The notes under the pieces are model-generated. The model worked only from the letters and a program-made list of their open reading frames with translations, was not told where the DNA came from and made no database searches. From Megasphaera massiliensis (GTDB taxonomy: Bacteria > Bacillota > Negativicutes > Veillonellales > Megasphaeraceae): a stretch of 63,127 nucleotides of DNA. Made by a program: the position numbers and the translations under genes. The DNA lies in the NCBI RefSeq assembly GCF_000455225.1, contig NZ_HF954535.1, positions 59,632 to 122,758 on the forward strand, in the 5' to 3' direction. Shown in pieces: positions 1-63,127 of the stretch (position 1 is the stretch's first letter; the number at the start of each line of letters is the position of its first letter).

Positions 1-64
1 GAACCCTCACGGTGTTACCCGCCTGATTTTGAGTCAGGTGCGTCTGCCATTCCGCCACCCCGGC
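1..64 (-). tRNA. tRNA-Leu(CAA), 3' part cut by window edge
   Basis: Read on the minus strand, the sequence begins GCCGGGGTGGCGG at 64. It has a long type-II D-arm region and an anticodon stem CCTGA/TCAGG around the loop CTCAAAA, which gives anticodon CAA. The variable arm and T arm run off the left edge, so the gene is incomplete here. Confidence 0.9.
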
Positions 65-161
65 ATATCTCTTGTGCCTTGCAGAAATTTTACTCAGTGC
101 TTGGCACAAGATTAATTATACCATAATGGAGAGAATCGTCAAGTATTTTTTTACGAAAGAT

Positions 162-1547
162 TTAGTGACCCGGTGTTGCTTCTTCTTCCAAATCATCGGA
201 CACATCTTTCTTTTCTTCTTTCAAGTAATCGAAGTATTTTTTCGTTTCTGCTACGACGACACCGCTCAAGCCGATGAGGGCAATGAGGTTCGGGATAGCC
301 ATCAGACCGTTTACGATATCGGCCAAAATCCAGATGACGTCGAGTTTAATGAAGGCGCCGCAGGCGACGAGGGCGATAAAGATAATGCGGTAAGGCATAA
401 TGCCTTTAACGCCGACCAGGTATTCAACGCAGCGTTCACCATAGTAGTTCCAGCCGAGGATGGTCGTGAAAGCAAAGAGGGTAAGTCCGATGCAGAGGAT
501 GATGCTGCCGTACGTCGGGAAGGCCATCGTAAAGGCGGCATTGGTAAGCGCTGCCCCGTTGACGTCGCCCATCCAGGCACCGCTGACGACTAAGACGAGG
601 CCCGTCAAGGTGCAGATGATGATCGTATCGATGAAGGTACCGGTCATGGAGATGAGGCCCTGTTCAGCCGGCCATTTAGTTTTAGCAGCAGCGGCAACGA
701 TCGGTGCACTGCCGAGACCTGATTCGTTGGAGAAGACGCCGCGGGCTACCCCATTTCGCATGGCAACCAATACCGTAGCTCCGAGGAAACCACCGGCGGC
801 AGCCGTCGGAGTGAAGGCGCTGACGAGGATCTGTTCAATAGCTGCCGGAACCTTGTCGGCAAAGATGACCAAGAAAGCAACCGTCGAAATAATGTAGATA
901 ATGGCCATAGCCGGAACGACTTTAGACGCTACGCGGGCGATGGACTGCAGACCGCCAATCGTAATGGCTGCAACCAATACGGTCAGGACGACTGCCGTAT
1001 ATTCGACAGGAATGCTTGTCGTCAGCCGCGTAATTTCAACGATAGAGTTGACCTGAGCAAAGGTCCCGATACCGAAGAAGGCGACCAAGACGCCGAAGAA
1101 GGCAAACAAGAAAGCCAAGGGTTTATATTTTTTACCCAACCCATTTTCGATGTAGTACATCGGGCCGCCGGCGATTTCGCCGTTCTTGTCGACCGTCCGA
1201 TACTTAACGGCTAAACAACCTTCGGCGTATTTCGTAGCCATACCGACGAAGGCAGCCATCCACATCCAGAAAATGGCTCCGGGACCACCGGCATGAACAG
1301 CCGTTGCGACACCGACGATATTGCCCGTACCGACGGTTGCTGCCAAAGCGGTGCACAAAGCTTTGAAGCTGTCTACGTCCCCATCGCCCTGGTTCTTAGC
1401 CGTGAAGATGAGCTTCAAGGCTCTCGGCAATTTTGAAATCTGCAGCAGGCGAAGGCGAGCCGTCAATAAGATACCTGTCCCGATGAGCAGGATCAATAAA
1501 GGCGGTCCCCAAATAAAACTGTCAATGGCATTCAATGTTTCCAACAT
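162..1547 (-). CDS. alanine/glycine:cation symporter (AGCS family)
   Basis: This 461-aa multi-pass membrane protein should import alanine or glycine with Na+ or H+. It carries the AGCS signature GTGNIVGVATAVHAGGPGA near residues 72-92, followed by FWMWMAAFVGMATKYAE. The second family block, GVARGVFSNESGLGSAPI, lies near residues 265-285. The start MLETLNAIDSF is usual for the family. It is a single-gene unit read from a promoter at 1851-1879 through a tandem glycine aptamer and a terminator, so expression should depend on glycine; that makes glycine a likely substrate. The C-terminus (EEKKDVSDDLEEEA) is acidic and probably cytoplasmic. Family assignment is firm; substrate preference is inferred from the riboswitch. 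Confidence 0.95.
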   Translation of the reverse strand: MLETLNAIDSFIWGPPLLILLIGTGILLTARLRLLQISKLPRALKLIFTAKNQGDGDVDSFKALCTALAATVGTGNIVGVATAVHAGGPGAIFWMWMAAFVGMATKYAEGCLAVKYRTVDKNGEIAGGPMYYIENGLGKKYKPLAFLFAFFGVLVAFFGIGTFAQVNSIVEITRLTTSIPVEYTAVVLTVLVAAITIGGLQSIARVASKVVPAMAIIYIISTVAFLVIFADKVPAAIEQILVSAFTPTAAAGGFLGATVLVAMRNGVARGVFSNESGLGSAPIVAAAAKTKWPAEQGLISMTGTFIDTIIICTLTGLVLVVSGAWMGDVNGAALTNAAFTMAFPTYGSIILCIGLTLFAFTTILGWNYYGERCVEYLVGVKGIMPYRIIFIALVACGAFIKLDVIWILADIVNGLMAIPNLIALIGLSGVVVAETKKYFDYLKEEKKDVSDDLEEEATPGH

Positions 1548-1587
1548 CTTGCATACTCCCCTTTTAGTGTATTTTAGTATAATAACA

Positions 1588-1628
1588 TAAAAAAAGACCT
1601 ATCATCATCACTCTGAAGAGATAGGTCC
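1588..1628 (-). terminator. riboswitch-associated intrinsic terminator
   Basis: On the minus strand GACCTATC pairs with GATAGGTC and is followed by a run of T. It sits between the glycine aptamers and the symporter start, where an expression-platform terminator is expected. Confidence 0.8.
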
Positions 1629-1660
1629 TAAAAGGTCGCAGAAAAATAAAGGCTTTCTTC

Positions 1661-1822
1661 CGCTAGCTCTGTCCTTTTGCCTGAGAGATTAGAAACAATA
1701 TCCTTGCACCTTCGGCGCCCAAATGGGACTCTCCAGAGTCGTGTCCACACACGGTCCCACCCCCTTAGGGGCACCTGAGAGTTTGACTCCGTCGGTAGGC
1801 TGTGCCTTCTCCCGTGTGTTTC
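1661..1822 (-). promoter_or_regulatory. tandem glycine riboswitch
   Basis: Two aptamers lie one after the other on the minus strand. Each ends in the conserved glycine-riboswitch core: CAAACTCTCAGGTG for the first (about 1760-1780) and CTCTCAGGCAAAAGGAC for the second (about 1671-1688). A G-rich GGAGAAGG / CTGGAGAG half precedes each. A promoter lies upstream and a T-tailed hairpin downstream, before the AGCS gene. Known glycine switches of this build let glycine bind cooperatively. Whether glycine turns this gene on (antitermination) or off is not decided by the sequence alone. Confidence 0.93.
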
Positions 1823-1850
1823 GTTCACGCAATATGTATGATGTGCTGTT

Positions 1851-1879
1851 ATTATAACGCGGCTGTTCAAAAAATGCAA
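1851..1879 (-). promoter_or_regulatory. sigma70-type promoter for riboswitch-AGCS unit
   Basis: Minus strand TTGCAT (1879-1874), 17-bp spacer, TATAAT (1856-1851). The start point would fall just upstream of the first glycine aptamer. Confidence 0.75.
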
Positions 1880-1912
1880 GCCCTTTGTGGAAATTTGTCC
1901 GTATTGACGATA

Positions 1913-2305
1913 CTATCGGGACAAGGACTCCCCAGAGAAAGCATAAGGAAGGAGTTCTTCCCAAGAAACGACCGCTGTGTCGCCCTTCATATTAGCCATG
2001 ATAATCCGCGGAATGCGGAACTCGGCCATGACTTGACGGCAGGCGCCGCAGGGAGCGCAAGGGCCGTCCGTATCGGCTACGACAGCCAGTGCTTTAAACG
2101 CCCTCTCCCCTTCGGAAAGAGCCTTAAAAATGGCCGTCCGTTCGGCACAGTTACTCAGGGGATAGCTGGCATTTTCGATGTTGCAGCCGCCAAAAACCCG
2201 GCCTGACTCCATCAGGACGGCAGCACCAACGGGAAAGTGGGAATAGGGGCTGTACGAATGACGGCGATAGTCCCGGGCCAGTTCGATAAGGTCGGCATCA
2301 CTCAT
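1913..2305 (-). CDS. cdd: cytidine deaminase
   Basis: This 130-aa protein hydrolyses cytidine/deoxycytidine to uridine/deoxyuridine in pyrimidine salvage. The zinc site is complete: the CAERTAIF motif supplies Cys and the catalytic Glu, and PCGACRQ supplies two Cys. GCNIENASYPLSNCAE is the classic family block. I chose the ATG at 2305 because it overlaps the surE stop as ATGA (4 nt), which suggests translational coupling, and gives a normal family length. An upstream in-frame ATG at 2359 would add 18 unlikely residues. It is the last gene of the guaB-to-cdd operon. Confidence 0.95.
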   Translation of the reverse strand: MSDADLIELARDYRRHSYSPYSHFPVGAAVLMESGRVFGGCNIENASYPLSNCAERTAIFKALSEGERAFKALAVVADTDGPCAPCGACRQVMAEFRIPRIIMANMKGDTAVVSWEELLPYAFSGESLSR

Positions 2306-3063
2306 AAATAGAGGGCTCCCTTCAGGTGGTCCAAAGCCCGTTCTGCCGTCTGCTGCCACTTGAGCGGCGTCAAGGCAATGTGCCCGTCTCGAACGCAGGC
2401 CACATCACTGTCGGGGGGAGCCGTCGTCATGTCGATGTCGCCGACGATACGATAGCAGACACTGCCGTCGAGATCGCGTTTTTCAGCGATGACGTTATGG
2501 TAAATCTGGACGGTCTGGGACGTAATGCAGACATTTTTTAAGCTGATATCGCCTTTCGGAGGTACGTTAACGTTGACAATCCCCGGAAAACGACCTTGGA
2601 GTGTAATTTTCTGAATCAACTGCCACATCAAACGAGCCGTTTCCACACAGCGTTCTTCAGTCATTCCGATCATAGATACGGCAAAGGCCGGAATCCCATA
2701 ATACGGCCCTTCCATGGCCGCTGACACCGTCCCCGAATAAAGGACATCGCTGCCCAGATTATAACCGTCGTTGATGCCGGAAATGATGAGGTCCGGCCGG
2801 TCATCTTTGAGAAAATATTCCATAGCCATCTTGACACAGTCCACGGGCGTACCGGAAACGGCAATTTCCCGGATATCATCTTCTTCACGGGGGAGTTCCT
2901 GACAGTAAAGGGCCTTATTAATCGTCATCGAATGGGACGCAGCACTGCGCTGGCCATTCGGCGCAACGACAGTCAGCCGGCAGTCATGGGCCGAAAGTTC
3001 TCGTTTTAACGTCTGCAGGCCCAACGCCTTCAAACCGTCATCATTGGTCAACAAAATGTGCAT
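2302..3063 (-). CDS. surE: 5'/3'-nucleotidase SurE
   Basis: The 253-aa SurE is a metal-dependent survival-protein nucleotidase that removes phosphate from nucleoside monophosphates. The N-terminal metal-binding LTNDDG is at residues 5-10. NGQRSAASHSMT and SGTPVDCVKMA follow, and SGINDGYNLGSDVLYSGTVS is near residues 95-115. All expected acidic and Asn ligands are present. The start is preceded by GGAGG at normal spacing. It lies 11 nt after the GT2 gene and overlaps cdd by 4 nt, so it is in one transcript with them. Nucleotide salvage genes (guaB, surE, cdd) bracket lipid and glycan genes in this operon. Confidence 0.95.
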   Translation of the reverse strand: MHILLTNDDGLKALGLQTLKRELSAHDCRLTVVAPNGQRSAASHSMTINKALYCQELPREEDDIREIAVSGTPVDCVKMAMEYFLKDDRPDLIISGINDGYNLGSDVLYSGTVSAAMEGPYYGIPAFAVSMIGMTEERCVETARLMWQLIQKITLQGRFPGIVNVNVPPKGDISLKNVCITSQTVQIYHNVIAEKRDLDGSVCYRIVGDIDMTTAPPDSDVACVRDGHIALTPLKWQQTAERALDHLKGALYL

Positions 3064-3074
3064 AATAAAGCCTC

Positions 3075-4325
3075 CTACTTTTTATTTTCCTTCCGCAGCA
3101 AGGCTGCGCTTTCATACGACAGTGCTCGTGTATGCAGGGTGTGACTCCATTTCATCTTATGCCGATCCTTGAACCCGAGGAAGTTGACGGGAATCCAGCT
3201 GTACATAAAAATCGGATAGATGATGAGATACAGCCAAGATTTACGAGGAACCTTGATTTGCAGTAAGACGATAATAGGAATAAGATACTGCCCGACGCCA
3301 ATAATCGACCAGATTTGAACAGGTACAATCGTATTTAAAATATTGGTATAAAAGGGCCAGTAAGAATTAAGCCAGGCCAACAGGGCGTACACCGTCGAGC
3401 CCATCATAAAGAAAGGCTGCGACAAGGTAAGGATGCCGTCAAGCATGCGAATATTCCCGGTCTTGATGCCCCGAGCAAACAACTTAGGAATAAAGCGCTC
3501 GCCGCAGTCACACTGCCCTTGAGCCCAGCGCTTTCGCTGACGGCAGGACTGCATGAAGCCAACGACCTTTTCGTCATAAATGATCGCGTCATGAGCCCAA
3601 CAGGTGCGCACGCCCTCGAGGAGGACCTTCATGGAGAATTCCATGTCTTCCGTCAAGCATTCGCAGCCCCAGCCATACTTGCGGACGATTTCCGTGGCAA
3701 TGCACATACCCGTACCGCCTAATGCCGTCGACAACCCAATATTGTACTTGGCCAGGTGCCACATGTGGTTAATCAGCCAAAAAGCGATGGAAAAAGTTCC
3801 GGCAATCCAGGAATCGGTCGGATTCTTCGAATCCATGTAGCCTTGGATGACCTTCTCCCCTTTCAAGAGGTGATGGTTCATTTCCCGCAAAAATTCCGGA
3901 TGGACTAAGTTGTCGGCATCAAAGACGACGAAGGCATCGTACTGTTTTTCTTGGGCCAGCATTTGAGAAAACATCCAGTCCAAGGCGTATCCCTTCCCGA
4001 CTTCTTCCTTATTGGTCCGAACTTTGACGATAGCGCCGTGATCCCGGCAAATATCGGCCGTATTATCCGTACAGTTGTCGGCAACGACGTAGATGTCGTA
4101 CATATCCTTCGGATAATTAAGCTGTTTTAAATTGTCGATGAGCTGCCAAATGACGCGCTCTTCGTTATGCGCACAAATGACGGCAGCGAACGTATGCTTG
4201 GGGGCTGCCGTACTGTGCTCGCGCCGCTTCATCAAGCCGAAGCAGGCCAACGTAAAGTAATATAGTGAATAAAAAACGATGATGACTTGTATGGGTATCA
4301 TAACGATATCCAAAATATGTTCCAT
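3075..4325 (-). CDS. membrane family-2 glycosyltransferase
   Basis: This 416-aa protein has an N-terminal membrane helix (residues about 8-32), a GT-A domain (about 45-290) and three or more C-terminal helices. The catalytic motifs of a processive-type GT2 are visible: CAHNEE, YVVADNCTDNTAD, the metal-binding VFDADNL, TEDMEFSMK and QRKRWAQGQ (QxxRW class). It would move a sugar from a nucleotide sugar onto a lipid- or membrane-linked acceptor. No synthase-specific domain identifies the product. It sits between pssA and surE with 11-20 nt gaps, so it is part of the guaB operon. A role in envelope glycan is an inference from pssA, psd and the WecG-like neighbour. Confidence 0.85.
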   Translation of the reverse strand: MEHILDIVMIPIQVIIVFYSLYYFTLACFGLMKRREHSTAAPKHTFAAVICAHNEERVIWQLIDNLKQLNYPKDMYDIYVVADNCTDNTADICRDHGAIVKVRTNKEEVGKGYALDWMFSQMLAQEKQYDAFVVFDADNLVHPEFLREMNHHLLKGEKVIQGYMDSKNPTDSWIAGTFSIAFWLINHMWHLAKYNIGLSTALGGTGMCIATEIVRKYGWGCECLTEDMEFSMKVLLEGVRTCWAHDAIIYDEKVVGFMQSCRQRKRWAQGQCDCGERFIPKLFARGIKTGNIRMLDGILTLSQPFFMMGSTVYALLAWLNSYWPFYTNILNTIVPVQIWSIIGVGQYLIPIIVLLQIKVPRKSWLYLIIYPIFMYSWIPVNFLGFKDRHKMKWSHTLHTRALSYESAALLRKENKK

Positions 4326-4345
4326 ATGCGACTCTCCCTAAATAC

Positions 4346-5017
4346 TTAGCGAGCTGCTGCGACGTTCATGGCCGTATTGACTAACCCGAAGATAATGTAC
4401 AGTAAGAATGGCAGGGTAATAACCAAGTGCCAATCGACGTACAGAACCAAGGCACCGATAATCACAGCAATAGCCAGCGCCGACTTATGGAGCACATCGG
4501 GACTGGCACCTTTAAAGTCGGGGTGATGAACCTGGCTGACCAGATTATACCCCAAGAGGACGACTAAAATCGCGACCAGCCAAGCCGGAAGCACGGCCCC
4601 GGAAATGACGAAGGTAGCAATGAGGCAGCCGCCGTTCGGAATGGGCATGCCTTGAAAATAGCCGTGGACGACGCCGGTATTGAGATTAAAACGCGCCAGG
4701 CGAATGCCGCCCAAAGCAGCGTAAATAATAGCAGGAATCGCGCCGACCCAGCCCAGGAACTGTAACGAATAGGTATAAATCAAGAACGCCGAGGCAGCCC
4801 CAAAAGATACGACGTCAGACAGGGAATCCAGTTCCTTGCCGAATTCACCGGCCACGCCGAGAGCTCGGGCCGAACGGCCGTCACAGGCATCACAGACGAC
4901 AGCCAAGAGGATGCAGATCCCGGCCCAAACGTATTCCCCATGGAGTGTCATCATCATACTCAGGACGCCAAAACTCAGATTGCCTGAGGTGAACAGACAC
5001 GGTATTATCTTCTTCAT
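4346..5017 (-). CDS. pssA: CDP-diacylglycerol-serine O-phosphatidyltransferase
   Basis: This 223-aa integral membrane CDP-alcohol phosphatidyltransferase makes phosphatidylserine. The family active-site motif D-G-x2-A-R-x8-G-x3-D-x3-D is present as CDACDGRSARALGVAGEF followed by GKELDSLSD (about residues 42-70). About six hydrophobic helices fill the rest. The ATG overlaps the psd stop by 4 nt (ATGA) and has GGGAGG upstream. Paired with psd it gives the two-step route to phosphatidylethanolamine. Confidence 0.93.
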   Translation of the reverse strand: MKKIIPCLFTSGNLSFGVLSMMMTLHGEYVWAGICILLAVVCDACDGRSARALGVAGEFGKELDSLSDVVSFGAASAFLIYTYSLQFLGWVGAIPAIIYAALGGIRLARFNLNTGVVHGYFQGMPIPNGGCLIATFVISGAVLPAWLVAILVVLLGYNLVSQVHHPDFKGASPDVLHKSALAIAVIIGALVLYVDWHLVITLPFLLYIIFGLVNTAMNVAAAR

Positions 5018-5667
5018 GAAACAATCCTCCCTATCACCGATTCACCGCCGCGAACTTTATCGCCTTTTTTGACGGTGATTTCAACGTTGTCACGTACATA
5101 GATTTCTGCACAGGACCCGAATTTTATCATACCGTACAGCTGGCCGTGCTGTAATTCATCGCCTAACGTGACCCAGGAGACAATGCGCCGGGCCAGGACA
5201 CCGGCAATAATATTGACTAAAATGTCCGTACGAGTTGAATGAATACCGATAGAATAGCGTTCATTTTCATAACCGACACCGTCTTTATAGGCCGGACGGA
5301 ATCGACCGCACGTATATTGCTGGAAGTCAATCGTTCCCGGAAGGGGTGCCCGATTGACGTGGGCATCGAAAATAGACAGGAAAATAATGACTTTCCGACA
5401 CCTTTGATTCAGATAGGTGTCTTCATCGACCTCTTCGATACCGACAACGGTACCGTCAGCCGGCGACACTAATAAACGGTCATCCGTCGGCGGTCTGCGC
5501 CGGGGATTCCGGAAAAAATACATAAAATACAAGGCCAGCAAAGCCGGCAGGACTGCCGCATAGGCATTGATGAACCAGCCTGCCGCCAGGGCCAGTAAAA
5601 GCGGCACAATGATAAATGGGTAGCCGTCTTCTACAATATAAGGTTTGTTTAAGACATCACTATTCAA
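5014..5667 (-). CDS. psd: phosphatidylserine decarboxylase
   Basis: This 217-aa short-form Psd converts phosphatidylserine to phosphatidylethanolamine at the membrane. The self-cleavage site is GMIKFGSCAEIY near residues 178-189, where the Ser becomes the pyruvoyl cofactor. FFRNPRRRPP and the block around LFSIFDAHVNRAP (seen as FLSIFDAHVNRAP) are family landmarks. Two hydrophobic stretches lie at residues 18-50. Translation probably starts at TTG (5667-5665), with GAGGTGA just upstream. It overlaps pssA by 4 nt, so the two are made together. Confidence 0.93.
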   Translation of the reverse strand: MNSDVLNKPYIVEDGYPFIIVPLLLALAAGWFINAYAAVLPALLALYFMYFFRNPRRRPPTDDRLLVSPADGTVVGIEEVDEDTYLNQRCRKVIIFLSIFDAHVNRAPLPGTIDFQQYTCGRFRPAYKDGVGYENERYSIGIHSTRTDILVNIIAGVLARRIVSWVTLGDELQHGQLYGMIKFGSCAEIYVRDNVEITVKKGDKVRGGESVIGRIVS

Positions 5668-5681
5668 TTTATCACCTCAAC

Positions 5682-6413
5682 TCATTGGCTTCGCTTGCTG
5701 CCCTTTACAGCCAGTACAAACCGCGGCAGGGCCAGCATGCGCTTAAAGCGTGTCGGCTCTTTAAGAAGACGATAGAGCCATTCCAAGCGGTTTTCCTGCA
5801 TCCATTTCGGAGCTCGAGCTGCTTTGCCGGCTAAGACGTCAAAGGTCCCGCCGACACCCATGCAGACGCAGGGTCCGAGTTCATACAAGTGCTCGTGTAT
5901 CCATTTCTCTTGTTTCGGCACGCCGAGAGCGACTAAAAGGATTCGAGTCCCTTTGCTGCCGATATCTTCGATAATTTGTTTTTCTTCATCATCAGAGAAG
6001 AACCCCGAATGAGTCCCGACGACATTGAGCGGCCCGAGCTGCTTCTGCATATTGACTGCAGCCTGTTCAGCAATGCCGGGAGCACCTCCAAAGAGGTAGA
6101 CAGCCGTTTGGCGTGCAGCTGCTTCTTGCAGCAGACTGCACGCCAAATCGACACCTGTAACGCGTTCTTTAAATTTCTTGCCCTGTTGTTCTGCAGCCCA
6201 CAAGACACCGGCCCCATCGGGAACTACCAGGTCGGCCTGCTGCAGGATCTGCGCCAGTTCGGAATCGGACTGAGCCCGCATGACCATCTCCGCATTGGCC
6301 GTCGCAATGGAAGCAGCACGGCCTTCGTCGATACATTTGAAGGCCAGTGCCTGTGCTTCTTTCATGGTGACGTTGTCGATGGGAATGGACAAGATATCGA
6401 TTATACTAGTCAA
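5682..6413 (-). CDS. WecG/TagA/CpsF family glycosyltransferase
   Basis: This 243-aa protein of the GT26 family would transfer a hexosamine (ManNAc or ManNAcA in characterised members) to undecaprenyl-PP-GlcNAc. Seen in sequence: ANAEMVMRAQSD, LVVPDGAGVLWA (family D motif), GAPGIAEQAA, LLVALGVPKQEKWI and CMGVGGTFDVLAGKAARAPKWM at the C-terminal side. Translation starts at TTG (6413) with GGAGG six bases upstream. It follows guaB by 18 nt and precedes psd by 14 nt. In a diderm Firmicute the glycan could be an envelope polymer; the acceptor and sugar are not determined by sequence. Confidence 0.9.
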   Translation of the reverse strand: MTSIIDILSIPIDNVTMKEAQALAFKCIDEGRAASIATANAEMVMRAQSDSELAQILQQADLVVPDGAGVLWAAEQQGKKFKERVTGVDLACSLLQEAAARQTAVYLFGGAPGIAEQAAVNMQKQLGPLNVVGTHSGFFSDDEEKQIIEDIGSKGTRILLVALGVPKQEKWIHEHLYELGPCVCMGVGGTFDVLAGKAARAPKWMQENRLEWLYRLLKEPTRFKRMLALPRFVLAVKGSKRSQ

Positions 6414-6431
6414 CGTATCCCTCCGCCCTGC

Positions 6432-7961
<1,530 letters not shown>

Positions 7962-8014
7962 TTATTATAACTGAAATCACCTGTTCTGTACATAATTTTA
8001 GAGCAATTTTCTCG

Positions 8015-10054
8015 TCAGTTGTTCAAAAGTCCGGCAAAGGACTTGCCAAAACGCCGCTTCAGCGCTTCTTCTGCGACCTCCGGATTTCCCGAGATCTGCC
8101 ACCACCGCCGTGCTTCATCGCGGGCCGCTTCCAAGATAATTATATCGTTTATGATGTCGGCAGCCTTTAAGTCGGGCAGACCGTGCTGGAGATAGCCAAA
8201 AAGCTGTCCCGAGCCGCGAAGAAGTAAATCCTTTTCCGCCAGGGTAAAGCCGTCGTGAATCGTTTCCATCCATTTGAGCCGCTGTTTCGTCTCGTCACTG
8301 CCGCCCTTGGCCATGAGAATGCAGTAAGCCTGCAAATCGCCGCGTCCGACACGGCCGCGAAGCTGATGGAGCTGGGCCAGGCCGAAGCGCTCAGCGCCGT
8401 CGATGAACATGACGGTCGCATTGGGAACGTTGACGCCGACTTCGATGACGCTCGTCGCTACCAAGAGGTCGATATCTCCCTTTTGAAAGGCCTCCATGAC
8501 GGCCTCCTTTTCTTTTCCGGCCATGCGGCCATGAACGAGGCCGCACGTGCGGTTCTTAAAGAATTTATGACGCAGCTCTTCGTAAAGGTCGGTCGCGGCC
8601 TGAAGGTCGACGGACTCCGAGGCCTCTACCAAGGGACAGACGACGTAGCACTGCTGGCCGGATTCCATGAGCTTGTCCATGAAGGTATAGACCCGCCGGC
8701 GCAGGGCTTCACCGACAGCGTAGGTCTTAACCGTCTTTCGTCCCGGCGGCAGTTCGCGGATGGACGACACGTCGAGATCGCCGTACAGCGACAACGTGAG
8801 GGTCCGGGGAATGGGCGTTGCCGTCATGAATAAAGCATGGGGCTCCTGCCCTTTCCGGGCCAGGGCCGACCGTTGACGAACGCCGAAGCGATGCTGTTCA
8901 TCAGTGACGACCAATCCCAGGCTGCGAAAGACGACATCTTCCTGGATCAAGGCATGAGTTCCGATGAGGATATCAATCGTACCTTCTTGGAGGTCTTCTA
9001 AGAGCTGCTGCCGCTCTTTAGCCGTCGTCCGGCCGGTTAAAAGGGCGATGCTGACATCGAGGCCGTCAAAGAGCCGGAGAAATTCTTCATAATGCTGAGC
9101 CGCCAAAATCCCCGTCGGCGCCATGAGCGCCCCTTGGTAGCCGTTTTCGACGATTTTGGCCAGGGCCAGGGCTGCGACGACGGTTTTCCCCGAGCCGACA
9201 TCCCCTTGGACAAGGCGCTGCATGGCCACTTCACTTTCCATATCATTTTGGATATCTAAAAAGGCCCTCGTCTGTCCTTTGGTCAGCGTAAAAGGCAGGT
9301 GCTCATAGAAAGCGCGGAGCAGACGGCCGTTGGGGCCGCATTTGATGCCCTGCCGCTTCCCTTCACGGTGACGACGTAATAAGAGGCCGAGCTGCATATC
9401 GAAGAGTTCTTCAAAGGCCAGTTGGCGGCGAGCCCCTTCTTTTGCCTCCATAGAGGACGGAAAATGGATCGTTTCATAGGCTGCCAGGGACGGCATCTGT
9501 GAAAAATCCGAATGGCGCCCTGCCTCCCAACCGGGTAGGATGTCCAAATGAACCGCCGCTATATCGAGTGCCCCGCGGACGGCTTTTCTCACATCCTGCT
9601 GCCGCAAACCGTCCGTCAGGCCATAGACGGGGACAAACCCGGAGCCTTCCACCCTTCCTTCTTCCGTATCGGGCGAATTCATCTGTCTCCGGCCGTAGGC
9701 CCATTCTAATTTCCCAAAGGCGGTCAGAGTCATGCCGACCTTAAACAGCCGTTTCTTGAAGGCCTGGTTGAACCAAACCAACTCGACAGCTCCGGTTCCA
9801 TCGCTGAGGGCAACTTTCAACAGCGACAGTCCCCGTCTCGGCCGTGCCTCCTGAACCGAAGCCACGGTACCGCATAACAAGACGGCTTCCCCGGTACCGC
9901 ACGGCGCCTGGCCGATTGGCCAAACGTGGCTGCGATCTTCATAATCGCGGGGAAAATACTGCAGGAGATCGGTCACCGTCGTAAGATGCAGCCGGGCAAA
10001 AAGCGCTTCCTTACGCGGTCCGATGCCTTTAATATCACGAATAGAAAATTCCAT
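8015..10054 (-). CDS. recG: ATP-dependent DNA helicase RecG
   Basis: This 679-aa helicase remodels stalled forks and Holliday junctions. An N-terminal wedge/OB domain (FPRDYEDRS, about 35-150) is followed by a superfamily-2 motor: Walker A GDVGSGKTVVAA near 290, DEQH box (VTDEQHRFGVRQR), ATPIPRTL, and motif VI QLRGRVGRG. I chose the ATG at 10054 because AAGGAG lies nine bases upstream and MEFSIRDIKGIGPRK is the normal N-terminus. An in-frame ATG six codons earlier lacks this. It is transcribed alone, divergent from rpmB, with guaB 119 nt downstream. Confidence 0.97.
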   Translation of the reverse strand: MEFSIRDIKGIGPRKEALFARLHLTTVTDLLQYFPRDYEDRSHVWPIGQAPCGTGEAVLLCGTVASVQEARPRRGLSLLKVALSDGTGAVELVWFNQAFKKRLFKVGMTLTAFGKLEWAYGRRQMNSPDTEEGRVEGSGFVPVYGLTDGLRQQDVRKAVRGALDIAAVHLDILPGWEAGRHSDFSQMPSLAAYETIHFPSSMEAKEGARRQLAFEELFDMQLGLLLRRHREGKRQGIKCGPNGRLLRAFYEHLPFTLTKGQTRAFLDIQNDMESEVAMQRLVQGDVGSGKTVVAALALAKIVENGYQGALMAPTGILAAQHYEEFLRLFDGLDVSIALLTGRTTAKERQQLLEDLQEGTIDILIGTHALIQEDVVFRSLGLVVTDEQHRFGVRQRSALARKGQEPHALFMTATPIPRTLTLSLYGDLDVSSIRELPPGRKTVKTYAVGEALRRRVYTFMDKLMESGQQCYVVCPLVEASESVDLQAATDLYEELRHKFFKNRTCGLVHGRMAGKEKEAVMEAFQKGDIDLLVATSVIEVGVNVPNATVMFIDGAERFGLAQLHQLRGRVGRGDLQAYCILMAKGGSDETKQRLKWMETIHDGFTLAEKDLLLRGSGQLFGYLQHGLPDLKAADIINDIIILEAARDEARRWWQISGNPEVAEEALKRRFGKSFAGLLNN

Positions 10055-10121
10055 AAAAAAACTCCTTGTCAAGAACTTTCATTTATTGTATCATATTTTG
10101 TAGGCTTTTTATAAATAAAAC

Positions 10122-10150
10122 TTGCGTTGCCCTATGATTTATGATAAGAT
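10122..10150 (+). promoter_or_regulatory. promoter of rpmB
   Basis: TTGCGT (10122-10127), 17-bp spacer, TAAGAT (10145-10150), 40 nt before the rpmB start. Confidence 0.6.
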
Positions 10151-10189
10151 TTATACGTTGTACTGTGATGGTGCAGGGAGGTGTAACTA

Positions 10190-10381
10190 ATGGCAAACTT
10201 TTGCGAAGTATGTGGTAAAGGAACAATGAGCGGCATGAATGTCAGCCATTCCCATGTAAAAACGAAAAAAACCTGGAAACCGAATATCCAGCGAGTCCGC
10301 GCTATCGTCGACGGCGAAATTAAACGAGTTAACGTCTGCACTCGTTGCCTTCGTTCCGGCAAAGTCCAGCGTGATGTTTAA
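10190..10381 (+). CDS. rpmB: 50S ribosomal protein L28
   Basis: This 63-aa L28 begins MANFCEVCGKGTMSGMNVSH and continues with KKTWKPNIQRVRA. It keeps both Cys pairs (CEVC near residue 5 and CTRC near 54), so this is the zinc-binding form. GGGAGGTG lies seven bases before the ATG. It is a single gene with its own promoter and terminator. Confidence 0.97.
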   Translation: MANFCEVCGKGTMSGMNVSHSHVKTKKTWKPNIQRVRAIVDGEIKRVNVCTRCLRSGKVQRDV

Positions 10382-10390
10382 TGACTATCG

Positions 10391-10423
10391 AAAAAGCGTT
10401 GCCTACGAAGGCAGCGCTTTTTT
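10391..10423 (+). terminator. rpmB terminator
   Basis: AAAAAGCGTTGCC pairs with GGCAGCGCTTTTTT around a short loop. A/T tails on both sides make it usable in either direction. Confidence 0.85.
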
Positions 10424-10492
10424 AATGCCAAAAAGATACCGAAAACGCCGCCCTTCTTCACAAGGAATCGAGCCCTCGAGACGAGTAAAAAC

Positions 10493-10527
10493 AAAAAGGA
10501 TTGGTCCTCAGACCGAATCCTTTTTTA
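10493..10527 (-). terminator. ppsR terminator
   Basis: AAGGATT..GGT pairs with ACC..AATCCTT and has A/T runs on both flanks. It lies 17 nt beyond the ppsR stop. Confidence 0.8.
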
Positions 10528-10543
10528 TTTTCCCCGGAAGGGC

Positions 10544-11371
10544 TTATCCCTCATCAGGGTATAGTTCCTTATTTCGTTTAACGATTTCCATGACTAAATT
10601 AGCCGTTTCTTCGATAGCTTTCGACGACACGTCGATGATCGGGCAATGGAGGCGCCGCATAACACCTCTGGCATATTCTAATTCTTCGTTGATCCGCTCG
10701 ATATTGGCATAGCTGGCATTGGCATCGAGCCCCATACTGCGCAGCCGTTCCGAACGAATGAAGTTCAGTTTAAAGGGATCGATAATCAGGCCGACGATTT
10801 TACGGGCCGGGATCTGGAACAATTCAGGCGGCAAGTTGACTTCCGGTACGAGAGGAAGGTTAGCTGCCTTGACCCGTTTGTGTGCCAAATACATGGACAA
10901 GGGCGTCTTCGAGGTCCGCGATACCCCGACAATGACGATATCGGCCTTCAAAAAGCCCATGGGATTCTTGCCGTCATCGTATTTTACGGCAAATTCAATA
11001 GCTTCGACACGCTTAAAGTATTCTTCGTCGAGCTGATGAATCATCCCGGCCTTCAACGTCGGTTCTGTATCGGTCAAGGTGCCGACACCGGACAGCATAG
11101 GCCCGATGATGTCGACGACGGTAACATCCGTATCGGCCGTCAAGTCCTTCAATTTGCGCCGCAAAGCCGGAGAAATGATGGTATAGCAAATCATGGCCTT
11201 ATCGGCTTCTGCCTTGCGGACCAATTCTTCGATCTGCTGGTCCGAGCGTATATACGGTACACGGATAATATTAAATTCTTGTTTGTCGTATTGACTTGCC
11301 GCTGCCCGGGCGACGCGTTCTGCCGTCTCACCCAGGGAGTCGGAGCAAGCATAAATAATCGGCTTTTCCAA
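10544..11371 (-). CDS. ppsR: PEP synthase regulatory protein (kinase/pyrophosphorylase, DUF299)
   Basis: This 275-aa protein belongs to the bifunctional family that ADP-phosphorylates a Thr next to the catalytic His of PEP synthase or PPDK, and reverses this with phosphate. The P-loop GVSRTSKTPLSMYLA lies near residues 146-160; IIYACSDSLGETAERVARAA is the N-terminal hallmark. Translation most likely begins at TTG 11371, with GGGAGGAG six bases upstream. An in-frame ATG 24 nt earlier lies inside the preceding gene. The target is probably the PEP synthase encoded two genes upstream in transcription order, whose GGMTCHA motif carries the Thr-Cys-His needed. Confidence 0.93.
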   Translation of the reverse strand: MEKPIIYACSDSLGETAERVARAAASQYDKQEFNIIRVPYIRSDQQIEELVRKAEADKAMICYTIISPALRRKLKDLTADTDVTVVDIIGPMLSGVGTLTDTEPTLKAGMIHQLDEEYFKRVEAIEFAVKYDDGKNPMGFLKADIVIVGVSRTSKTPLSMYLAHKRVKAANLPLVPEVNLPPELFQIPARKIVGLIIDPFKLNFIRSERLRSMGLDANASYANIERINEELEYARGVMRRLHCPIIDVSSKAIEETANLVMEIVKRNKELYPDEG

Positions 11372-11373
11372 GA

Positions 11374-12012
11374 TTATCTCCTCCCTAACCCACATTCTAC
11401 AAACAGGCGGTTAATATTGGTCTTTGAAATTCTTCCGATGACCTGCAGTTCTTTTTTATCATCTTCATCACTGGTGATAACGTTGACGACAGGCAGACAG
11501 TCGATTTCATATTCATTTAAACGCTGGGCGGCGACGATAGCCTTTTCATCAGGCTGTACATAGATCACCTTACTCACCGGCGTCATGACCATCCTCACCG
11601 GCAGCGTCCTCAAATCATTGCTGCCCATAGCCGTCTTCAACAAATCCTTTCGCGATACGACGCCGGCCAGGATATTGTCGGTCCCGACGAACACCGTCCC
11701 CACATCTTCTGTAAACATGGCGATAATAGCGTCATAAGCGCTCGTATGCTCGCCGACGATGACCGGCTGAGACAGGCAAGAATCGATGGTAATATCCGTA
11801 ATGGCCCGCGAAAGCAGGTCTTTTTCCTTATTGCCTGTAAAAAAGTAGCCTAACTTCGGACGCGCATCAATCAGTCCCAGCATCGTCAAAATGGCCAGGT
11901 CTGAGCGCAGGGCCGCCCGTGTCACATGAAGGCGATTGGCAATATGCTGGCCTGTAATCGGACTGTTTTCCTTTACAATCTGTAAAATTTTTTCCTGACG
12001 TTCCGATAACAT
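11374..12012 (-). CDS. HTH-CBS transcriptional repressor, CcpN-like
   Basis: This 212-aa protein has an N-terminal winged HTH (LSERQEKILQIVKENSPITGQHIANRLHV in shorter parts, residues 3-60) followed by two CBS domains (about 80-140 and 150-205). That is the CcpN/YqzB build, and in Bacillus yqzB is likewise next to the DUF299 gene yqfL. CcpN represses gluconeogenic genes and senses ATP/ADP through its CBS domains. The stop lies two bases before the ppsR TTG, and the ppsR ribosome site lies inside this gene, so the two are coupled. Likely targets include ppsA; this is inferred from context. Confidence 0.85.
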   Translation of the reverse strand: MLSERQEKILQIVKENSPITGQHIANRLHVTRAALRSDLAILTMLGLIDARPKLGYFFTGNKEKDLLSRAITDITIDSCLSQPVIVGEHTSAYDAIIAMFTEDVGTVFVGTDNILAGVVSRKDLLKTAMGSNDLRTLPVRMVMTPVSKVIYVQPDEKAIVAAQRLNEYEIDCLPVVNVITSDEDDKKELQVIGRISKTNINRLFVECGLGRR

Positions 12013-12139
12013 AGCGTCTTTTCACCTCCTATGTACCAATAGCACTCTCATTCGCTTACTATCATATCATATATAGGGATAATCCGCGATATAAAGTATA
12101 CATTATTTATAGTCACATCATATCGAATAGTCCTACCCG

Positions 12140-12176
12140 AAAAAGGCGGTCCAATCATTTCGTTGGACCGCCTTTC
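12140..12176 (-). terminator. ppsA terminator
   Basis: AAAGGCGGTCCAA pairs with TTGGACCGCCTTT with a seven-base loop; a T run follows on the minus strand. Confidence 0.85.
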
Positions 12177-12201
12177 TTCGGCTCACTTCGTCACGGGACG
12201 A

Positions 12202-14610
12202 TTACCACGTATAATCTTCTGTATCAGCACGGCCTTTTCCGGTCAAGGAATCGAGGAGGATTCGCTGTTCGACCTGGGCAATATGCTTCCGCGTCGAGAT
12301 GACGGCATCGGGATTGACGGAAATGGAGTCAATGCCGCTCTTGACCAAGAATTCTGCAAAATCAGGATAAACGCTCGGTGCCTGACCGCAGATAGAAACG
12401 GTCTTACCGTCCTTATGGGCCACTTCGATGAGATGGCGGATAGCCCGTTTGACGGCCAAATTCCGTTCATCAAAGAGAGGCGCTACGGTATCATTGTCGC
12501 GGTCACAACCCATGACCAGCATCGTTAAGTCATTGGAACCGATGGAATAGCCGTCGACGAACTGATTGAACTGGTCAGCTAAGATGATGTTCGACGGAAT
12601 TTCAGCCATGAGCCATACTTTAAAGTCCGGACCGCGATGGAGGCCTTCCTGTGCCATGAGGTCGACAACTTTCTGCATTTCATCGACACGGCGGCAGAAG
12701 GGAATCATGACGTTGAGGTTCTTGAAGCCATATTCTTCACGGACTTTACGAACGGCCTGCAGTTCAAGTTTAAAGGCTTCTACGTATTTAGGATCGTAGT
12801 AGCGGGATGCACCGCGCCATCCGAGGAGAGCGCTGCTTTCTTCCGGTTCATATTTATCGCCGCCTTTAAGGTTGCGGTATTCACTCGATTTAAAGTCACT
12901 CAGGCGCAGGGTTACCGGACGCGGAGCCAAGGCCTGGCAGACTTTGCGGATCCCTTCGGACAATTGGTCGACAACGTGGTCCGGACGGCCCGTTTCGATG
13001 AGATATAAGGGATGTTCATGAATGAAGGTCGTCCAAATAAATTCTTCACGCATGAGGCCGATGCCGTCACAAGGAAGAGCGCCGTATTTTTCAGCCAGGT
13101 CAGGATTGCCGAGATTCATATAAATCTTAGTGCCCGTAACCGGTACCGATTCGGCAGCGACGACAGTCGTGCCGCCAGCACCACCGGCAGCTTCTGAACC
13201 TTGCGGTTTGATCAAGTCGGCGACGACGCCTTCATAGACAATGCCATTGGTAGCGTCGACAGTGATTTCAGCTCCGTCGGGAATGGCCGTTGTCGCTTCG
13301 ACGCTGCGGCTCTTGGTCCCAACGATACAAGGAATGCCCAATTCGCGGCTGACGATGGAAGCATGGCAGGTCATGCCGCCGGCATCAGTGACGATAGCTT
13401 TGGCTTTCTTCATAGCCGGAACCCAGTCGGGGGCGGTCATGGTCGTAACCAGGATTTCGCCGTCTTTGAATTCCGCAATCTTCGACGGATCGAGGATGAC
13501 GTGAGCTTTGCCGGCAGCACTGCCCGGACTTGCCGGAAGGCCTTTTACGATAACCTTGCGGTCTGTCGTCACTGCAGCAGGTGCCGCAGCCGTTTCGGCC
13601 TTTTCTTTATTCTTCTTCGACCAAACCGTTTCCGGACGAGCCTGAAGGAGCCATACCTTATTGGTCCGTTCATCGACGCCCCATTCCATATCCATGTAGC
13701 AGCCGTAGTGTTTTTCAATCTTCTTAGCATATTGAGCCAGTTCTCGAATCTGTTCATCCGTAATGACCTGCTGTTTCTGCAGTTCCGGCGGAACGAGGCG
13801 TTCTTCACAGTCGCCGCCGGGCTTACGGACTAATTCAACAGGTTTCGTATTGACCATTCGCGACACGATAGACAGATCATCCTTGCGAATCTTGAAGTTA
13901 TCCGGCGTAACCGTCCCTTGAACGACGTATTCGCCAAGGCCCCAGGCCCCTTCAATGGTAATCGTCGTATCGTCACCGGTAACCAAATCTACGGTGAACA
14001 TGACACCGGCCGATTTGGAGAACACCATCATCTGGACAGCCGCACTCAAAGCAACGGACAGATGGTCAAAACCCTGTTTCGTCCGATAGTATGTAGCACG
14101 GTCGGTAAAAGTCGAAGCATAGCATTCCTTTACTTTCTGGATGACCATATCGGCCCCCTGGACATTGAGGTACGTGTCCTGCTGACCGGCAAAGCTGGCA
14201 TCGGGCAAGTCTTCGGCCGTAGCACTGGAGCGGACGGCAACAAAAGGCTGCGCTTCGCCGACTTTCTTACCTAATTCTTCATAGCTCTTGCGAATTTCTT
14301 CCGCTAAGTCGGCCGGCATCTGAGCATCACAGATAGCCTGACGGATTTTTGCCGTCACATCGCGAAGCTGAACGGCATCTTCCACGTCGGTCAACCCTTT
14401 TAATAATTCCGGAATCTTCACATCCATGCCCGTTTCATGCATAAAATGACGGTATCCGGCAGCCGTCGTTGCAAAACCATAAGGAACGGGAACGTCCGTC
14501 TGGGACGTCAATTCACCGAGAGACGACGATTTGCCGCCTACGAGAGCTACGTCAGCTCTACGCAATTCATCAAACCATAATACATACGCCTTTTCTCTAT
14601 CCATTGCCAT
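12202..14610 (-). CDS. ppsA: phosphoenolpyruvate synthase (pyruvate, water dikinase)
   Basis: The 802-aa enzyme makes PEP from pyruvate and ATP for gluconeogenesis, which suits a lactate or amino-acid fermenter. It has an N-terminal ATP-grasp domain (GGKSSSLGEL near 25; FVAVRSSATAEDLPDASFAGQQDTYLN split over 120-150). The phosphohistidine swivel is GGMTCHASIVSRELGIPCIVG near 410-430, and a C-terminal PEP-binding barrel has SIGSNDLTML and ICGQAPS. Domain order and GRxTCHA-type His favour PEP synthase over PPDK. It has its own strong promoter at 14672-14700. The neighbouring ppsR and CcpN-like genes point to enzyme-level and transcriptional control respectively. Confidence 0.93.
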   Translation of the reverse strand: MAMDREKAYVLWFDELRRADVALVGGKSSSLGELTSQTDVPVPYGFATTAAGYRHFMHETGMDVKIPELLKGLTDVEDAVQLRDVTAKIRQAICDAQMPADLAEEIRKSYEELGKKVGEAQPFVAVRSSATAEDLPDASFAGQQDTYLNVQGADMVIQKVKECYASTFTDRATYYRTKQGFDHLSVALSAAVQMMVFSKSAGVMFTVDLVTGDDTTITIEGAWGLGEYVVQGTVTPDNFKIRKDDLSIVSRMVNTKPVELVRKPGGDCEERLVPPELQKQQVITDEQIRELAQYAKKIEKHYGCYMDMEWGVDERTNKVWLLQARPETVWSKKNKEKAETAAAPAAVTTDRKVIVKGLPASPGSAAGKAHVILDPSKIAEFKDGEILVTTMTAPDWVPAMKKAKAIVTDAGGMTCHASIVSRELGIPCIVGTKSRSVEATTAIPDGAEITVDATNGIVYEGVVADLIKPQGSEAAGGAGGTTVVAAESVPVTGTKIYMNLGNPDLAEKYGALPCDGIGLMREEFIWTTFIHEHPLYLIETGRPDHVVDQLSEGIRKVCQALAPRPVTLRLSDFKSSEYRNLKGGDKYEPEESSALLGWRGASRYYDPKYVEAFKLELQAVRKVREEYGFKNLNVMIPFCRRVDEMQKVVDLMAQEGLHRGPDFKVWLMAEIPSNIILADQFNQFVDGYSIGSNDLTMLVMGCDRDNDTVAPLFDERNLAVKRAIRHLIEVAHKDGKTVSICGQAPSVYPDFAEFLVKSGIDSISVNPDAVISTRKHIAQVEQRILLDSLTGKGRADTEDYTW

Positions 14611-14671
14611 CTTCTTTACCTCCTGCCGGTTCGTTAAACCGTATATGCTAAATTGTCTTTTTCATACGTTT

Positions 14672-14700
14672 ATAGTACGCTAATAATATCACAATGTCAA
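14672..14700 (-). promoter_or_regulatory. ppsA promoter
   Basis: Minus strand TTGACA (14700-14695), 17-bp spacer, TACTAT (14677-14672), about 60 nt before the ppsA start. Confidence 0.7.
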
Positions 14701-14721
14701 TAGTTTTTTCAAAAAGACATG

Positions 14722-14742
14722 ATACTCTCTTTACAAGAGTAT
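14722..14742. promoter_or_regulatory. 21-bp inverted repeat upstream of ppsA promoter
   Basis: Arms ATACTCT and AGAGTAT are separated by seven bases. It starts 22 bp upstream of the ppsA -35 box, a position suited to an operator. No T run follows, so it is not a terminator. Confidence 0.4.
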
Positions 14743-14777
14743 ACTATATATAAAAATATTTCATATTCAGTGTAGCG

Positions 14778-14789
14778 TAAAACGTTTTA
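14778..14789. promoter_or_regulatory. 12-bp perfect palindrome with central CG
   Basis: TAAAACGTTTTA reads the same on both strands and has the central CG typical of LacI/CcpA-family operators. It lies between the divergent ppsA and PBP1A genes. The binding protein is unknown. Confidence 0.4.
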
Positions 14790-14853
14790 AAAACAGGGGT
14801 CACTTTAAAGTTTCTCAACCTCTTCCATATATATAGGATAATAAAGCCGATTG

Positions 14854-14862
14854 TGGTATAAT
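14854..14862 (+). promoter_or_regulatory. extended -10 promoter for PBP1A gene
   Basis: TGG-TATAAT forms an extended -10 box (TG one base before TATAAT) 72 nt before the PBP1A start. No convincing -35 box is visible, which fits an extended -10 promoter. The remaining intergenic region (14611-14934) is AT-rich and holds no gene. Confidence 0.55.
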
Positions 14863-14934
14863 AAGAAGCTAGTAATATTTCAATTTATATATAATAACCT
14901 TATAATGAGTACAAACGTCATGTAGGAGGAAAAA

Positions 14935-17013
14935 ATGTATACACCCAGACGCAGAGCAAAAAAAGCCAAAGAGGCCGGTCCATTCCGCCGCATCCGCCTT
15001 TTTATCGCCTTATGCCTTGTCGTTTTTGCCGGCTTAGGGTTTGGCTATATTTTTGCTGCTTATCAAAGCTTGCCGACGGTAAGCAATAGCATGCGGCCTG
15101 CCGTATCGTCCCAGGTCTTCGATGCCCACGGGCGGCTGATCACAACCCTTCATTCCGATCAGAACCGGCTTCCTATCGATATCAACAAGGTTCCGCAAAA
15201 TCTGCAGAATGCCTTTATCGCAGCCGAAGACAACCGTTTTTATCAGCACATCGGCATCGATCCCATCGGCATCGTCCGCGCCTTGTTCACCAACCTGACC
15301 AACCGCGGTATCGCCCAGGGCGGCAGTACGATTACGCAGCAGCTCGCAAAAAATGCCTTCCTGTCTCAGGAACAGACGATGAAGCGAAAGATTCAGGAAG
15401 CCATGCTGGCCTTAGAAATCGAACAGAAGTACAGTAAAAAAGAAATCCTCGAAATGTACATGAACCAGATTTACTTCGGCCAAGGCGCCTACGGAATCCA
15501 GACGGCTGCCAAGACATACTTTAATAAAGACGTCAGTGAATTGACCCTGACCCAGTGTGCCCTCTTGGCCGGCCTTCCCAAGAGCCCGAACTACTACTCT
15601 CCTTTCAATAACCTGAATGAAGCTAAACAACGGACCAACGTCGTCCTCGACCAGATGGTCAAGTATGGCTACATCTCCGCCTCGGAAGCCGAACAGGCCA
15701 AGAACCAGGATCTCGACCTTTCGAAGAACCACCAGGCTCAAGAAAGCGATGAAAATGCATCCTTCATCGATTACGTATCCCAGCAAGTTGCTCAAAAATA
15801 CGGTGACGACGCCCTCTACAAAGAAGGTTTGAAGATTTACACGACTCTCGACGTCGACAAGCAGCATGCCGCTGTCCAGGCCCTTCACAACCTGCCGGAC
15901 AACTATACCGATGAAAATGGTCTGACTCAGCCGCAAGGCGCCATTGTCTCCATCGATCCCAAGACCGGCTACATCCTGGCTATGGTCGGCGGCCGCGGTC
16001 AAGACAGCTTCAACCGCGCCAGCCAAGCCGTCCGCCAGCCGGGTTCCGCCTTTAAGCCCTTCGTCTATCTCACAGCCCTGCAGCATGATATGACGCCCGA
16101 TACGACGATGGAAGATAAACCCGTTACCTACGGCAGTTGGAGTCCGAGAAATACCAGCGGCTCCTACCGCGGCTCCATGCCGTTAAGCGTCGCCTTAGCA
16201 AACTCGGTCAATACGATTGCCGTCCAGCTCGCCGATCGCGTCGGCCCCAGCAACATCATTGCCAACGCCAAAAAAATGGGCATCACCACCCTCGACAATA
16301 AGGATGACAACCTGGCCATGGCTCTCGGCGGTCTGACCCGAGGCGTCACGCCCCTTGAAATGGCCAGTGCTTACGGCACCTTTGCCAATAAGGGCGTTCA
16401 CGTCAAACCGACGGCCATCATCAAAATTCTCGACCGCAACGGCAACGTCCTTGAAGATGAATCAACCCTCGAAAAAGAGGAAAACAAGACTCGCGTCATG
16501 TCCGAAAAAGAAGCCTATGAAATGACCGTCATGTTAGAAGGCGTCATCGAATACGGCACCGGTACCGCCGCATCGCTCGGACGCCCGGCCGCCGGCAAGA
16601 CCGGTACGACAGACGACAATAAAGACGCCTGGTTCGTCGGCTATACACCGGATATCGTAACGGCCGTTTGGATCGGTGACGATACGGGTTCGCACAGCCT
16701 TGGCGAAGTCTACGGCGGCACCATTCCGGCTGAAATCTGGAAAGACTACATGTCATCTGCTGCATCAGACGAACAAGACCGGGAATTTTCCGTTCCGGCA
16801 GGTATGGAACGGATTCGCGCCCGGGCAGCCCTCTCCAATAACAGCGCCCGCGTCGCAGACGACGCAAAAAAAGCGTCGGATACAGAAAAGAAAGACTCCG
16901 ACGATAAAGAAAAGACCGACGAAAAAGCAGAGTCCCGAAGTGAAGAAACATCGCGACAGCCGTCGGAAGAAGCACGAAGACAGCAGGAAGACAGTAACAA
17001 CAAAGCACAGTAA
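14935..17013 (+). CDS. class A penicillin-binding protein (PBP1A type)
   Basis: This 692-aa bifunctional enzyme polymerises and cross-links peptidoglycan outside the inner membrane. It has one transmembrane anchor (residues about 22-46). A GT51 transglycosylase follows, with AAEDNRFYQHIGID near 97-110, QGGSTITQQLAKN near 128 and MYMNQIYFGQGAYGI near 177. The transpeptidase has SxxK as GSAFKPF near 370, SVN as ANSVNTIAV near 423, and KTGT as AGKTGTTDD near 553. After about residue 640 the tail is low-complexity Lys/Glu/Asp/Ser, likely disordered. AGGAGG lies seven bases before the ATG. It is monocistronic, with a terminator five bases after the stop. Confidence 0.95.
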   Translation: MYTPRRRAKKAKEAGPFRRIRLFIALCLVVFAGLGFGYIFAAYQSLPTVSNSMRPAVSSQVFDAHGRLITTLHSDQNRLPIDINKVPQNLQNAFIAAEDNRFYQHIGIDPIGIVRALFTNLTNRGIAQGGSTITQQLAKNAFLSQEQTMKRKIQEAMLALEIEQKYSKKEILEMYMNQIYFGQGAYGIQTAAKTYFNKDVSELTLTQCALLAGLPKSPNYYSPFNNLNEAKQRTNVVLDQMVKYGYISASEAEQAKNQDLDLSKNHQAQESDENASFIDYVSQQVAQKYGDDALYKEGLKIYTTLDVDKQHAAVQALHNLPDNYTDENGLTQPQGAIVSIDPKTGYILAMVGGRGQDSFNRASQAVRQPGSAFKPFVYLTALQHDMTPDTTMEDKPVTYGSWSPRNTSGSYRGSMPLSVALANSVNTIAVQLADRVGPSNIIANAKKMGITTLDNKDDNLAMALGGLTRGVTPLEMASAYGTFANKGVHVKPTAIIKILDRNGNVLEDESTLEKEENKTRVMSEKEAYEMTVMLEGVIEYGTGTAASLGRPAAGKTGTTDDNKDAWFVGYTPDIVTAVWIGDDTGSHSLGEVYGGTIPAEIWKDYMSSAASDEQDREFSVPAGMERIRARAALSNNSARVADDAKKASDTEKKDSDDKEKTDEKAESRSEETSRQPSEEARRQQEDSNNKAQ

Positions 17014-17017
17014 TGCC

Positions 17018-17058
17018 AAAAGAGCAGCCGCACCGCAAACGGTGCAGCTGCTCTTTTT
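17018..17058 (+). terminator. PBP1A terminator
   Basis: AGAGCAGC..CACCG pairs with CGGTG..GCTGCTCT and is followed by TTTTT. Confidence 0.88.
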
Positions 17059-17246
17059 CTGTTGTCCGGACCTTACTTTTTTTCATATATAAACAAGAGA
17101 CAGGTCCATCTTCTCTGTAACCTCCCCCGAACCGGCTGATATCCCATTTTTCGTAGAACCTGATAGGGGGGCCCGCTTTTATTACACGTATATAGGCTCT
17201 TGTCCTTCCACACAGACTGAATCTACGGCTGCCATTAGCTTCGCCG

Positions 17247-17435
17247 TCAGTCCCCGCCAGCGGTGACCAGGATGTATCGGCCCGCGTCGACGCTACTCCC
17301 ATCATACCGATAGCGGATGACTCCGACGATAACTGCCTCATCAGAGACGAGCTTCAGTATCGTCCCATTGACAAAATCATACCTGAAGTCGTCTTCCATT
17401 TCCGGAAGCGCCGGCACATCGAATTGGCCAATCAA
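17247..17435 (-). CDS. small hypothetical protein (62 aa)
   Basis: An open frame starts at TTG (17435) with AGGGAGG five bases upstream, a good ribosome site. The product is acidic and mixed (MIGQFDVPALPEMEDDF..., ending VDAGRYILVTAGGD), with no membrane segment or known motif. The frame lies in a 560-bp region between the PBP1A terminator and the next small gene. No promoter is obvious. It is either a real small gene or chance; I do not recognise it. Confidence 0.4.
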   Translation of the reverse strand: MIGQFDVPALPEMEDDFRYDFVNGTILKLVSDEAVIVGVIRYRYDGSSVDAGRYILVTAGGD

Positions 17436-17508
17436 GGCAGCCTCCCTCGACTATATTTATTATCCCCAAAAAAGGGGGCGTCATTCATCCAAAGGCCCCT
17501 TAAAACAG

Positions 17509-17538
17509 AAAAAAGCAGCCCCAAACGGAGCTGCTTTT
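17509..17538 (-). terminator. bidirectional terminator
   Basis: AAAAGCAGC pairs with GCTGCTTTT with A/T tails on both sides. It lies about 40 nt past the stop of the 67-aa gene at 17577-17780. Confidence 0.75.
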
Positions 17539-17576
17539 AAGTCACACAAACCTTTTTATGAGATTATGGAGAGATG

Positions 17577-17780
17577 TTAGTCGATACAGTAACGGGAGAA
17601 AATTCCCTTGAGAGTAAAGCCGTGTTTTTCTTTTTCCTGACGGACGGCCTGTTTCTGTTCGCTCATCGAAGCGACGAGGGCCTGACCGCGGCAGTAAATT
17701 CCTTCACCATTTGCCGAGCCGTCAAAGGGCAAGGGCATCATGGTATTAATCATATCGTCGAACGTGTATCCTTTATTCAT
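17577..17780 (-). CDS. small hypothetical protein (67 aa)
   Basis: ATG 17780 has GAAGGAGG eight bases upstream and a terminator shortly after the stop, so this looks like a genuine one-gene unit. The protein begins MNKGYTFDDMINTMMPLPFDG and ends with KHGFTLKGIFSRYCID. It is soluble and basic at the C-terminus, with two Cys that do not form a motif. No family was recognised. It lies convergent to the PBP1A gene and downstream of the cytX-type permease gene on the same strand. Confidence 0.65.
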   Translation of the reverse strand: MNKGYTFDDMINTMMPLPFDGSANGEGIYCRGQALVASMSEQKQAVRQEKEKHGFTLKGIFSRYCID

Positions 17781-17915
17781 AATGAAAGCCTCCTTCAAAA
17801 GACTTCAATAACAATTATCAGTTGTTGATTATAAGTTTACACGTTTCTCTCCCCTGCGTCAACCGAATTGCCAGATTAATTCGGCAACCTAACTATTCGC
17901 TAAAGGGATTCATAC

Positions 17916-19079
17916 TCAGACTTTGACAACCTTATGGATGATCGTGCTGAGAATCATGATGATGACGACGACGGGAACGGTAATACCGACCGGCGTGTCG
18001 ACGCTGAGCAGGTAACGGTACAAGATGACGCCGAGGACCCATAAAACGATGTTAAGCCAATTGACGCTTTCTGCCGTATGGTCTCTCTTTAAAATAAAGA
18101 AATCTGCCAAGAGGATGGCCGTCATCGGTGCAAAGACCGAGCCGATGAGGTAAAGGAAATCTTGGAATTGTTCAGGAGCTGCAAACACAGCCAGGACAAC
18201 ACCGAGAACCGTCGCGGCAAGAGCCATGATCTTATCGGAGGCCTTGGGAGCTAAGCTCTGGAAGCTGACGCCGGCAGAAAAGGCATCGAGGAAAGTCGTC
18301 GTAACCGTCGACAGTAAGACGACGAGAATACCGGCGATTCCCATCCCGGCCTGGAGCATGATGGCGGCAATATCGTCCTGCCCCGTAAAGAGAGCCGCGC
18401 CCATGCCGATGATGAACATCCAGGAACTAGCCACGAAGTAAGCACCGCAGCTGGCGGCTGTTGCCAAGACCGGCTTCTTAGCCGTTCGCGTATAGTCTGA
18501 AATAATCGGAAGCCACGACAAGGGCATGGCGACGGCCAGTTCGACGGCACCGCCGAAGGTAAGTTCCCCAGCCGGAACGGTTGGCGTACCGTTTTGGAAA
18601 ACGACCATACTGAGCATAATCGTCAAAATAAACAAAGCTGCCATGACGACGACATTGACCTTGCTGAGATTCTTGAGGCCCATGATGATCCACAAGGCGA
18701 TGAAAGCACCGATAATGATACTCCACCAGGACATACCGATGGCTGCGATGGTGTTGGCAGCCAAAGCTGCACTGCCTACCATGACGGCCGTCCAGCCGAC
18801 AAGCTGGATGACGTTCAAACCGGCGAAGAGCTTGGCACCCTGCGTACCAAAGGAGATGCGCACCGTTTCCATGGCACTGCCTCCCGTCCGGCCGCCGATG
18901 AGGCCGGCCAGGTACATGATGATGCCGCCTATGATATGACCGAGGATAATCGCTTCCAAGGCCCGGGCAAAGCCTAAGGGGGCCAAGAGCATGCCGGTCA
19001 AGATTTCTGCAATGGAAATCCCTGCGCCAAACCACAGCAAGCCGTTGGAAAAGGCCGAGGTCTTTCGTTCATTTACCAT
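17916..19079 (-). CDS. NCS1 family permease, CytX-like (hydroxymethylpyrimidine/cytosine transporter)
   Basis: This 387-aa protein has about 12 membrane segments. The N-terminal FSNGLLWFGAGISIAEILTG is the hallmark of the CytX group, proposed hydroxymethylpyrimidine importers for thiamine synthesis, within the NCS1/CodB family. Other supports are GGRTGGSAMETVRISFG near 62-78 and PLSWLPIISDYTR near 195. Such genes often follow a TPP riboswitch; none is visible in the 239-bp upstream region, and no thiamine gene is adjacent. Cytosine or another nucleobase is therefore a fair alternative substrate. Transcribed alone. Confidence 0.85.
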   Translation of the reverse strand: MVNERKTSAFSNGLLWFGAGISIAEILTGMLLAPLGFARALEAIILGHIIGGIIMYLAGLIGGRTGGSAMETVRISFGTQGAKLFAGLNVIQLVGWTAVMVGSAALAANTIAAIGMSWWSIIIGAFIALWIIMGLKNLSKVNVVVMAALFILTIMLSMVVFQNGTPTVPAGELTFGGAVELAVAMPLSWLPIISDYTRTAKKPVLATAASCGAYFVASSWMFIIGMGAALFTGQDDIAAIMLQAGMGIAGILVVLLSTVTTTFLDAFSAGVSFQSLAPKASDKIMALAATVLGVVLAVFAAPEQFQDFLYLIGSVFAPMTAILLADFFILKRDHTAESVNWLNIVLWVLGVILYRYLLSVDTPVGITVPVVVIIMILSTIIHKVVKV

Positions 19080-19318
19080 ATAGTATCAAACCTTTCTATT
19101 ATAAATACTGTTATAAATAATAACCTATCTCAGTATACCATATTCTTTCGAAAAACCCTATGGAGAAGCGAAGATTTATCACAGTTTTAACTCACTTTAC
19201 GATAACTATAGGCTTTTTCTTTATCCTTCAACCAGTGCCATGCTATACTGGTACTGATTATAAACTAAAAATTACTATTGGCAGCAAATTTCAAGTATTA
19301 TACGTTTGGAGTGATATC

Positions 19319-20458
19319 ATGAGAATAGACAAGCGCCTGAAAATCGCCATTGCCGCTGTCGTCATCGCCGCCCTTGCTTTTGGCGGGTATACCTACTACC
19401 AAGGTCAGCAGCAGGCAAAACAAGCCTCTGCCGTTGAAACGGCTGAAGTCGTCCGTAAAGATCTGAAGTCGACCGTATCGGCCACGGGGACCATCAGTCC
19501 CGTCGATTCCGTCGAAGTATCGCCGAAGATCACAGCCCGTATCAGCCAGGTCTTGGTCAAGGAAAATGACTCGGTCACGGCCGGTCAAACCGTCGCCATC
19601 TTAGACGGTAAAGATTATGAAGCCCAGCGCGATCAGGCTCAGTACAAGGTCACCAATACCAAGGTGGAATATGAACGAGCTGAAAAGCTGTATGAGCTCG
19701 GCGCCGGAACAAAACAGGATCTGGACACGGCCAAGTTTAACTACGATACGGCCCTCAGTACCTTGTCAGAAGCTGAATCAGACGTAGCCGAAACGGTCAT
19801 TACGGCCCCCATGGACGGCGTCGTCGTCGGCGAACCGAAGACGGTCGGCACCATGGCCGTTCAGGGCAACAGCAACCCGACGGTCATCATGCGCATTGCC
19901 GATACGTCAAGCAAACAGATCTTAGCCCAAGTCGACGAAACGGATATCGGAAAAGTCCAAGTCGGACAGGAAGCGACCTTTACGGTCGACGCCTATACAA
20001 ACCGCACCTTTACGGCCCGCGTCTCGAAGATTTCTAAGACTGATACCAGCAACACCTGGGATACGAACAGCTCGTCGTCTTCGTCCTCGTCGAGTTCCTC
20101 CAGCTCTTCGGCCAGCGTCATCTACTATTACGTCACCCTCGACGTCAGTGATCCTGACGACGTCTTGAAACTGGGCATGACGGCCCGCGTCGACATTACG
20201 ACATCGGAAAAACAAGATGCCCTGGTCGTCCCCATCGCCGCTTTGAAGACCAATGATTCCGGCTCTTACGTCCTTCGCGTCAAGGATGACGGCACGACCG
20301 AACAGGTTCCGGTCAAGACGGGCATCTACAGCAGTGACTACGTCGAAATCCTGTCAGGGCTCACCGAAGGCGATAAGGTTTCCATTTCCTACACGGCCAG
20401 CAAATCTTCTTCATCTTCCTCGAAGAGCAGCAGCCGTCAAGGGCCGCCGCCCATGTAA
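19319..20458 (+). CDS. MacA-like periplasmic adaptor of ABC efflux pump
   Basis: This 379-aa membrane-fusion protein has one N-terminal helix (residues about 8-25), a lipoyl/biotinyl-like half ([21 protein letters not shown]), a short alpha hairpin (about 85-150) and beta-barrel domains. I chose ATG 19319 ([15 protein letters not shown]) because GGAG lies eight bases upstream; earlier in-frame starts lack a ribosome site. A run of 14 serines (20069-20110) written with five different Ser codons interrupts the beta-barrel region, and a second Ser/Lys-rich tract precedes the C-terminal GPPPM. It is 14 nt ahead of the ATPase gene, forming a macA-macB type operon that would export drugs, peptides or lipids across the diderm envelope. 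Confidence 0.88.
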
Positions 20459-20472
20459 GGGAGGTCTTGGCT

Positions 20473-21166
20473 ATGAATCCCATCATTGAACTCCAAGGTA
20501 TTGAAAAGATATACCATATCGGAGGGGAAGACTTCGCCGCCTTAGCCGGCATTACCCTCAACATTGAAGAAGGGGAATTTGCCGCCCTCATGGGCCCTTC
20601 CGGCTCGGGAAAGTCGACATTGATGAACATCCTCGGCTGCCTCGACAGGCCGACAGCCGGCTCGTACCAGCTGGGAGGAAAGGAAGTTGCCCACCTGAGC
20701 GACGATGAACTCGCCGTCGTCCGCAACCAGCACATCGGCTTCGTCTTCCAGAACTTCAACCTCCTGTCGCGAATTACAGCTCTCGACAACGTCGCCCTTC
20801 CCCTGGTCTATGCCGGTGTCGGCCGCAAAGAGCGGACCGAACGGGCCATGGATAAACTGAAATCCGTCGGCCTTGAAACGTGGGCCCATCACAAGCCGAA
20901 TGAACTCTCCGGCGGCCAGCGCCAGCGAGTGGCCATCGCCAGAGCCTTGGTCAACAACCCGCACATCATCATGGCCGACGAACCGACGGGCAACCTCGAT
21001 ACGAAGTCGACCAAAGATATCATGCGCCTCTTTGAAGAGCTCCACGAAGACCACAAGACGATCATCTTGGTCACCCACGAACCGGAAATCGCCGCTTGTG
21101 CGACCCGTCAGCTCCTCTTGTCAGACGGTAAGATTACCAAAGATGCCGGAAAGGGGGTCGTCATGG

Positions 21167-21177
<11 letters not shown>
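20473..21177 (+). CDS. MacB/LolD-type ABC transporter ATPase
   Basis: This 234-aa nucleotide-binding protein energises the adjacent permease. Walker [10 protein letters not shown] lies near residues 40-48, the Q-loop is in [10 protein letters not shown], the signature is [15 protein letters not shown] near 140, and Walker B is [13 protein letters not shown]-loop VTHEPE follows. ATG 20473 has GGGAGG at eight-base spacing, better than the TTG six bases earlier. The 3' end overlaps the permease start by 11 nt, so they are co-translated. Confidence 0.93.
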
Positions 21178-22384
<1,207 letters not shown>

Positions 22385-22388
22385 AAAG

Positions 22389-22416
22389 AAGCACTGTTCC
22401 GAGGAACAGTGCTTTT
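22389..22416 (+). terminator. bidirectional terminator
   Basis: AGCACTGTTCC pairs with GGAACAGTGCT, with AAAAA before and TTTTT after. It serves the MacAB operon (+) and the flavodoxin gene (-). Confidence 0.88.
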
Positions 22417-22429
22417 TATATGCAAAAAC

Positions 22430-22951
22430 TTATTCGTTCAGCCAGCGGCGCACATCGTCTTCGGCGTCCTGAACGGTCGAACCTAAAATAGCCAGGTGCG
22501 ACCCCAGCACGGCCTTAGGGCAAAGTTCATGGATGTCTTCCAGACTGCGGCCGATACCACTCCCTTCATGGGTGCAGAAAGGATAGATGGTTTTGCCGGA
22601 AAAATCGTGATTTTCTAAGAAAGTCCACAGGGCCATAGGCATGGTTCCGCACCAATTGGGATAGCCGAGAAAGATGAGATCGTAACCGCTGATATCGTCA
22701 AGATCCTTTGACAGGGCCGGCCGAAGCCTCTTTTCCCATTCATGGCGGGCCAGGGAGACCGTTTCTTTATACTCATGAGGATAGACGGCTGCTGCCCGGA
22801 TATGAAAGAGGTCCCCGCCGGTCATGCGGCCGATCATCTTAGCCGCCTGCTCCGTATTACCAACCTTAAGATTGACAATCTTACCGCTGACATAATTCAT
22901 ACCGGCATGTGAAAAATAAGCAATGAGACATTTTTTCCCCTTATAATCCAT
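22430..22951 (-). CDS. flavodoxin
   Basis: This 173-aa FMN-binding electron carrier resembles the Flavodoxin_4 group. The N-terminus CLIAYFSHAGMNYVSGKIV carries an altered phosphate loop, with YFSHAG taking the place of the usual YxSxTGNT. It also has GGDLFHIRAAAVYPHEY, LIFLGYPNWCGTMPMALWTFLE (FMN-contacting loop near 95-116) and FCTHEGSGIG. A GGAG-type ribosome site precedes the ATG. It is monocistronic. The redox partner is unknown, and no oxidoreductase is adjacent. Confidence 0.88.
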   Translation of the reverse strand: MDYKGKKCLIAYFSHAGMNYVSGKIVNLKVGNTEQAAKMIGRMTGGDLFHIRAAAVYPHEYKETVSLARHEWEKRLRPALSKDLDDISGYDLIFLGYPNWCGTMPMALWTFLENHDFSGKTIYPFCTHEGSGIGRSLEDIHELCPKAVLGSHLAILGSTVQDAEDDVRRWLNE

Positions 22952-23168
22952 AGACAGGTCACTCCTCCCGGCTCGATGGGCCTAAAAATACTGATTATAA
23001 TTTCATTATACGGCAAAACGATAAGCTGTTCAATCACTATCATAAATGGAAGCCATTTCATTTTCTCATGCCTGCCGCCCTCCCCTTACCTTTCCAATGT
23101 CCATATAATGTAGTAAAATAAAGGAGCTAACAGATTTTTACTATCAACGAACATAAGGAGGTCCATTT

Positions 23169-24409
23169 ATGGCTCACGTAAATGAAAACTACTTGAAACT
23201 CCCCGGAAATTACCTCTTTGCGACGATTGCAAAGAAAGTAGAAGCTTACTCCAAAGCACATCCGGAAGCGAATATCATCCGTCTCGGCATCGGCGACGTC
23301 ACCCGTCCCCTGGCATCGGCCATCATCGACGCCATGCATAAAGCCGTCGACGAAATGGGCAAAGCCGAAACCTTCCGCGGCTACGGTCCGGAACAGGGCT
23401 ATGACTTCCTCCGCCAGGCCATCATCGACGGTGACTATAAAACACGGGGCATCGACCTCGATCTTGACGAAGTCTTCGTCGGTGACGGTGCGAAAACGGA
23501 TGTTGCCTGCATCCAGGAAATCTTCGGCAGTGACCTCAAATTCGCCGTAGCCGATCCGGTCTACCCGGTCTACCTCGACTCCAACGTCATGTGCGGCCAC
23601 ACGGGCGAATGGAATGCCGAAAAGGGCATCTATGACGGCGTCGTCTACCTTCCCTGCACGCCGGAAAACGGTTTCAAAGCCGTACCGCCGACGGAAAAAG
23701 TCGACATCGTCTACCTCTGCAACCCTTCCAACCCGACAGGCACGGCCATGAGCAAGGAAGAACTGGCAAACTGGGTCGCAGCGGCAAAGAAAATAACTTC
23801 ATCATCATCTATGACTCGGCCTATGAAACGTACATCACTGAACCGGACGTTCCTCACAGCATCTTTGAAGTCGAAGGGGCCAAAGAAGTCGCCATCGAAC
23901 TGCGCTCCTACTCCAAATGTGCCGGCTTCACGGGCACCCGCTGCTCCTACGTCGTCGTTCCCCATGCCTGCACGGCGTATAAAAAAGACGGCACGGCCGT
24001 CGAACTCAATCCCTTGTGGAACCGTCGTCAGTGCACCTTCTTCAACGGCACACCGTACATCGTCCAGCGCGCTGCCGAAGCTTACTACAGCCCGGAAGGC
24101 CAGAAACAGTGCTTGGCTGACGTCAAGTACTACATGGAAAATGCCCACATCATCCGCGACGGCCTGACCAAAGCCGGTTTCACCGTCTACGGCGCTACCA
24201 ACTCGCCGTACGCCTGGGTACAGACACCGAACGGCATGAAGAGCTGGGACTTCTTTGATCTCCTCCTCGAAAAAGCCCACGTCGTAACGACACCGGGTTC
24301 GGGCTTTGGCCCCCACGGCGAAGGCTACCTCCGCCTGACGGCCTTTGGCACCAAAGAAAATACGATCGAAGCCGTCAACCGCATCGCTAATTTAAATTTA
24401 TTCAAATAA
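23169..24409 (+). pseudogene. dapL: LL-diaminopimelate aminotransferase, disrupted by a one-base frameshift
   Basis: DapL makes LL-diaminopimelate from tetrahydrodipicolinate in one PLP-dependent step for lysine and peptidoglycan. Frame 1 runs from ATG 23169 (AAGGAGG upstream) through IRLGIGDVTRPL, GYGPEQGYDFLR, FVGDGAKTD and LCNPSNPTG to AAKK near 23792. The homologous protein then continues in the -1 frame ([22 protein letters not shown] with the PLP Lys, then the C-terminal domain) to the stop at 24409. Restoring one A in the A run 23790-23793 would give a full 413-aa enzyme of family length. Without it the product stops at 24167 and lacks the PLP Lys. The cause could be a sequencing or assembly error, a true mutation, or frameshifting. 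The rest of the gene shows no decay, which favours an error. Confidence 0.93.
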
Positions 24410-24423
24410 AGGTGGTTTAACCA

Positions 24424-25530
24424 TTGAGTACAAATTTGGAAGTAGGCATCGTCGGCTTGCCGAATGTCGGTAAGAGCACCCTTTTCAATGCCATTACCAA
24501 AGCCGGCGCAGAAGCGGCAAACTATCCCTTCTGCACGATTGAACCGAACGTCGGTATCGTAGAAGTACCGGATCCGCGCATCCAGGTCCTGACCGACATG
24601 TATAACCCGAAGAAAACGATTCCCGCTGTCATGCGTTTCGTCGATATCGCAGGCCTTGTCGCCGGCGCCTCCAAGGGCGAAGGCCTGGGCAACAAATTTC
24701 TCAGCCATATCCGTGAAACCGACGCCATCGCCGAAGTCGTCCGCTGCTTTGAAGATTCAAACATCACCCACGTCGACGGCTCCATCGACCCCATTCGCGA
24801 CATCGAAACGATCAATACCGAACTCTGCCTGGCAGACTTAGAAACGGTGCAGAAACGAGCCGACCGCATCGCCAAAGTCGCCCAGTGCGGCGATAAAGAA
24901 GCCAAGGTCGAATACGACGTCCTGAAAAAAGTTCTCGCCTGCCTTGAAAACGGCGAACCGGCCCGCAAAGCAGGCCTTACCAAAGACGACTTGCCTCAGG
25001 TTAAAGACCTCAATCTCCTGACCTTGAAGCCCATCATCTACATTGCCAACGTCGCTGAAGATGAAGCCGGCAATCCCGACGCCAATCCCAATGTCAAGCG
25101 CGTCGAAGAATACGCCGCCCAAGAAGGGGCTCAGGTCGTCGCCGTTTCAGCTAAAATCGAAGCCGAAATCGCCGAACTTCCGGCCGACGAAGCCGCCGTC
25201 TTCTTAGAAGAACTGGGACTCCCCGAATCGGGTCTCGATAAGCTCATCAAAGCCAGCTATGCCCTCTTGGGCCTGATCAACTTCTTTACGGCCGGTGCCG
25301 ACGAAGTCCGGGCCTGGACCATCGTCAACGGCACGAAAGCCCAGAAGGCTGCCGGCAAGATCCACACCGACATCGAACGGGGCTTCATCCGCGCTGAAAT
25401 CGTTTCCTACGACGACCTCATCGCCTGCGGCAGCGAACAAGGTGCCAAAGAAAAAGGCCTCGTCCGCCTAGAAGGAAAGGATTACATCATGAAAGACGGC
25501 GATGTAACCTACTTCCGCTTCAACGTCTGA
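24424..25530 (+). CDS. ychF: redox-regulated ATPase/GTPase YchF
   Basis: This 368-aa Obg-related P-loop protein binds ribosomes and prefers ATP in studied members. The G1 motif GLPNVGKST lies near residues 10-18, G3 is [22 protein letters not shown] split near 70-90, and the G4 position is altered (NVAED), as usual for YchF. A coiled-coil and a C-terminal TGS domain ([21 protein letters not shown]) complete it. Translation begins at TTG 24424 with AAAGGTGG upstream. It lies 14 nt after dapL and probably shares its transcript. A shared terminator follows. Confidence 0.95.
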
Positions 25531-25563
25531 TCAACCGATAATATCTTACAACCTCTGAAATAC

Positions 25564-25616
25564 GAAAAAAGCTCATCCCGTGACAGCAGCTTACTGCCAT
25601 GGGATGAGCCTTTTTC
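25564..25616 (+). terminator. bidirectional terminator after ychF and xre
   Basis: GCTCATCCC pairs with GGGATGAGC, with six A before and five T after. The right edge touches the stop of the minus-strand xre gene. Confidence 0.85.
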
Positions 25617-25866
25617 ATAAGACTTGTACTTCTTCTTCGCTCTTCAGATTGGGTCGAGGCGTCCGTTCATCGGTCAGACCGGCAATGTAATCTAAGGACG
25701 TATGGTACAGCTTTGCCAGCTGAATCAGTTTTTCTACGGGAATCTTTCGTTTTCCCAATTCGTACATGCCATATCCAACTTGAGAACATTTTAAAATTTT
25801 GGCTACATCAGCTTGAGAAAGTCTCGCCTCCAATCGGAGCGTCTTCAAACGGCTGTAGTATTTCAT
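25615..25866 (-). CDS. small XRE-family HTH regulator
   Basis: This 83-aa protein is essentially one HTH_3 domain: LKTLRLEARLSQADVAKILKC followed by SQVGYGMYELGKRKIPVEKLIQLAKLYHTSLDYIAGLTD. It would bind DNA as a dimer; no sensor domain is present. The gene begins only a few bases from the left end of the IS605-type element. No ribosome site is visible in the 20 nt before the ATG: the nearest GGAG is 18 nt away, inside the element's hairpin. Its original leader may therefore have been replaced by the insertion. Target genes are unknown. Confidence 0.8.
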   Translation of the reverse strand: MKYYSRLKTLRLEARLSQADVAKILKCSQVGYGMYELGKRKIPVEKLIQLAKLYHTSLDYIAGLTDERTPRPNLKSEEEVQVL

Positions 25867-25872
25867 CTAAAT

Positions 25873-25917
25873 GCGGGCAGGATACTCCGACCTCTTAGGT
25901 CGGGGAGGAAGGCCCGC
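25873..25917. mobile_element. left-end hairpin of IS605-type element
   Basis: Outer arms GCGGGC (25873-25878) and GCCCGC (25912-25917) enclose a second perfect stem CCGACCT/AGGTCGG (25887-25903) with a three-base loop. Subterminal hairpins like this are recognised at the ends of IS200/IS605 elements. The exact left junction is not fixed; it should lie within about 10 nt left of the hairpin. Confidence 0.55.
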
Positions 25918-26015
25918 TTCACCTCACTTTCTTTAAATACTAGAGTTTTAGTAACATATATGATATGGTGGTCTTGATGAAAGCCATATAATTTTAGAAA
26001 GGCAGGTGAGAAAAA

Positions 26016-27242
26016 GTGTCCGACCTAACTAAAACGATAAAACTTCGCATCCATGTTTCTCCGGAGCAAGAGATACTGTTTCGTCAAATGACGGAGCAGT
26101 ATCGTCAGGCTTGTAATTTTGTGTCGCAATACATCTTCGACAATCAATTCAACTTGGCTTATCAAATCCTCAACAAAGAACTATACAGCGACCTTCGTAA
26201 TCAATTCGGGCTGAAGTCACAGCTGGCACAGTCATCCATCAAGACGGTTATCGCCCGTTATAAGACTGTCAAGCAGCAGTTATTCCAGAAACCATACAAA
26301 TACAAGGACAACGATGGCAGCTGGAAATATATCCCTAAGACGCTTGAATGGCTTTGGAAGCCCCTCTTCTTCAAGCGCCCGCAAGCGGATTTAGTTCGTA
26401 ACCGTGATTACAGCTTCGTGGACAACGGACAAAACCTGTCTCTCAACACCCTTGGCAAACGAACCCGGTGCACCTTTGAAAGCAAACCATTTTCGGAATA
26501 CCTCGATGGCTCATGGAATCTCGGTACGGCCAAACTGGTTGAACTCAAAGGCCTGTGGTATCTGCATATCCCAGTCACCAAAGCGGTTGAAGGTTTCCAA
26601 AAGGAAAACGTCCGTCACGTTGTCGGGATTGACCGTGGCTTGCGATTCCTGACAGTCAGTTACGATGAGCAAGGAAAAACAGAGTTCGTTTCCGGGCGAA
26701 AGATTGCTGCCAAACGACATAAGTTCCTCAAAATCAGACAACAACTCCAATCCAAAGGCACAAAATCGGCAAAGCGCAGACTCAAAGCCCTTTCCGGACG
26801 AGAGAACCGTTGGATGTCCGATGTAAATCATCGGATTTCTAAGACACTCGTTACGAAATACGGCAAGGATACATTGTTTGTACTGGAAGATTTGACGGGT
26901 GTCAGCTTTGAAGCATCGAATCTCTCCCAAACTGCAAAGCAGAACTATGACCTGCGGAGCTGGACTTTCTATCAGCTTGAGCAATTTCTGACCTACAAGG
27001 CTCACGAAAACCGCTCGAAAGTATTGAAAGTCTCGGCCAAATACACCTCTCAGCGTTGCCCGAAATGCAGTACAATCCACAAGGAAAACCGTAAGCCTCA
27101 CAAGCATCTGTATCGCTGTCAGTGCGGATACCAATCCAACGATGACCGTATCGGAGCTATGAATATCCAGCATCTTGGTACGATGTGGATTTCCGGAGAC
27201 AATCACCCTCGTTACGAGAGAATTGCAACGGCCTCGGAGTAA
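26016..27242 (+). CDS. tnpB: TnpB, RNA-guided nuclease of an IS605-type element
   Basis: This 408-aa protein has an N-terminal helical/beta region (LTKTIKLRIHVSPEQEILFR, residues 4-23) and a RuvC-like nuclease. The catalytic acids are intact: D206 in GIDRGL, E291 in VLEDLTG and D377 in NDDRIGAMNI. A zinc ribbon uses C348, C351, C368 and C370 (CPKC...CQC). Characterised TnpB proteins are guide-RNA-directed DNA nucleases, with the guide made from the element's right end. No tnpA is present, so this is a tnpB-only copy needing a partner in trans. Its codon use is less C-ending than its neighbours. GGCAGGTGAG lies before the start, a GTG or the following codons near 26016. Confidence 0.93.
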   Translation: MSDLTKTIKLRIHVSPEQEILFRQMTEQYRQACNFVSQYIFDNQFNLAYQILNKELYSDLRNQFGLKSQLAQSSIKTVIARYKTVKQQLFQKPYKYKDNDGSWKYIPKTLEWLWKPLFFKRPQADLVRNRDYSFVDNGQNLSLNTLGKRTRCTFESKPFSEYLDGSWNLGTAKLVELKGLWYLHIPVTKAVEGFQKENVRHVVGIDRGLRFLTVSYDEQGKTEFVSGRKIAAKRHKFLKIRQQLQSKGTKSAKRRLKALSGRENRWMSDVNHRISKTLVTKYGKDTLFVLEDLTGVSFEASNLSQTAKQNYDLRSWTFYQLEQFLTYKAHENRSKVLKVSAKYTSQRCPKCSTIHKENRKPHKHLYRCQCGYQSNDDRIGAMNIQHLGTMWISGDNHPRYERIATASE

Positions 27243-27376
27243 ATCTCCTTGGCAAAACGGGCATCGTCAACTGCCCGATGATGTAGGCAGAATTAGGGAG
27301 ATGTTGTTCTTAGCATCGCTACTACCTGTGTTTCTCTGACTTACAAGCTCCGCTTCTATAAAAGGGAGTCGTTGAC
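27243..27376 (+). ncRNA. probable right end of IS605 element and candidate omega (guide) RNA region
   Basis: Downstream of tnpB the sequence contains several short hairpins, for example CGGGCA..TGCCCG at about 27259-27275. It ends in a terminal stem GCTCC.CTT/AAG.GGAGT (27347-27369) followed by GTTGAC. Right ends of this family often close with a hairpin and TTGAC, and in studied tnpB elements this region is the scaffold of the guide RNA, with the guide taken from the flank. The boundary at about 27376 and the RNA itself are inferred. From 27377 to 27457 I see only AT-rich sequence. Confidence 0.5.
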
Positions 27377-27457
27377 GTCATCACCTGTTTTCATCATTAT
27401 CGTATTCCAGAAGTACATTAGTAATGTCCTTTATACTATTATAGTAAATATATAAAA

Positions 27458-27497
27458 AGACGGCAATGATTATCTGCATATAATCGTTGCCGTCTTT
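27458..27497 (-). terminator. dld terminator
   Basis: AGACGGCAATGATTA pairs with TAATCGTTGCCGTCT around a short loop. A T run follows on the minus strand (A run at 27454-27458). Confidence 0.85.
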
Positions 27498-27525
27498 GCA
27501 ATTTAGACAATCTTTTATGAAATAC

Positions 27526-28935
27526 TTAACAAATTTGTACCAATTTACCGGGATTCATGATATTATTGGGATCTAAAGCCTTCTTGATGGCCTTGATGAC
27601 ATTTAGTTCTGCTTCCGGAGTACAGAGCGCAAACTCTTCGAGCTTCTTAAAACCGACGCCGTGTTCACCGGACATCTTGCCCCCGAGGGCATAGACCCGC
27701 GGGAAGAGGTCGCGGTGGAAGGCCTTGATCTTTTCAAACCATTCTTCCGGTGACAAGCCTTTGGCATTCAAAGGAAGAACGTGGATATTCCCATCGCCGA
27801 TATGGGCAACGGTGACGCAGTAGAGGTCGTACTTTTCGCGAAGTTCCGGAATCTGCTTGGTGATATCAGGAATCTTATCGAGGGGAACGACGAAGTCTTC
27901 CGTCTGGAACATCTTGTCGACGTCGCGGGCCGCTTCGGCAAACTGCTTGCGCAGCTTCCAGATGCGCTTATCGGCTTCAAATTCATCGATAGAACCGTTT
28001 TCTTCAGCAAGATCACAGAGCTGTTCCATCTTACGGTCCGAATCGTCTTCGCTGAACGATTCGACAGTAACGATGACGTAGTCGCAGCCTTCATCGACAT
28101 GAGGCATCTTCATATCCAAGAACTTGCAGGTCATGCGCAGGGCTTCATTGTCCATGAATTCGATACTGGTCGGATCGATGCCGGCTTTCAAGATTTTATT
28201 GGGAAGGGCAAAAGCTTCTTCATCCGTCTTGAATACGCAGACCATATTGAAGGTATAAGGCGGCATGGGGCGAAGCTTGACCGTGACTTCCGTAATGATG
28301 CCGAGAACGCCTTCAGAACCGGCGAAGAGCTGTTCTAGGCAAAGACCGGTAGAGCATTTCTTTAAGCGGGCACCGGCATCGAGGATGTCGCCCGTCGGCG
28401 TAACGACTTTCAGGCTGTAAATCTGGTTGCGCGTCGTCCCGTACTTGACAGCCTTATTGCCGCCGGCATTATTAGCTACGTTGCCGCCGATCATGCTGCT
28501 GTCAGCGCTCGACGGATCGCCGGCGTAAAGGAGGCCGTGTTTAGCCGCTTCGCGCTGCAAATCGCCGGTAATGACCCCGGTCTGGCAGACGGCATACATG
28601 TTGTCGGCATCGAAGGTCAGAATCTGATTCATCCGTTCCAATTCGACGACGATGCCATGGTAGACGGGGATAGCGCCGCAGGCAACGCCGGAACCGGCCG
28701 AACGCGGCGTAATGGGAACGAGGTATTTGTTGGCCAGTTTAACGACTTCAGCCACTTCTTCCGTCGAACCCGGGAATACGACGACTTCCGGTTTGTGGAA
28801 ATAATGAGAGTTACCTTCTTCATCGGTCTGATACCGTTCCAAGTAATCTTCGTCAGTCTTGACGAATTTATCCCCCAGGACATTTCGTAATTCGGCTAAT
28901 AATTCCGGTGTAACAGGATTAAATGATGCTGCCAT
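27526..28935 (-). CDS. FAD-binding oxidase, D-lactate dehydrogenase/GlcD type
   Basis: This 469-aa flavoprotein oxidises a 2-hydroxy acid, most likely D-lactate, passing electrons to an electron-transferring flavoprotein in the related Megasphaera system. The FAD PCMH domain shows VVFPGSTEEVAEVVKLAN, TPRSAGSGVACGAIPV, GGNVANNAGGNKAVKYG and AGSEGVLGIITEVTVKL. The C-terminal FAD-oxidase domain has VAHIGDGNIHVLPL with its metal-binding His, and GKMSGEHGVGFKK. Its own promoter lies at 29020-29047. No glcE/glcF or etfAB is adjacent, so glycolate or other acids remain possible. In a lactate user this would feed pyruvate to PEP synthase and acyl-CoA pathways. Confidence 0.88.
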   Translation of the reverse strand: MAASFNPVTPELLAELRNVLGDKFVKTDEDYLERYQTDEEGNSHYFHKPEVVVFPGSTEEVAEVVKLANKYLVPITPRSAGSGVACGAIPVYHGIVVELERMNQILTFDADNMYAVCQTGVITGDLQREAAKHGLLYAGDPSSADSSMIGGNVANNAGGNKAVKYGTTRNQIYSLKVVTPTGDILDAGARLKKCSTGLCLEQLFAGSEGVLGIITEVTVKLRPMPPYTFNMVCVFKTDEEAFALPNKILKAGIDPTSIEFMDNEALRMTCKFLDMKMPHVDEGCDYVIVTVESFSEDDSDRKMEQLCDLAEENGSIDEFEADKRIWKLRKQFAEAARDVDKMFQTEDFVVPLDKIPDITKQIPELREKYDLYCVTVAHIGDGNIHVLPLNAKGLSPEEWFEKIKAFHRDLFPRVYALGGKMSGEHGVGFKKLEEFALCTPEAELNVIKAIKKALDPNNIMNPGKLVQIC

Positions 28936-29019
28936 ATATAAACGCTTCCCCTCTGTCAGTCTGGATTTAAGTATTCCAAAAAGCTATAGTAAATTCACTT
29001 CTTCATGGAAGTTGAACAT

Positions 29020-29047
29020 AGTATACCATATCCCAAAGACTTGTAAA
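29020..29047 (-). promoter_or_regulatory. promoter of D-lactate dehydrogenase gene
   Basis: Minus strand TTTACA (29047-29042), 16-bp spacer, TATACT (29025-29020), 85 nt before the start. Confidence 0.6.
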
Positions 29048-29193
29048 GCCACTTTTTTCTTCATTTCTTAGGATTATCCCGGTTTATCTTCTAATCTTGA
29101 AACGAAAGAACGTGATTTTTACATAAAGTTTTACGTTTTACGGCAGCATCGTTTTTACCGATTATATTTATTTTTTATATCTTCTATGCTTGA

Positions 29194-31095
29194 TTAAGAT
29201 TCAGCTAGCGTTTCCCATTTTTCGTAGGCGTCGTCAAGCTCAGCCTGAGCCGCTTCATACGCTTCCGTCAGGCTCATCATGGCCTCGGCATCAGTCTGAT
29301 TTTCAGGCATGTTCATCTTGACTTCATACATCTTAAGCGTCGCTTCGAGTTCGGCAATCTTCAGCTCCAACTTTTGAAGCTTCGCCCCTTGGCCGTACAC
29401 GGGCGCTTTTTGTACCTTTGCGGTCTGAACCGGGGCAGACGGCTTCTTGGCCGCAGTATCTTTCTCCGGCAGGGACTGCGGATTGTTTTCCGCAGCCAAG
29501 GCCTCGGCTTCCCGGACTTTTTCCCGATAATAACTGTAGTTACCGACGTAGTCCGTCAACTGTTTATGTTCGAGGACCAAGGTCCGCCGGGTGATTTTAT
29601 CGAGGAAGTAGCGGTCATGAGAAATGACAAGATAGGTCCCGCCAAAATCAAGGAGGGCCTGTTCGAGGACTTCTCGCGTCGGAATGTCCAAATGGTTGGT
29701 CGGTTCGTCGAGAATGAGGAAATTAGGCCCCTGCAAAAAGAGTTTAAGCAGGGCTACTCGAGCCTGCTCCCCGCCGCTGAGGCTATCGATGACTTTAAAG
29801 ACGTCGTCGCCGCGGAAGAGGAAGTGACCTAAAGCCGACCGGGCTTCATCTTCGCCGTAACTGAAGGCATTCATGATTTCATCAAGCACCGTCCAAGCCC
29901 CGTGCAGTTCCGTATGCTCCTGGGCAAAGTAACCGATATGGACCTTGCTGCCGAGCGTGATATGGCCGTCCGTAGGTTCTTTTTCGCCCATAATCATACG
30001 AATGAGGGTCGTCTTTCCGGCCCCGTTAGGACCGATGAGAGCTGCTGCTTCACCGCGGCGCAGGAGGAGCGACAAATGGTCAAAGAGCTGTCTATCAGCA
30101 AAACCGCCGCTGACCTTATCGAGGGTCAGTACCTTTTGGCCGCATTCTTCAGCAGGCTTAAAATTAAACCGAAGGGACGCTTCATCAGGCTGCCATTCGA
30201 TTCGTTCCAACCGATCAAGCTGAGACTGACGGCCCCTGGCCTGTTTGGCCTTGATACCGGCCTTGTACTTGCGGATATATTCTTCCGTCTCGTGAATATG
30301 TTCCTGCTGCTTCTTATACGCCCGTTCGAGGGCCATTTGCTGCTGATCATGCTGTTCGACATAGCGCGAATAATTGCCCTTGTACTTGGTCACCTTGCCG
30401 TGAGACAGCTCTAAGATGCCCGTGGCCACCCGATCTAGGAAATAGCGGTCATGCGAGACGATGAGAATGCCGCCGCCATAAGACAAGAGATAGCCTTCGA
30501 GCCATTCCAGCATATCCATATCGAGGTGGTTCGTCGGTTCGTCGAGGAAGAGATAGTCCGGCCGACGCACTAAGGCCTTAGCTAAGTTGATGCGCGTCTT
30601 CTGGCCGCCGGAAAAACTCTGGACCGGCCGATCCATGTCGGCTTCGGAAAAACCGAGGCCGCGGACAATTTTACGGGACATCGATTCGTACTCATAGCCG
30701 CCGAGCCATTCAAACCGCTCCTGCATCCGGGCATAGCGATTCATCAGCCCTTCGTCGTCGGGACGGGACTGCATCTCCTTTTCAAGGCCTTTTAATTCCC
30801 TTTCCAGGCGCATGACGTCCTGCCAAGCCTCGGTAATCAGCTGCCCCAGGGTAATATCATCAGCATAGGTCACATCCTGCTGCAGATAGCCGATGGACTC
30901 CCCTTCCGATACGATAAAGGCTCCGTCATCGTACTCCTCTTCCCCAATCAGACACTTGAGAAGGGTCGACTTCCCGGCCCCATTAGCCCCGATCAGACCG
31001 ATACGTTCGCCGCGACGAATTTCAAAACTGACGTTTTGGAAGACCGTGCGCACGCCAAAAGATTTTCCCAACTTCTGTACCTTAATACTGCCCAT
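29194..31095 (-). CDS. ABC-F family ATPase (ribosome-acting)
   Basis: This 633-aa soluble protein has two ABC domains and no membrane part. ABC1 has GANGAGKSTLLKCLIGEE near 37-54, SFSGGQKTRINLAKALV and FLDEPTNHLDMDMLEWLE. The linker (about 235-310) is rich in Lys/Arg/Gln, like the P-site tRNA-interaction motif. ABC2 has GPNGAGKTTLIRMIMG near 355 and SLSGGEQARVALLKLFL with LDEPTNHLDIPTRE. The C-terminal extension (about 540-633) includes a coiled coil (KLQKLELKIAELEATLKMYE). This is the Uup/YdiF-like housekeeping group; nothing marks it as an antibiotic-resistance member. Confidence 0.92.
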   Translation of the reverse strand: MGSIKVQKLGKSFGVRTVFQNVSFEIRRGERIGLIGANGAGKSTLLKCLIGEEEYDDGAFIVSEGESIGYLQQDVTYADDITLGQLITEAWQDVMRLERELKGLEKEMQSRPDDEGLMNRYARMQERFEWLGGYEYESMSRKIVRGLGFSEADMDRPVQSFSGGQKTRINLAKALVRRPDYLFLDEPTNHLDMDMLEWLEGYLLSYGGGILIVSHDRYFLDRVATGILELSHGKVTKYKGNYSRYVEQHDQQQMALERAYKKQQEHIHETEEYIRKYKAGIKAKQARGRQSQLDRLERIEWQPDEASLRFNFKPAEECGQKVLTLDKVSGGFADRQLFDHLSLLLRRGEAAALIGPNGAGKTTLIRMIMGEKEPTDGHITLGSKVHIGYFAQEHTELHGAWTVLDEIMNAFSYGEDEARSALGHFLFRGDDVFKVIDSLSGGEQARVALLKLFLQGPNFLILDEPTNHLDIPTREVLEQALLDFGGTYLVISHDRYFLDKITRRTLVLEHKQLTDYVGNYSYYREKVREAEALAAENNPQSLPEKDTAAKKPSAPVQTAKVQKAPVYGQGAKLQKLELKIAELEATLKMYEVKMNMPENQTDAEAMMSLTEAYEAAQAELDDAYEKWETLAES

Positions 31096-31152
31096 ATAGC
31101 TTAACCTTACCCTCCTGCAAGAACTAAAAATCGAGTCTCATCATAAGTTATA

Positions 31153-31181
31153 ATTATATCATGAAAAAGCCGATGCCTCAA
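31153..31181 (-). promoter_or_regulatory. promoter of ABC-F gene
   Basis: Minus strand TTGAGG (31181-31176), 17-bp spacer, TATAAT (31158-31153). The rest of the 31182-31500 intergenic stretch shows no convincing gene; frames there lack ribosome sites. Confidence 0.65.
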
Positions 31182-31501
31182 TGAAGGGACAAAAGGACGA
31201 CCCGGACCGCAGCCCCTCCGCCGTCTCTTTTCCGGCAAAACGATGATAGCCCCAATCATCGTCCCTTTCGCTCCCCGGCCAAGCCCCTGCCTCACCGATT
31301 TTCATAAAAAATGGTTTATGAGCGAAAAACGTGCTCATCCGCCCAAAAACGCCGCCGAAAAGGTTCAGCAGACACAGGAGCGATTCCGATGTCACAGCTC
31401 CCCTTAGCGGCAGAAAATAAAGGACTGCAGCTGCCCCGCATGAGAGGAAACGATTTATCATTGCCCCCTAAATGCCCCCTCTTTATGATTTTATGCCAGG
31501 C

Positions 31502-31540
31502 AAAAAAATAACCACGCAGCTTATAAACTGCGTGGTTATC
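31502..31540 (-). terminator. tRNA-Ala terminator
   Basis: ATAACCACGCAG pairs with CTGCGTGGTTAT; seven T follow on the minus strand. Confidence 0.9.
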
Positions 31541-31550
31541 ACATTCATTA

Positions 31551-31626
<76 letters not shown>

Positions 31627-31646
31627 ATGTATTGGCTACAAAAGAA

Positions 31647-31676
31647 ATTATAGCATCAACCGTTGGTTGCTGTCAA
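31647..31676 (-). promoter_or_regulatory. tRNA-Ala promoter
   Basis: Minus strand TTGACA (31676-31671), 18-bp spacer, TATAAT (31652-31647), 20 nt before the tRNA. Both boxes match consensus. Confidence 0.8.
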
Positions 31677-31682
31677 GCATTT

Positions 31683-32138
31683 TTAAGCTGCCGGATCATT
31701 TTCGAGACGACTATATGTATTTTCAGCGAAGTTCTGTACGCTTTCCGTATCGAGCCGTTCATCGATGCCTAAGGGAAGCTCTGCCATGCTTTCGTCGACA
31801 TAGACGGCGTGCGTACCGGCAACCCAGACGCCTTGCGGCAGAAGTTCGACGGCCTGGCGCAGGTTCTTTGAAATATCGTCTGAGAAAAGGTCGCGGTGCA
31901 TAGTAGCAAAGATGGCGACCTTCTTTGCCTTCAAGCGCGGTAACACGGACCGGGACTTTTCATCAAGCCTAAGATTCAGGAACCAAACACCGACAAAGAC
32001 AATATCATAGTCATCGAAGTGTTCCGGAGCCTGTTCCATAGGCAAAAAATCCGTATTCACCGGCAAAACAGAACGGACCGCTTCGGCTAATTTTTTCGTT
32101 CTTCCCGTTTCGGAGGAGTACAAGACTAAAGCTTTCAT
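31683..32138 (-). CDS. flavodoxin-domain protein
   Basis: This 151-aa protein has a clear flavodoxin start, MKALVLYSSETGRTKKLAEAV, with the S-x-T/E-G-x-T phosphate loop. DYDIVFVGVWFLNLRLDEKS is the central loop, KKVAIFATMHRD a core strand, and a C-terminal helix follows. It is shorter than and unlike the flavodoxin at 22430, so they are not recent duplicates. It is monocistronic, with its promoter region beside two fused inverted repeats at 32202-32225. Electron donor and acceptor are unknown. Confidence 0.85.
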   Translation of the reverse strand: MKALVLYSSETGRTKKLAEAVRSVLPVNTDFLPMEQAPEHFDDYDIVFVGVWFLNLRLDEKSRSVLPRLKAKKVAIFATMHRDLFSDDISKNLRQAVELLPQGVWVAGTHAVYVDESMAELPLGIDERLDTESVQNFAENTYSRLENDPAA

Positions 32139-32201
32139 AATCCATTCTCCTTTCGTTGGAATAAAAGTCTTTTCTATAACTTTACTATACTATAAGAGGA
32201 A

Positions 32202-32225
32202 AACGGATTCCGTTGCATTTGCAAC
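32202..32225. promoter_or_regulatory. two overlapping inverted repeats upstream of flavodoxin gene
   Basis: AACGGATTCCGTT (32202-32214) and GTTGCATTTGCAAC (32212-32225) are each near-perfect dyads sharing three bases. They lie 64-87 nt upstream of the flavodoxin start, where an activator or repressor could bind. The stretch 32226-32436 shows nothing I can support. Confidence 0.4.
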
Positions 32226-32436
32226 AAAAGAGAATTATTTTCCCCCCAGGAAATATACACCGTCCTATTTGCGCCTCACACCCATATTGTCTGAACCAAA
32301 TTCTTGGCCCGTTAAATCTCCCTAGCAGGAATGCTTTATGGTTACGATACTACGATACAAGTGGAAGTAAAATAATTTGGTCCGTATTTCTGCTAAATCA
32401 GCTCGTAAGGCCCCCTTGAAATAAATTCATACAATT

Positions 32437-32465
32437 TTAACAAAATTATATTTTTAGTGTATAAT
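32437..32465 (+). promoter_or_regulatory. promoter for the small secreted protein gene
   Basis: TTAACA (32437-32442), 17-bp spacer, TATAAT (32460-32465), 71 nt before the start at 32536. Confidence 0.7.
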
Positions 32466-32535
32466 GAGAATATAAGTCTGGTACGAGAAAGAAATCGAAT
32501 ACACTATGGGAAGTGGATTTTCAGGAGGTGTCGTG

Positions 32536-32982
32536 ATGAGAAGAATACTTCAGGGACTATTCGCGTTTGTCTTTTTGTTTGCCCTTGCCTTTCCGCTCCA
32601 AGACGTATCGGCAAAGCCAACGTATTTTGACGATGCACAGAATTATTTGATTTGGGATACTGGTACCCACCACGGATCGGCAGTGGATTTGTCCTCGGCT
32701 GTCGTAGTAAAAGACACGCCGGAATATATCATCATTGCCGCGCTGGACTATTTCGTTACCTACGATAAGTCCGCAGAATATCCCATGCGTTCTAAGAACA
32801 CCGTCTATTTTAAAGAGTATAAGCAAAGCGCTCATTTATATGTTACATCCGATTTTCAAAATAGGTACCAAAAAGGGGAATGGCATAAAATAACTAATAT
32901 ATACACCTCGATTCGCCATGCCTATCCCATATTAAAAGAACGAGCCATACAGAACACAAAAAATATCCCCGCTCAATCATGA
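32536..32982 (+). CDS. secreted hypothetical protein (148 aa)
   Basis: ATG 32536 has AGGAGG seven bases upstream, so earlier starts are unlikely. Residues 1-25 form a signal peptide (MRRILQGLFAFVFLFALAFP, cleavage near VSA-KP). The mature part is rich in Tyr, Asp and Thr, with ALDYFVTYDKSAEYPM and NTVYFKEYKQSAHLYV. It would sit in the periplasm of a diderm cell. I recognise no family. A second small exported protein follows 101 nt later and may be co-transcribed. Function is unknown. Confidence 0.8.
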   Translation: MRRILQGLFAFVFLFALAFPLQDVSAKPTYFDDAQNYLIWDTGTHHGSAVDLSSAVVVKDTPEYIIIAALDYFVTYDKSAEYPMRSKNTVYFKEYKQSAHLYVTSDFQNRYQKGEWHKITNIYTSIRHAYPILKERAIQNTKNIPAQS

Positions 32983-33083
32983 TGACCGCGGCTAAAAAAG
33001 TAAGCCCCGAGATGCAAAGGCCTTAGACGCTAAATAAACGAGTATTTGATTCACCTGTCAAAGAAGGGAGGGTGCATTATCAA

Positions 33084-33566
33084 ATGAAAAAGAAGCTTTT
33101 CTCCGTCTTGGCAATACTTGTCTGTGCCAGTAGTATCGCCATGGCAAAAGTCCCCTTGAATGAAGCCGTTTTAGGCGGCATCTATCCGGGTATGCCGGTA
33201 CAAGATATGGTTCAAATTTACGGCGACCCCATAAAAGAAGAGGTCAGCTATGCCGCCGGCATCCAGGTATATGATCAAAAAATGCATTACGGCGATTCTG
33301 TCTATCTCTATGCTCACAGTGACTCCCCAAGCGGTCCCTTTAAAATAGTCATGATTAACATCACGGCCAACAATGGCTTTGCCACTCCCGCAGGAATCCA
33401 CGTCGGCTCAACTCGCGCTGACGTCATCAAAGCCTACGGGCAACCGGACATTCGCTTTGCCCCGAATCATCCGGAACTTTGGTACAAACCAGGCAATGGA
33501 CTCGACATGGTTTTTCGTATAAAAAATGGTGTTGTCACGAGGATTGGCTTAGGATGGAATAGTTAA
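33084..33566 (+). CDS. secreted protein with two BamE/SmpA-like repeats (160 aa)
   Basis: The start chosen is ATG 33084 (GGGAGG upstream), giving MKKKLFSVLAILVCASSIAMA as a signal peptide cut before KVP. The mature protein contains two copies of one pattern: GGIYPGMPVQDMVQIYGDP near residues 35-53 and GIHVGSTRADVIKAYGQPD near 110-128. This G-x3-G-x4-V-x3-YG-x-P unit resembles the SmpA/OmlA/BamE fold, found in envelope-associated proteins. No lipobox is present, so it is likely periplasmic rather than a lipoprotein. It shares its strand and location with the preceding secreted protein. Family link is by motif only. Confidence 0.78.
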   Translation: MKKKLFSVLAILVCASSIAMAKVPLNEAVLGGIYPGMPVQDMVQIYGDPIKEEVSYAAGIQVYDQKMHYGDSVYLYAHSDSPSGPFKIVMINITANNGFATPAGIHVGSTRADVIKAYGQPDIRFAPNHPELWYKPGNGLDMVFRIKNGVVTRIGLGWNS

Positions 33567-33602
33567 CGCCAATGAACATAGCCTAAAGAATAATGACTAA
33601 AC

Positions 33603-33649
33603 AAAAAATCAGAGAAGGAATGGTCATTCATTCCCTCTCTGATTTTTTA
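33603..33649 (+). terminator. bidirectional terminator
   Basis: AAAAAATCAGAGA.GGAATG pairs with CATTCC.TCTCTGATTTTTT. It closes the secreted-protein genes (+) and the pyruvate kinase-like gene (-). Confidence 0.9.
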
Positions 33650-33657
33650 TTGTCACT

Positions 33658-35178
33658 TTATAATTTCCCGTTTTCAAACATATTTTGGGCAATGTGCAGG
33701 GCCCGGAGCTGGGATGTTTTCTTATGCTGGTGCTGTTCCATCCGCAGCAGGATGTTGGTCAGGGCTGTGACGGCTTCTACGATGTACGGCCCTTTATTGA
33801 GCATGACGCACTCGGCCCGTTCGCCCATGGCGGCGTCGGTAATTTCAGCTCGCGACGGGAGGCCCTTTTTGACCAGGTTTTCAAGGACTTGGGTCGCCCA
33901 AATGACCGGCACGTGGGCAGCTTCGCAGATCCACATGATTTCTTCCTGAAGTTCTGCCAGGCGCCGATAGCCGACTTCAACGGCCAGGTCACCGCGGGCA
34001 ATCATGATGCCGAGGGGCTGCTTAGATGCGGCCTGAACGATGATTTCAGGCAGGTTGTCGACGGCCTCTTGATTTTCGATTTTGGCTACCAGGGCAATTT
34101 GGCGGTAAGCCTTACCGCAGCGCTTTTGAAGTTCCCCCTGCAGGAGGGACACGTCAGCCGCTGATTTAACGAAGGAGTAGCCGATGGCATCAGCATACTG
34201 TACGACAAAGTCCAAATCTTCTTTGTCTTTTTCCGTAAGGGGCGACAAGTTCATCGGCGTCTGGGGGAAGTTCAGGCTCTTTTCATTCTTTATCTTTCCG
34301 CCTAAGGGCTTGGTATAGGTAATGGTCAAATAGGCCCCTTCCGGCGTCATTTTTTCAACGATAGCCCGAATTTTCCCGTCATCAATGAGAACCGGTTGTC
34401 CGGCTTCCATGTGTTCAAAGGCTTCGGGGATGCTGCACGAAATGACGATATTTCCCTTATAATCGTCAGGATAGACGGAAATCGGTCCCGATACCAAAAA
34501 GATTTGCTCACCGGGCATGACCCTCGCTTCCCCATAGCGCAGCAGGACTGACTCGATGCGGACTTTCGGTCCGGCCAGATCCATGTAGACCTTACAATGG
34601 TTCCCCGTTTCCTGTTCAGCCCTCCGGATATAGGAAATCATCGTCCCCCAAAGTTCCTGCGAGTCGTGAGCGCAATTGATACGGGCACAGTCCATGCCGG
34701 CTGCCACTAAGTCGCGGATGAGGATTCCGTTGTCTTCTGCCGCTTCTGTGGGCAGGGTAACCATGATGCGCGTCCCCGTTTTGGCCGTACCAAAAATCCG
34801 GCCCGTATTGTACGCTAAGAGGCCATCACCATAGAAAAATCGCCGCTGCTGCGGATAGGGAACGAGATTCTGTTCCGGTTCCTGACAGATACGCCCCAAG
34901 GAAGCCATAACGGCATCGAGATTGGTAATAGCCCTGGCTTCGCCGCGTCCGAGAGACGACAGACCAAAGGGAAGGAGCGAGCGCTGTATCTTTCGCAAAT
35001 CATGACAGCGAAGGGCCAGATAAAAGGCTAAATTCCAGGCACTATAGGTAAAGTGTCTCCGCTGAATCAATGGTTTCCACTGCCGATATAAAGAATCGCC
35101 CCGCGACAGGACATCCTTCCGTAACCTGCAAAGAACGCCATAAAGTTCTTTCGCTGATGGATATATGTCTTGTTCCAC
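33658..35178 (-). CDS. divergent pyruvate kinase with N-terminal extension
   Basis: This 506-aa protein has about 125 extra N-terminal residues, then a pyruvate kinase barrel, and no C-terminal regulatory domain. Kinase marks are MDLAGPKVR, the catalytic-Lys motif ALVAKIENQEAVDN, MIARGDLAVEVG, WATQVLENL and RAEITDAAMGERAECVMLNKG. The usual N-terminal CTIGP and RMNFSHG are replaced by IMVTLPTEAAED and ARINCAHD, a pattern seen in a distinct plant/proteobacterial-type subfamily. It would form pyruvate and ATP from PEP, or use a related enolpyruvate; activity is inferred. It is monocistronic. A leader of roughly 270 nt precedes it without a recognised motif. Confidence 0.8.
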   Translation of the reverse strand: MEQDIYPSAKELYGVLCRLRKDVLSRGDSLYRQWKPLIQRRHFTYSAWNLAFYLALRCHDLRKIQRSLLPFGLSSLGRGEARAITNLDAVMASLGRICQEPEQNLVPYPQQRRFFYGDGLLAYNTGRIFGTAKTGTRIMVTLPTEAAEDNGILIRDLVAAGMDCARINCAHDSQELWGTMISYIRRAEQETGNHCKVYMDLAGPKVRIESVLLRYGEARVMPGEQIFLVSGPISVYPDDYKGNIVISCSIPEAFEHMEAGQPVLIDDGKIRAIVEKMTPEGAYLTITYTKPLGGKIKNEKSLNFPQTPMNLSPLTEKDKEDLDFVVQYADAIGYSFVKSAADVSLLQGELQKRCGKAYRQIALVAKIENQEAVDNLPEIIVQAASKQPLGIMIARGDLAVEVGYRRLAELQEEIMWICEAAHVPVIWATQVLENLVKKGLPSRAEITDAAMGERAECVMLNKGPYIVEAVTALTNILLRMEQHQHKKTSQLRALHIAQNMFENGKL

Positions 35179-35353
35179 TTCAATTCACCCCATTTTCATG
35201 ATTTTTATTCATATAATTAATTATATTCCTGTAAACAAACTTTCTCAACGCCGTCAGCCTTGCTTTACATCGATTTTACACCCCTTCATAAACCCAGTGC
35301 TTCCCCTAAAAACACACTGTCTTACAGCTCCTCAAAAACACCGTTTCGAACAC

Positions 35354-35433
35354 AAAAAGACTGTCGTACACCGGTATTTTTAACGATAGCCCCGGCACAA
35401 ATGAGAGCCGGGGCCAAGTACAACAGTCTTTTC
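35354..35433 (-). terminator. long double hairpin, probable terminator of acyl-CoA dehydrogenase gene
   Basis: Outer arms AAAAAGACTGTCGTAC and GTACAACAGTCTTTTC (one mismatch) enclose an inner stem GCCCCGGC/GCCGGGGC (35389-35414). On the minus strand the outer stem ends in TTTTT. It begins 14 nt past the dehydrogenase stop. Confidence 0.65.
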
Positions 35434-35446
35434 TTATAAAAGAATC

Positions 35447-36610
35447 TTATTTTTGAGCCGCTACGAAACCGGCGATGACCATGCGCTGAACTTCGTTGGT
35501 GCCTTCATAAATCTGCATGATCTTAGCATCACGAACCAATTTTTCAACCGGATATTCACGGCTGTAACCGAAGCCGCCAAGAATCTGAACAGCTTCTAAA
35601 GCGACTTCTACAGAGATGTCACCGGCAAAGCATTTAGCGATAGCCGCTTCACGAGTATAGCTCCGTTTCGGTTCTGCATAATACGTGTTGAGGAAGTTGA
35701 TGATAGCCGAACGAGCAACTTCCGTCTTCATGTCCATATCAGCCAGTTTAAAGGCAATAACTTCATGTTTGATGATCGGTTTGCCAAAGGTAACGCGTTC
35801 TTTCGCATATTTGACAGCTTCATTAATAGCTCTTTGCGCAATACCGACAGCCAGGGACGCTACCATGGGACGAGCGAGGTCTAAGGTCTGCATAGCATAG
35901 ACGAAGCCTTTGCCTTCTTCACCGATGAGGTGGTCGGCCGGAATGCGGACGTCCTGGAAAATGACTTCCGTCGTGTTCGACAGGCGGATACCCATCTTGT
36001 CTTCTTCTTTACCGACAGAAACGCCCGGACGGTCACGTTCTACAATGAAAGCCGAAATGCCTTTTACGCCCTTCGATTTATCGGTAATGGCAAATACGGT
36101 GTAAACGGAAGCGACGCCGCCATTGGTGATGAAGCATTTCGTACCGTTGATGACGTATTCATCACCTTCTTTGACAGCAACCGTCGTACCGGCAGCCGCA
36201 TCGGAACCTGCATTGGCTTCAGTCAGGCAGAATGCGCAGAAACCGCTGCCCTTTTCACCGGTCAAATATTCGGCATACAATTTCTTTTGAGCGTCGTTAC
36301 CGTGCTGGAGAACCGGTTTGAGACCGAGGCCCGAAGCTGCAATAGCCGTAGCCACGCCGGCGTCGACTTTAGACAGTTCTTCATAAACAGCAGCAACCGT
36401 GTAATAATCCTGTCCCATGCCGCCGTATTCTTCAGGAATCTCTAAGCCGCAAAAGCCGATATCAACGGCTTCCTGGTAAATATCCAAAAGTTTTTGGCCC
36501 GGTTCTTTGGCTTCATCCAATTCATGCACAAAGGGAGCTACTTTCTTTTCCGCAAAGTCCCTTGCCAAGGCGACGAGATCCTGCTGATCCTTATTGAGAA
36601 TATAACCCAT
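35447..36610 (-). CDS. acyl-CoA dehydrogenase (short-chain/butyryl type)
   Basis: This 387-aa FAD enzyme oxidises or, in fermenters, reduces acyl/enoyl-CoA with an electron-transferring flavoprotein. It shows FCLTEANAGSDAAAG, the FAD/acyl block KCFITNGGVASVYTVFAITDK split near 150-170, KMGIRLSNTTEVIFQDV and QILGGFGYSREYPVEKLVRD. The catalytic Glu lies in MQIYEGTNEVQRM near the C-terminus. ATG 36610 has GAGGAGG nine bases upstream, so the in-frame ATG 33 nt earlier is rejected. It is monocistronic, without adjacent etfAB or crt/hbd genes, so it may be an extra paralogue beside the main butyrate locus. Exact chain length is unknown. Confidence 0.92.
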   Translation of the reverse strand: MGYILNKDQQDLVALARDFAEKKVAPFVHELDEAKEPGQKLLDIYQEAVDIGFCGLEIPEEYGGMGQDYYTVAAVYEELSKVDAGVATAIAASGLGLKPVLQHGNDAQKKLYAEYLTGEKGSGFCAFCLTEANAGSDAAAGTTVAVKEGDEYVINGTKCFITNGGVASVYTVFAITDKSKGVKGISAFIVERDRPGVSVGKEEDKMGIRLSNTTEVIFQDVRIPADHLIGEEGKGFVYAMQTLDLARPMVASLAVGIAQRAINEAVKYAKERVTFGKPIIKHEVIAFKLADMDMKTEVARSAIINFLNTYYAEPKRSYTREAAIAKCFAGDISVEVALEAVQILGGFGYSREYPVEKLVRDAKIMQIYEGTNEVQRMVIAGFVAAQK

Positions 36611-36664
36611 GATAAAAAAACCTCCTCTAACAATGAACAACAAAAAAACAATACGACGGCGGTA

Positions 36665-36694
36665 ACTATACTATTCGTATTTATATTATATCAA
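36665..36694 (-). promoter_or_regulatory. promoter of acyl-CoA dehydrogenase gene
   Basis: Minus strand TTGATA (36694-36689), 18-bp spacer, TATAGT (36670-36665), 55 nt before the start. Confidence 0.55.
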
Positions 36695-36830
36695 TATCTC
36701 GCATATAAAGAAAGTTTTAAATAAGATAAAAGCATTTTCTAATTCTATTTTAAGAATGAATTGTCAAAAACCGACATTGGCTAAGTCACCTTGTTCTTCG
36801 CAAAATTTCCCATTTCTCTAAAAACGCACA

Positions 36831-36862
36831 CAAAAAAAAGACGGACCATGTACCCGTCTTCA
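36831..36862 (-). terminator. second terminator downstream of tRNA-Pro
   Basis: GACGG pairs with CCGTC around an eight-base loop, and eight T follow on the minus strand. The stem is short; it may back up the stronger terminator at 36925-36974. Confidence 0.5.
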
Positions 36863-36924
36863 AAAAAATCCATATCGCGCCTTACGGAAAATTATTCATA
36901 ATCGAGTTCCGCAAGGTTTTACTA

Positions 36925-36974
36925 TAAAAAAAGAACCATTCTTTGAGTCATATTACATGATTCAAAGAATGGTC
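36925..36974 (-). terminator. tRNA-Pro terminator
   Basis: ACCATTCTTTGA pairs with TCAAAGAATGGT; seven T follow on the minus strand. Confidence 0.88.
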
Positions 36975-36980
36975 ATGTCT

Positions 36981-37057
36981 TGGTCGGAACGGCGAGATTT
37001 GAACTCGCGACCTCTTCCACCCCAAGGAAGCGCGCTACCAAGCTGCGCCACGTCCCG
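36981..37057 (-). tRNA. tRNA-Pro(GGG)
   Basis: The minus-strand cloverleaf starts CGGGACGTGGCGCAG and ends in an encoded CCA. The anticodon stem CTTCC/GGAAG surrounds loop TTGGGGT (anticodon GGG), and the T arm contains GTTCAAATC. Confidence 0.96.
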
Positions 37058-37068
37058 TCGACCTTTTA

Positions 37069-37097
37069 ATTTTAACCGATTCAAAGGCGCTTGTCAA
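37069..37097 (-). promoter_or_regulatory. tRNA-Pro promoter
   Basis: Minus strand TTGACA (37097-37092), 17-bp spacer, TAAAAT (37074-37069), 11 nt before the tRNA. Confidence 0.78.
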
Positions 37098-37272
37098 GTT
37101 CAAATTTACTGAACATGTCGTAAAGGCTTTATCGCCATAGGAGATTAACCGATGTAATTATGCCTCTATCACTAAAAAATAAGCGATTCATTTCTCTTTA
37201 TGATACTCTGAATGGATATATGTAACAATTCGTTGTATACTATATGTATAAATAAAACAAGAGGTGGTAAGT

Positions 37273-37617
37273 TTGAATCTTCTGAAGAACAAAGACATAC
37301 TGATAGTCCTGGCAATAATCATGATTCCTACTGTTTTATTGCGAGACGATTACAGTTGGCCGGGATTAAGCTATTTCTTTTTCTGTCTCTTTGCCTTAAT
37401 TCCGGCAATCATTGCAGCAAGAAAAGGGCGTAATCTCGTCTTATGGTTTATATATTCCATGCTGCTTTGGTTAATCGCCTTCATTCACAGTCTATGCATC
37501 AAGGAAAATGAACGTTCAAAAGCATCAAAGGGATGGCATCGATGCCCTTATTGCGGCGAACTCAGCCGACCGGAAGCCACCGTTTGTCACTTTTGCGGCC
37601 GAGATTTATTTATATAA
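37273..37617 (+). CDS. membrane protein with C-terminal zinc ribbon, copy 1 (114 aa)
   Basis: Translation probably begins at TTG 37273, with AGAGGTGG just upstream; a GTG at 37264 is an alternative. Two or three hydrophobic segments (ILIVLAIIMIPTVLL, YFFFCLFALIPAIIAA, LVLWFIYSMLLWLIAFIHSL) precede a short linker and a zinc ribbon, CPYCGELSRPEATVCHFCGRD, given here by its Cys pairs at about residues 91/94 and 106/109. The next gene is a clear paralogue. No enzyme motif is present. The ribbon probably faces the cytoplasm and could bind nucleic acid or protein. Function unknown. Confidence 0.8.
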   Translation: MNLLKNKDILIVLAIIMIPTVLLRDDYSWPGLSYFFFCLFALIPAIIAARKGRNLVLWFIYSMLLWLIAFIHSLCIKENERSKASKGWHRCPYCGELSRPEATVCHFCGRDLFI

Positions 37618-37656
37618 TAAGTAGGGCTAATTCCCAGATAAACAAGAGGTGTCATT

Positions 37657-38031
37657 ATGGAAAAACCACACACTGTACGTTACTCGTTAACCGCTTTTTT
37701 AATCTTTTCCATTCTCGTTCCCATTCTATTATCCGATGTGAACTTATTGGGTAATAAAGGCGATCTCTATATAGAGTATTGGATTTTCTCGGTATTGGCG
37801 CTAATCCCTGCCAATATCGCATCTCGCAAAGGCCGCAGCTTTGCCATCTGGTATATATACGGACTTTGCCTTTTTCTAATCGCCTTCATTCATAGTTTAT
37901 GCATCAAAGATAATGATATCGCAAAGACCTTCAAAGGCTGGCATAAATGCCTTTACTGCGGCGAGTTCAGCCGACCGGAAGCGACGGTTTGCCGCTGCTG
38001 CGGCCGTGATTTAATCCAGCCGCATCTATAA
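37657..38031 (+). CDS. membrane protein with C-terminal zinc ribbon, copy 2 (124 aa)
   Basis: This tandem paralogue of the preceding gene starts at ATG 37657 with AAGAGGTG upstream. Same plan: hydrophobic segments (LTAFLIFSILVPILLSD, IFSVLALIPANIAS, IWYIYGLCLFLIAFIHSL), then SLCIKDND, KGWHKCLYCGEFSRPEATV and CRCCGRDL. The shared blocks ALIPA-IA-RKGR, LIAFIHSLCIK and YCGE-SRPEATVC-CGRDL show an ancestral duplication, while the N-termini have diverged. The two are 39 nt apart and end in one terminator, so they are likely one transcript. No characterised homologue recognised. Confidence 0.8.
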   Translation: MEKPHTVRYSLTAFLIFSILVPILLSDVNLLGNKGDLYIEYWIFSVLALIPANIASRKGRSFAIWYIYGLCLFLIAFIHSLCIKDNDIAKTFKGWHKCLYCGEFSRPEATVCRCCGRDLIQPHL

Positions 38032-38049
38032 AATCCTCAGACACATCAG

Positions 38050-38105
38050 AAGGCTCCTCCCTATCACGATGACATTTGCTGTCACGATAGGAAAGAGCCT
38101 TTTTC
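38050..38105 (+). terminator. bidirectional terminator
   Basis: AAGGCTC..CCTATC pairs with GATAGG..GAGCCTTTTT, with an inner stem GTGACA-like around the loop. It ends the two-gene unit and, in reverse, the lacI-type gene. Confidence 0.75.
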
Positions 38106-38121
38106 ATATGTTACGCTTACC

Positions 38122-39141
38122 TTATAAGTTTTCCAGGAGCTTGATTTCGTTCTTCAGGATATAGCGCTCCCGTTCCGGTTTTTGATCATTGACCAGATAC
38201 TGGAAAGCCAAGTCCATGGCCCGGTATCCCTGCTGGTATGGGTGCTGATAGATAATCGTCTTTAAGACGCCCTGTTTCATCATGTCTACTGTCGTCGGTG
38301 TACTGTCGAAGGCGACGATGGTCAGGTCTTTTTCTTTTTTTAGGCTGACGACGGCCCGGCAGGCACCATACACGCCGCCGGCAACGATGAACAAGGAATC
38401 GATGTCGGGGTTTTCTTCGAGCATCTTCTTCGTTTCTTCATAAGAGATGATTTCATCGTCCTTATTAACGGCTGTCGAGAGGACAGAAAAGCCCGGCACA
38501 GACTCCATACGCCGCTTGAATCCTTCGAGACGAAGTTCATGGCCCCAGGCCTGACGAGAACCGGTAACGACTCCGATTTTAGCCGTCTGACCTCTCAGAA
38601 GCTGCAGCAGGGCACAGGCCGTTTCACCTCCATTAGCATAGTCACTGCCGACGTAGCACTGGCGGCGGCAGCCTTGTACGTCGTTATTGACGGTGACGAC
38701 GAAGACGCCTTTATCGACTAAAGCATTGATGGCATCGGCAATCCGTTTATCATTAATCGGACTGATGATGAGACCGCTGACAGGGATGGCTTCCAGTTCG
38801 GCAATAAGGGCCAGCTGGGCCTCTACATCATAGCCTTTCATCAAGCGCATCGTCAATTGGATGCCGTAAATCTGATAACGGCTTTCTGCCGTCTCGATGC
38901 CGCGGATGATCTCATCGAAGAAAGCATTGCCTTCTGAATTCAAAATGACGCCGACAATAGGACGGTGCCGTCTGGCAGCCAAGGCCTTGCCGGCCGGATT
39001 CGGTTTATATCCTAATTGCTTTACCATATTCATGACGGCTTCGGCCGTTTCTGGCTTGACGCGGCCCCGGCCATTGAGGACCCGGTCTACGGTCCCTCGT
39101 GAAACACCGCAAAGTTCGGCAATTTTTTTAATCGTTACCAT
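38122..39141 (-). CDS. LacI-family regulator of the adjacent sugar locus
   Basis: This 339-aa protein has an N-terminal HTH (TIKKIAELCGVSRGTVDRVL, residues 3-22, with hinge NPAGKALAARRH near 53-64) and a periplasmic-binding-protein-like sugar-sensing domain (PIVGVILNSEGNAFFDEII, VVTVNNDVQG, LFIVAGGVYGACRAV). It lies at the 3' end of the xylB-MFS-DUF4867 operon but behind a hairpin, so it is probably expressed on its own. GTGCCTA(G/A)GCAC palindromes at 42921 and 43118, in the divergent promoters of this locus, are its likely operators. The effector sugar is not known. Confidence 0.9.
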   Translation of the reverse strand: MVTIKKIAELCGVSRGTVDRVLNGRGRVKPETAEAVMNMVKQLGYKPNPAGKALAARRHRPIVGVILNSEGNAFFDEIIRGIETAESRYQIYGIQLTMRLMKGYDVEAQLALIAELEAIPVSGLIISPINDKRIADAINALVDKGVFVVTVNNDVQGCRRQCYVGSDYANGGETACALLQLLRGQTAKIGVVTGSRQAWGHELRLEGFKRRMESVPGFSVLSTAVNKDDEIISYEETKKMLEENPDIDSLFIVAGGVYGACRAVVSLKKEKDLTIVAFDSTPTTVDMMKQGVLKTIIYQHPYQQGYRAMDLAFQYLVNDQKPERERYILKNEIKLLENL

Positions 39142-39217
39142 TCTTCTCCCTCACTTATCCCCATATTCAAGGTTAACTGATCTTCTCTATTGTACCAAAC
39201 ATCGCGGCATGATAAAA

Positions 39218-39255
39218 GGAACTATCGATAAAGTTCGCACTTTATAAATAGTTCC
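39218..39255 (-). terminator. terminator after DUF4867 gene
   Basis: GGAACTAT pairs with ATAGTTCC and ATAAAGT with ACTTTAT inside it. Only four T follow on the minus strand, so it may be leaky into lacI. Confidence 0.6.
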
Positions 39256-39262
39256 TCATCTT

Positions 39263-39880
39263 TTAAATCTGTATATTCTCTCCCACTAAACCGATCCAGG
39301 CCTCATCCTTTTGCAGCCCGCTCTCTTCATGAGCGATGAGCCACTTATTGATGGCAAAGAGCAAGGCATTTTCGCCGCTGTTGTCAACCGTTTCCGGCAA
39401 AGCCTCGTTGGTTCCTTTCGGAAGGACGACGCCGCAGCGAAATTCTTTGCCGTCAACACTGCACGGTGCAAAGTGAAGGGTCGTCGCATAGAGTTCGACT
39501 GCCGTTCCGGCCGGAACGAAGAAGGCTTCAACGAGAGCCGTATCATATGTATAAGAGGATAGATCGATATCCTGCTGTCGGCCGACTAATAAGATGAGGT
39601 CTGTCGCAGCGATGTCAATTTCCGAAGACCGATGATATTCTAAGGCATTGAGCTTATTATTATAGCCGCTGCAATGGCCAAATTCAATGGGAAGGAAGCC
39701 GAAGGATTCCTCTTCCAGGGTTTTCGCCAAGGGCAGTTCTTCAAATGCCCCGACAGATGGTTCATACATCGTCCCTTCCGACACAACGGGAACTTCTTTC
39801 ATTACGTCCACAAATTCTTTGACATCAACGTCGAGGATCCGTCCGTAGACGGCAAATTCTTTATCCGTTACTTGTTTCAT
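39263..39880 (-). CDS. DUF4867 family protein of sugar catabolic locus
   Basis: This 205-aa soluble protein matches my memory of the DUF4867 family, found beside sugar kinases and isomerases in Firmicutes. Visible blocks are FAVYGRILDVDVKEFVDVM, FGHCSGYNNKLNALEYHRSSE, LILLVGRQQDI, AFFVPAGTAVELYATTLHFAPC and FRCGVVLPKGTNEALP. The EYHRSSE and TLHFAPC segments look like cupin-type His/Glu ligand strands, so a sugar mutarotase, epimerase or isomerase role is possible. This is inference. The stop overlaps the MFS gene's first base region, so they are coupled in one operon with xylB. Confidence 0.8.
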   Translation of the reverse strand: MKQVTDKEFAVYGRILDVDVKEFVDVMKEVPVVSEGTMYEPSVGAFEELPLAKTLEEESFGFLPIEFGHCSGYNNKLNALEYHRSSEIDIAATDLILLVGRQQDIDLSSYTYDTALVEAFFVPAGTAVELYATTLHFAPCSVDGKEFRCGVVLPKGTNEALPETVDNSGENALLFAINKWLIAHEESGLQKDEAWIGLVGENIQI

Positions 39881-41319
39881 TACTGATTACCTCCGTGAAC
39901 CCCAATATTTTTCAACTTCATGCCGGACATCAAGTTCTTTTCAATCTGTTCCAGAGAAACATTCTTCGTTTCCGGAACAAAGGCAAAGGTCAGGGCGATG
40001 AATACGGCATTCAAACCGGCATACATCCAGAAAGTCATGGAGGAACCAAGGGCATCGATGAGGCTGAGGAAGGTGGCACCGACGACAGCACAGGTGATCC
40101 AGTTGGTCATGGTCGAGCAGGCAACGCCGAATTCACGCATCTTCAAAGGCTGAATTTCCGAGCACAGAACCCAAACGATCGGACCGGCACTCATGGCAAA
40201 ACCGGCGATGAAGATCATGGTCATAATAGCCGAAAGGTAGCAAACCCAAGGAGCGGGATTCCCGCCTTCAATGACAGCCATGCAAAGACCCATGACAACC
40301 ATGGCGGCTGCCATGACGGCAAAACCGACTTTTAAAGCCGGCTTACGTCCGGACTTATCGACAGTATAGACAGCAATGAGGGTTGCCAGGACGAAGACAA
40401 TCCCGTTGATGACCGTGCCGATCATCTGATCTTCCGTACTGGAAAAGCCGCCAAGGCTGAGGATTTTCGGCGAATAATACATAATGACATTAAAACCGGT
40501 AAACTGCTGCATGGCCTGTAACAGGACGCCGAGGAATACGGCACGACGCACGTTTTTATTCGATTTCAACAAGGACCAGCCGGCTTGTTTTACTTTCAGC
40601 GTATCTTTAATATCATTTAATTCAGATTTTGCTAAGTCCACATCGGCATGAAGGGTCTGCAAAACTTTTTCCGCTTCCGAAAAACGCCCCTTGGCAGCCA
40701 ACCAGCGCGGGCTTTCGGGCAGTACGAATACGGTTAGAATCAAGACGACAGCCGGAATGGCAATGACCGTCAGCATCATCCGCCAGGAACCACTGTAACT
40801 GAAATAGGTATTGGACAGGAAGGCCGACAGAATCCCAACGGTAACCATAAACTGATAGCCTGAAATAACCTGACCTCGTGAGTCTTTATCGGCCATTTCC
40901 GCTAAATAGAGCGGCGCCGTATACGAAGCAATCCCGACGGACAGGCCCAAAATCAAACGAAAACCGATGAGCATGTCGACGTTAACGGCCAAGCCGGAAC
41001 CGACGGAACCGACGATAAACAGGGCGGCACCGGTAAGGAGACTGCGCTTTCGGCCGATACGAGCCGTCATAAAAGCGGCACATAAGGCACCAATGGCAGC
41101 ACCTACCATCATACAGCTGACGACCCGTTCCTGAGCGGCGCTGTTGAGCCCCCATTCAGCCGTAATAAAAGGCAGTGCCCCGGCGATAACCCCTTGGTCG
41201 AGGCCGAACAACAAACCGGCCATACCAGCCGTAAAATAAATGAATTTCCGTACTCGTGAAGCGTGAGACTTTGCTAATGCCTTGTCGTCACAAATCATGG
41301 CTGCTTCTTGATTCATCAT
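39880..41319 (-). CDS. sugar porter MFS transporter (sugar:H+ symporter)
   Basis: This 479-aa protein has 12 membrane segments and the sugar-porter signatures: [15 protein letters not shown] in helix 1, [43 protein letters not shown] after helix 6, [12 protein letters not shown] and [12 protein letters not shown] at the C-terminus. It resembles XylE/AraE/GalP. I chose the first of two adjacent ATG codons (41319); AGGAGAG lies nine bases upstream. The upstream in-frame ATG at 41370 overlaps xylB and is rejected. It sits 23 nt after xylB. The substrate is presumably the pentose or deoxyhexose handled by the isomerase and kinase here. Confidence 0.92.
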
Positions 41320-41342
41320 GGTCACATCTCTCCTAACGGCGT

Positions 41343-42866
41343 TTATAAAGTCGCCAAATCTTGATAACATCCGGCTAATTGCCGATATAATTTCTGATAT
41401 AAAGCGTGGCCTTTTTCATAATAGGCGTGAGCTGTCGGGGCGGGCTGGCAATAGGTATTGGTATCGATGAAATCGCGGCAAGCCGTGACAACGCTCTTAA
41501 ACAATCCGGCTCCGACGCCGGCCAGGATAGCTGCCCCCAGGGCAGGGCCTTCCTTAGAAGATACGGTTTTGACTTCGCAATTATACATATCGGCCAGCAT
41601 CTGACGCCACAATTGGCTTCGTCCGCCGCCGCCGCAGGCCATCATTTCCTGAACGACGATTCCCATGTCGCGAAGGATGTCCTGGCAGTCCGTCAGAGAA
41701 TAGCCAACGCCTTCCATGACGGCCCGGAGCATATCGTCCTGCGTATGGATGGCCGATAGTCCGAAGAATACACCGCGGCAATCCGGGTCGAGGTGCGGCG
41801 TCCGTTCTCCCATAAGATAAGGTAAATAAAGGAGGCGCCGGCTGCCCATGGGTACGTGTTCAACGTGATGGTCCATGACGACATAAGGATCAAGACCGGC
41901 CTGTTCGGCTTCTTTTAAGTAGTCATGTCCCAGCGTATCACGGAACCAGCGAAGAGACAAGCCCGCAGCCTGGGTTACACCCATGACGTGCCAACACCCG
42001 GGCACGGCACAGCAGAACGAGTGGACGCGGCCTTTAGGGTCGATGTGGAGATCGCTCGTATGGGCGAAGACGACACCGCTGGTACCGATGGTTGTAAAAG
42101 CCTTGCCGTCACTGACGATGCCGGTTCCGACAGCAGCAGCGGCATTATCGCCGGCACCGCCGACGACGATGGTTTGCGGAAGGAGGCCTGTTTCTGCGGC
42201 AAAGGCCGGTGTCAGTGTTCCCGTCACATCCGGTGATTCATAGACCTTAGCCAGCCATGCCGGATCGATGTCGAGGAGATCCAGGATTTCATCGGACCAA
42301 CAGCGGTGACGTACGTCGAGGAACTGCATGCCGCTGGCATCAGAAACGTCGGTCGCATACTGACCGGTCATGCGCAGGCGGACATAATCTTTCGGAAGCA
42401 GAATATGGCGGCACTGGCGATAGTGTTCCGCTTCATGGTTGCGCACCCAGAGAAGCTTCGACGCCGTAAAACCGGTCAATGCCGGGTTGGCCGTGATGTC
42501 CATCAACTTTTCAGCACCGACGGTCCGGGTGATTTCGATACATTCTTTCCCCGTCCGTTGGTCACACCAGATGATAGCCGGCCGGATGACTTCGTTCTTT
42601 TCATTTAACATGACCAGGCCGTGCATCTGACCGGATAAGCCGATACTGACGATATCTTTCGCTTCTACGGTGCACTTTGCCAAGATTTCCCGTATCGTCT
42701 GTACAACAGCCTGATACCAATCTTCCGGCTTCTGTTCAGCCCAACCGTTCTGGGGCTGATACAAGGGATACTCACAGGACGCCATAGCCACAGCCTGACA
42801 GGTATCGTCGAAGAGTACTGTTTTGGTCGCTGACGTACCAATATCAATTCCCATTACATACTTCAT
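41343..42866 (-). CDS. xylB: xylulokinase (FGGY family)
   Basis: This 507-aa kinase phosphorylates a ketopentose, D-xylulose in the closest family. N-terminal [19 protein letters not shown] is the ATP phosphate loop. [12 protein letters not shown] and [11 protein letters not shown] are XylB-type sugar contacts, and [16 protein letters not shown] and [14 protein letters not shown] follow. The C-terminal ATP site is [20 protein letters not shown], followed by [15 protein letters not shown]. It leads the minus operon xylB-MFS-DUF4867, driven by the promoter at 42947-42975 with an operator just downstream. D-ribulose or L-fuculose are alternative substrates, given the fucose/arabinose-type isomerase next door. 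Confidence 0.9.
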
Positions 42867-42920
42867 ATATCTTCCTCCCTAATGTGCCTCATTTATTTCG
42901 AGGTCCTTGCGCCTTATTGC

Positions 42921-42932
42921 GTGCCTAAGCAC
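42921..42932. promoter_or_regulatory. LacI-type operator upstream of xylB
   Basis: GTGCCTAAGCAC is a 12-bp palindrome with one mismatch. It lies 15 bp downstream of the -10 box of the xylB promoter, a repressing position. It matches the site at 43118-43129 in 11 of 12 bases. Confidence 0.75.
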
Positions 42933-42946
42933 ATGTCTATGTTTGA

Positions 42947-42975
42947 AGTATACCATGACAAAATTAGATGGTCAA
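42947..42975 (-). promoter_or_regulatory. xylB operon promoter
   Basis: Minus strand TTGACC (42975-42970), 17-bp spacer, TATACT (42952-42947), about 80 nt before the xylB start. Confidence 0.75.
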
Positions 42976-43072
42976 CGGGAATCTCCATACATGCACTTTT
43001 GCTATATTTTAGGGTTTACCTGTATTTTTTCTGCATAATGCTGCCTTTCGTAAAAAAATGTCAAACTATGTA

Positions 43073-43103
43073 TTGACAGAAATTTGACAAGCGTGCTATC
43101 ATT
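43073..43103 (+). promoter_or_regulatory. promoter of isomerase gene
   Basis: TTGACA (43073-43078), 19-bp spacer, TATCAT (43098-43103). A second TTGACA at 43085-43090 lies too close to the -10 box. Confidence 0.5.
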
Positions 43104-43117
43104 CCCTTAACGAAATG

Positions 43118-43129
43118 TGCCTAGGCACT
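43118..43129. promoter_or_regulatory. LacI-type operator upstream of isomerase gene
   Basis: GTGCCTAGGCAC is a perfect 12-bp palindrome just downstream of the isomerase promoter, about 45 nt before the start. With the twin at 42921 it frames the divergent promoter region, so one repressor could hold both or loop between them. Confidence 0.8.
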
Positions 43130-43174
43130 CAAAAAAATTACAAGTAACCCTTACATGGGAAAGGAGACCTTATT

Positions 43175-44659
43175 ATGAATATTCCCGAAGTGAAATGTGG
43201 TATTATTTCTGTCAGCCGTGACTGCTTTATTATTTCTTTATCCCAGAACCGTCGCAAGGCCATCGTCGATGCCTATACGAAAAAATATGGCGACCTCTAC
43301 GAAGTGCCGACGGTCGTAGAAAACGAAAAAGATATGCTTAAAGCCGTTGAAGAAGCTAAAGCCGCCGGCTGCAATGCCCTCGTCGTCTTCTTAGGTAACT
43401 TCGGTCCCGAAACGCCGGAAACCTTAATCGCTAAATACTTCGACGGTCCGGTCATGTACGCCGCTGCTGCCGAAGAAACAGGCAAAAACCTCATCAATGG
43501 CCGCGGCGATGCTTACTGCGGCATGCTCAACTGTTCGTATAACTTAGGCCTTCGCAAATTAAAAGCCCATATACCGTCATACCCCGTAGGAACCGCTGAA
43601 GAAGTCGCTTCCATGATTGCCGACTTCCAGCCCATGGCCCGCACGCTCATCGGCCTCAGCCAGTTAAAAATCATTACCTTCGGCCCGCGTCCTCAGGACT
43701 TCTTTGCCTGCAACGCACCGATCAAACCGCTCTACGACTTAGGCATTGAAATCGAAGAAAACTCCGAACTCGACCTTCTCGTATCGTATCAGGCTCACAA
43801 AGACGACCCGCGCATTGCCGACGTCGTCGCCGATATGACGGAAGAACTCGGCAAAGACGGCAATCCCTGGCCGGACCTCCTGCCCCGCATGGCACAGTAC
43901 GAACTGACCCTCCTCGACTGGGCTGAAGCTCACAAAGGCTCTCGTCAGTATGTAGCTTTTGCCAATAAATGCTGGCCGGCCTTCCCGTCCCAGTTCGGCT
44001 TTGAACCGTGCTACGTCAACAGCCGTCTCGTATCCCGCGGCATCCCTGTCGCCTGCGAAGTCGACATCTACGGCGCCGTCAGCGAATACATCGGCATGTG
44101 TGCCAGCGGCGACACCGTCACCTTGCTCGACATCAACAACTCCGTCCCCCGCGATCTCTACGAATCGGATATCAAACCGACGACGAACTATACCCAGAAA
44201 GATACCTTCATGGGCTTCCATTGCGGCAACACACCTTTGTGCAAGTTGAAAAAGGGCGGCGTAAAATATCAACTCATCCAAAACCGTCTCTTAGAAGACG
44301 GCGGCACACCGGACATCACCCGCGGCACCCTCGAAGGGGACATTGCCGAAAGCCCGATCACCTTCTTCCGACTCCAGAGCACGGCCGGCGGCGAGCTCCG
44401 GGCTTACATCGCCCAAGGTGAAGTCCTGCCGGCTGCTACCCAATCCTTCGGCGGCATCGGCATCTTTGCCATCCCCGAAATGGGCCGCTTCTACCGTCAC
44501 GTCCTCATCGCCAAGCAGTATCCTCATCACGGCGCCGTCGCCTTTGCCCACATCGGAAAAGTCCTCTTCTCCATCTTCCAGTACCTGGGCATTGAAGACA
44601 TCGCCTTCAACCAGCCAAAAGGCATGCTCTATCCCAACGAAAATCCCTTTGACATGTAA
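43175..44659 (+). CDS. L-fucose/L-arabinose isomerase family protein
   Basis: This 494-aa protein belongs to the fucose/arabinose isomerase-like fold and probably converts an aldose to the ketose used by the XylB-type kinase. Blocks seen are KCGIISVSRDCFIISLSQN, CNALVVFLGNFGPETPE, MYAAAAEETGKNL, ITFGPRPQDFFACNAPIKP, PSQFGFEPCYVNSRLVSRG and VACEVDIYGAVSEYIGMCA. The metal region is FMGFHCGNTP, and RGTLEGDIAESPITFFRLQST follows. Acidic and His ligands typical of the Mn2+ site (Glu in CEVDIYG; His in FMGFHCGN) are present. AAAGGAGA precedes the ATG. It is divergent from xylB and shares the operator pair. L-arabinose, D-arabinose or L-fucose would each fit; no aldolase is nearby. Confidence 0.85.
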   Translation: MNIPEVKCGIISVSRDCFIISLSQNRRKAIVDAYTKKYGDLYEVPTVVENEKDMLKAVEEAKAAGCNALVVFLGNFGPETPETLIAKYFDGPVMYAAAAEETGKNLINGRGDAYCGMLNCSYNLGLRKLKAHIPSYPVGTAEEVASMIADFQPMARTLIGLSQLKIITFGPRPQDFFACNAPIKPLYDLGIEIEENSELDLLVSYQAHKDDPRIADVVADMTEELGKDGNPWPDLLPRMAQYELTLLDWAEAHKGSRQYVAFANKCWPAFPSQFGFEPCYVNSRLVSRGIPVACEVDIYGAVSEYIGMCASGDTVTLLDINNSVPRDLYESDIKPTTNYTQKDTFMGFHCGNTPLCKLKKGGVKYQLIQNRLLEDGGTPDITRGTLEGDIAESPITFFRLQSTAGGELRAYIAQGEVLPAATQSFGGIGIFAIPEMGRFYRHVLIAKQYPHHGAVAFAHIGKVLFSIFQYLGIEDIAFNQPKGMLYPNENPFDM

Positions 44660-44674
44660 AAGCCTACTCATATT

Positions 44675-44708
44675 AAAAGACGGCACGAATCATTTCGTGC
44701 CGTCTTTT
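44675..44708 (+). terminator. isomerase gene terminator
   Basis: AAAAGACGGCACGAA pairs with TTCGTGCCGTCTTTT around a four-base loop. Confidence 0.9.
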
Positions 44709-44878
44709 CGCATCTATACAGTCAATTTTTGAACCGCTGCTCCCCCCTAACAGCGCTCATTCCCACGGTCGCTCCCTTTTCATTTTTTCGCTGCCTGACA
44801 GTCCCCGACGTTTCTAAGAAATTCGAATCATCACCAGCCCTACATGATTTCTACACGATATCCCTGAGGCCCTGAAGG

Positions 44879-44911
44879 CAAAAAAAGACGTGACCGTCAT
44901 GGCTCACGTCC
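44879..44911 (-). terminator. second minus-strand terminator beyond nudC
   Basis: GACGTGA and TCACGTC pair, and seven T follow on the minus strand. It lies 37 nt past the nudC terminator. The 170-bp stretch 44709-44878 shows no gene. Confidence 0.65.
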
Positions 44912-44947
44912 CGCCAACACAGGAATGTCAGCGTTTCTGTCTCCCTC

Positions 44948-44992
44948 AAAAAAAGAACCTTGAATGGCGGAAAAATCATCATCCAAGGTTCT
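44948..44992 (-). terminator. nudC terminator
   Basis: AGAACCTTG pairs with CAAGGTTCT; seven T follow on the minus strand. It begins three bases past the nudC stop. Confidence 0.85.
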
Positions 44993-44994
44993 CA

Positions 44995-45822
44995 TTAATA
45001 GATTCCTTGTTTAAAAAGGGTCATCATTTCCATGGTCAGGCTGGCTTTTTCTACGTCATCAGGAATATCCTGTCGGTCGATCCATTCAGCCGTTGCCAGT
45101 TCTCTGTGATCGACTTTCAGCGTATCATCGCCGTCAAGATCACAGAAAAATCCCAAGAGGAGTGTATCCGTAAAGCACCAAGGCTGACTCTTATAGAAGG
45201 TCAGGTTCTTGACCTTAATGCCCACTTCTTCCATGACTTCACGATGGACGGTATCCTCAATGGACTCACCGACTTCGGCAAAGCCGGCCAAAAGGGCAAC
45301 ATTCTTGTATTCCCGGCCGGCGTATTTCGAGACCAGGAGCTTGTCACCATGGCGGACGGCTACGATGACGGCCGGGCAGATGCGCGGATAAATCATGGTA
45401 TGGCAGGCGTCGCAATGAACCATCCGTTCCTTGTCGCTGTGTTTCATCGGGCGTCCGCAATGACCGCAGAAGCGATGGTTGCTGTACCAGACGGACAGGG
45501 ACAGGCCGACGACGCCGGCAAAGGCCAGATGCCGCGGTGACGCACCCCTCATAAAGAAAATATTGACATAAGCAAAGCCGTCTTTTTCCGGCAAGGCTTC
45601 CTCAGCCAAATAGAATTGCTGACGGTCTTCGGCAAAGAGCCAGCGGAACCGGTCTTCTCCCATGTCGGCATAATCGCTGTAAGTCGGATAGGTGAAAGAT
45701 TTCTCCCCGGTCAGCTTTACCAATATCTCCCGACCGCGATAAGACAAGAGAATACCATCCCGTGCCAACGGCACCGGACGGTATTCGACATGATACGTAT
45801 GATCTCCGATATCTTGAATCAT
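44995..45822 (-). CDS. nudC: NAD+ diphosphatase / RNA decapping Nudix hydrolase
   Basis: This 275-aa NudC-type enzyme splits NADH/NAD+ into NMN(H) and AMP and can remove NAD caps from RNA. The zinc ribbon is CGHCGRPM...HCDACH near residues 115-140. The Nudix box GFAEVGESIEDTVHREVMEEVGI is near 180-202, in the G-x5-E-x7-REVxEExG form. The NADH signature SQPW follows as KSQPWCFTDTLLLGF. The ATG shares one base with the thrB stop (TGATG), so it is the last gene of the chbG-to-nudC operon. Confidence 0.93.
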   Translation of the reverse strand: MIQDIGDHTYHVEYRPVPLARDGILLSYRGREILVKLTGEKSFTYPTYSDYADMGEDRFRWLFAEDRQQFYLAEEALPEKDGFAYVNIFFMRGASPRHLAFAGVVGLSLSVWYSNHRFCGHCGRPMKHSDKERMVHCDACHTMIYPRICPAVIVAVRHGDKLLVSKYAGREYKNVALLAGFAEVGESIEDTVHREVMEEVGIKVKNLTFYKSQPWCFTDTLLLGFFCDLDGDDTLKVDHRELATAEWIDRQDIPDDVEKASLTMEMMTLFKQGIY

Positions 45823-46736
45823 CAGACGAGCTTCGCCCCTTCATTGCTGCATTTCAACACGTGGCCCGTTGCCTCAATGCCGTGGTCGTTAAAGCAATTG
45901 ATCATGGATTCCATGATGGCTCCTTCATTGCCCGTAGCAAAAGCGATGAGCGTCGAACCGGAACCGCTGATCGTAGCCCCAAGGGCACCGGCTTCCACAG
46001 CCTTCTTCAAGACCAGATCACCGCTGGGAATGAGGCTCAACCGATAAGGTACGTGGAGCTTATCCTGCAGGCCATAAGCGATGCGGTCGTATTGCTTCGT
46101 AAATAAAGACGATACCAGGAAGCTGACGCGACTGACGTTAAAGACGGCGTTTTGGTAATCAATCGTCTTGGGCAGGGCTTTTCTCGCTTCTTCTGTAGAA
46201 ATTTCGATTTCCGGGCTGACCGTCACAAAAGACAATTCATCATCAAGGGGAATCGAATTGGTCAGCGTTTTGCCGTCGACCATGACAGAAACGGATAAGC
46301 CGCCGTAAATGGCAGGCGCCACATTGTCCGGATGACCTTCGAGGACCGTTGCCAGGGACAGCATTTCGTCGCGGCTCATGGTACTGCCGGTCAAGGCGTC
46401 ACCGATGAGGATACCGCCGACAAGGGCTGCCGAGCTGCTTCCGAGACCGCGGGCCGGCGGAATGGCATTGACCAGTTTCAGCGTGCCGCCCTTAGGAAGG
46501 GACTGACGCTTCTTGACGGCGACGGCCTTCATAGCATGGCCGACCATATTTTCGTCAAAAACCTTGGGCAGCTTGTTGGCTCCGAGTCCTTCAATTTCCA
46601 CGGTAATCGTGTCTTTGCCCGGTTCTTCCGTAAAATAAATGTCATTGTACAAGTTCAGCGCAATACCGACGGCATCGAAACCGGAGCCGACGTTAGCGGA
46701 TGTTGCAGGAATCTGTGCATGCAATGTTTTTGTCAT
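45822..46736 (-). CDS. thrB: homoserine kinase
   Basis: This 304-aa GHMP kinase phosphorylates homoserine for threonine synthesis. The GHMP ATP loop is IPPARGLGSSSAALVGGI near residues 88-105. IPATSANVGSGFDAVGIAL is the N-terminal substrate block, and GALGATISGSGSTLIAF the C-terminal motif. It begins three bases after the hom stop. threonine synthase (thrC) is not in the window. Hom plus ThrB immediately upstream of NudC form a compact translationally linked set. Confidence 0.96.
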   Translation of the reverse strand: MTKTLHAQIPATSANVGSGFDAVGIALNLYNDIYFTEEPGKDTITVEIEGLGANKLPKVFDENMVGHAMKAVAVKKRQSLPKGGTLKLVNAIPPARGLGSSSAALVGGILIGDALTGSTMSRDEMLSLATVLEGHPDNVAPAIYGGLSVSVMVDGKTLTNSIPLDDELSFVTVSPEIEISTEEARKALPKTIDYQNAVFNVSRVSFLVSSLFTKQYDRIAYGLQDKLHVPYRLSLIPSGDLVLKKAVEAGALGATISGSGSTLIAFATGNEGAIMESMINCFNDHGIEATGHVLKCSNEGAKLV

Positions 46737-46739
46737 TTC

Positions 46740-48029
46740 TTACACCTCAATTACACGAATGGCATTTTCAATTTTGCGAACGCATGACAATCCTTCGATT
46801 TTCTGGAGCGATGCCTGGACCAGACCATCGGCCGATTTGTCGATAAGGATGACGATTTCAGCAATTTCTGTCGTTTCATCCTTTTGAATCAGAGAGCGGA
46901 TACTGATATTGTGTTCAGCCAAGACCTTTGATACCGACGACAAGACACCGGGCGCATTGTTGACGATCATTCGCAGATAGTAGGGCGAGCAAATTTCAGC
47001 CTGAGGCTTCAATTTCGCTTCGTGCCATACATAACCGCGCTTACCGGTCATCTTCAAATTGCGGTGGAGGATGACGTTCATGACGTCGCTGACGACAGCA
47101 CTGGCCGTCGGAAGTGATCCGGCACCCGGGCCGTAGAACATGACGTTGCCAACGCCGTTGCCGCGGACGCAAACGGCATTATAGGCACCGTCGACATGGG
47201 CCAAGGGATGGTCTTCACGAATAAAGGCCGGATGGACGTTGAGTGAAATACCGTCGTCGTCCTGACGGGCAATGGCCAGAAGCTTGATGACGTACCCCAT
47301 TTCCGTCGCATGTTCAATATCTTCCTTGGAGATATTTTCAATACCTTCAACGGCAACGTCGTCAAAGGTAACGGCTGAATGGAAGCCTAAGGTTGCCAAA
47401 ATAGCGATTTTACGAGCTGCATCATAGCCGCTGACGTCATTGGTCGGGTCGGCTTCGGCATAGCCTTTTTCCTGAGCTTCTTTCAATACTTCTTCATATG
47501 ACGAACCATGGGCGGTCATATTCGATAAAATAAAATTGGTCGTCCCGTTCATGATGCCAATGATTTCTTCGATGCGGTTGCTGTTAAGCGATGAATACAT
47601 GGGACGAACGATAGGGATACCGCCGGCGACGCTGGCTTCAAACTGGAAGTCGACGTCATGCTCATAGGATAAGGTCAATAAAGGAATCCCATAGTCTGCG
47701 ATGAGGTCTTTATTGGCGCTGATAACGCTCTTTCCGCGCCGGAAGCACTGTTCGATGCAGTCTTTTGCAAAGTCGGCGCTGCCCATGACTTCAACGACGA
47801 TTTCGATTTCATCATCATTGATGATGTCGTTAAAATCAGTCGTGAGCCGAATGGAATCGGGCAGGCCTTCCATCTTTTCATACTTGTTCAAATCACGGAT
47901 AAGGATACGCTTGATATTGATTTTCGTATCGAGCTGTTCTTCAATAAGCGGACCGTTCATCGCCAATAAATCGACGACGCCTTTTCCAACAGTACCGCAG
48001 CCTAATAGAGCAATAGAAACGCTTTTCAT
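46740..48029 (-). CDS. hom: homoserine dehydrogenase
   Basis: This 429-aa enzyme reduces aspartate semialdehyde to homoserine. The N-terminal Rossmann ALLGCGTVGKGVVDLL (residues 8-23) binds NAD(P)H. EASVAGGIPIVRPMY and IMNGTTNFILSNM near 145-170 are the catalytic blocks, with Lys in KEAQEKGYAEADPTNDVSGYDAARK (split near 185-210). A C-terminal ACT domain (about 350-429, NNAPGVLSSVSKVLAEHNIS) gives likely threonine feedback. It lies 22 nt after the ACT-protein gene, a pairing common in Firmicutes. Confidence 0.96.
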   Translation of the reverse strand: MKSVSIALLGCGTVGKGVVDLLAMNGPLIEEQLDTKINIKRILIRDLNKYEKMEGLPDSIRLTTDFNDIINDDEIEIVVEVMGSADFAKDCIEQCFRRGKSVISANKDLIADYGIPLLTLSYEHDVDFQFEASVAGGIPIVRPMYSSLNSNRIEEIIGIMNGTTNFILSNMTAHGSSYEEVLKEAQEKGYAEADPTNDVSGYDAARKIAILATLGFHSAVTFDDVAVEGIENISKEDIEHATEMGYVIKLLAIARQDDDGISLNVHPAFIREDHPLAHVDGAYNAVCVRGNGVGNVMFYGPGAGSLPTASAVVSDVMNVILHRNLKMTGKRGYVWHEAKLKPQAEICSPYYLRMIVNNAPGVLSSVSKVLAEHNISIRSLIQKDETTEIAEIVILIDKSADGLVQASLQKIEGLSCVRKIENAIRVIEV

Positions 48030-48051
48030 GGACCTACCCCCTCTTTTTTAC

Positions 48052-48501
48052 TTACGCTTGTCCGATAATATTTACCTTGCTGACACCGGACAGTTTTTCC
48101 AACGTTTTCATCAAGTCTTCGACCGATACGGTCATATCCTTCGTTTCAATGGACAAGCTGACCGCTGCCATGCCCTGCAGGGGAATGCCCTGATTGATGG
48201 TCAGGATACTGCCATTGTTGGCAGCAACCGTGTTGAGAACCTGGGATAATTCGCCGGGACGGTCAAAGATCATGACCGACAAGGTGACGATTTTGCCCTG
48301 CGTAACGTCATAAAAAGGAGAGACGTAATCCTTATATTTATAGTACGCACTGCGGCTCAAATCCATCATCTGGACGGCTTCATTGATGGTCCGCGTCTGA
48401 TGGCGCTTGAGGATTTCCTTGACCTTGATGGTCTTCTTGATCGCTTCAGGCAAAATATCTTCGCGGACTAAGTAAAACTTGTGCTCCTTATCGTCTTTCA
48501 C
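48052..48501 (-). CDS. ACT domain protein, PheB/UPF0735 type
   Basis: This 149-aa protein has an N-terminal HTH-like part (KFYLVREDILPEAIKKTIKV, RTINEAVQMMDLSRSAYYKYKDYV) and a C-terminal ACT domain (VTLSVMIFDRPGELSQVLNTVAANNGS in parts, residues 70-145). Members sit beside hom/thrB and probably sense an amino acid. I chose GTG 48501: its GTGA overlaps the upstream gene's stop and GGGAAG lies seven bases before it. The older name PheB does not imply chorismate mutase activity; no such residues are visible. A regulatory role in threonine synthesis is an inference from context. Confidence 0.85.
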   Translation of the reverse strand: MKDDKEHKFYLVREDILPEAIKKTIKVKEILKRHQTRTINEAVQMMDLSRSAYYKYKDYVSPFYDVTQGKIVTLSVMIFDRPGELSQVLNTVAANNGSILTINQGIPLQGMAAVSLSIETKDMTVSVEDLMKTLEKLSGVSKVNIIGQA

Positions 48502-49418
48502 TTGGCATCTTCCCTTTCGCAAAAATATTGATACATCGCCATAAGGCCGGGCATCAGTTTCATTTTAGGACGCCAGTTGAGTATTTTCTCGGCTTTTTCA
48601 CTATGCAGTGCCGAACAGTGTACATCACCTGGGCGTGCATCTTCATAAGAGATAGAAATACCGGCATGGGTAAAATACAGCAGGATGACTTTCAGTGCGT
48701 TGATCGTCGTCTCCATCTGCGTGCCGATATTATACGTCTCAGCCAGCCCCTCATCCGCCATGGCCGCCAGATTGGCCCGGACGACGTCGTCGACGTAGAT
48801 GAAATCGCGGGACTGTTCACCGTCGCCATAGATGGTCATATCTTCGCCGTAAGCCACAGCCCGGGTAAAACGGCTGACAACGCTGTCCTCCTCACCCTCA
48901 CCATATACATTGGCATAGCGCAAAATGACATATGGCAGGCCGTACGCTTCATGATACCGGCGGATACAATCTTCCGCAGCTGCCTTAACCTGTCCGTCAA
49001 AGTTGATGGGGCTAAGCTCATCTTCTTCGCGAACGGGAACGCGGACGGGCTCGCCGTAGACGGCAGCTGACGAGGAAAAAATGAATTTCTTCACACTGTG
49101 ACGGCAGCACTGGTCAAGGACGACCTTAAGACCTGTAAGGCTCCCTATGACATCGTTCTCAGAAAAGTCCTGCGAATCGGAAAGCCTCCGCTGTGGTGCT
49201 TCATGAAAGACGATATCGATGGGCTTTTCGGAAAACACTGAAGCGACGGCCTTTTCATCACCGATGTCGCCTTCGATGCAGCGGGCTTCGTCGGGAACCT
49301 GAGCAAAGGTTCCTTTGGAAAGGTTATCAAAGGCCGTAACCTCATGGCCTGCTTCAAGCAGGGCTTTGACAAGGCGGGACCCGATAAAGCCGGCACCTCC
49401 CGTAACTAAAATATGCAA
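48498..49418 (-). CDS. NAD-dependent epimerase/dehydratase-like SDR lacking the catalytic Tyr
   Basis: This 306-aa extended SDR has MHILVTGGAGFIGSRLVKAL (NAD loop), IYGDGEQSRDFIYVDDVV and RPGDVHCSALHSEKAEKIL, as in UDP-glucose 4-epimerases. The Ser/Thr site is present (FIFSSSAAVYGEP). The expected YxxxK reads NFDGQVKAAAED: the Lys is there but the Tyr position (Lys-4) is Asp and no other Tyr is near. The adenine-side HLAAQ motif is also altered (HEAPQRR). It may be a non-catalytic nucleotide-sugar binder or use a different residue. It follows the YdjC deacetylase by 18 nt and precedes the ACT gene with a 4-nt overlap, so it is in the threonine-gene operon. Confidence 0.88.
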   Translation of the reverse strand: MHILVTGGAGFIGSRLVKALLEAGHEVTAFDNLSKGTFAQVPDEARCIEGDIGDEKAVASVFSEKPIDIVFHEAPQRRLSDSQDFSENDVIGSLTGLKVVLDQCCRHSVKKFIFSSSAAVYGEPVRVPVREEDELSPINFDGQVKAAAEDCIRRYHEAYGLPYVILRYANVYGEGEEDSVVSRFTRAVAYGEDMTIYGDGEQSRDFIYVDDVVRANLAAMADEGLAETYNIGTQMETTINALKVILLYFTHAGISISYEDARPGDVHCSALHSEKAEKILNWRPKMKLMPGLMAMYQYFCEREDAK

Positions 49419-49436
49419 GGCAAGTCCTCCCGGACC

Positions 49437-50285
49437 TTACGGCAAATCGCCGTAGGTAATGAGTTGAATCTCTCTTTTTTCGATTTGACGGCGGATCGCC
49501 GGCGACAAAAGTGCCTGAAATTCATCCTGCCAGTGGTACTCCCAGGAAAAGCTCCGGCTGAGAACCGTCGTACTGCGTCCCGGATGCATCATGATTTCAT
49601 GGACTCCGAAGGGCAGCCGGTCGATGAGATACTTCAAGTTGCCTTCGTTCATGTTGCCGCCGTCTACCATGCCCCAAAAGAAATCTGTCGTCGTAAAATG
49701 AAGGCGCTTCACGGCATCCATGGCCTTCTGGGACAAGTAGGTCAGGCCGTCGCGGCCGGCGATGCGCACGGGATTGGCCGAGAGAAGCTTATATGAATAA
49801 GCTTCTCTCGGAATGCGTACTCGGCGGATACCGTACTTCATCATCAGCGACTGGACGATGTTCCAAATCTGCGGCAGGACGTGCAGATGCTGATGGCTGT
49901 CGATGTGATCGATGGGAAGTCCCGTAGCCATGATTTTTTCCATCTGGGCATCGAGTTCCCGGTAAACCTGACCGTAATCGAGCCGGCCCTGGCAGGCTCG
50001 TTTAATGACTTCAGGATAACTGTCCGGTACCCGTCCACTATCAGTCACCAGGGTAGGTACTTCCTGTGGGGACAAAACGGTGGGCAACGACCCGACGAGG
50101 CATAAGTGGATCCCGATTCCGAGGCGGGGACAAGTCCGAGCCAGCGAGACGGCTTCTTCGAAAGCCGGCCCCGTTGGCAATAAGGACGTACTGGTCAGAA
50201 CGCCCTGTTCACAAGCCTCAATAATGGCATGATTCACTTCCGTATGAATTCCGAAATCATCGGCATTAATAATGACTCTATTCAT
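49437..50285 (-). CDS. ChbG/HpnK (YdjC) family carbohydrate deacetylase
   Basis: This 282-aa protein removes N- or O-acetyl groups from small saccharides or glycolipids in characterised relatives. The metal/catalytic motif is VIINADDFGIHTEVNHAI (residues 4-21), and the metal His are in GIGIHLCLVG and IDHIDSHQHLHVLPQI. The C-terminal HEIMMHPGRS completes the site. It is first in a transcript from the promoter at 50337-50365, followed by the SDR gene 18 nt later. The pair suggests a sugar-modifying step. HpnK acts on hopanoids, but no hopanoid genes are seen, so the substrate is open. Confidence 0.88.
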   Translation of the reverse strand: MNRVIINADDFGIHTEVNHAIIEACEQGVLTSTSLLPTGPAFEEAVSLARTCPRLGIGIHLCLVGSLPTVLSPQEVPTLVTDSGRVPDSYPEVIKRACQGRLDYGQVYRELDAQMEKIMATGLPIDHIDSHQHLHVLPQIWNIVQSLMMKYGIRRVRIPREAYSYKLLSANPVRIAGRDGLTYLSQKAMDAVKRLHFTTTDFFWGMVDGGNMNEGNLKYLIDRLPFGVHEIMMHPGRSTTVLSRSFSWEYHWQDEFQALLSPAIRRQIEKREIQLITYGDLP

Positions 50286-50336
50286 CTTTTACGCTCCCTG
50301 TCCTTTCAGGATGCACTGCACATCGGCTTAATGACT

Positions 50337-50365
50337 ATTATACACGGACAATCGTATTTTGACAA
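50337..50365 (-). promoter_or_regulatory. promoter of deacetylase-to-nudC operon
   Basis: Minus strand TTGTCA (50365-50360), 17-bp spacer, TATAAT (50342-50337), about 50 nt before the deacetylase start. Confidence 0.8.
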
Positions 50366-50379
50366 TATCCTCCCCGGGA

Positions 50380-50826
50380 CTATTCGGCAAATTGGCGGTA
50401 TGCCGCTTCCTTCACCTTGCGCTGCCATTCTTTCAAAGGGATGCCCGTCGCTTCTGCCGCCGCCCGACAGTCGTCGTATTCGGCGGAAATATTGACAATC
50501 TGTCCGCCGTACCGGCAGATTTTACAGTGAAGATCCCTGCCGTCAATGCAGACTGTCATAATGACCCGGTCACAGGCCATGCGGCTCACGGGAAAAAAGC
50601 GAACGCCAATAGATGTCGTCTCTTTAACGATCGTTTCAATCATATCGTCGAGGAGTTCTTTTCGGCAAAGAACACAGAGCATCGATGCCATCCGCCCTTT
50701 TTTCATCATCATCGGCATAGCCCAGACGTCATTCGCCCCCTTGTCGAGAATCCGTGAAAAGACGTATTCCATATTTTGAGGATTCATATCGTCGATATTG
50801 GCTTCCAATTGCCATAAGGTTTCCAT
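50380..50826 (-). CDS. LarC2: C-terminal domain of nickel-insertion protein LarC, encoded alone
   Basis: This 148-aa protein matches only the C-terminal domain of LarC, which inserts nickel into the pincer cofactor of lactate racemase (NPN synthesis). Seen: LEANIDDMNPQNMEYVF, MPMMMKKGRMASMLCVLC, ETTSIGVRFFPVSRMACDR and AEYDDCRAAAEATGIPLKEW. LarC is about 400 aa, and in Lactiplantibacillus the two halves are joined by ribosomal frameshifting. Here no LarC1-like sequence precedes it: GAGGTGA and an ATG give it a clean start 4 nt after larB. It could work with a LarC1 encoded elsewhere or have another role. Confidence 0.88.
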   Translation of the reverse strand: METLWQLEANIDDMNPQNMEYVFSRILDKGANDVWAMPMMMKKGRMASMLCVLCRKELLDDMIETIVKETTSIGVRFFPVSRMACDRVIMTVCIDGRDLHCKICRYGGQIVNISAEYDDCRAAAEATGIPLKEWQRKVKEAAYRQFAE

Positions 50827-50830
50827 CGGC

Positions 50831-51508
50831 TCACCTCAGACTGTTCATCGTATCGGCCAGTCTGCCGGCGCCGAAACCATTGTCGATGTTGACGACAGAT
50901 ATCCCGGCAGCGCAGCTGTTGAGCATAGCCAGAAGGGCCGAAAGACCGTGGAAATTGGCACCGTATCCGATACTGGTCGGTACGGCGATGACCGGCTTGT
51001 CTACTAAACCTCCGACGACACTGGCCAGAGCCCCTTCCATGCCGGCAACGACGATGTTGACATTGGCTTTTCGGATATCGTCGACTCGTGCCAGCAATCG
51101 GTGGATGCCGGCAACGCCGACATCGTAGATTCGTTCCACTTGATTTCCCATAATTTCTGCCGTAAGCGCCGCTTCTTCAGCGACGGGAATATCGCTGGTA
51201 CCGGCCGTAATGACGGAAATGAGGCGATCGCCGTTGATGATGGTCTTATCCTTGTGCTGATAGACCATCTTGGCCAGCTCGTCGTATTGGGCAGCCGGGA
51301 ATTTAGCCGATAAGATGTCAAAAATTTCTTTCGAAGCCCTCGTGCCGATGACATTGTCATATTTTTCCATCAAAATTTCTAAAATCCGCACGGACTGGTC
51401 CGTCGTCTTCCCGGCACAATAGACGACTTCCGGAAAGCCGCAGCGCTCTTGACGCTGTAAGTCGAGTTTTGCAAAACCAAGATCAAGGGTGTCCTTATTT
51501 TCTTCCAT
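50831..51508 (-). CDS. larB: LarB: pyridinium-3,5-biscarboxylate mononucleotide synthase
   Basis: This 225-aa protein has the PurE-like (AIR carboxylase) fold. In the NPN-cofactor pathway LarB carboxylates and hydrolyses nicotinic acid adenine dinucleotide to P2CMN. Seen: [92 protein letters not shown] and [24 protein letters not shown] precedes the ATG. It follows the TrmH gene by 15 nt and precedes larC2 by 4 nt. larE and larA are absent from the window. Confidence 0.92.
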
Positions 51509-51523
51509 GATTACGCCTCCAGA

Positions 51524-52333
51524 CTATACGTGAAAACCATTTTTTTCCCAGGCCTTATACAAGACGATGCCGACGGCCATAGATAAGTTGAGTGATTCTG
51601 TATCAGGCCGCATGGGGATGGTCAGTACGTCGTCACAGCATTCCAAAAATTCATCGGGCAAGCCGTTCCCTTCGTTGCCAAAAGCCAGAATAACCGGCCG
51701 GTCGTAATCGGCTTCGACATAGGATACGGTCCCTTCGGCTGCCGTTCCATAGATGTTCCGGTCCTCATCGCTGCAGAATTGGTCGAGCTGTTCATCGGTT
51801 ACATCTTGGACGACAGGCACTTTAAAAATCGCCCCCATGGCGCTGCGGACCGTCTTATCGTTGTAGACGTCGACACAGCCTTCACTGAGAAGGACAGCTC
51901 CGACGTTAGCTGCTGCAGCCGTCCTGAGGATAGTCCCTAAATTACCCGGATCCTGGACGGAGCGCAGATAGAGGACGGCCTTTTCCGGAGCAACGGCCGG
52001 CAAGGCGTCAAAGGTATAGGCAAAAAAGGGCAGCATAGCAGCCAGCCCTTGAGGCGTCTTGGTATCCTTTAATTTATCGTATACGCTGTCGGTAACGGCA
52101 TAAAAAGTCCATCCTAATTCAAGGCCTCTGGCATAGACTTCGTCAAAGCCGGCAAGTTCCCGTCCTTTAGGCGACACAAAGCAAATGGCATCGGGAATCC
52201 CCATAACAGCGGCATCACCGATGACCCGCAGGCCTTCGACAAAGACGCGCCGATGAGCTTGACGGCCTTTTTTCTGCTTCAAGGAGCAGGCCATCTTTAC
52301 CCACTGGTTATCGCGGGATACAATTTCGTTCAT
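51524..52333 (-). CDS. TrmH-family (SpoU) RNA 2'-O-methyltransferase
   Basis: This 269-aa SPOUT enzyme adds a 2'-O-methyl group to rRNA or tRNA, with an N-terminal RNA-binding substrate domain (KKGRQAHRRVFVEGLRVI, residues about 21-38). The knot motifs are LYLRSVQDPGNLGTILRTAAAAN, LAFGNEGNGLPDEFLE and IPMRPDTESLNLSMAVGIVLY. ATG 52333 (MNEIVSRDNQW) has AGGAGG upstream; a longer frame to 52393 runs through the preceding terminator and is rejected. It leads the trmH-larB-larC2 unit. The target nucleotide is unknown. Confidence 0.9.
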   Translation of the reverse strand: MNEIVSRDNQWVKMACSLKQKKGRQAHRRVFVEGLRVIGDAAVMGIPDAICFVSPKGRELAGFDEVYARGLELGWTFYAVTDSVYDKLKDTKTPQGLAAMLPFFAYTFDALPAVAPEKAVLYLRSVQDPGNLGTILRTAAAANVGAVLLSEGCVDVYNDKTVRSAMGAIFKVPVVQDVTDEQLDQFCSDEDRNIYGTAAEGTVSYVEADYDRPVILAFGNEGNGLPDEFLECCDDVLTIPMRPDTESLNLSMAVGIVLYKAWEKNGFHV

Positions 52334-52355
52334 AGTACCTCCTGTCATCAACATG

Positions 52356-52391
52356 GAAAAAAAGGCCCTGCCGCACGAGCGACAGGACCTC
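52356..52391 (-). terminator. terminator after coiled-coil gene
   Basis: GGTCCTG pairs with CAGGGCC on the minus strand around a GC-rich loop, followed by seven T. It lies between the coiled-coil protein gene and trmH. Confidence 0.78.
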
Positions 52392-52402
52392 ATAAGCCAT
52401 CA

Positions 52403-52876
52403 CTACTGCTGATCCGGCGTATCCTGATGTCCATTGTTCTTCAGCAGGCTTTCGCGATTCTGCTGAATGCTGGATAAGGTCTTTTCCAATGTTGATTCAA
52501 CGTATTTGAGGACGTCGCCGGCATAGGTAATGGAGCTGTTTTTCAGCTGTTCCGACGAGTCATTGGCAGTTTGGATAACCTGGTTGGCACGTTCCTGAGC
52601 CTGCCGTACCAGTTCACTTTCTTCGGTCAATTTGGCGATATAGTCTTTCGCCTGAGCTACCATGCCGTCAGCGTGATGCTGGGCATCGGCAATGACCTTG
52701 TCTCTTTCGGCCAATATCTTTTTGGACTGTTCCAATTCAGCCGGCATGGATTCTTTCAAATCGTCGATGATCTGAAGGATTTCTTCTTCTTCTACCATTT
52801 TTTTGTTAGTAAAGGGAACTTTTGAAGCGTTCATTACTAAGCTTTCCAAATCTTCTAACAGTTTATCCGAATTCAT
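52403..52876 (-). CDS. coiled-coil protein of unknown function (157 aa)
   Basis: This soluble protein, MNSDKLLEDLESLVMNA..., is mainly long alpha helix (residues 25-140). It is rich in Glu, Gln, Lys and Ala with heptad spacing, and ends in a polar tail (NNGHQDTPDQQ). It resembles proteins loosely annotated as ATPase or V-ATPase subunit H-like beside coaD in Firmicutes, but no nucleotide site is visible. ATG 52876 has AGGAG and GGAG upstream. It lies 13 nt after coaD, and a terminator follows 12 nt later, so it closes the rsmD-coaD transcript. Confidence 0.8.
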   Translation of the reverse strand: MNSDKLLEDLESLVMNASKVPFTNKKMVEEEEILQIIDDLKESMPAELEQSKKILAERDKVIADAQHHADGMVAQAKDYIAKLTEESELVRQAQERANQVIQTANDSSEQLKNSSITYAGDVLKYVESTLEKTLSSIQQNRESLLKNNGHQDTPDQQ

Positions 52877-52889
52877 GTAGTCTCCACTC

Positions 52890-53381
52890 CTAAGCATTGT
52901 ACTTGTCTGCAAACTTCACTTTTAGTTTCTTTTCAACGTAATCGGGAACCATATCATCGAGCTTGCCGCCAAAGCAGGCCAGTTCGCGGATGCCCGTCGA
53001 GCTGATATATGAATACTGGGTACTCGTCATGATGAATACCGTTTCGATGCGTGGCTCCACTTTTTTCATGAGCAGGGCCCGTTGGAATTCATATTCAAAA
53101 TCACTCAGGGCCCGGAGGCCGCGAATAATGACGGTCGCACCGTGATCGATAGCGTATTCATTGAGAAGGCCGTGAAAGCTGACGACTTCAATATTGGGAA
53201 TATGCCGCGTCGTTTCTCTCAGCATCTCTTCTCGTTCGGCCATCGTAAACAACGGCTTCTTTACGGGATTTTCAAAAACAGCGACGATAAGTTTATCGAC
53301 TAGTTTGCTCCCTCGTTCAAAAATATCAATGTGTCCATTGGTAACAGGATCAAAGCTGCCCGGACAAATACCGATTCGCAC
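52890..53381 (-). CDS. coaD: phosphopantetheine adenylyltransferase
   Basis: This 163-aa enzyme adenylates 4'-phosphopantetheine in coenzyme A synthesis. RIGICPGSFDPVTNGHIDIF contains the nucleotidyltransferase (T/H)xGH site. VIIRGLRALSDFEYEFQRALLMKK and YSYISSTGIRELACFGG with the ISSTxxR motif follow. The best start is GTG 53381, which has AAGGAG ten bases upstream and gives the normal MRIGICPG end; the TTG nine bases earlier is too close to that site. It follows rsmD by 5 nt, the usual pairing. Confidence 0.96.
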   Translation of the reverse strand: MRIGICPGSFDPVTNGHIDIFERGSKLVDKLIVAVFENPVKKPLFTMAEREEMLRETTRHIPNIEVVSFHGLLNEYAIDHGATVIIRGLRALSDFEYEFQRALLMKKVEPRIETVFIMTSTQYSYISSTGIRELACFGGKLDDMVPDYVEKKLKVKFADKYNA

Positions 53382-53386
53382 TTCTT

Positions 53387-53944
53387 TCAAACTCCTTCCC
53401 GGCGACGACGGATAAAAGCAATCCGCGTGTCATTTCCATAGGATTTTTCTCTGATGACCTCATACAATGTGTTCTCCGTTATGCCTTCATTCCGGCTGTA
53501 TTCCATCAGAATCAATCCACCAGGAGCCAACAAATCGTATTGACCTATCAAAACAATTGTATCGTTCACCAAATTTTTGTTATACGGCGGGTCGGCAAAG
53601 ATATAATCAAACTGCCGCCCTTTCAGCCGTGCCAAAGCTTTTGCCGACGGGAGCCGAAGGACCTCAGCGCGTTCATCAAAGCCGCAGAGCGACGCATTCT
53701 GACGAATGAGGGCCTGCGTATAATGGTCGATGAAGACGGCAGAATCGGCACCGCGGCTCAAGGCTTCTAATCCCAAGGCACCTGTACCCGCAAAGATATC
53801 GAGAACCCTTGCCCCGGCCAGACTGCCTCTGCTTTCAAGCATATTAAAAAGACTTTCCCGCGTGCGGTCTAAGGTCGGCCGGGTCAGCATTCCTTTCGGC
53901 GACTTCAAAATTCGCCCTCTGGCACTACCCGATATGATTCTCAT
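53387..53944 (-). CDS. rsmD: 16S rRNA (guanine966-N2)-methyltransferase
   Basis: This 185-aa SAM-dependent enzyme has MRIISGSARGRILKSPKG at the N-terminus, RPTLDRTRESLFNMLES, the SAM site ARVLDIFAGTGALGLEALSRGA, and the catalytic DPPY in DYIFADPPYNKNLV near 112-125. It lies 54 nt after plsY and 5 nt before coaD. Confidence 0.96.
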   Translation of the reverse strand: MRIISGSARGRILKSPKGMLTRPTLDRTRESLFNMLESRGSLAGARVLDIFAGTGALGLEALSRGADSAVFIDHYTQALIRQNASLCGFDERAEVLRLPSAKALARLKGRQFDYIFADPPYNKNLVNDTIVLIGQYDLLAPGGLILMEYSRNEGITENTLYEVIREKSYGNDTRIAFIRRRREGV

Positions 53945-53998
53945 AAGATCACCTGCTCGTACATAATCAATTATACACGTTTTTTAGTACATATCAAT

Positions 53999-54622
53999 CT
54001 ATTTTTTCTGAATTCGTTCGACCTTCAGTTCTCGTCCCTGTATCAAGCGGATAATATTATCCTTATGACGAACGACGACGAGAATGGCGGCCAGGAGGCC
54101 GAAAATCGTCAGCGGCAGCGGCTCGCCAAAGACGTACATCAGAATCGGCACCAAAATAGCGGCTACGATGGAGCCGAGGGAGACGATGCGCGTAATGGCA
54201 ACGATGACGACCCAGACGGCAAAGACGATGAGCGTTTCCCACGGCGCCAAGAACAAGATGATGCCAAGGCCGGTGGCAACGCCTTTACCACCTTTGAATT
54301 TCAGAAAAACAGAGCACGAATGACCGACGATGGAAAGCAGCCCGCCGGCAATCATGAGATAAATCTGATCAGCCGGAGTGCCGATGCCGGCCTGGGAAGC
54401 AAGCTGCCCCAGGTAGACACCGAGCATGCCTTTCGCGACGTCGCAGAGGAGGACCAAAAGGCCGCCGACAGCGCCGAAGACCCGGTAGGCATTGGTCGCT
54501 CCCGTATTATGGCTGCCGTACTCACGAGGATCCGTATGATACAGGACCTTGCCGATGATAAGGCCGCTCGGAATGGAGCCTGCGAGATAAGCCAGAACCA
54601 AGAAGAGGATACCGGTCATCAT
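53999..54622 (-). CDS. plsY: acyl-phosphate:glycerol-3-phosphate acyltransferase
   Basis: This 207-aa five-helix membrane enzyme makes lysophosphatidic acid from acyl-phosphate. Its motifs are SIPSGLIIGKV near 16, YGSHNTGATNAYRVFG near 36-51, and KFKGGKGVATGLG near 108-120. The ATG overlaps the der stop by 4 nt. Together with plsC two genes upstream in the transcript it supplies phosphatidic acid. Confidence 0.96.
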   Translation of the reverse strand: MMTGILFLVLAYLAGSIPSGLIIGKVLYHTDPREYGSHNTGATNAYRVFGAVGGLLVLLCDVAKGMLGVYLGQLASQAGIGTPADQIYLMIAGGLLSIVGHSCSVFLKFKGGKGVATGLGIILFLAPWETLIVFAVWVVIVAITRIVSLGSIVAAILVPILMYVFGEPLPLTIFGLLAAILVVVRHKDNIIRLIQGRELKVERIQKK

Positions 54623-55950
54623 AAGCGGTCACCATCCTTCTTACCACGCAGGATAAGCCGGATGGGAGTGCCTTCAAAACCAAAGGTTTCGCGCAGTCGG
54701 TTTTCCAAAAAGCGCAGATACGAAAAATGCATGAGCTGGGGCTCATTGACGAAAAGGATGAAGGTCGGCGGCTGGACCGAAGCCTGGGTCATATAATAGA
54801 TTTTCAGCAGTCGCCCGCCTTTAGCCGGCGGCGGATTGGTAAGCTGGGCATCTTCGATGAGTTCATTTAAGACGCTCGTCGATACGCGCATATGCTGCTG
54901 TTCCGATACGAATTTGACCATATCGGCCAGGCGATTGATACGCTGCTTCGTAAGGGCCGAAGCAAAGAGGATGGGCGCGTACTGGAGGAAGGCCAGTTCT
55001 CGACGGATGTCTTCTTCAAACTTATGGCTCGTCTTGCTGTCCTTTTCGACGAGGTCCCACTTGTTGACGACGATGATGCAGCCTTTGCCCGCTTCGTGGA
55101 CGTAGCCTGCAATCTTCGTATCCTGTTCGGTAACGCCTTCCGTCGCATCGATGACCAGGACGGCAATGTCCGACCGATCGACGGCCCGCAGAGCCCGGAC
55201 GACGCTGTACCGTTCGACAGGCATGTCGATTTTGGCCTTGCGGCGCATGCCGGCCGTATCGATGAGGACGAAGTCCGTTCCTTCATAAGACCAATGTGTA
55301 TCGATAGAGTCGCGGGTCGTGCCGGGCACGTTGCTGACGATGACCCGATCCTGTCCTAAGAGGGCATTGGTAAGGGATGACTTGCCGACGTTCGGACGGC
55401 CGACGAGGGAGATATGAATCGTATCGTCATCTTCTTCAAGGGCCGGTACTTCTTTGATATTCTTCAGGACTTCATCGAGGAGGTCGCCGAGATTCATCAA
55501 GTTGACGGCTGAAATCCCGATGGGGTCACCCAAGCCGAGATTATAAAATTCATAGATGTTCATTTCCTGTTCGACACTGTCGATCTTATTGACGACCAAG
55601 ATGACCGGTTTCCCGCAGGAGCGCAGGATATGGGCAATTTCTTCATCCTGAGGCTGGATCCCGACTTTCCCGTCGACGACGTATAAGATGACGTCGGCTT
55701 CGCGAATGGCCAGTTCTGCCTGATAGCGCATGCTGGTGAAGATGTGGTCATTGGAATCAACGAATTCAATGCCCCCCGTATCGATCATGGTAAATTCCCG
55801 ACCGAGCCATTCGGCATCAAAATAAATTCTGTCGCGCGTAACGCCGGGAATATCTTCAACGATGGAAATTCGTTTCTTGACAATCGCGTTAAACAGCGTC
55901 GATTTGCCGACATTCGGCCGACCGACGACGGCGACTAAGGGTTTATACAT
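54619..55950 (-). CDS. der: GTPase Der (double-Era)
   Basis: This 443-aa ribosome-assembly GTPase has two G domains and a C-terminal KH-like domain. G domain 1 has [20 protein letters not shown] and VNKID; G domain 2 has [16 protein letters not shown] near 185, [12 protein letters not shown] and [31 protein letters not shown] marks the KH-like region. It helps build the 50S subunit. The gene overlaps plsY by 4 nt and has a 69-nt gap, with a terminator-like hairpin, from the ispH-S1 gene. Confidence 0.97.
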
Positions 55951-55972
55951 GGCATTATCCTTTCTATAAACG

Positions 55973-56012
55973 AAAAAAGGATAACCGGTACAGCCCGGCT
56001 ATCCTCTTTTTA
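55973..56012 (-). terminator. terminator between ispH-S1 and der
   Basis: GGATAACCGG pairs with CCGGCTATCC (one mismatch), with A/T runs on both sides. It may partly separate the ispH and der transcripts. Confidence 0.7.
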
Positions 56013-56019
56013 CAAAGCC

Positions 56020-57978
56020 TTAGTTGTTTTCTTCTTCGTTATCCTGGTTAGCGAGGTAGTCGCGAACTTCCTGTTCTTCTTCATCTTTCTGAATAGCCAG
56101 AACGCTGAGAGAAATCTTCTTCTTATCTGTATCGATGCCGATGATCTTAACGTTCATGACATCGCCGATGTCGACCAGGTCTTTGACAGCCACGCCGCGT
56201 TTTTCAGTTAATTCAGAAATATGGAGCAAGCCCTGCAGTTCCGGATCGATAGCTAAGATAGCACCGAAAGGCAAGAGTTTCTTAACTTCACCTTTTACGA
56301 TATCGCCGACTTCAAATTTTTCGATAGCTGCAATCCAGGGGTTCTTCTGAAGTGCTTTCAAGGAGAGGGAAATACGATTCCGTTCCTGATCGAACTTCTG
56401 AACAAGGACTTCGAGTTCTTCTCCGGCCTGGAGAACGTCTTCGACAGCATTGATGCGCTTCCAAGAAATATCAGAAATGTGAAGCAGGCCTTCTACGCCG
56501 CCGAGATCGATGAATGCGCCATAGGGCATGATCTTAACGACAGTACCTTTAATGACAGCCCCTTCTTCAATGTGTTTGAGGGCTTCTTCGCGTTTTGCTT
56601 CGCGTTCTGCTTCAAGTACAGCCTTACGGGACAGGACCAGACGGTTTTTGTGTTCGTCAATGTCGATGACTTTGACCTGGAAGGTTTCACCGACGAGGTA
56701 GTCCAAAGACTTCACGAATTTGATATCGCCCTGAGAGAGGGGGATAAATCCGCGGAGAGATTTGATAGAAACGACAAGACCAGCCTTGTTCGTTTCTTTA
56801 CCAACACATTCGACGAGCTGATCATTTTCGAATGCTTCGCGAACTTCTTTCCAGTCTTCGACTTTCTTCATCTTGACGAGGGAAACGACAATAGCTCCTT
56901 CTTCTTTGATGTTGTTGGCAATTTCAACGGTCAGTTCATCGCCGACTTTGACAAAGTCACTTGCTTTTTCCGGAGCGGGAACAGCCATTTCCTTTTTCGG
57001 CAGAATTGCTTCCGCTTTCGTACCGATGGAAACATAGGCAGCATCATCATTCACAGAAATAACCGTGCCTTTGACCACGTCACCTTTCTTTGGATTTTCT
57101 TCATAGTCATACTTGTCCAACAATTCTTCACTCATTACTTCTGTGCCTTCAGCTTGCAAATTTTCCATAATCTTAACAACCTCCTGTATTATCCAATCCG
57201 GCGTAGAAGCGCCGGCTGTAATGCCTATATGATTCATACCACTGAACCAGTCCGTATCCAATTCGGCTGCTGTTTCAATGTGGTATGTCGGGCAATCCTG
57301 TTCACGGCATACCTGCGCGAGGCGGCCGGTGTTGGCGCTGTTCTTGCCGCCAATGACAATCATGGCGTCCACCTGACCTGCCAATTCTATCGCTGCCTGC
57401 TGACGCTGCTGCGTCGCCGTGCATATGGTCATATGCACATCGAGATGATTAGTCTTTTGTTGCAGGATAGCGGCGATACGCTTGAATTGCTCTTGAGAGA
57501 ACGTCGTTTGTACGACGACTCCCATAGAATCGCAAAAGGGAATTTGTTGAGCCTCTTCTTCCCTGTCTATTATAATAGCACGATTTGCCCCCCATTGTGA
57601 AATACTAATTACTTCGGGATGGGCCTTTTCGCCTACGATTATAAGCTTTTCACCTTTTTCGATGATATTTTTGGCGTCTTGTTGGGCCTTTTTAACGTGC
57701 GGACACGTGGCATCTATGACTTTTAGTTCTCGTTTGTCGGCTTTTTCATAGATTTCCGGTCCGACGCCATGAGACCGAATTAAGACGACAGCCCCTTTTT
57801 CCACCTCATCCAAAGAGTCTACCGGCGACACGCCCTGTTCGGCGAGACGCCCGACAACTTGCGGATTATGGATGATAGGACCTAAGGTGTGTGTTCCTTT
57901 TTCAGCCTGTCCGGCCAGTTCAACGGCTCGTCGGACACCATAGCAGAAGCCACAGGCTGCGGCGAGAGTTACTTTCAT
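56020..57978 (-). CDS. ispH: IspH fused to ribosomal protein S1-like repeats
   Basis: This 652-aa fusion is known in Clostridia and Negativicutes. Residues 1-280 are IspH, the Fe-S reductase that makes IPP and DMAPP. Three ligand Cys lie in AACGFCYGV, DATCPHVKKAQ and TICTATQQRQ, with the active-site block VVQTTFSQEQFKRI and ITAGASTPDWIIQEV. Residues about 300-640 hold four S1 RNA-binding repeats (for example GTVVKIMPYGAFIDLGGVEG and GEVKKLLPFGAILAIDPELQG). The tail is acidic. It overlaps plsC by 4 nt. Links isoprenoid synthesis to translation; the reason for the fusion is not known. Confidence 0.96.
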   Translation of the reverse strand: MKVTLAAACGFCYGVRRAVELAGQAEKGTHTLGPIIHNPQVVGRLAEQGVSPVDSLDEVEKGAVVLIRSHGVGPEIYEKADKRELKVIDATCPHVKKAQQDAKNIIEKGEKLIIVGEKAHPEVISISQWGANRAIIIDREEEAQQIPFCDSMGVVVQTTFSQEQFKRIAAILQQKTNHLDVHMTICTATQQRQQAAIELAGQVDAMIVIGGKNSANTGRLAQVCREQDCPTYHIETAAELDTDWFSGMNHIGITAGASTPDWIIQEVVKIMENLQAEGTEVMSEELLDKYDYEENPKKGDVVKGTVISVNDDAAYVSIGTKAEAILPKKEMAVPAPEKASDFVKVGDELTVEIANNIKEEGAIVVSLVKMKKVEDWKEVREAFENDQLVECVGKETNKAGLVVSIKSLRGFIPLSQGDIKFVKSLDYLVGETFQVKVIDIDEHKNRLVLSRKAVLEAEREAKREEALKHIEEGAVIKGTVVKIMPYGAFIDLGGVEGLLHISDISWKRINAVEDVLQAGEELEVLVQKFDQERNRISLSLKALQKNPWIAAIEKFEVGDIVKGEVKKLLPFGAILAIDPELQGLLHISELTEKRGVAVKDLVDIGDVMNVKIIGIDTDKKKISLSVLAIQKDEEEQEVRDYLANQDNEEENN

Positions 57979-58589
57979 TTTTCGTCCCCTTTATACTGAT
58001 TTTGCATAGTCACGATGGAATCGCGAATTTCTTCGGAAAAGGCCGTGACTACGTCGTGATCCGAGGCTTTTCCGGCCGGAGCCATGATGGGTTTTCCAAA
58101 AATGACTCGAACAGGCCCCGTCTTTTTCGGCAGAAATTCCGAATTGACGATGGCTGCCGGCAACACCGGCACCTTGGCCTTAATGGCGATACCGGCAAAG
58201 CCCTCATGAAAGGGGCCGACCGAGCCGCCTCGGGTCCGCTTCCCTTCCGGGAAAATCCCCAAAACCGCACCATTTTTCAATACCTTAAAGGATTCCATAA
58301 CCGCCTTGCGGTCGATGCGGCCGCGATGGACCGGAAAGGTATGGACATAACGCAGGAACCAGCCCATGACCGGATTGCGGAAGAGTTCCTCCTTGGCCAT
58401 AAAGTGGATGAGATGATGACGCATAGCCGTTCCCAAAAGGGGCGGATCAAAGTTGCTGGCATGATTACAGGCTACGATAAAAGGCCCTTTTTCAGGTATA
58501 TTTTCTTCGCCGATGACTTCCATGTCCAAGAAGCCGTACGTTGCGACATTGAAGATCCTGCGGATCGTATTATACATAAATTCATGCAT
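57975..58589 (-). CDS. plsC: 1-acyl-sn-glycerol-3-phosphate acyltransferase
   Basis: This 204-aa membrane-associated enzyme acylates lysophosphatidic acid. The HX4D motif lies in ACNHASNFDPPLL near 39-51 and the FPEGxR motif in GIFPEGKRTRGG near 115-126. VHRGRIDRKAV and PAAIVNSEF are further landmarks. The ATG shares one base with the cmk stop (TGATG), with AAGGAG upstream. The cmk-plsC-ispH order is typical of Firmicutes. Confidence 0.93.
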   Translation of the reverse strand: MHEFMYNTIRRIFNVATYGFLDMEVIGEENIPEKGPFIVACNHASNFDPPLLGTAMRHHLIHFMAKEELFRNPVMGWFLRYVHTFPVHRGRIDRKAVMESFKVLKNGAVLGIFPEGKRTRGGSVGPFHEGFAGIAIKAKVPVLPAAIVNSEFLPKKTGPVRVIFGKPIMAPAGKASDHDVVTAFSEEIRDSIVTMQNQYKGDEK

Positions 58590-59257
58590 CAGCCTCGCTC
58601 CTTCATAAGGCCGAGAATGACATCGGCCGTCTGTTGTAAATCGAGATCACTGTTGTCGACGACGACAGCGTCATCGGCTTTTTTCAAAGGGGACACCTGG
58701 CGGTGGGAATCCATGTCATCGCGAGCGGCGATGCTGGCGGCGATGTCGTCATACGATTCGCTGCCGCCTTTGGCCTTTACTTCCAAATAGCGGCGCTGAG
58801 CCCGGGATGCGACAGACGCCGTAAGGAATATTTTTAGATCCGCATCCGGCAGAACGACGGTACCGATATCGCGGCCGTCGAGGATGACGCCGCCTTCTTT
58901 GGCCATGGCCTTTTGTAATTTTACCAGTTTTTGCCGTACGACTGCAAGAGCTGCGACGGAAGAAACATGCGATGATACGCGTTGCGTCCGAATGGCCTCG
59001 GTAACTTCCGTCGTCCCGACGTAGACCCGACACAGGTCGGCCATCGGTTCAAGGCGGATGTCAACGGAATCCACCAAGGCCTTGACGGCCTTGTCATCGG
59101 CAATGTCGACGCCGTTTTCCAGCACCGCCCAGGTAAAGGCCCGGTACATGGCCCCGGTATCAATGTATAAATAGCCGACTTTATTGGCCAAGAGTTTAGC
59201 CACACTGCTTTTTCCGGCTCCTGCCGGGCCGTCGATGGCAATCGTTAATTTTTTCAT
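58589..59257 (-). CDS. cmk: cytidylate kinase
   Basis: This 222-aa P-loop kinase phosphorylates CMP and dCMP. The P-loop is AIDGPAGAGKSSVAKLLA near residues 6-23. YIDTGAMYRAFTWAVL, VILDGRDIGTVVLPDADLKIFL and RDDMDSHRQVSPLKKADDAVVVD follow, as in the family. It lies 2 nt after the BaiN/YhiN-type flavoprotein gene. Confidence 0.97.
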   Translation of the reverse strand: MKKLTIAIDGPAGAGKSSVAKLLANKVGYLYIDTGAMYRAFTWAVLENGVDIADDKAVKALVDSVDIRLEPMADLCRVYVGTTEVTEAIRTQRVSSHVSSVAALAVVRQKLVKLQKAMAKEGGVILDGRDIGTVVLPDADLKIFLTASVASRAQRRYLEVKAKGGSESYDDIAASIAARDDMDSHRQVSPLKKADDAVVVDNSDLDLQQTADVILGLMKERG

Positions 59258-59259
59258 AG

Positions 59260-60495
59260 TCAGCCCTCCTTAGCAGCGGCCGTTCCGGCTACAAACCCTG
59301 TCGAAAAGGCTGCCTGTAAATTATATCCGCCCGTAAAGGCATCGATATCGATGACTTCCCCGGCAAAATAAAGGCCCGGAACGAGTTTCGACTCCATCGT
59401 CTTAGGGTCGATTTCCTTGACCGATACGCCGCCGGCGGTGACGATGGCTTCACTGATGGGCCTCGTCCCGGTCACCGTAAGGGGCAGGGCCTTAAAGGCT
59501 TCGACCAAGTGCTGGCGCTGTTCCCGGGAAATCTGATTGACCGGACAGTCTTTTGCAATCCCGGCTTCATGAAGGATGACCGGAATGAGTCGCTGGGGCA
59601 ACAGATCCTTTAAGCCGTTTACAGCTTCTTTGCGGATATATTTTTCAAAATCCCGACGCAGGCGGGCATCGAGTTTTTCCTTCGATAAGGCCGGTTTTAA
59701 GTCGATGCGAAGTTCTAAGGGGAAAGCAGCGCTCTTTTTATGGGCCGCTGCCGTACTGAGCATCAGGATAATCGGCCCGGAAACGCCAAAGTGGGTAAAC
59801 AGCATTTCCCCGAAGTGGGCATCGATTTTTTTCCCACGGCGCCATAGTGACCCTTCGACATTTTTCAGGGACAGTCCCGACAAGTCATGAGGCCAGGATT
59901 CGGCCGTCGTAAAAGGGATGAGCGACGGCTTGAGTTCCGTCACCTCGTGCCCCAGCGATTTTGCAAAGCCGTAGCCGTCGCCGGTAGAACCGGTTACAGG
60001 ATAGGACATGCCGCCTGTCGTGATGATACAGGCATCGCCTTCATAAGTTCTCGAATCCGTTTGGACGACAAAGCGATGTCCCCAAGATTTAACGGCTTTA
60101 ACGCCTTCCTTCAAATGTAGTTCGATGCTCTTGCGGCACAGTTTGTGATAAAAGAGCTTTCGCACTTCGATGGCGCTGTCAGACTGGGGGAAAATACGGC
60201 CGCCTCGTTCTTCTTTTGTCAGAAGGCCCCAGCCGTTCAGTTTATCCAATAAATCGAGGTTCGTAAACTGCTGATAAGCACTGAACAGGAATTTTCCGTG
60301 CCCCGGTGTATGGGCGATGAAATCGGCCATGCTGCAGGAGTTTGTCAAGTTGCAGCGTCCTTTACCGGTGATTCCCATCTTCTTACCGACAATATCATTT
60401 TTTTCAAATAAATGTACTCTGGCTCCCGATTCAGCAGCAGCCAGCGCAGCCATGATGCCGGCCGCACCGGCACCGATGACGAGTATTTCCTTCAT
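59260..60495 (-). CDS. HI0933/BaiN-like NAD(P)/FAD-dependent oxidoreductase
   Basis: This 411-aa flavoprotein has the FAD Rossmann GAGAAGIMAALAAAESGARV near residues 7-26. The HI0933 signatures are KKMGITGKGRCNLTNS, GRIFPQSDSAIEVRKLF, TTGGMSYPVTGSTGDGYGFAKSLGH in two parts, MLFTHFGVSGPIILMLS and FAGEVIDIDAFTGGYNLQAAFSTG. The family is widely conserved with poorly known function; BaiN reduces bile-acid intermediates in one organism. In this position it is a standard member of the scpAB-rluB-cmk operon and probably housekeeping. Confidence 0.92.
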   Translation of the reverse strand: MKEILVIGAGAAGIMAALAAAESGARVHLFEKNDIVGKKMGITGKGRCNLTNSCSMADFIAHTPGHGKFLFSAYQQFTNLDLLDKLNGWGLLTKEERGGRIFPQSDSAIEVRKLFYHKLCRKSIELHLKEGVKAVKSWGHRFVVQTDSRTYEGDACIITTGGMSYPVTGSTGDGYGFAKSLGHEVTELKPSLIPFTTAESWPHDLSGLSLKNVEGSLWRRGKKIDAHFGEMLFTHFGVSGPIILMLSTAAAHKKSAAFPLELRIDLKPALSKEKLDARLRRDFEKYIRKEAVNGLKDLLPQRLIPVILHEAGIAKDCPVNQISREQRQHLVEAFKALPLTVTGTRPISEAIVTAGGVSVKEIDPKTMESKLVPGLYFAGEVIDIDAFTGGYNLQAAFSTGFVAGTAAAKEG

Positions 60496-60506
60496 AAAGA
60501 CTCCTA

Positions 60507-61226
60507 TTATTTATATTTATAGAGTTCGGCCACTTCTTCACGGGTCAAGGAGCGATAGGCTCCGCGCTTGACGCCGCTCAGGGTCAAAAAGGCATACTGG
60601 ATACGGCGCAGGTTGTGAACCTGAAAGCCAAAGTATTCCAGCATGCGGCGGACCTGGCGATTGCGGCCTTCGTGAATGGTGATTTCCAGACTGGTCAGGT
60701 TCGTCCGAGGATCGTAGTCGACGTAGACGACATCAGCCGGTGCCGTCATCCCGTCTTTCAGTTCGACTCCGTCGGCTAAATGCTGCAGAATCGAATCGGC
60801 AACTTGCCCTTTGACCTTGACTTCATACGTCTTATCGACGAGGCGGCTGGGATGCATCAGAATATTAGCCAGTTCGCCGTCATTGGTCATGAGCAGCAAG
60901 CCTTCTGTATTTTGGTCCAAACGGCCGACGGCATAGATACGGTCTTTTTCCTTCTTGAAGTAGTCCATGACCGTCGTCCGTCCTTGATCGTCACTCGATG
61001 TGGTAATGACGCCCTTGGGCTTATTAAACAGGTAGTAATGCTTGGCCTGCATTTCAAGGGTCTTGCCGTCGACGGCAATGCGGTCCTTATCAGGATTGAC
61101 CTTGGTGCCTAATTCTCGGACGACGACACCGTTTACGCGGACTCGTCCTTCTAATATCAGCTTTTCCGAAGCACGCCGTGAAGCGACTCCGCAGTTACTC
61201 ATTACTTTCTGCAACCGTTCTTCCAT
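60507..61226 (-). CDS. rluB: RluB-type 23S rRNA pseudouridine synthase
   Basis: This 239-aa enzyme has an S4 domain (RLQKVMSNCGVASRRASEKL, residues 4-23) and a RsuA/RluB catalytic domain. The catalytic Asp lies in VGRLDQNTEGLLLMTNDG near 102-119. HLADGVELKDGMTAPADV and EGRNRQVRRMLEYFGF follow. ATG 61226 has GGAGG nine bases upstream; it overlaps the scpB 3' end by 32 nt, so the two are coupled. It forms pseudouridine near position 2605 in E. coli numbering for RluB relatives. Confidence 0.94.
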   Translation of the reverse strand: MEERLQKVMSNCGVASRRASEKLILEGRVRVNGVVVRELGTKVNPDKDRIAVDGKTLEMQAKHYYLFNKPKGVITTSSDDQGRTTVMDYFKKEKDRIYAVGRLDQNTEGLLLMTNDGELANILMHPSRLVDKTYEVKVKGQVADSILQHLADGVELKDGMTAPADVVYVDYDPRTNLTSLEITIHEGRNRQVRRMLEYFGFQVHNLRRIQYAFLTLSGVKRGAYRSLTREEVAELYKYK

Positions 61227-61785
61227 CAAGTCCATCCTCCGTAGTATCTACCGACAAGCGGCCGGCTAAATCAGCAAGGGAATCCATGCCGATACATTCC
61301 AAAAAATAAGCAGACGTCCCGTATAAAATCGGCCGTCCCGGACTGTCCTTGCGGCCGAGGTCGATGACCAATCCCTGCTGCACCAAAGAAGTCAGGACCC
61401 TTTCTGACGAAACGCCGCGCAGCTTTTCAATATCAGCCCGCGTCACAGGCTGTTTGAAGGCGATGATGGCCAGTACTTCAAGGGCCATAGGCGACAGTTC
61501 CTTCTTCCCCGTCCGGACCCACTGCAGGGCATCGTGAAGATCCGGCCGGGTCACTAACTGATAGCCGCCGGCAACGCGGATGAGACGCAGCCCTCGCCGC
61601 TGATCTTCTAAAAGATGCTGCAGGCGCTCGGCAATTTTCTCAACGTCTTCCAAAGGCCATCCCAGGTGTTCACTGATATCGGCTTCGGTCATGGCGTCGC
61701 CGCTCAAAAAGAGGAGGGCTTCCAGAAGTGCCGTCGGCTCGCGGTTATCCTTTTGGCGTGTATCGTAAGGCAATGGTATTCCCAT
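61195..61785 (-). CDS. scpB: segregation and condensation protein B
   Basis: This 196-aa condensin subunit has two winged-helix domains: LLEALLFLSGDAMTEADISEHLG near 20-42 and LEVLAIIAFKQPVTRADIEKLRGV, then PGRPILYGTSAYFLECIGM. The frame overlaps scpA by 41 nt at its 5' end. ATG 61785 is used here; TTG 61773 is a reasonable alternative start. With ScpA and Smc it compacts chromosomes. Confidence 0.95.
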   Translation of the reverse strand: MGIPLPYDTRQKDNREPTALLEALLFLSGDAMTEADISEHLGWPLEDVEKIAERLQHLLEDQRRGLRLIRVAGGYQLVTRPDLHDALQWVRTGKKELSPMALEVLAIIAFKQPVTRADIEKLRGVSSERVLTSLVQQGLVIDLGRKDSPGRPILYGTSAYFLECIGMDSLADLAGRLSVDTTEDGLDGRTVAESNE

Positions 61786-62464
61786 CCTTTCCCTCAGCGA
61801 CGGTCATACATTGACCGACCTTGAGCAATTCTAAAACCGCCAAAAAGGTTACGACAAGTTCGACGCGGGATCGACAGGCCTGAAAAATGGCAGCTGCCGT
61901 CATCGTCCCCTTGGCCCGGCGCAGGGCGTAGGTGACGCGGCGCATGCATTCGCCGACGCTGTATATTTCTTTCTGAATCCGTATCTCTACGGCTTCTGGT
62001 TCCGGCAGGGCCTGACATACTTGCTGAAAGGCGTCGTAGAGGGCCTTGGTGTCGATATGGCCTTCGAAGCGGGTTTCATAAGGCATAGGCGCCGGCAGGC
62101 GTCCCATCATCAGGCTGCGGGCGTCCCACAAACTGCCCATGGCCTGAGACAGGGCCTTCATCTTTTTATACTCTACGAGCTGCCGGACCAAGACTTCCTG
62201 CGGGTCTTCTTCGTCGTCAACCACTTTAGGCTGTTTCGGCAGGAGCAGCCGCGATTTTATCTGCAAAAGGGTCGCTGCCATGACAAAAAACTTACTGGCA
62301 TAGTCGACATCAAAGGCGTCGATGTCAGCTACATAAGCATTGAACTGATCGGCAATGTCAACGATAGGAATGTTATAAATGTCGACTTTGTTCTTTTCAA
62401 TCAAATAGAGCAACAGATCTAAAGGTCCTTCAAAATCAGATACTCTATACTTGTATTCAGTCAT
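61745..62464 (-). CDS. scpA: segregation and condensation protein A
   Basis: This 239-aa kleisin links the heads of Smc with ScpB. The N-terminus YKYRVSDFEGPLDLLLYLIEKNKVDIYNI (in parts, residues 4-32) is diagnostic. FFVMAATLLQIKSRLLLPKQ and the C-terminal winged helix (ELVVTFLAVLELLKVGQ) complete the family. It is first in the long minus series scpA-scpB-rluB-BaiN-like-cmk-plsC-ispH. Confidence 0.96.
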   Translation of the reverse strand: MTEYKYRVSDFEGPLDLLLYLIEKNKVDIYNIPIVDIADQFNAYVADIDAFDVDYASKFFVMAATLLQIKSRLLLPKQPKVVDDEEDPQEVLVRQLVEYKKMKALSQAMGSLWDARSLMMGRLPAPMPYETRFEGHIDTKALYDAFQQVCQALPEPEAVEIRIQKEIYSVGECMRRVTYALRRAKGTMTAAAIFQACRSRVELVVTFLAVLELLKVGQCMTVAEGKDGNTIALRYTPKG

Positions 62465-62507
62465 GATTCATTATAACCCATTTTTCAGATAATTTAAACG
62501 GACTGCG

Positions 62508-62537
62508 AAAAGGAGCTGTCCAAAGACAGCTCCTTTG
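62508..62537 (-). terminator. terminator of tRNA cluster
   Basis: AAAAGGAGCTGTC pairs with GACAGCTCCTTT around a four-base loop. It lies 50 nt past tRNA-Leu and ahead of scpA. Confidence 0.82.
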
Positions 62538-62586
62538 TTTTGCAAGGACTTCGGCCACGGCCAACGCCGCTTACACGTTGTTGATT

Positions 62587-62675
62587 TGGTGCCGGGGACC
62601 GGAATCGAACCGGTACGGATATTTCTATCCGACGGATTTTAAGTCCGTTGCGTCTGCCAGTTCCGCCACCTCGGC
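62587..62675 (-). tRNA. tRNA-Leu(TAA)
   Basis: This type-II tRNA has a long variable arm. The acceptor starts GCCGAGG and the 3' end carries CCA. The anticodon stem ACGGA/TCCGT surrounds loop CTTAAAA, anticodon TAA. Confidence 0.97.
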
Positions 62676-62692
62676 ATGACGAAAGAAAAATA

Positions 62693-62766
62693 TGGAGGCG
62701 GCACCCAGAATCGAACTGGGGATGAAGGTTTTGCAGACCTCTGCCTTACCGCTTGGCTATGCCGCC
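62693..62766 (-). tRNA. tRNA-Cys(GCA)
   Basis: The cloverleaf starts GGCGGCA with an encoded CCA. The anticodon loop CTGCAAA gives anticodon GCA. It is 17 nt from tRNA-Leu in the same cluster. Confidence 0.97.
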
Positions 62767-62771
62767 ATATA

Positions 62772-62846
62772 TGGAGCGGAAAACGAGGCTCGAACTCGCG
62801 ACCCCCACCTTGGCAAGGTGGTGCTCTACCACTGAGCTACTTCCGC
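62772..62846 (-). tRNA. tRNA-Gly(GCC)
   Basis: The cloverleaf starts GCGGAAG with an encoded CCA. The anticodon stem CACCT/AGGTG-type surrounds loop TTGCCAA, anticodon GCC. Confidence 0.97.
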
Positions 62847-62851
62847 ATTGG

Positions 62852-62927
62852 TGGTGCTCAGGGACGGAATTGAACCGCCGACACGGGGATTTTCAGTCCC
62901 CTGCTCTACCGACTGAGCTACCTGAGC
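62852..62927 (-). tRNA. tRNA-Phe(GAA)
   Basis: The cloverleaf starts GCTCAGG with an encoded CCA. The anticodon stem GGGGA/TCCCC surrounds loop CTGAAAA, anticodon GAA. Confidence 0.97.
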
Positions 62928-62930
62928 ATT

Positions 62931-63007
62931 TGGCGACCCCGATCAGATTTGAACTGACGATCTTCGCCGTGACAGGGCGACATGTTAAACCGCTACACCA
63001 CGGGGCC
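62931..63007 (-). tRNA. tRNA-Asp(GTC)
   Basis: The cloverleaf starts GGCCCCG with an encoded CCA. The anticodon stem CGCC/GGCG surrounds loop CTGTCAC, anticodon GTC. It is first in the five-tRNA transcript. Confidence 0.97.
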
Positions 63008-63064
63008 ATTTGCTTTCATTCTTCGGGGCTGTCTCGGTATTTCTTAGTGCCTCGAACAAAAACT

Positions 63065-63093
63065 ATTCTACTACAAAACGATGACTTTGGCAA
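63065..63093 (-). promoter_or_regulatory. promoter of five-tRNA cluster
   Basis: Minus strand TTGCCA (63093-63088), 17-bp spacer, TAGAAT (63070-63065), about 57 nt before tRNA-Asp. Confidence 0.75.
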
Positions 63094-63127
63094 GTATTAT
63101 TTTTTAAATTCAATAATATTTTTTCAG

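What the first reader, a model, noticed from the sequence alone, without database searches (positions are those of the whole stretch)
25867..27376. tnpB-only IS605-type element with structured ends and a possible guide RNA
TnpB keeps its full RuvC triad (D206, E291, D377) and zinc ribbon, but there is no tnpA. A nested hairpin marks the left end, and a terminal hairpin plus GTTGAC the right end. The 134 bp after tnpB could be the guide-RNA scaffold, with the guide read from the flank at 27377 onward.
Basis: partly seen in the sequence, partly recalled or inferred. Interest (0 to 1): 0.55.

Follow-up and report, generated by a model that had tools for sequence, protein, structure and literature searches.

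The report
Transposase-less TnpB element with guide RNA
A 1.5-kb mobile DNA element in a gut bacterium carries only an RNA-guided DNA-cutting enzyme and, by comparative evidence, the guide-RNA scaffold that goes with it; it is a clear new example of a known kind of element, sitting right in front of a gene's start codon.

Summary
The element is exactly 25867-27376 (1510 bp): two close relatives carry the uninterrupted site, joined base for base at TTTCAT|GTCATC, and a third does at lower identity. It encodes an intact TnpB (D206/E291/D377, zinc ribbon) and no TnpA, follows TTCAT (the presumed TAM) and ends in GTTGAC.

The guide-RNA idea is well supported. A scaffold (27232-27376) is conserved in 33 aligned right ends, with two-sided base changes in 21 of 35 pairs (0 of 500 shuffles reach this). 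A GUCAAC loop can pair with the terminal GUUGAC, a pseudoknot beside the guide as in ISDra2 omegaRNA. No Rfam family matches.

It is a new member of a known kind: the tnpB-only IS1341 group of IS200/IS605. Two extras: TTCAT is the reverse complement of ATGAA, and 8 of 19 copies sit directly before a start codon with a Shine-Dalgarno match, the window copy among them (only slightly above non-coding expectation). Copies show purifying selection (dN/dS about 0.1), also in a one-contig genome where no intact Y1 transposase was found. No RNA or cleavage data exist here; function is inferred.

The parts
25862..25866 (+). TTCAT, presumed target-adjacent motif (TAM) and left cleavage site; on the minus strand it reads ATGAA, start of the HTH gene
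   Evidence: TTCAT before 19 copies with both ends read (collected by that pattern); present in the three uninterrupted sites
25867..26015 (+). left end of the element
   Evidence: boundary from uninterrupted sites and from copies with different flanks
25873..25917 (+). nested left-end hairpin with internal loop, probable TnpA binding site
   Evidence: DNA fold z = -3.55; similar fold in 19 of 19 copies
26016..27242 (+). tnpB, 408 aa, RuvC triad D206/E291/D377 and zinc ribbon C348/C351/C368/C370
27232..27376 (+). predicted omegaRNA scaffold (helices P1, P2, P3, P5 and a pseudoknot)
   Evidence: covariation in 33 right ends; fold of this copy
27232..27252 (+). helix P1 of the scaffold; the tnpB stop codon (27240-27242) lies in its loop
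27258..27277 (+). hairpin P2 whose loop holds GUCAAC (27266-27271), 5' half of the pseudoknot
27282..27345 (+). long-range helix P3 with inner hairpin
27347..27369 (+). terminal hairpin P5, bulged in this copy
27371..27376 (+). GTTGAC, last bases of the element and 3' half of the pseudoknot
   Evidence: boundary; 197 of 197 counted pseudoknot cells pair
27377..27396 (+). presumed guide read from the flank (about 16-20 nt, length by analogy with ISDra2)
   Evidence: first 40 nt identical at the uninterrupted sites L102 and L103, first 18 nt at L104, each directly after TTCAT; length inferred
25615..25866 (-). HTH gene (83 aa) cut off from its leader by the insertion; neighbour, not part of the element
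   Evidence: PF01381 match; uninterrupted leader with AGGTGAT before the ATG in L102-L104

Best explanation
This is a non-autonomous, tnpB-only IS200/IS605-family element (IS1341 group). A Y1 TnpA acting in trans most likely moved it, as single-stranded DNA cut between TTCAT and GTTGAC, into a TTCAT site without target duplication. The tnpB transcript runs through the right end into the flank, and TnpB most likely trims it to an omegaRNA made of the 27232-27376 scaffold plus about 16-20 nt of flank. The ribonucleoprotein then cuts any copy of the site that lacks the element (TTCAT followed by the guide), so that repair from an occupied copy restores the element. Shown here: exact ends, precise insertion, intact TnpB reading frame, conserved scaffold, matching uninterrupted targets in relatives. 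Inferred: transcription, processing, cleavage, which TnpA helps, and retention by repair.
For: Uninterrupted sites joined at TTCAT|GTCATC without gain or loss at the junction in G010 (297/300), G009 (288/300) and G002 (251/301). Guided_TnpB model 202 bits; RuvC triad invariant in 17 of 17. Two-sided changes in 21 of 35 scaffold pairs, 0 of 500 shuffles as high, slid controls 36-44% paired against 94.1%. Pseudoknot partner of the terminal GUUGAC present in all 33 rows, as in the ISDra2 omegaRNA (passages of PMC10097598). dN/dS about 0.11 between copies. TAM plus 18-40 nt of guide intact at three uninterrupted sites.
Against: No RNA or cleavage data. Of the pseudoknot's six pairs only one shows a two-sided change in the alignment. 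The scaffold of the window copy alone folds only modestly better than shuffles (z = -1.78), and its terminal hairpin is bulged. No helper TnpA with the same ends was found in the genome, though one of five loci could not be read fully beside the gene because of a masked stretch.
Confidence: 0.85

Rival explanations
1. A decaying relic of an IS605 element: TnpA lost, TnpB and RNA no longer at work, copies merely left over.
For: No tnpA; copies in this genome are 90.1-91.9% identical, so not a recent burst; the terminal hairpin of the window copy has lost a base; broken copies exist in G002 and others.
Against: Four of four copies in this genome keep a full-length reading frame; dN/dS averages 0.117 and 0.108 in two sets of copies; scaffold pairs are kept by two-sided changes. 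Caveat: copies may have diverged elsewhere before arriving, so selection in place is not shown.
Confidence: 0.1
2. The right-end structure acts only as DNA (TnpA binding) and not as a guide-RNA scaffold.
For: Hairpins at both ends are typical of IS200/IS605 elements as TnpA sites (PMC9956272 passages). The window scaffold alone folds only modestly better than shuffles (z = -1.78).
Against: Helices upstream of the terminal hairpin show two-sided changes and there is a long-range pairing with the last six bases, more than a terminal hairpin needs. The covariance model finds the scaffold in this genome only at the four tnpB copies.
Confidence: 0.03
3. A domesticated regulator: TnpB and guide act on the leader of the neighbouring HTH gene without cutting, as TldR repressors do.
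For: The guide equals the antisense of the HTH gene's leader, and the insertion lies at its start codon.
Against: RuvC triad intact in 17 of 17 copies; copies sit at many unrelated genes; in this genome the leader is interrupted, so the guide's target with TAM is no longer there (one search gives only the two halves).
Confidence: 0.02

Closest known systems
IS1341 group of the IS200/IS605 family (tnpB-only elements; PMC9956272, passages seen)
   Same: One tnpB gene between subterminal hairpins, no transposase, 1.5 kb; lengths reported there run from 1252 to 2382 bp
   Different: No difference in kind found; this family has its own TAM (TTCAT), right end (GTTGAC) and a scaffold without an Rfam model. 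Whether it has an ISfinder name could not be looked up.
ISDra2 TnpB and its omegaRNA (PMC10097598, passages seen)
   Same: TnpB nuclease; scaffold read from the tnpB 3' region and right end; stems plus a pseudoknot with bases just before the guide
   Different: ISDra2 carries tnpA; its pseudoknot core is three canonical pairs with flanking non-canonical ones, here six standard pairs are possible; different TAM (ISDra2 TTGAT is recalled)
TnpB orthologs that process their own mRNA (PMC10278001, passages seen)
   Same: Scaffold overlaps the end of the tnpB transcript, so mRNA processing is the likely source
   Different: Processing not tested here
TldR RNA-guided repressors (PMC13418256, search listing with start of abstract only)
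   Same: TnpB-like protein with a guide; here the guide lies in a gene leader
   Different: TldR nuclease inactivity is recalled; here the catalytic triad is intact and copies are at unrelated genes

Membership tests
IS200/IS605 family, IS1341 group | tnpB as the only gene, without tnpA or Y1 remnants | tested here: met
   Y1 model PF01797 gives no match in the element; tnpB fills 26016-27242 with 149 and 134 bp outside it. Serine-recombinase remnants were not searched separately.
IS200/IS605 family, IS1341 group | subterminal hairpins at both ends | tested here: met
IS200/IS605 family, IS1341 group | insertion 3' of a short fixed motif without target duplication | tested here: met
   uninterrupted sites; TTCAT before 19 copies, (pattern-selected), TTTAT and TTCAC in one each
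IS200/IS605 family, IS1341 group | mobilised by a Y1 transposase in trans | not testable with these tools
   five Y1 genes in the genome, none with these end motifs found beside it
TnpB RNA-guided nucleases | TnpB family model, RuvC D-E-D and zinc ribbon | tested here: met
TnpB RNA-guided nucleases | omegaRNA scaffold at the right end with guide-adjacent pseudoknot | tested here: met
   by comparison only; pseudoknot has one two-sided change in the alignment
TnpB RNA-guided nucleases | guide RNA made and DNA cut next to the TAM | not testable with these tools
   needs RNA sequencing and cleavage assays
TldR RNA-guided repressors | inactivated RuvC (recalled) | tested here: not met
   triad present in 17 of 17 copies
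Described RNA families in Rfam 15 | match to a curated covariance model | tested here: not met
   no match at gathering score; one unrelated snoRNA model far below its gathering score at E 0.77

The most novel reading that the evidence does not exclude
Start-codon homing without a transposase. The TAM TTCAT is the reverse complement of ATGAA, so the nuclease addresses translation starts, where the TAM cannot be lost by mutation without hurting the host gene. Such copies would be kept and spread mainly by RNA-guided cutting of empty alleles and repair, like a homing endonuclease, also in genomes that no longer have a working cognate TnpA. For: 8 of 19 copies at such starts against 100 of 1085 ATGAA sites overall (p 1.5e-4) and 45 of 222 outside long ORFs (p 0.025); TTCAT aligned at 25 of 25 start-codon sites of relatives (three of them with small insertions at or beside the junction) against 5 of 10 other sites; low dN/dS and no intact Y1 gene found in G002. 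Against: the excess over non-coding sites is slight and was noticed after the fact, and the guide itself drifts: for the 14 sites of L032 it is 180 of 224 bases identical (80%) against 1033 of 1226 (84%) in the rest of the right flank (summed).
Probability: 0.15. Interest if true: 0.6.

Novelty: new member of a known kind. Interest (0 to 1): 0.36.

Why it matters
It gives a boundary-checked tnpB-only element family with a comparatively supported omegaRNA that has no Rfam model, ready for testing as a compact nuclease with a predicted TTCAT TAM. PMC9956272 calls it unclear whether IS1341 elements are autonomous or decayed, and itself leans to independent evolution (passages). This family speaks against simple decay: diverged but intact copies, a conserved RNA, and persistence in a one-contig genome where no intact Y1 transposase was found. 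The start-codon placement suggests how a TAM can tie an element to sites that the host cannot easily mutate away.

Tried and rejected
Rejected: TldR-type regulator (triad intact); recent burst in this genome (copies 90.1-91.9% identical); orphan scaffolds in this genome (model R1 finds only the four tnpB copies there; in G009 one partial match, G009:C13:44236-44327, is not tied to a tnpB match, and it ends where a contig of that length ends). The idea that the guide is specially conserved at start codons failed.

Led nowhere: the AlphaFold model from nine sequences is poor (mean pLDDT 62.6, much of the RuvC part under 50), so no fold search was run. The promoter and terminator scan is at chance level. 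Paper searches for TnpB with start codon, TAM and insertion, with TTCAT, and with ribosome binding site listed nothing whose title or abstract start describes a start-codon bias; one search listed no description of this scaffold. The library lacks most subscription papers. Left ends were not resolved for L052, L080, the nine plasmid and phage loci, and several broken or cut-off copies.

Rows dropped: alignment A1 uses 33 of the 37 right ends collected; L059, L061, L064 and L082 were left out for long insertions or divergence, and L043 was not collected because it contains N. By eye all four left out can form the same pseudoknot (with G-U pairs in L061). L032 is misaligned in the terminal hairpin of A1, and one of its pseudoknot cells is a gap. 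The dN/dS and triad count left out L061 and L088. In one search only 30 loci were fetched, so weaker uninterrupted sites were not examined. The background includes the window's own element; that does not.

Full report
What was checked. The sequence and ORF list show a GTG-started 408-aa ORF at 26016-27242. It matches NF040570 guided_TnpB with 202 bits (cut-off 100) and the Pfam families PF07282 and PF01385 above cut-off. The best solved chains by sequence are named Cas12f and IS605 OrfB/TnpB proteins; in the printed alignments D206, E291 and D377 fall on the D, E and D of the RuvC motifs (motif assignment recalled). The triad is present in 17 of 17 full-length copies compared.

Ends. A search of the window's own genome (2.74 Mb, 28 contigs) finds the window copy, three further copies at 92-93% protein identity, and two distant TnpBs. 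The four copies are collinear between TTCAT and GTTGAC and diverge outside. The two flanks of the window copy, joined at TTTCAT|GTCATC, match one uninterrupted place in G010 (297 of 300 bases), in G009 (288 of 300) and in G002 (251 of 301 columns), with no gap at the junction. The element is therefore exactly 25867-27376 and made no target duplication. Copies at other places also have gap-free uninterrupted sites: L032 in the 14 other genomes of the genus, L046 and L037 in G006. The sites of L002, L004 and L057 in relatives differ by small insertions or in the TAM.

Target motif. TTCAT precedes 19 copies with both ends read. L050 has TTTAT and no right end found; L068 has TTCAC and runs off its contig; other left ends were not resolved. 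Because the 19 were collected with TTCAT in the pattern, this is a description, not a blind count.

Guide RNA. The scaffold of the window copy alone folds modestly better than shuffles (z = -1.78), so the case rests on comparison. In 33 aligned right ends from Megasphaera, Selenomonadaceae, Lactobacillaceae and phage relatives, RNAalifold finds 28 pairs, 18 with two-sided changes. For my structure of 35 pairs, 94.1% of cells pair, 21 pairs show two-sided changes and the covariation score is 0.368; none of 500 shuffles reaches these values, and versions with slid partners fall to 36-44% paired. Shuffles ignore relatedness; the slid controls keep it, but the structure came partly from one of these sequences, which favours it over slid versions. 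The helices are P1 (with the tnpB stop codon in its loop), P2, P3 and the terminal P5. Two of the eight P1 pairs are unpaired in most sequences. The P2 loop GUCAAC and the terminal GUUGAC can pair in every row (197 of 197 counted cells); of the six pairs one shows a two-sided change (L052: GUCAAU with AUUGAC), three vary on one side and two never vary. L064, outside the alignment, has the same paired change as L052. [quoted passage not shown] The covariance model R1 finds the scaffold at four places in this genome, those of the four tnpB copies, and in 5 of 15 genomes of the genus, the same five that have the near-identical TnpB. Rfam has no matching model.

Layout and spread. The element holds no tnpA. 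The genome has five Y1 genes elsewhere. The left-end and right-end hairpin motifs of this element were not found beside any of the five within 3 mismatches, though a masked stretch beside one limits that. Two of their elements were read further and have other ends, one following TTTAA. In the class, 16 of 380 genomes have a relative at E <= 1e-60. Relatives under 60% identity occur in 44 plasmid and 4 phage records; 22 of the 44 plasmids are from the named lactobacillus genera, 9 from Deinococcus. In the nine plasmid and phage loci that I opened no second transposase gene is annotated next to tnpB, but one has no annotation and the plasmid tables are incomplete. G002, a one-contig assembly listed at 99% completeness, has seven full-length copies and one in two pieces, while its three Y1 matches are one gene with an internal stop and two pieces of another. 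Pairwise dN/dS averages 0.117 among five copies of G000 and G010 and 0.108 among seven of G002. Since copies may have diverged before arriving, this shows selection on the family and not necessarily in place.

Insertion at a start codon. TTCAT reads ATGAA on the other strand. In the window copy the ATG is the start of an 83-aa HTH gene (25615-25866, minus; PF01381). The insertion separates it from its leader, which ends in ACAGGTGATGAC and is intact in L102, L103 and L104. Of 19 copies, 8 have an ORF of at least 60 codons starting at that ATG with a Shine-Dalgarno match of at least 4 bases. The background in 263 kb of this genome is 100 of 1085 ATGAA sites (p 1.5e-4), and 45 of 222 outside long ORFs (p 0.025). 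For 30 right flanks, a match of at least 4 bases occurs in 16 against 250 of 1095 and 78 of 229 (p 3e-4 and 0.023); of at least 5 in 10 against 76 of 1095 and 42 of 229 (p 2e-5 and 0.036); of at least 6 in 5 against 32 of 1095 and 21 of 229 (p 0.002 and 0.14). Most of the excess is thus what a TTCAT target plus avoidance of coding regions would give. The test was made after seeing the pattern, and copies from other genomera were held against the background of this one genome. In relatives, TTCAT is aligned at 25 of 25 sites of the three start-codon copies followed (L001, L032, L057; three of the 25 with small insertions at or beside the junction) and at 5 of 10 sites of four other copies. The guide is not better kept than the rest of the flank: for L032, 180 of 224 bases against 1033 of 1226 (summed).

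Mechanism. The best account is the known one for TnpB elements: single-strand transposition by a Y1 enzyme in trans, a guide read from the flank, cutting of the empty site, and repair from an occupied copy. A preprint, PMC11870625, describes this and its gene-drive effect on plasmids (passages); PMC10278001 describes processing of the mRNA by TnpB (passages). Here TAM and guide are intact at three uninterrupted sites (40, 40 and 18 nt). Shown: ends, insertion, intact reading frame, conserved scaffold. Inferred: RNA production, cleavage, helper transposase, retention.

Verdict. The observation and the interpretation are both sound. The element fits the IS1341 group by the features tested. PMC9956272 calls it unclear whether such elements are autonomous or decayed (passage). 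It is a new member of a known kind, with a start-codon habit that deserves a blind test.

Noticed in passing
window 23169-24409 (+): An aminotransferase gene resembling dapL (name recalled) reads in one frame to about 23795 and goes on in another frame to the end: a frameshift, either a broken gene or an assembly error.
   Followed up: partly
window 1659-1746 (-): Glycine riboswitch aptamer, 64.3 bits against a gathering score of 32.
   Followed up: no
L004 2811-2877 (-) and L075 1352-1418: In these two copies the left-end hairpin is a nearly perfect long inverted repeat without the internal loop of the others.
   Followed up: no
L009 and L160 (G000:C1:45837, G009:C52:13513): A different element with a Y1 gene, 92.7% identical over 1.8 kb between the two genomes and following TTTAA; L009 also shows a tnpB-like ORF behind the Y1 gene.
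   Followed up: no
window 27456-27497: A long palindrome (AAGACGGCAA...TTGCCGTCTT) between the element and the FAD-linked oxidase gene, kept at the same place in relatives; possibly a shared terminator.
   Followed up: no
L052 (IMG/VR contig of 60 kb): A copy of this family on a viral contig, whose right end ATTGAC and loop GTCAAT have changed together; its left end was not resolved.
   Followed up: partly
L082 (class relative): A diverged relative with one internal TAA in the matched frame but a recognisable right end.
   Followed up: no
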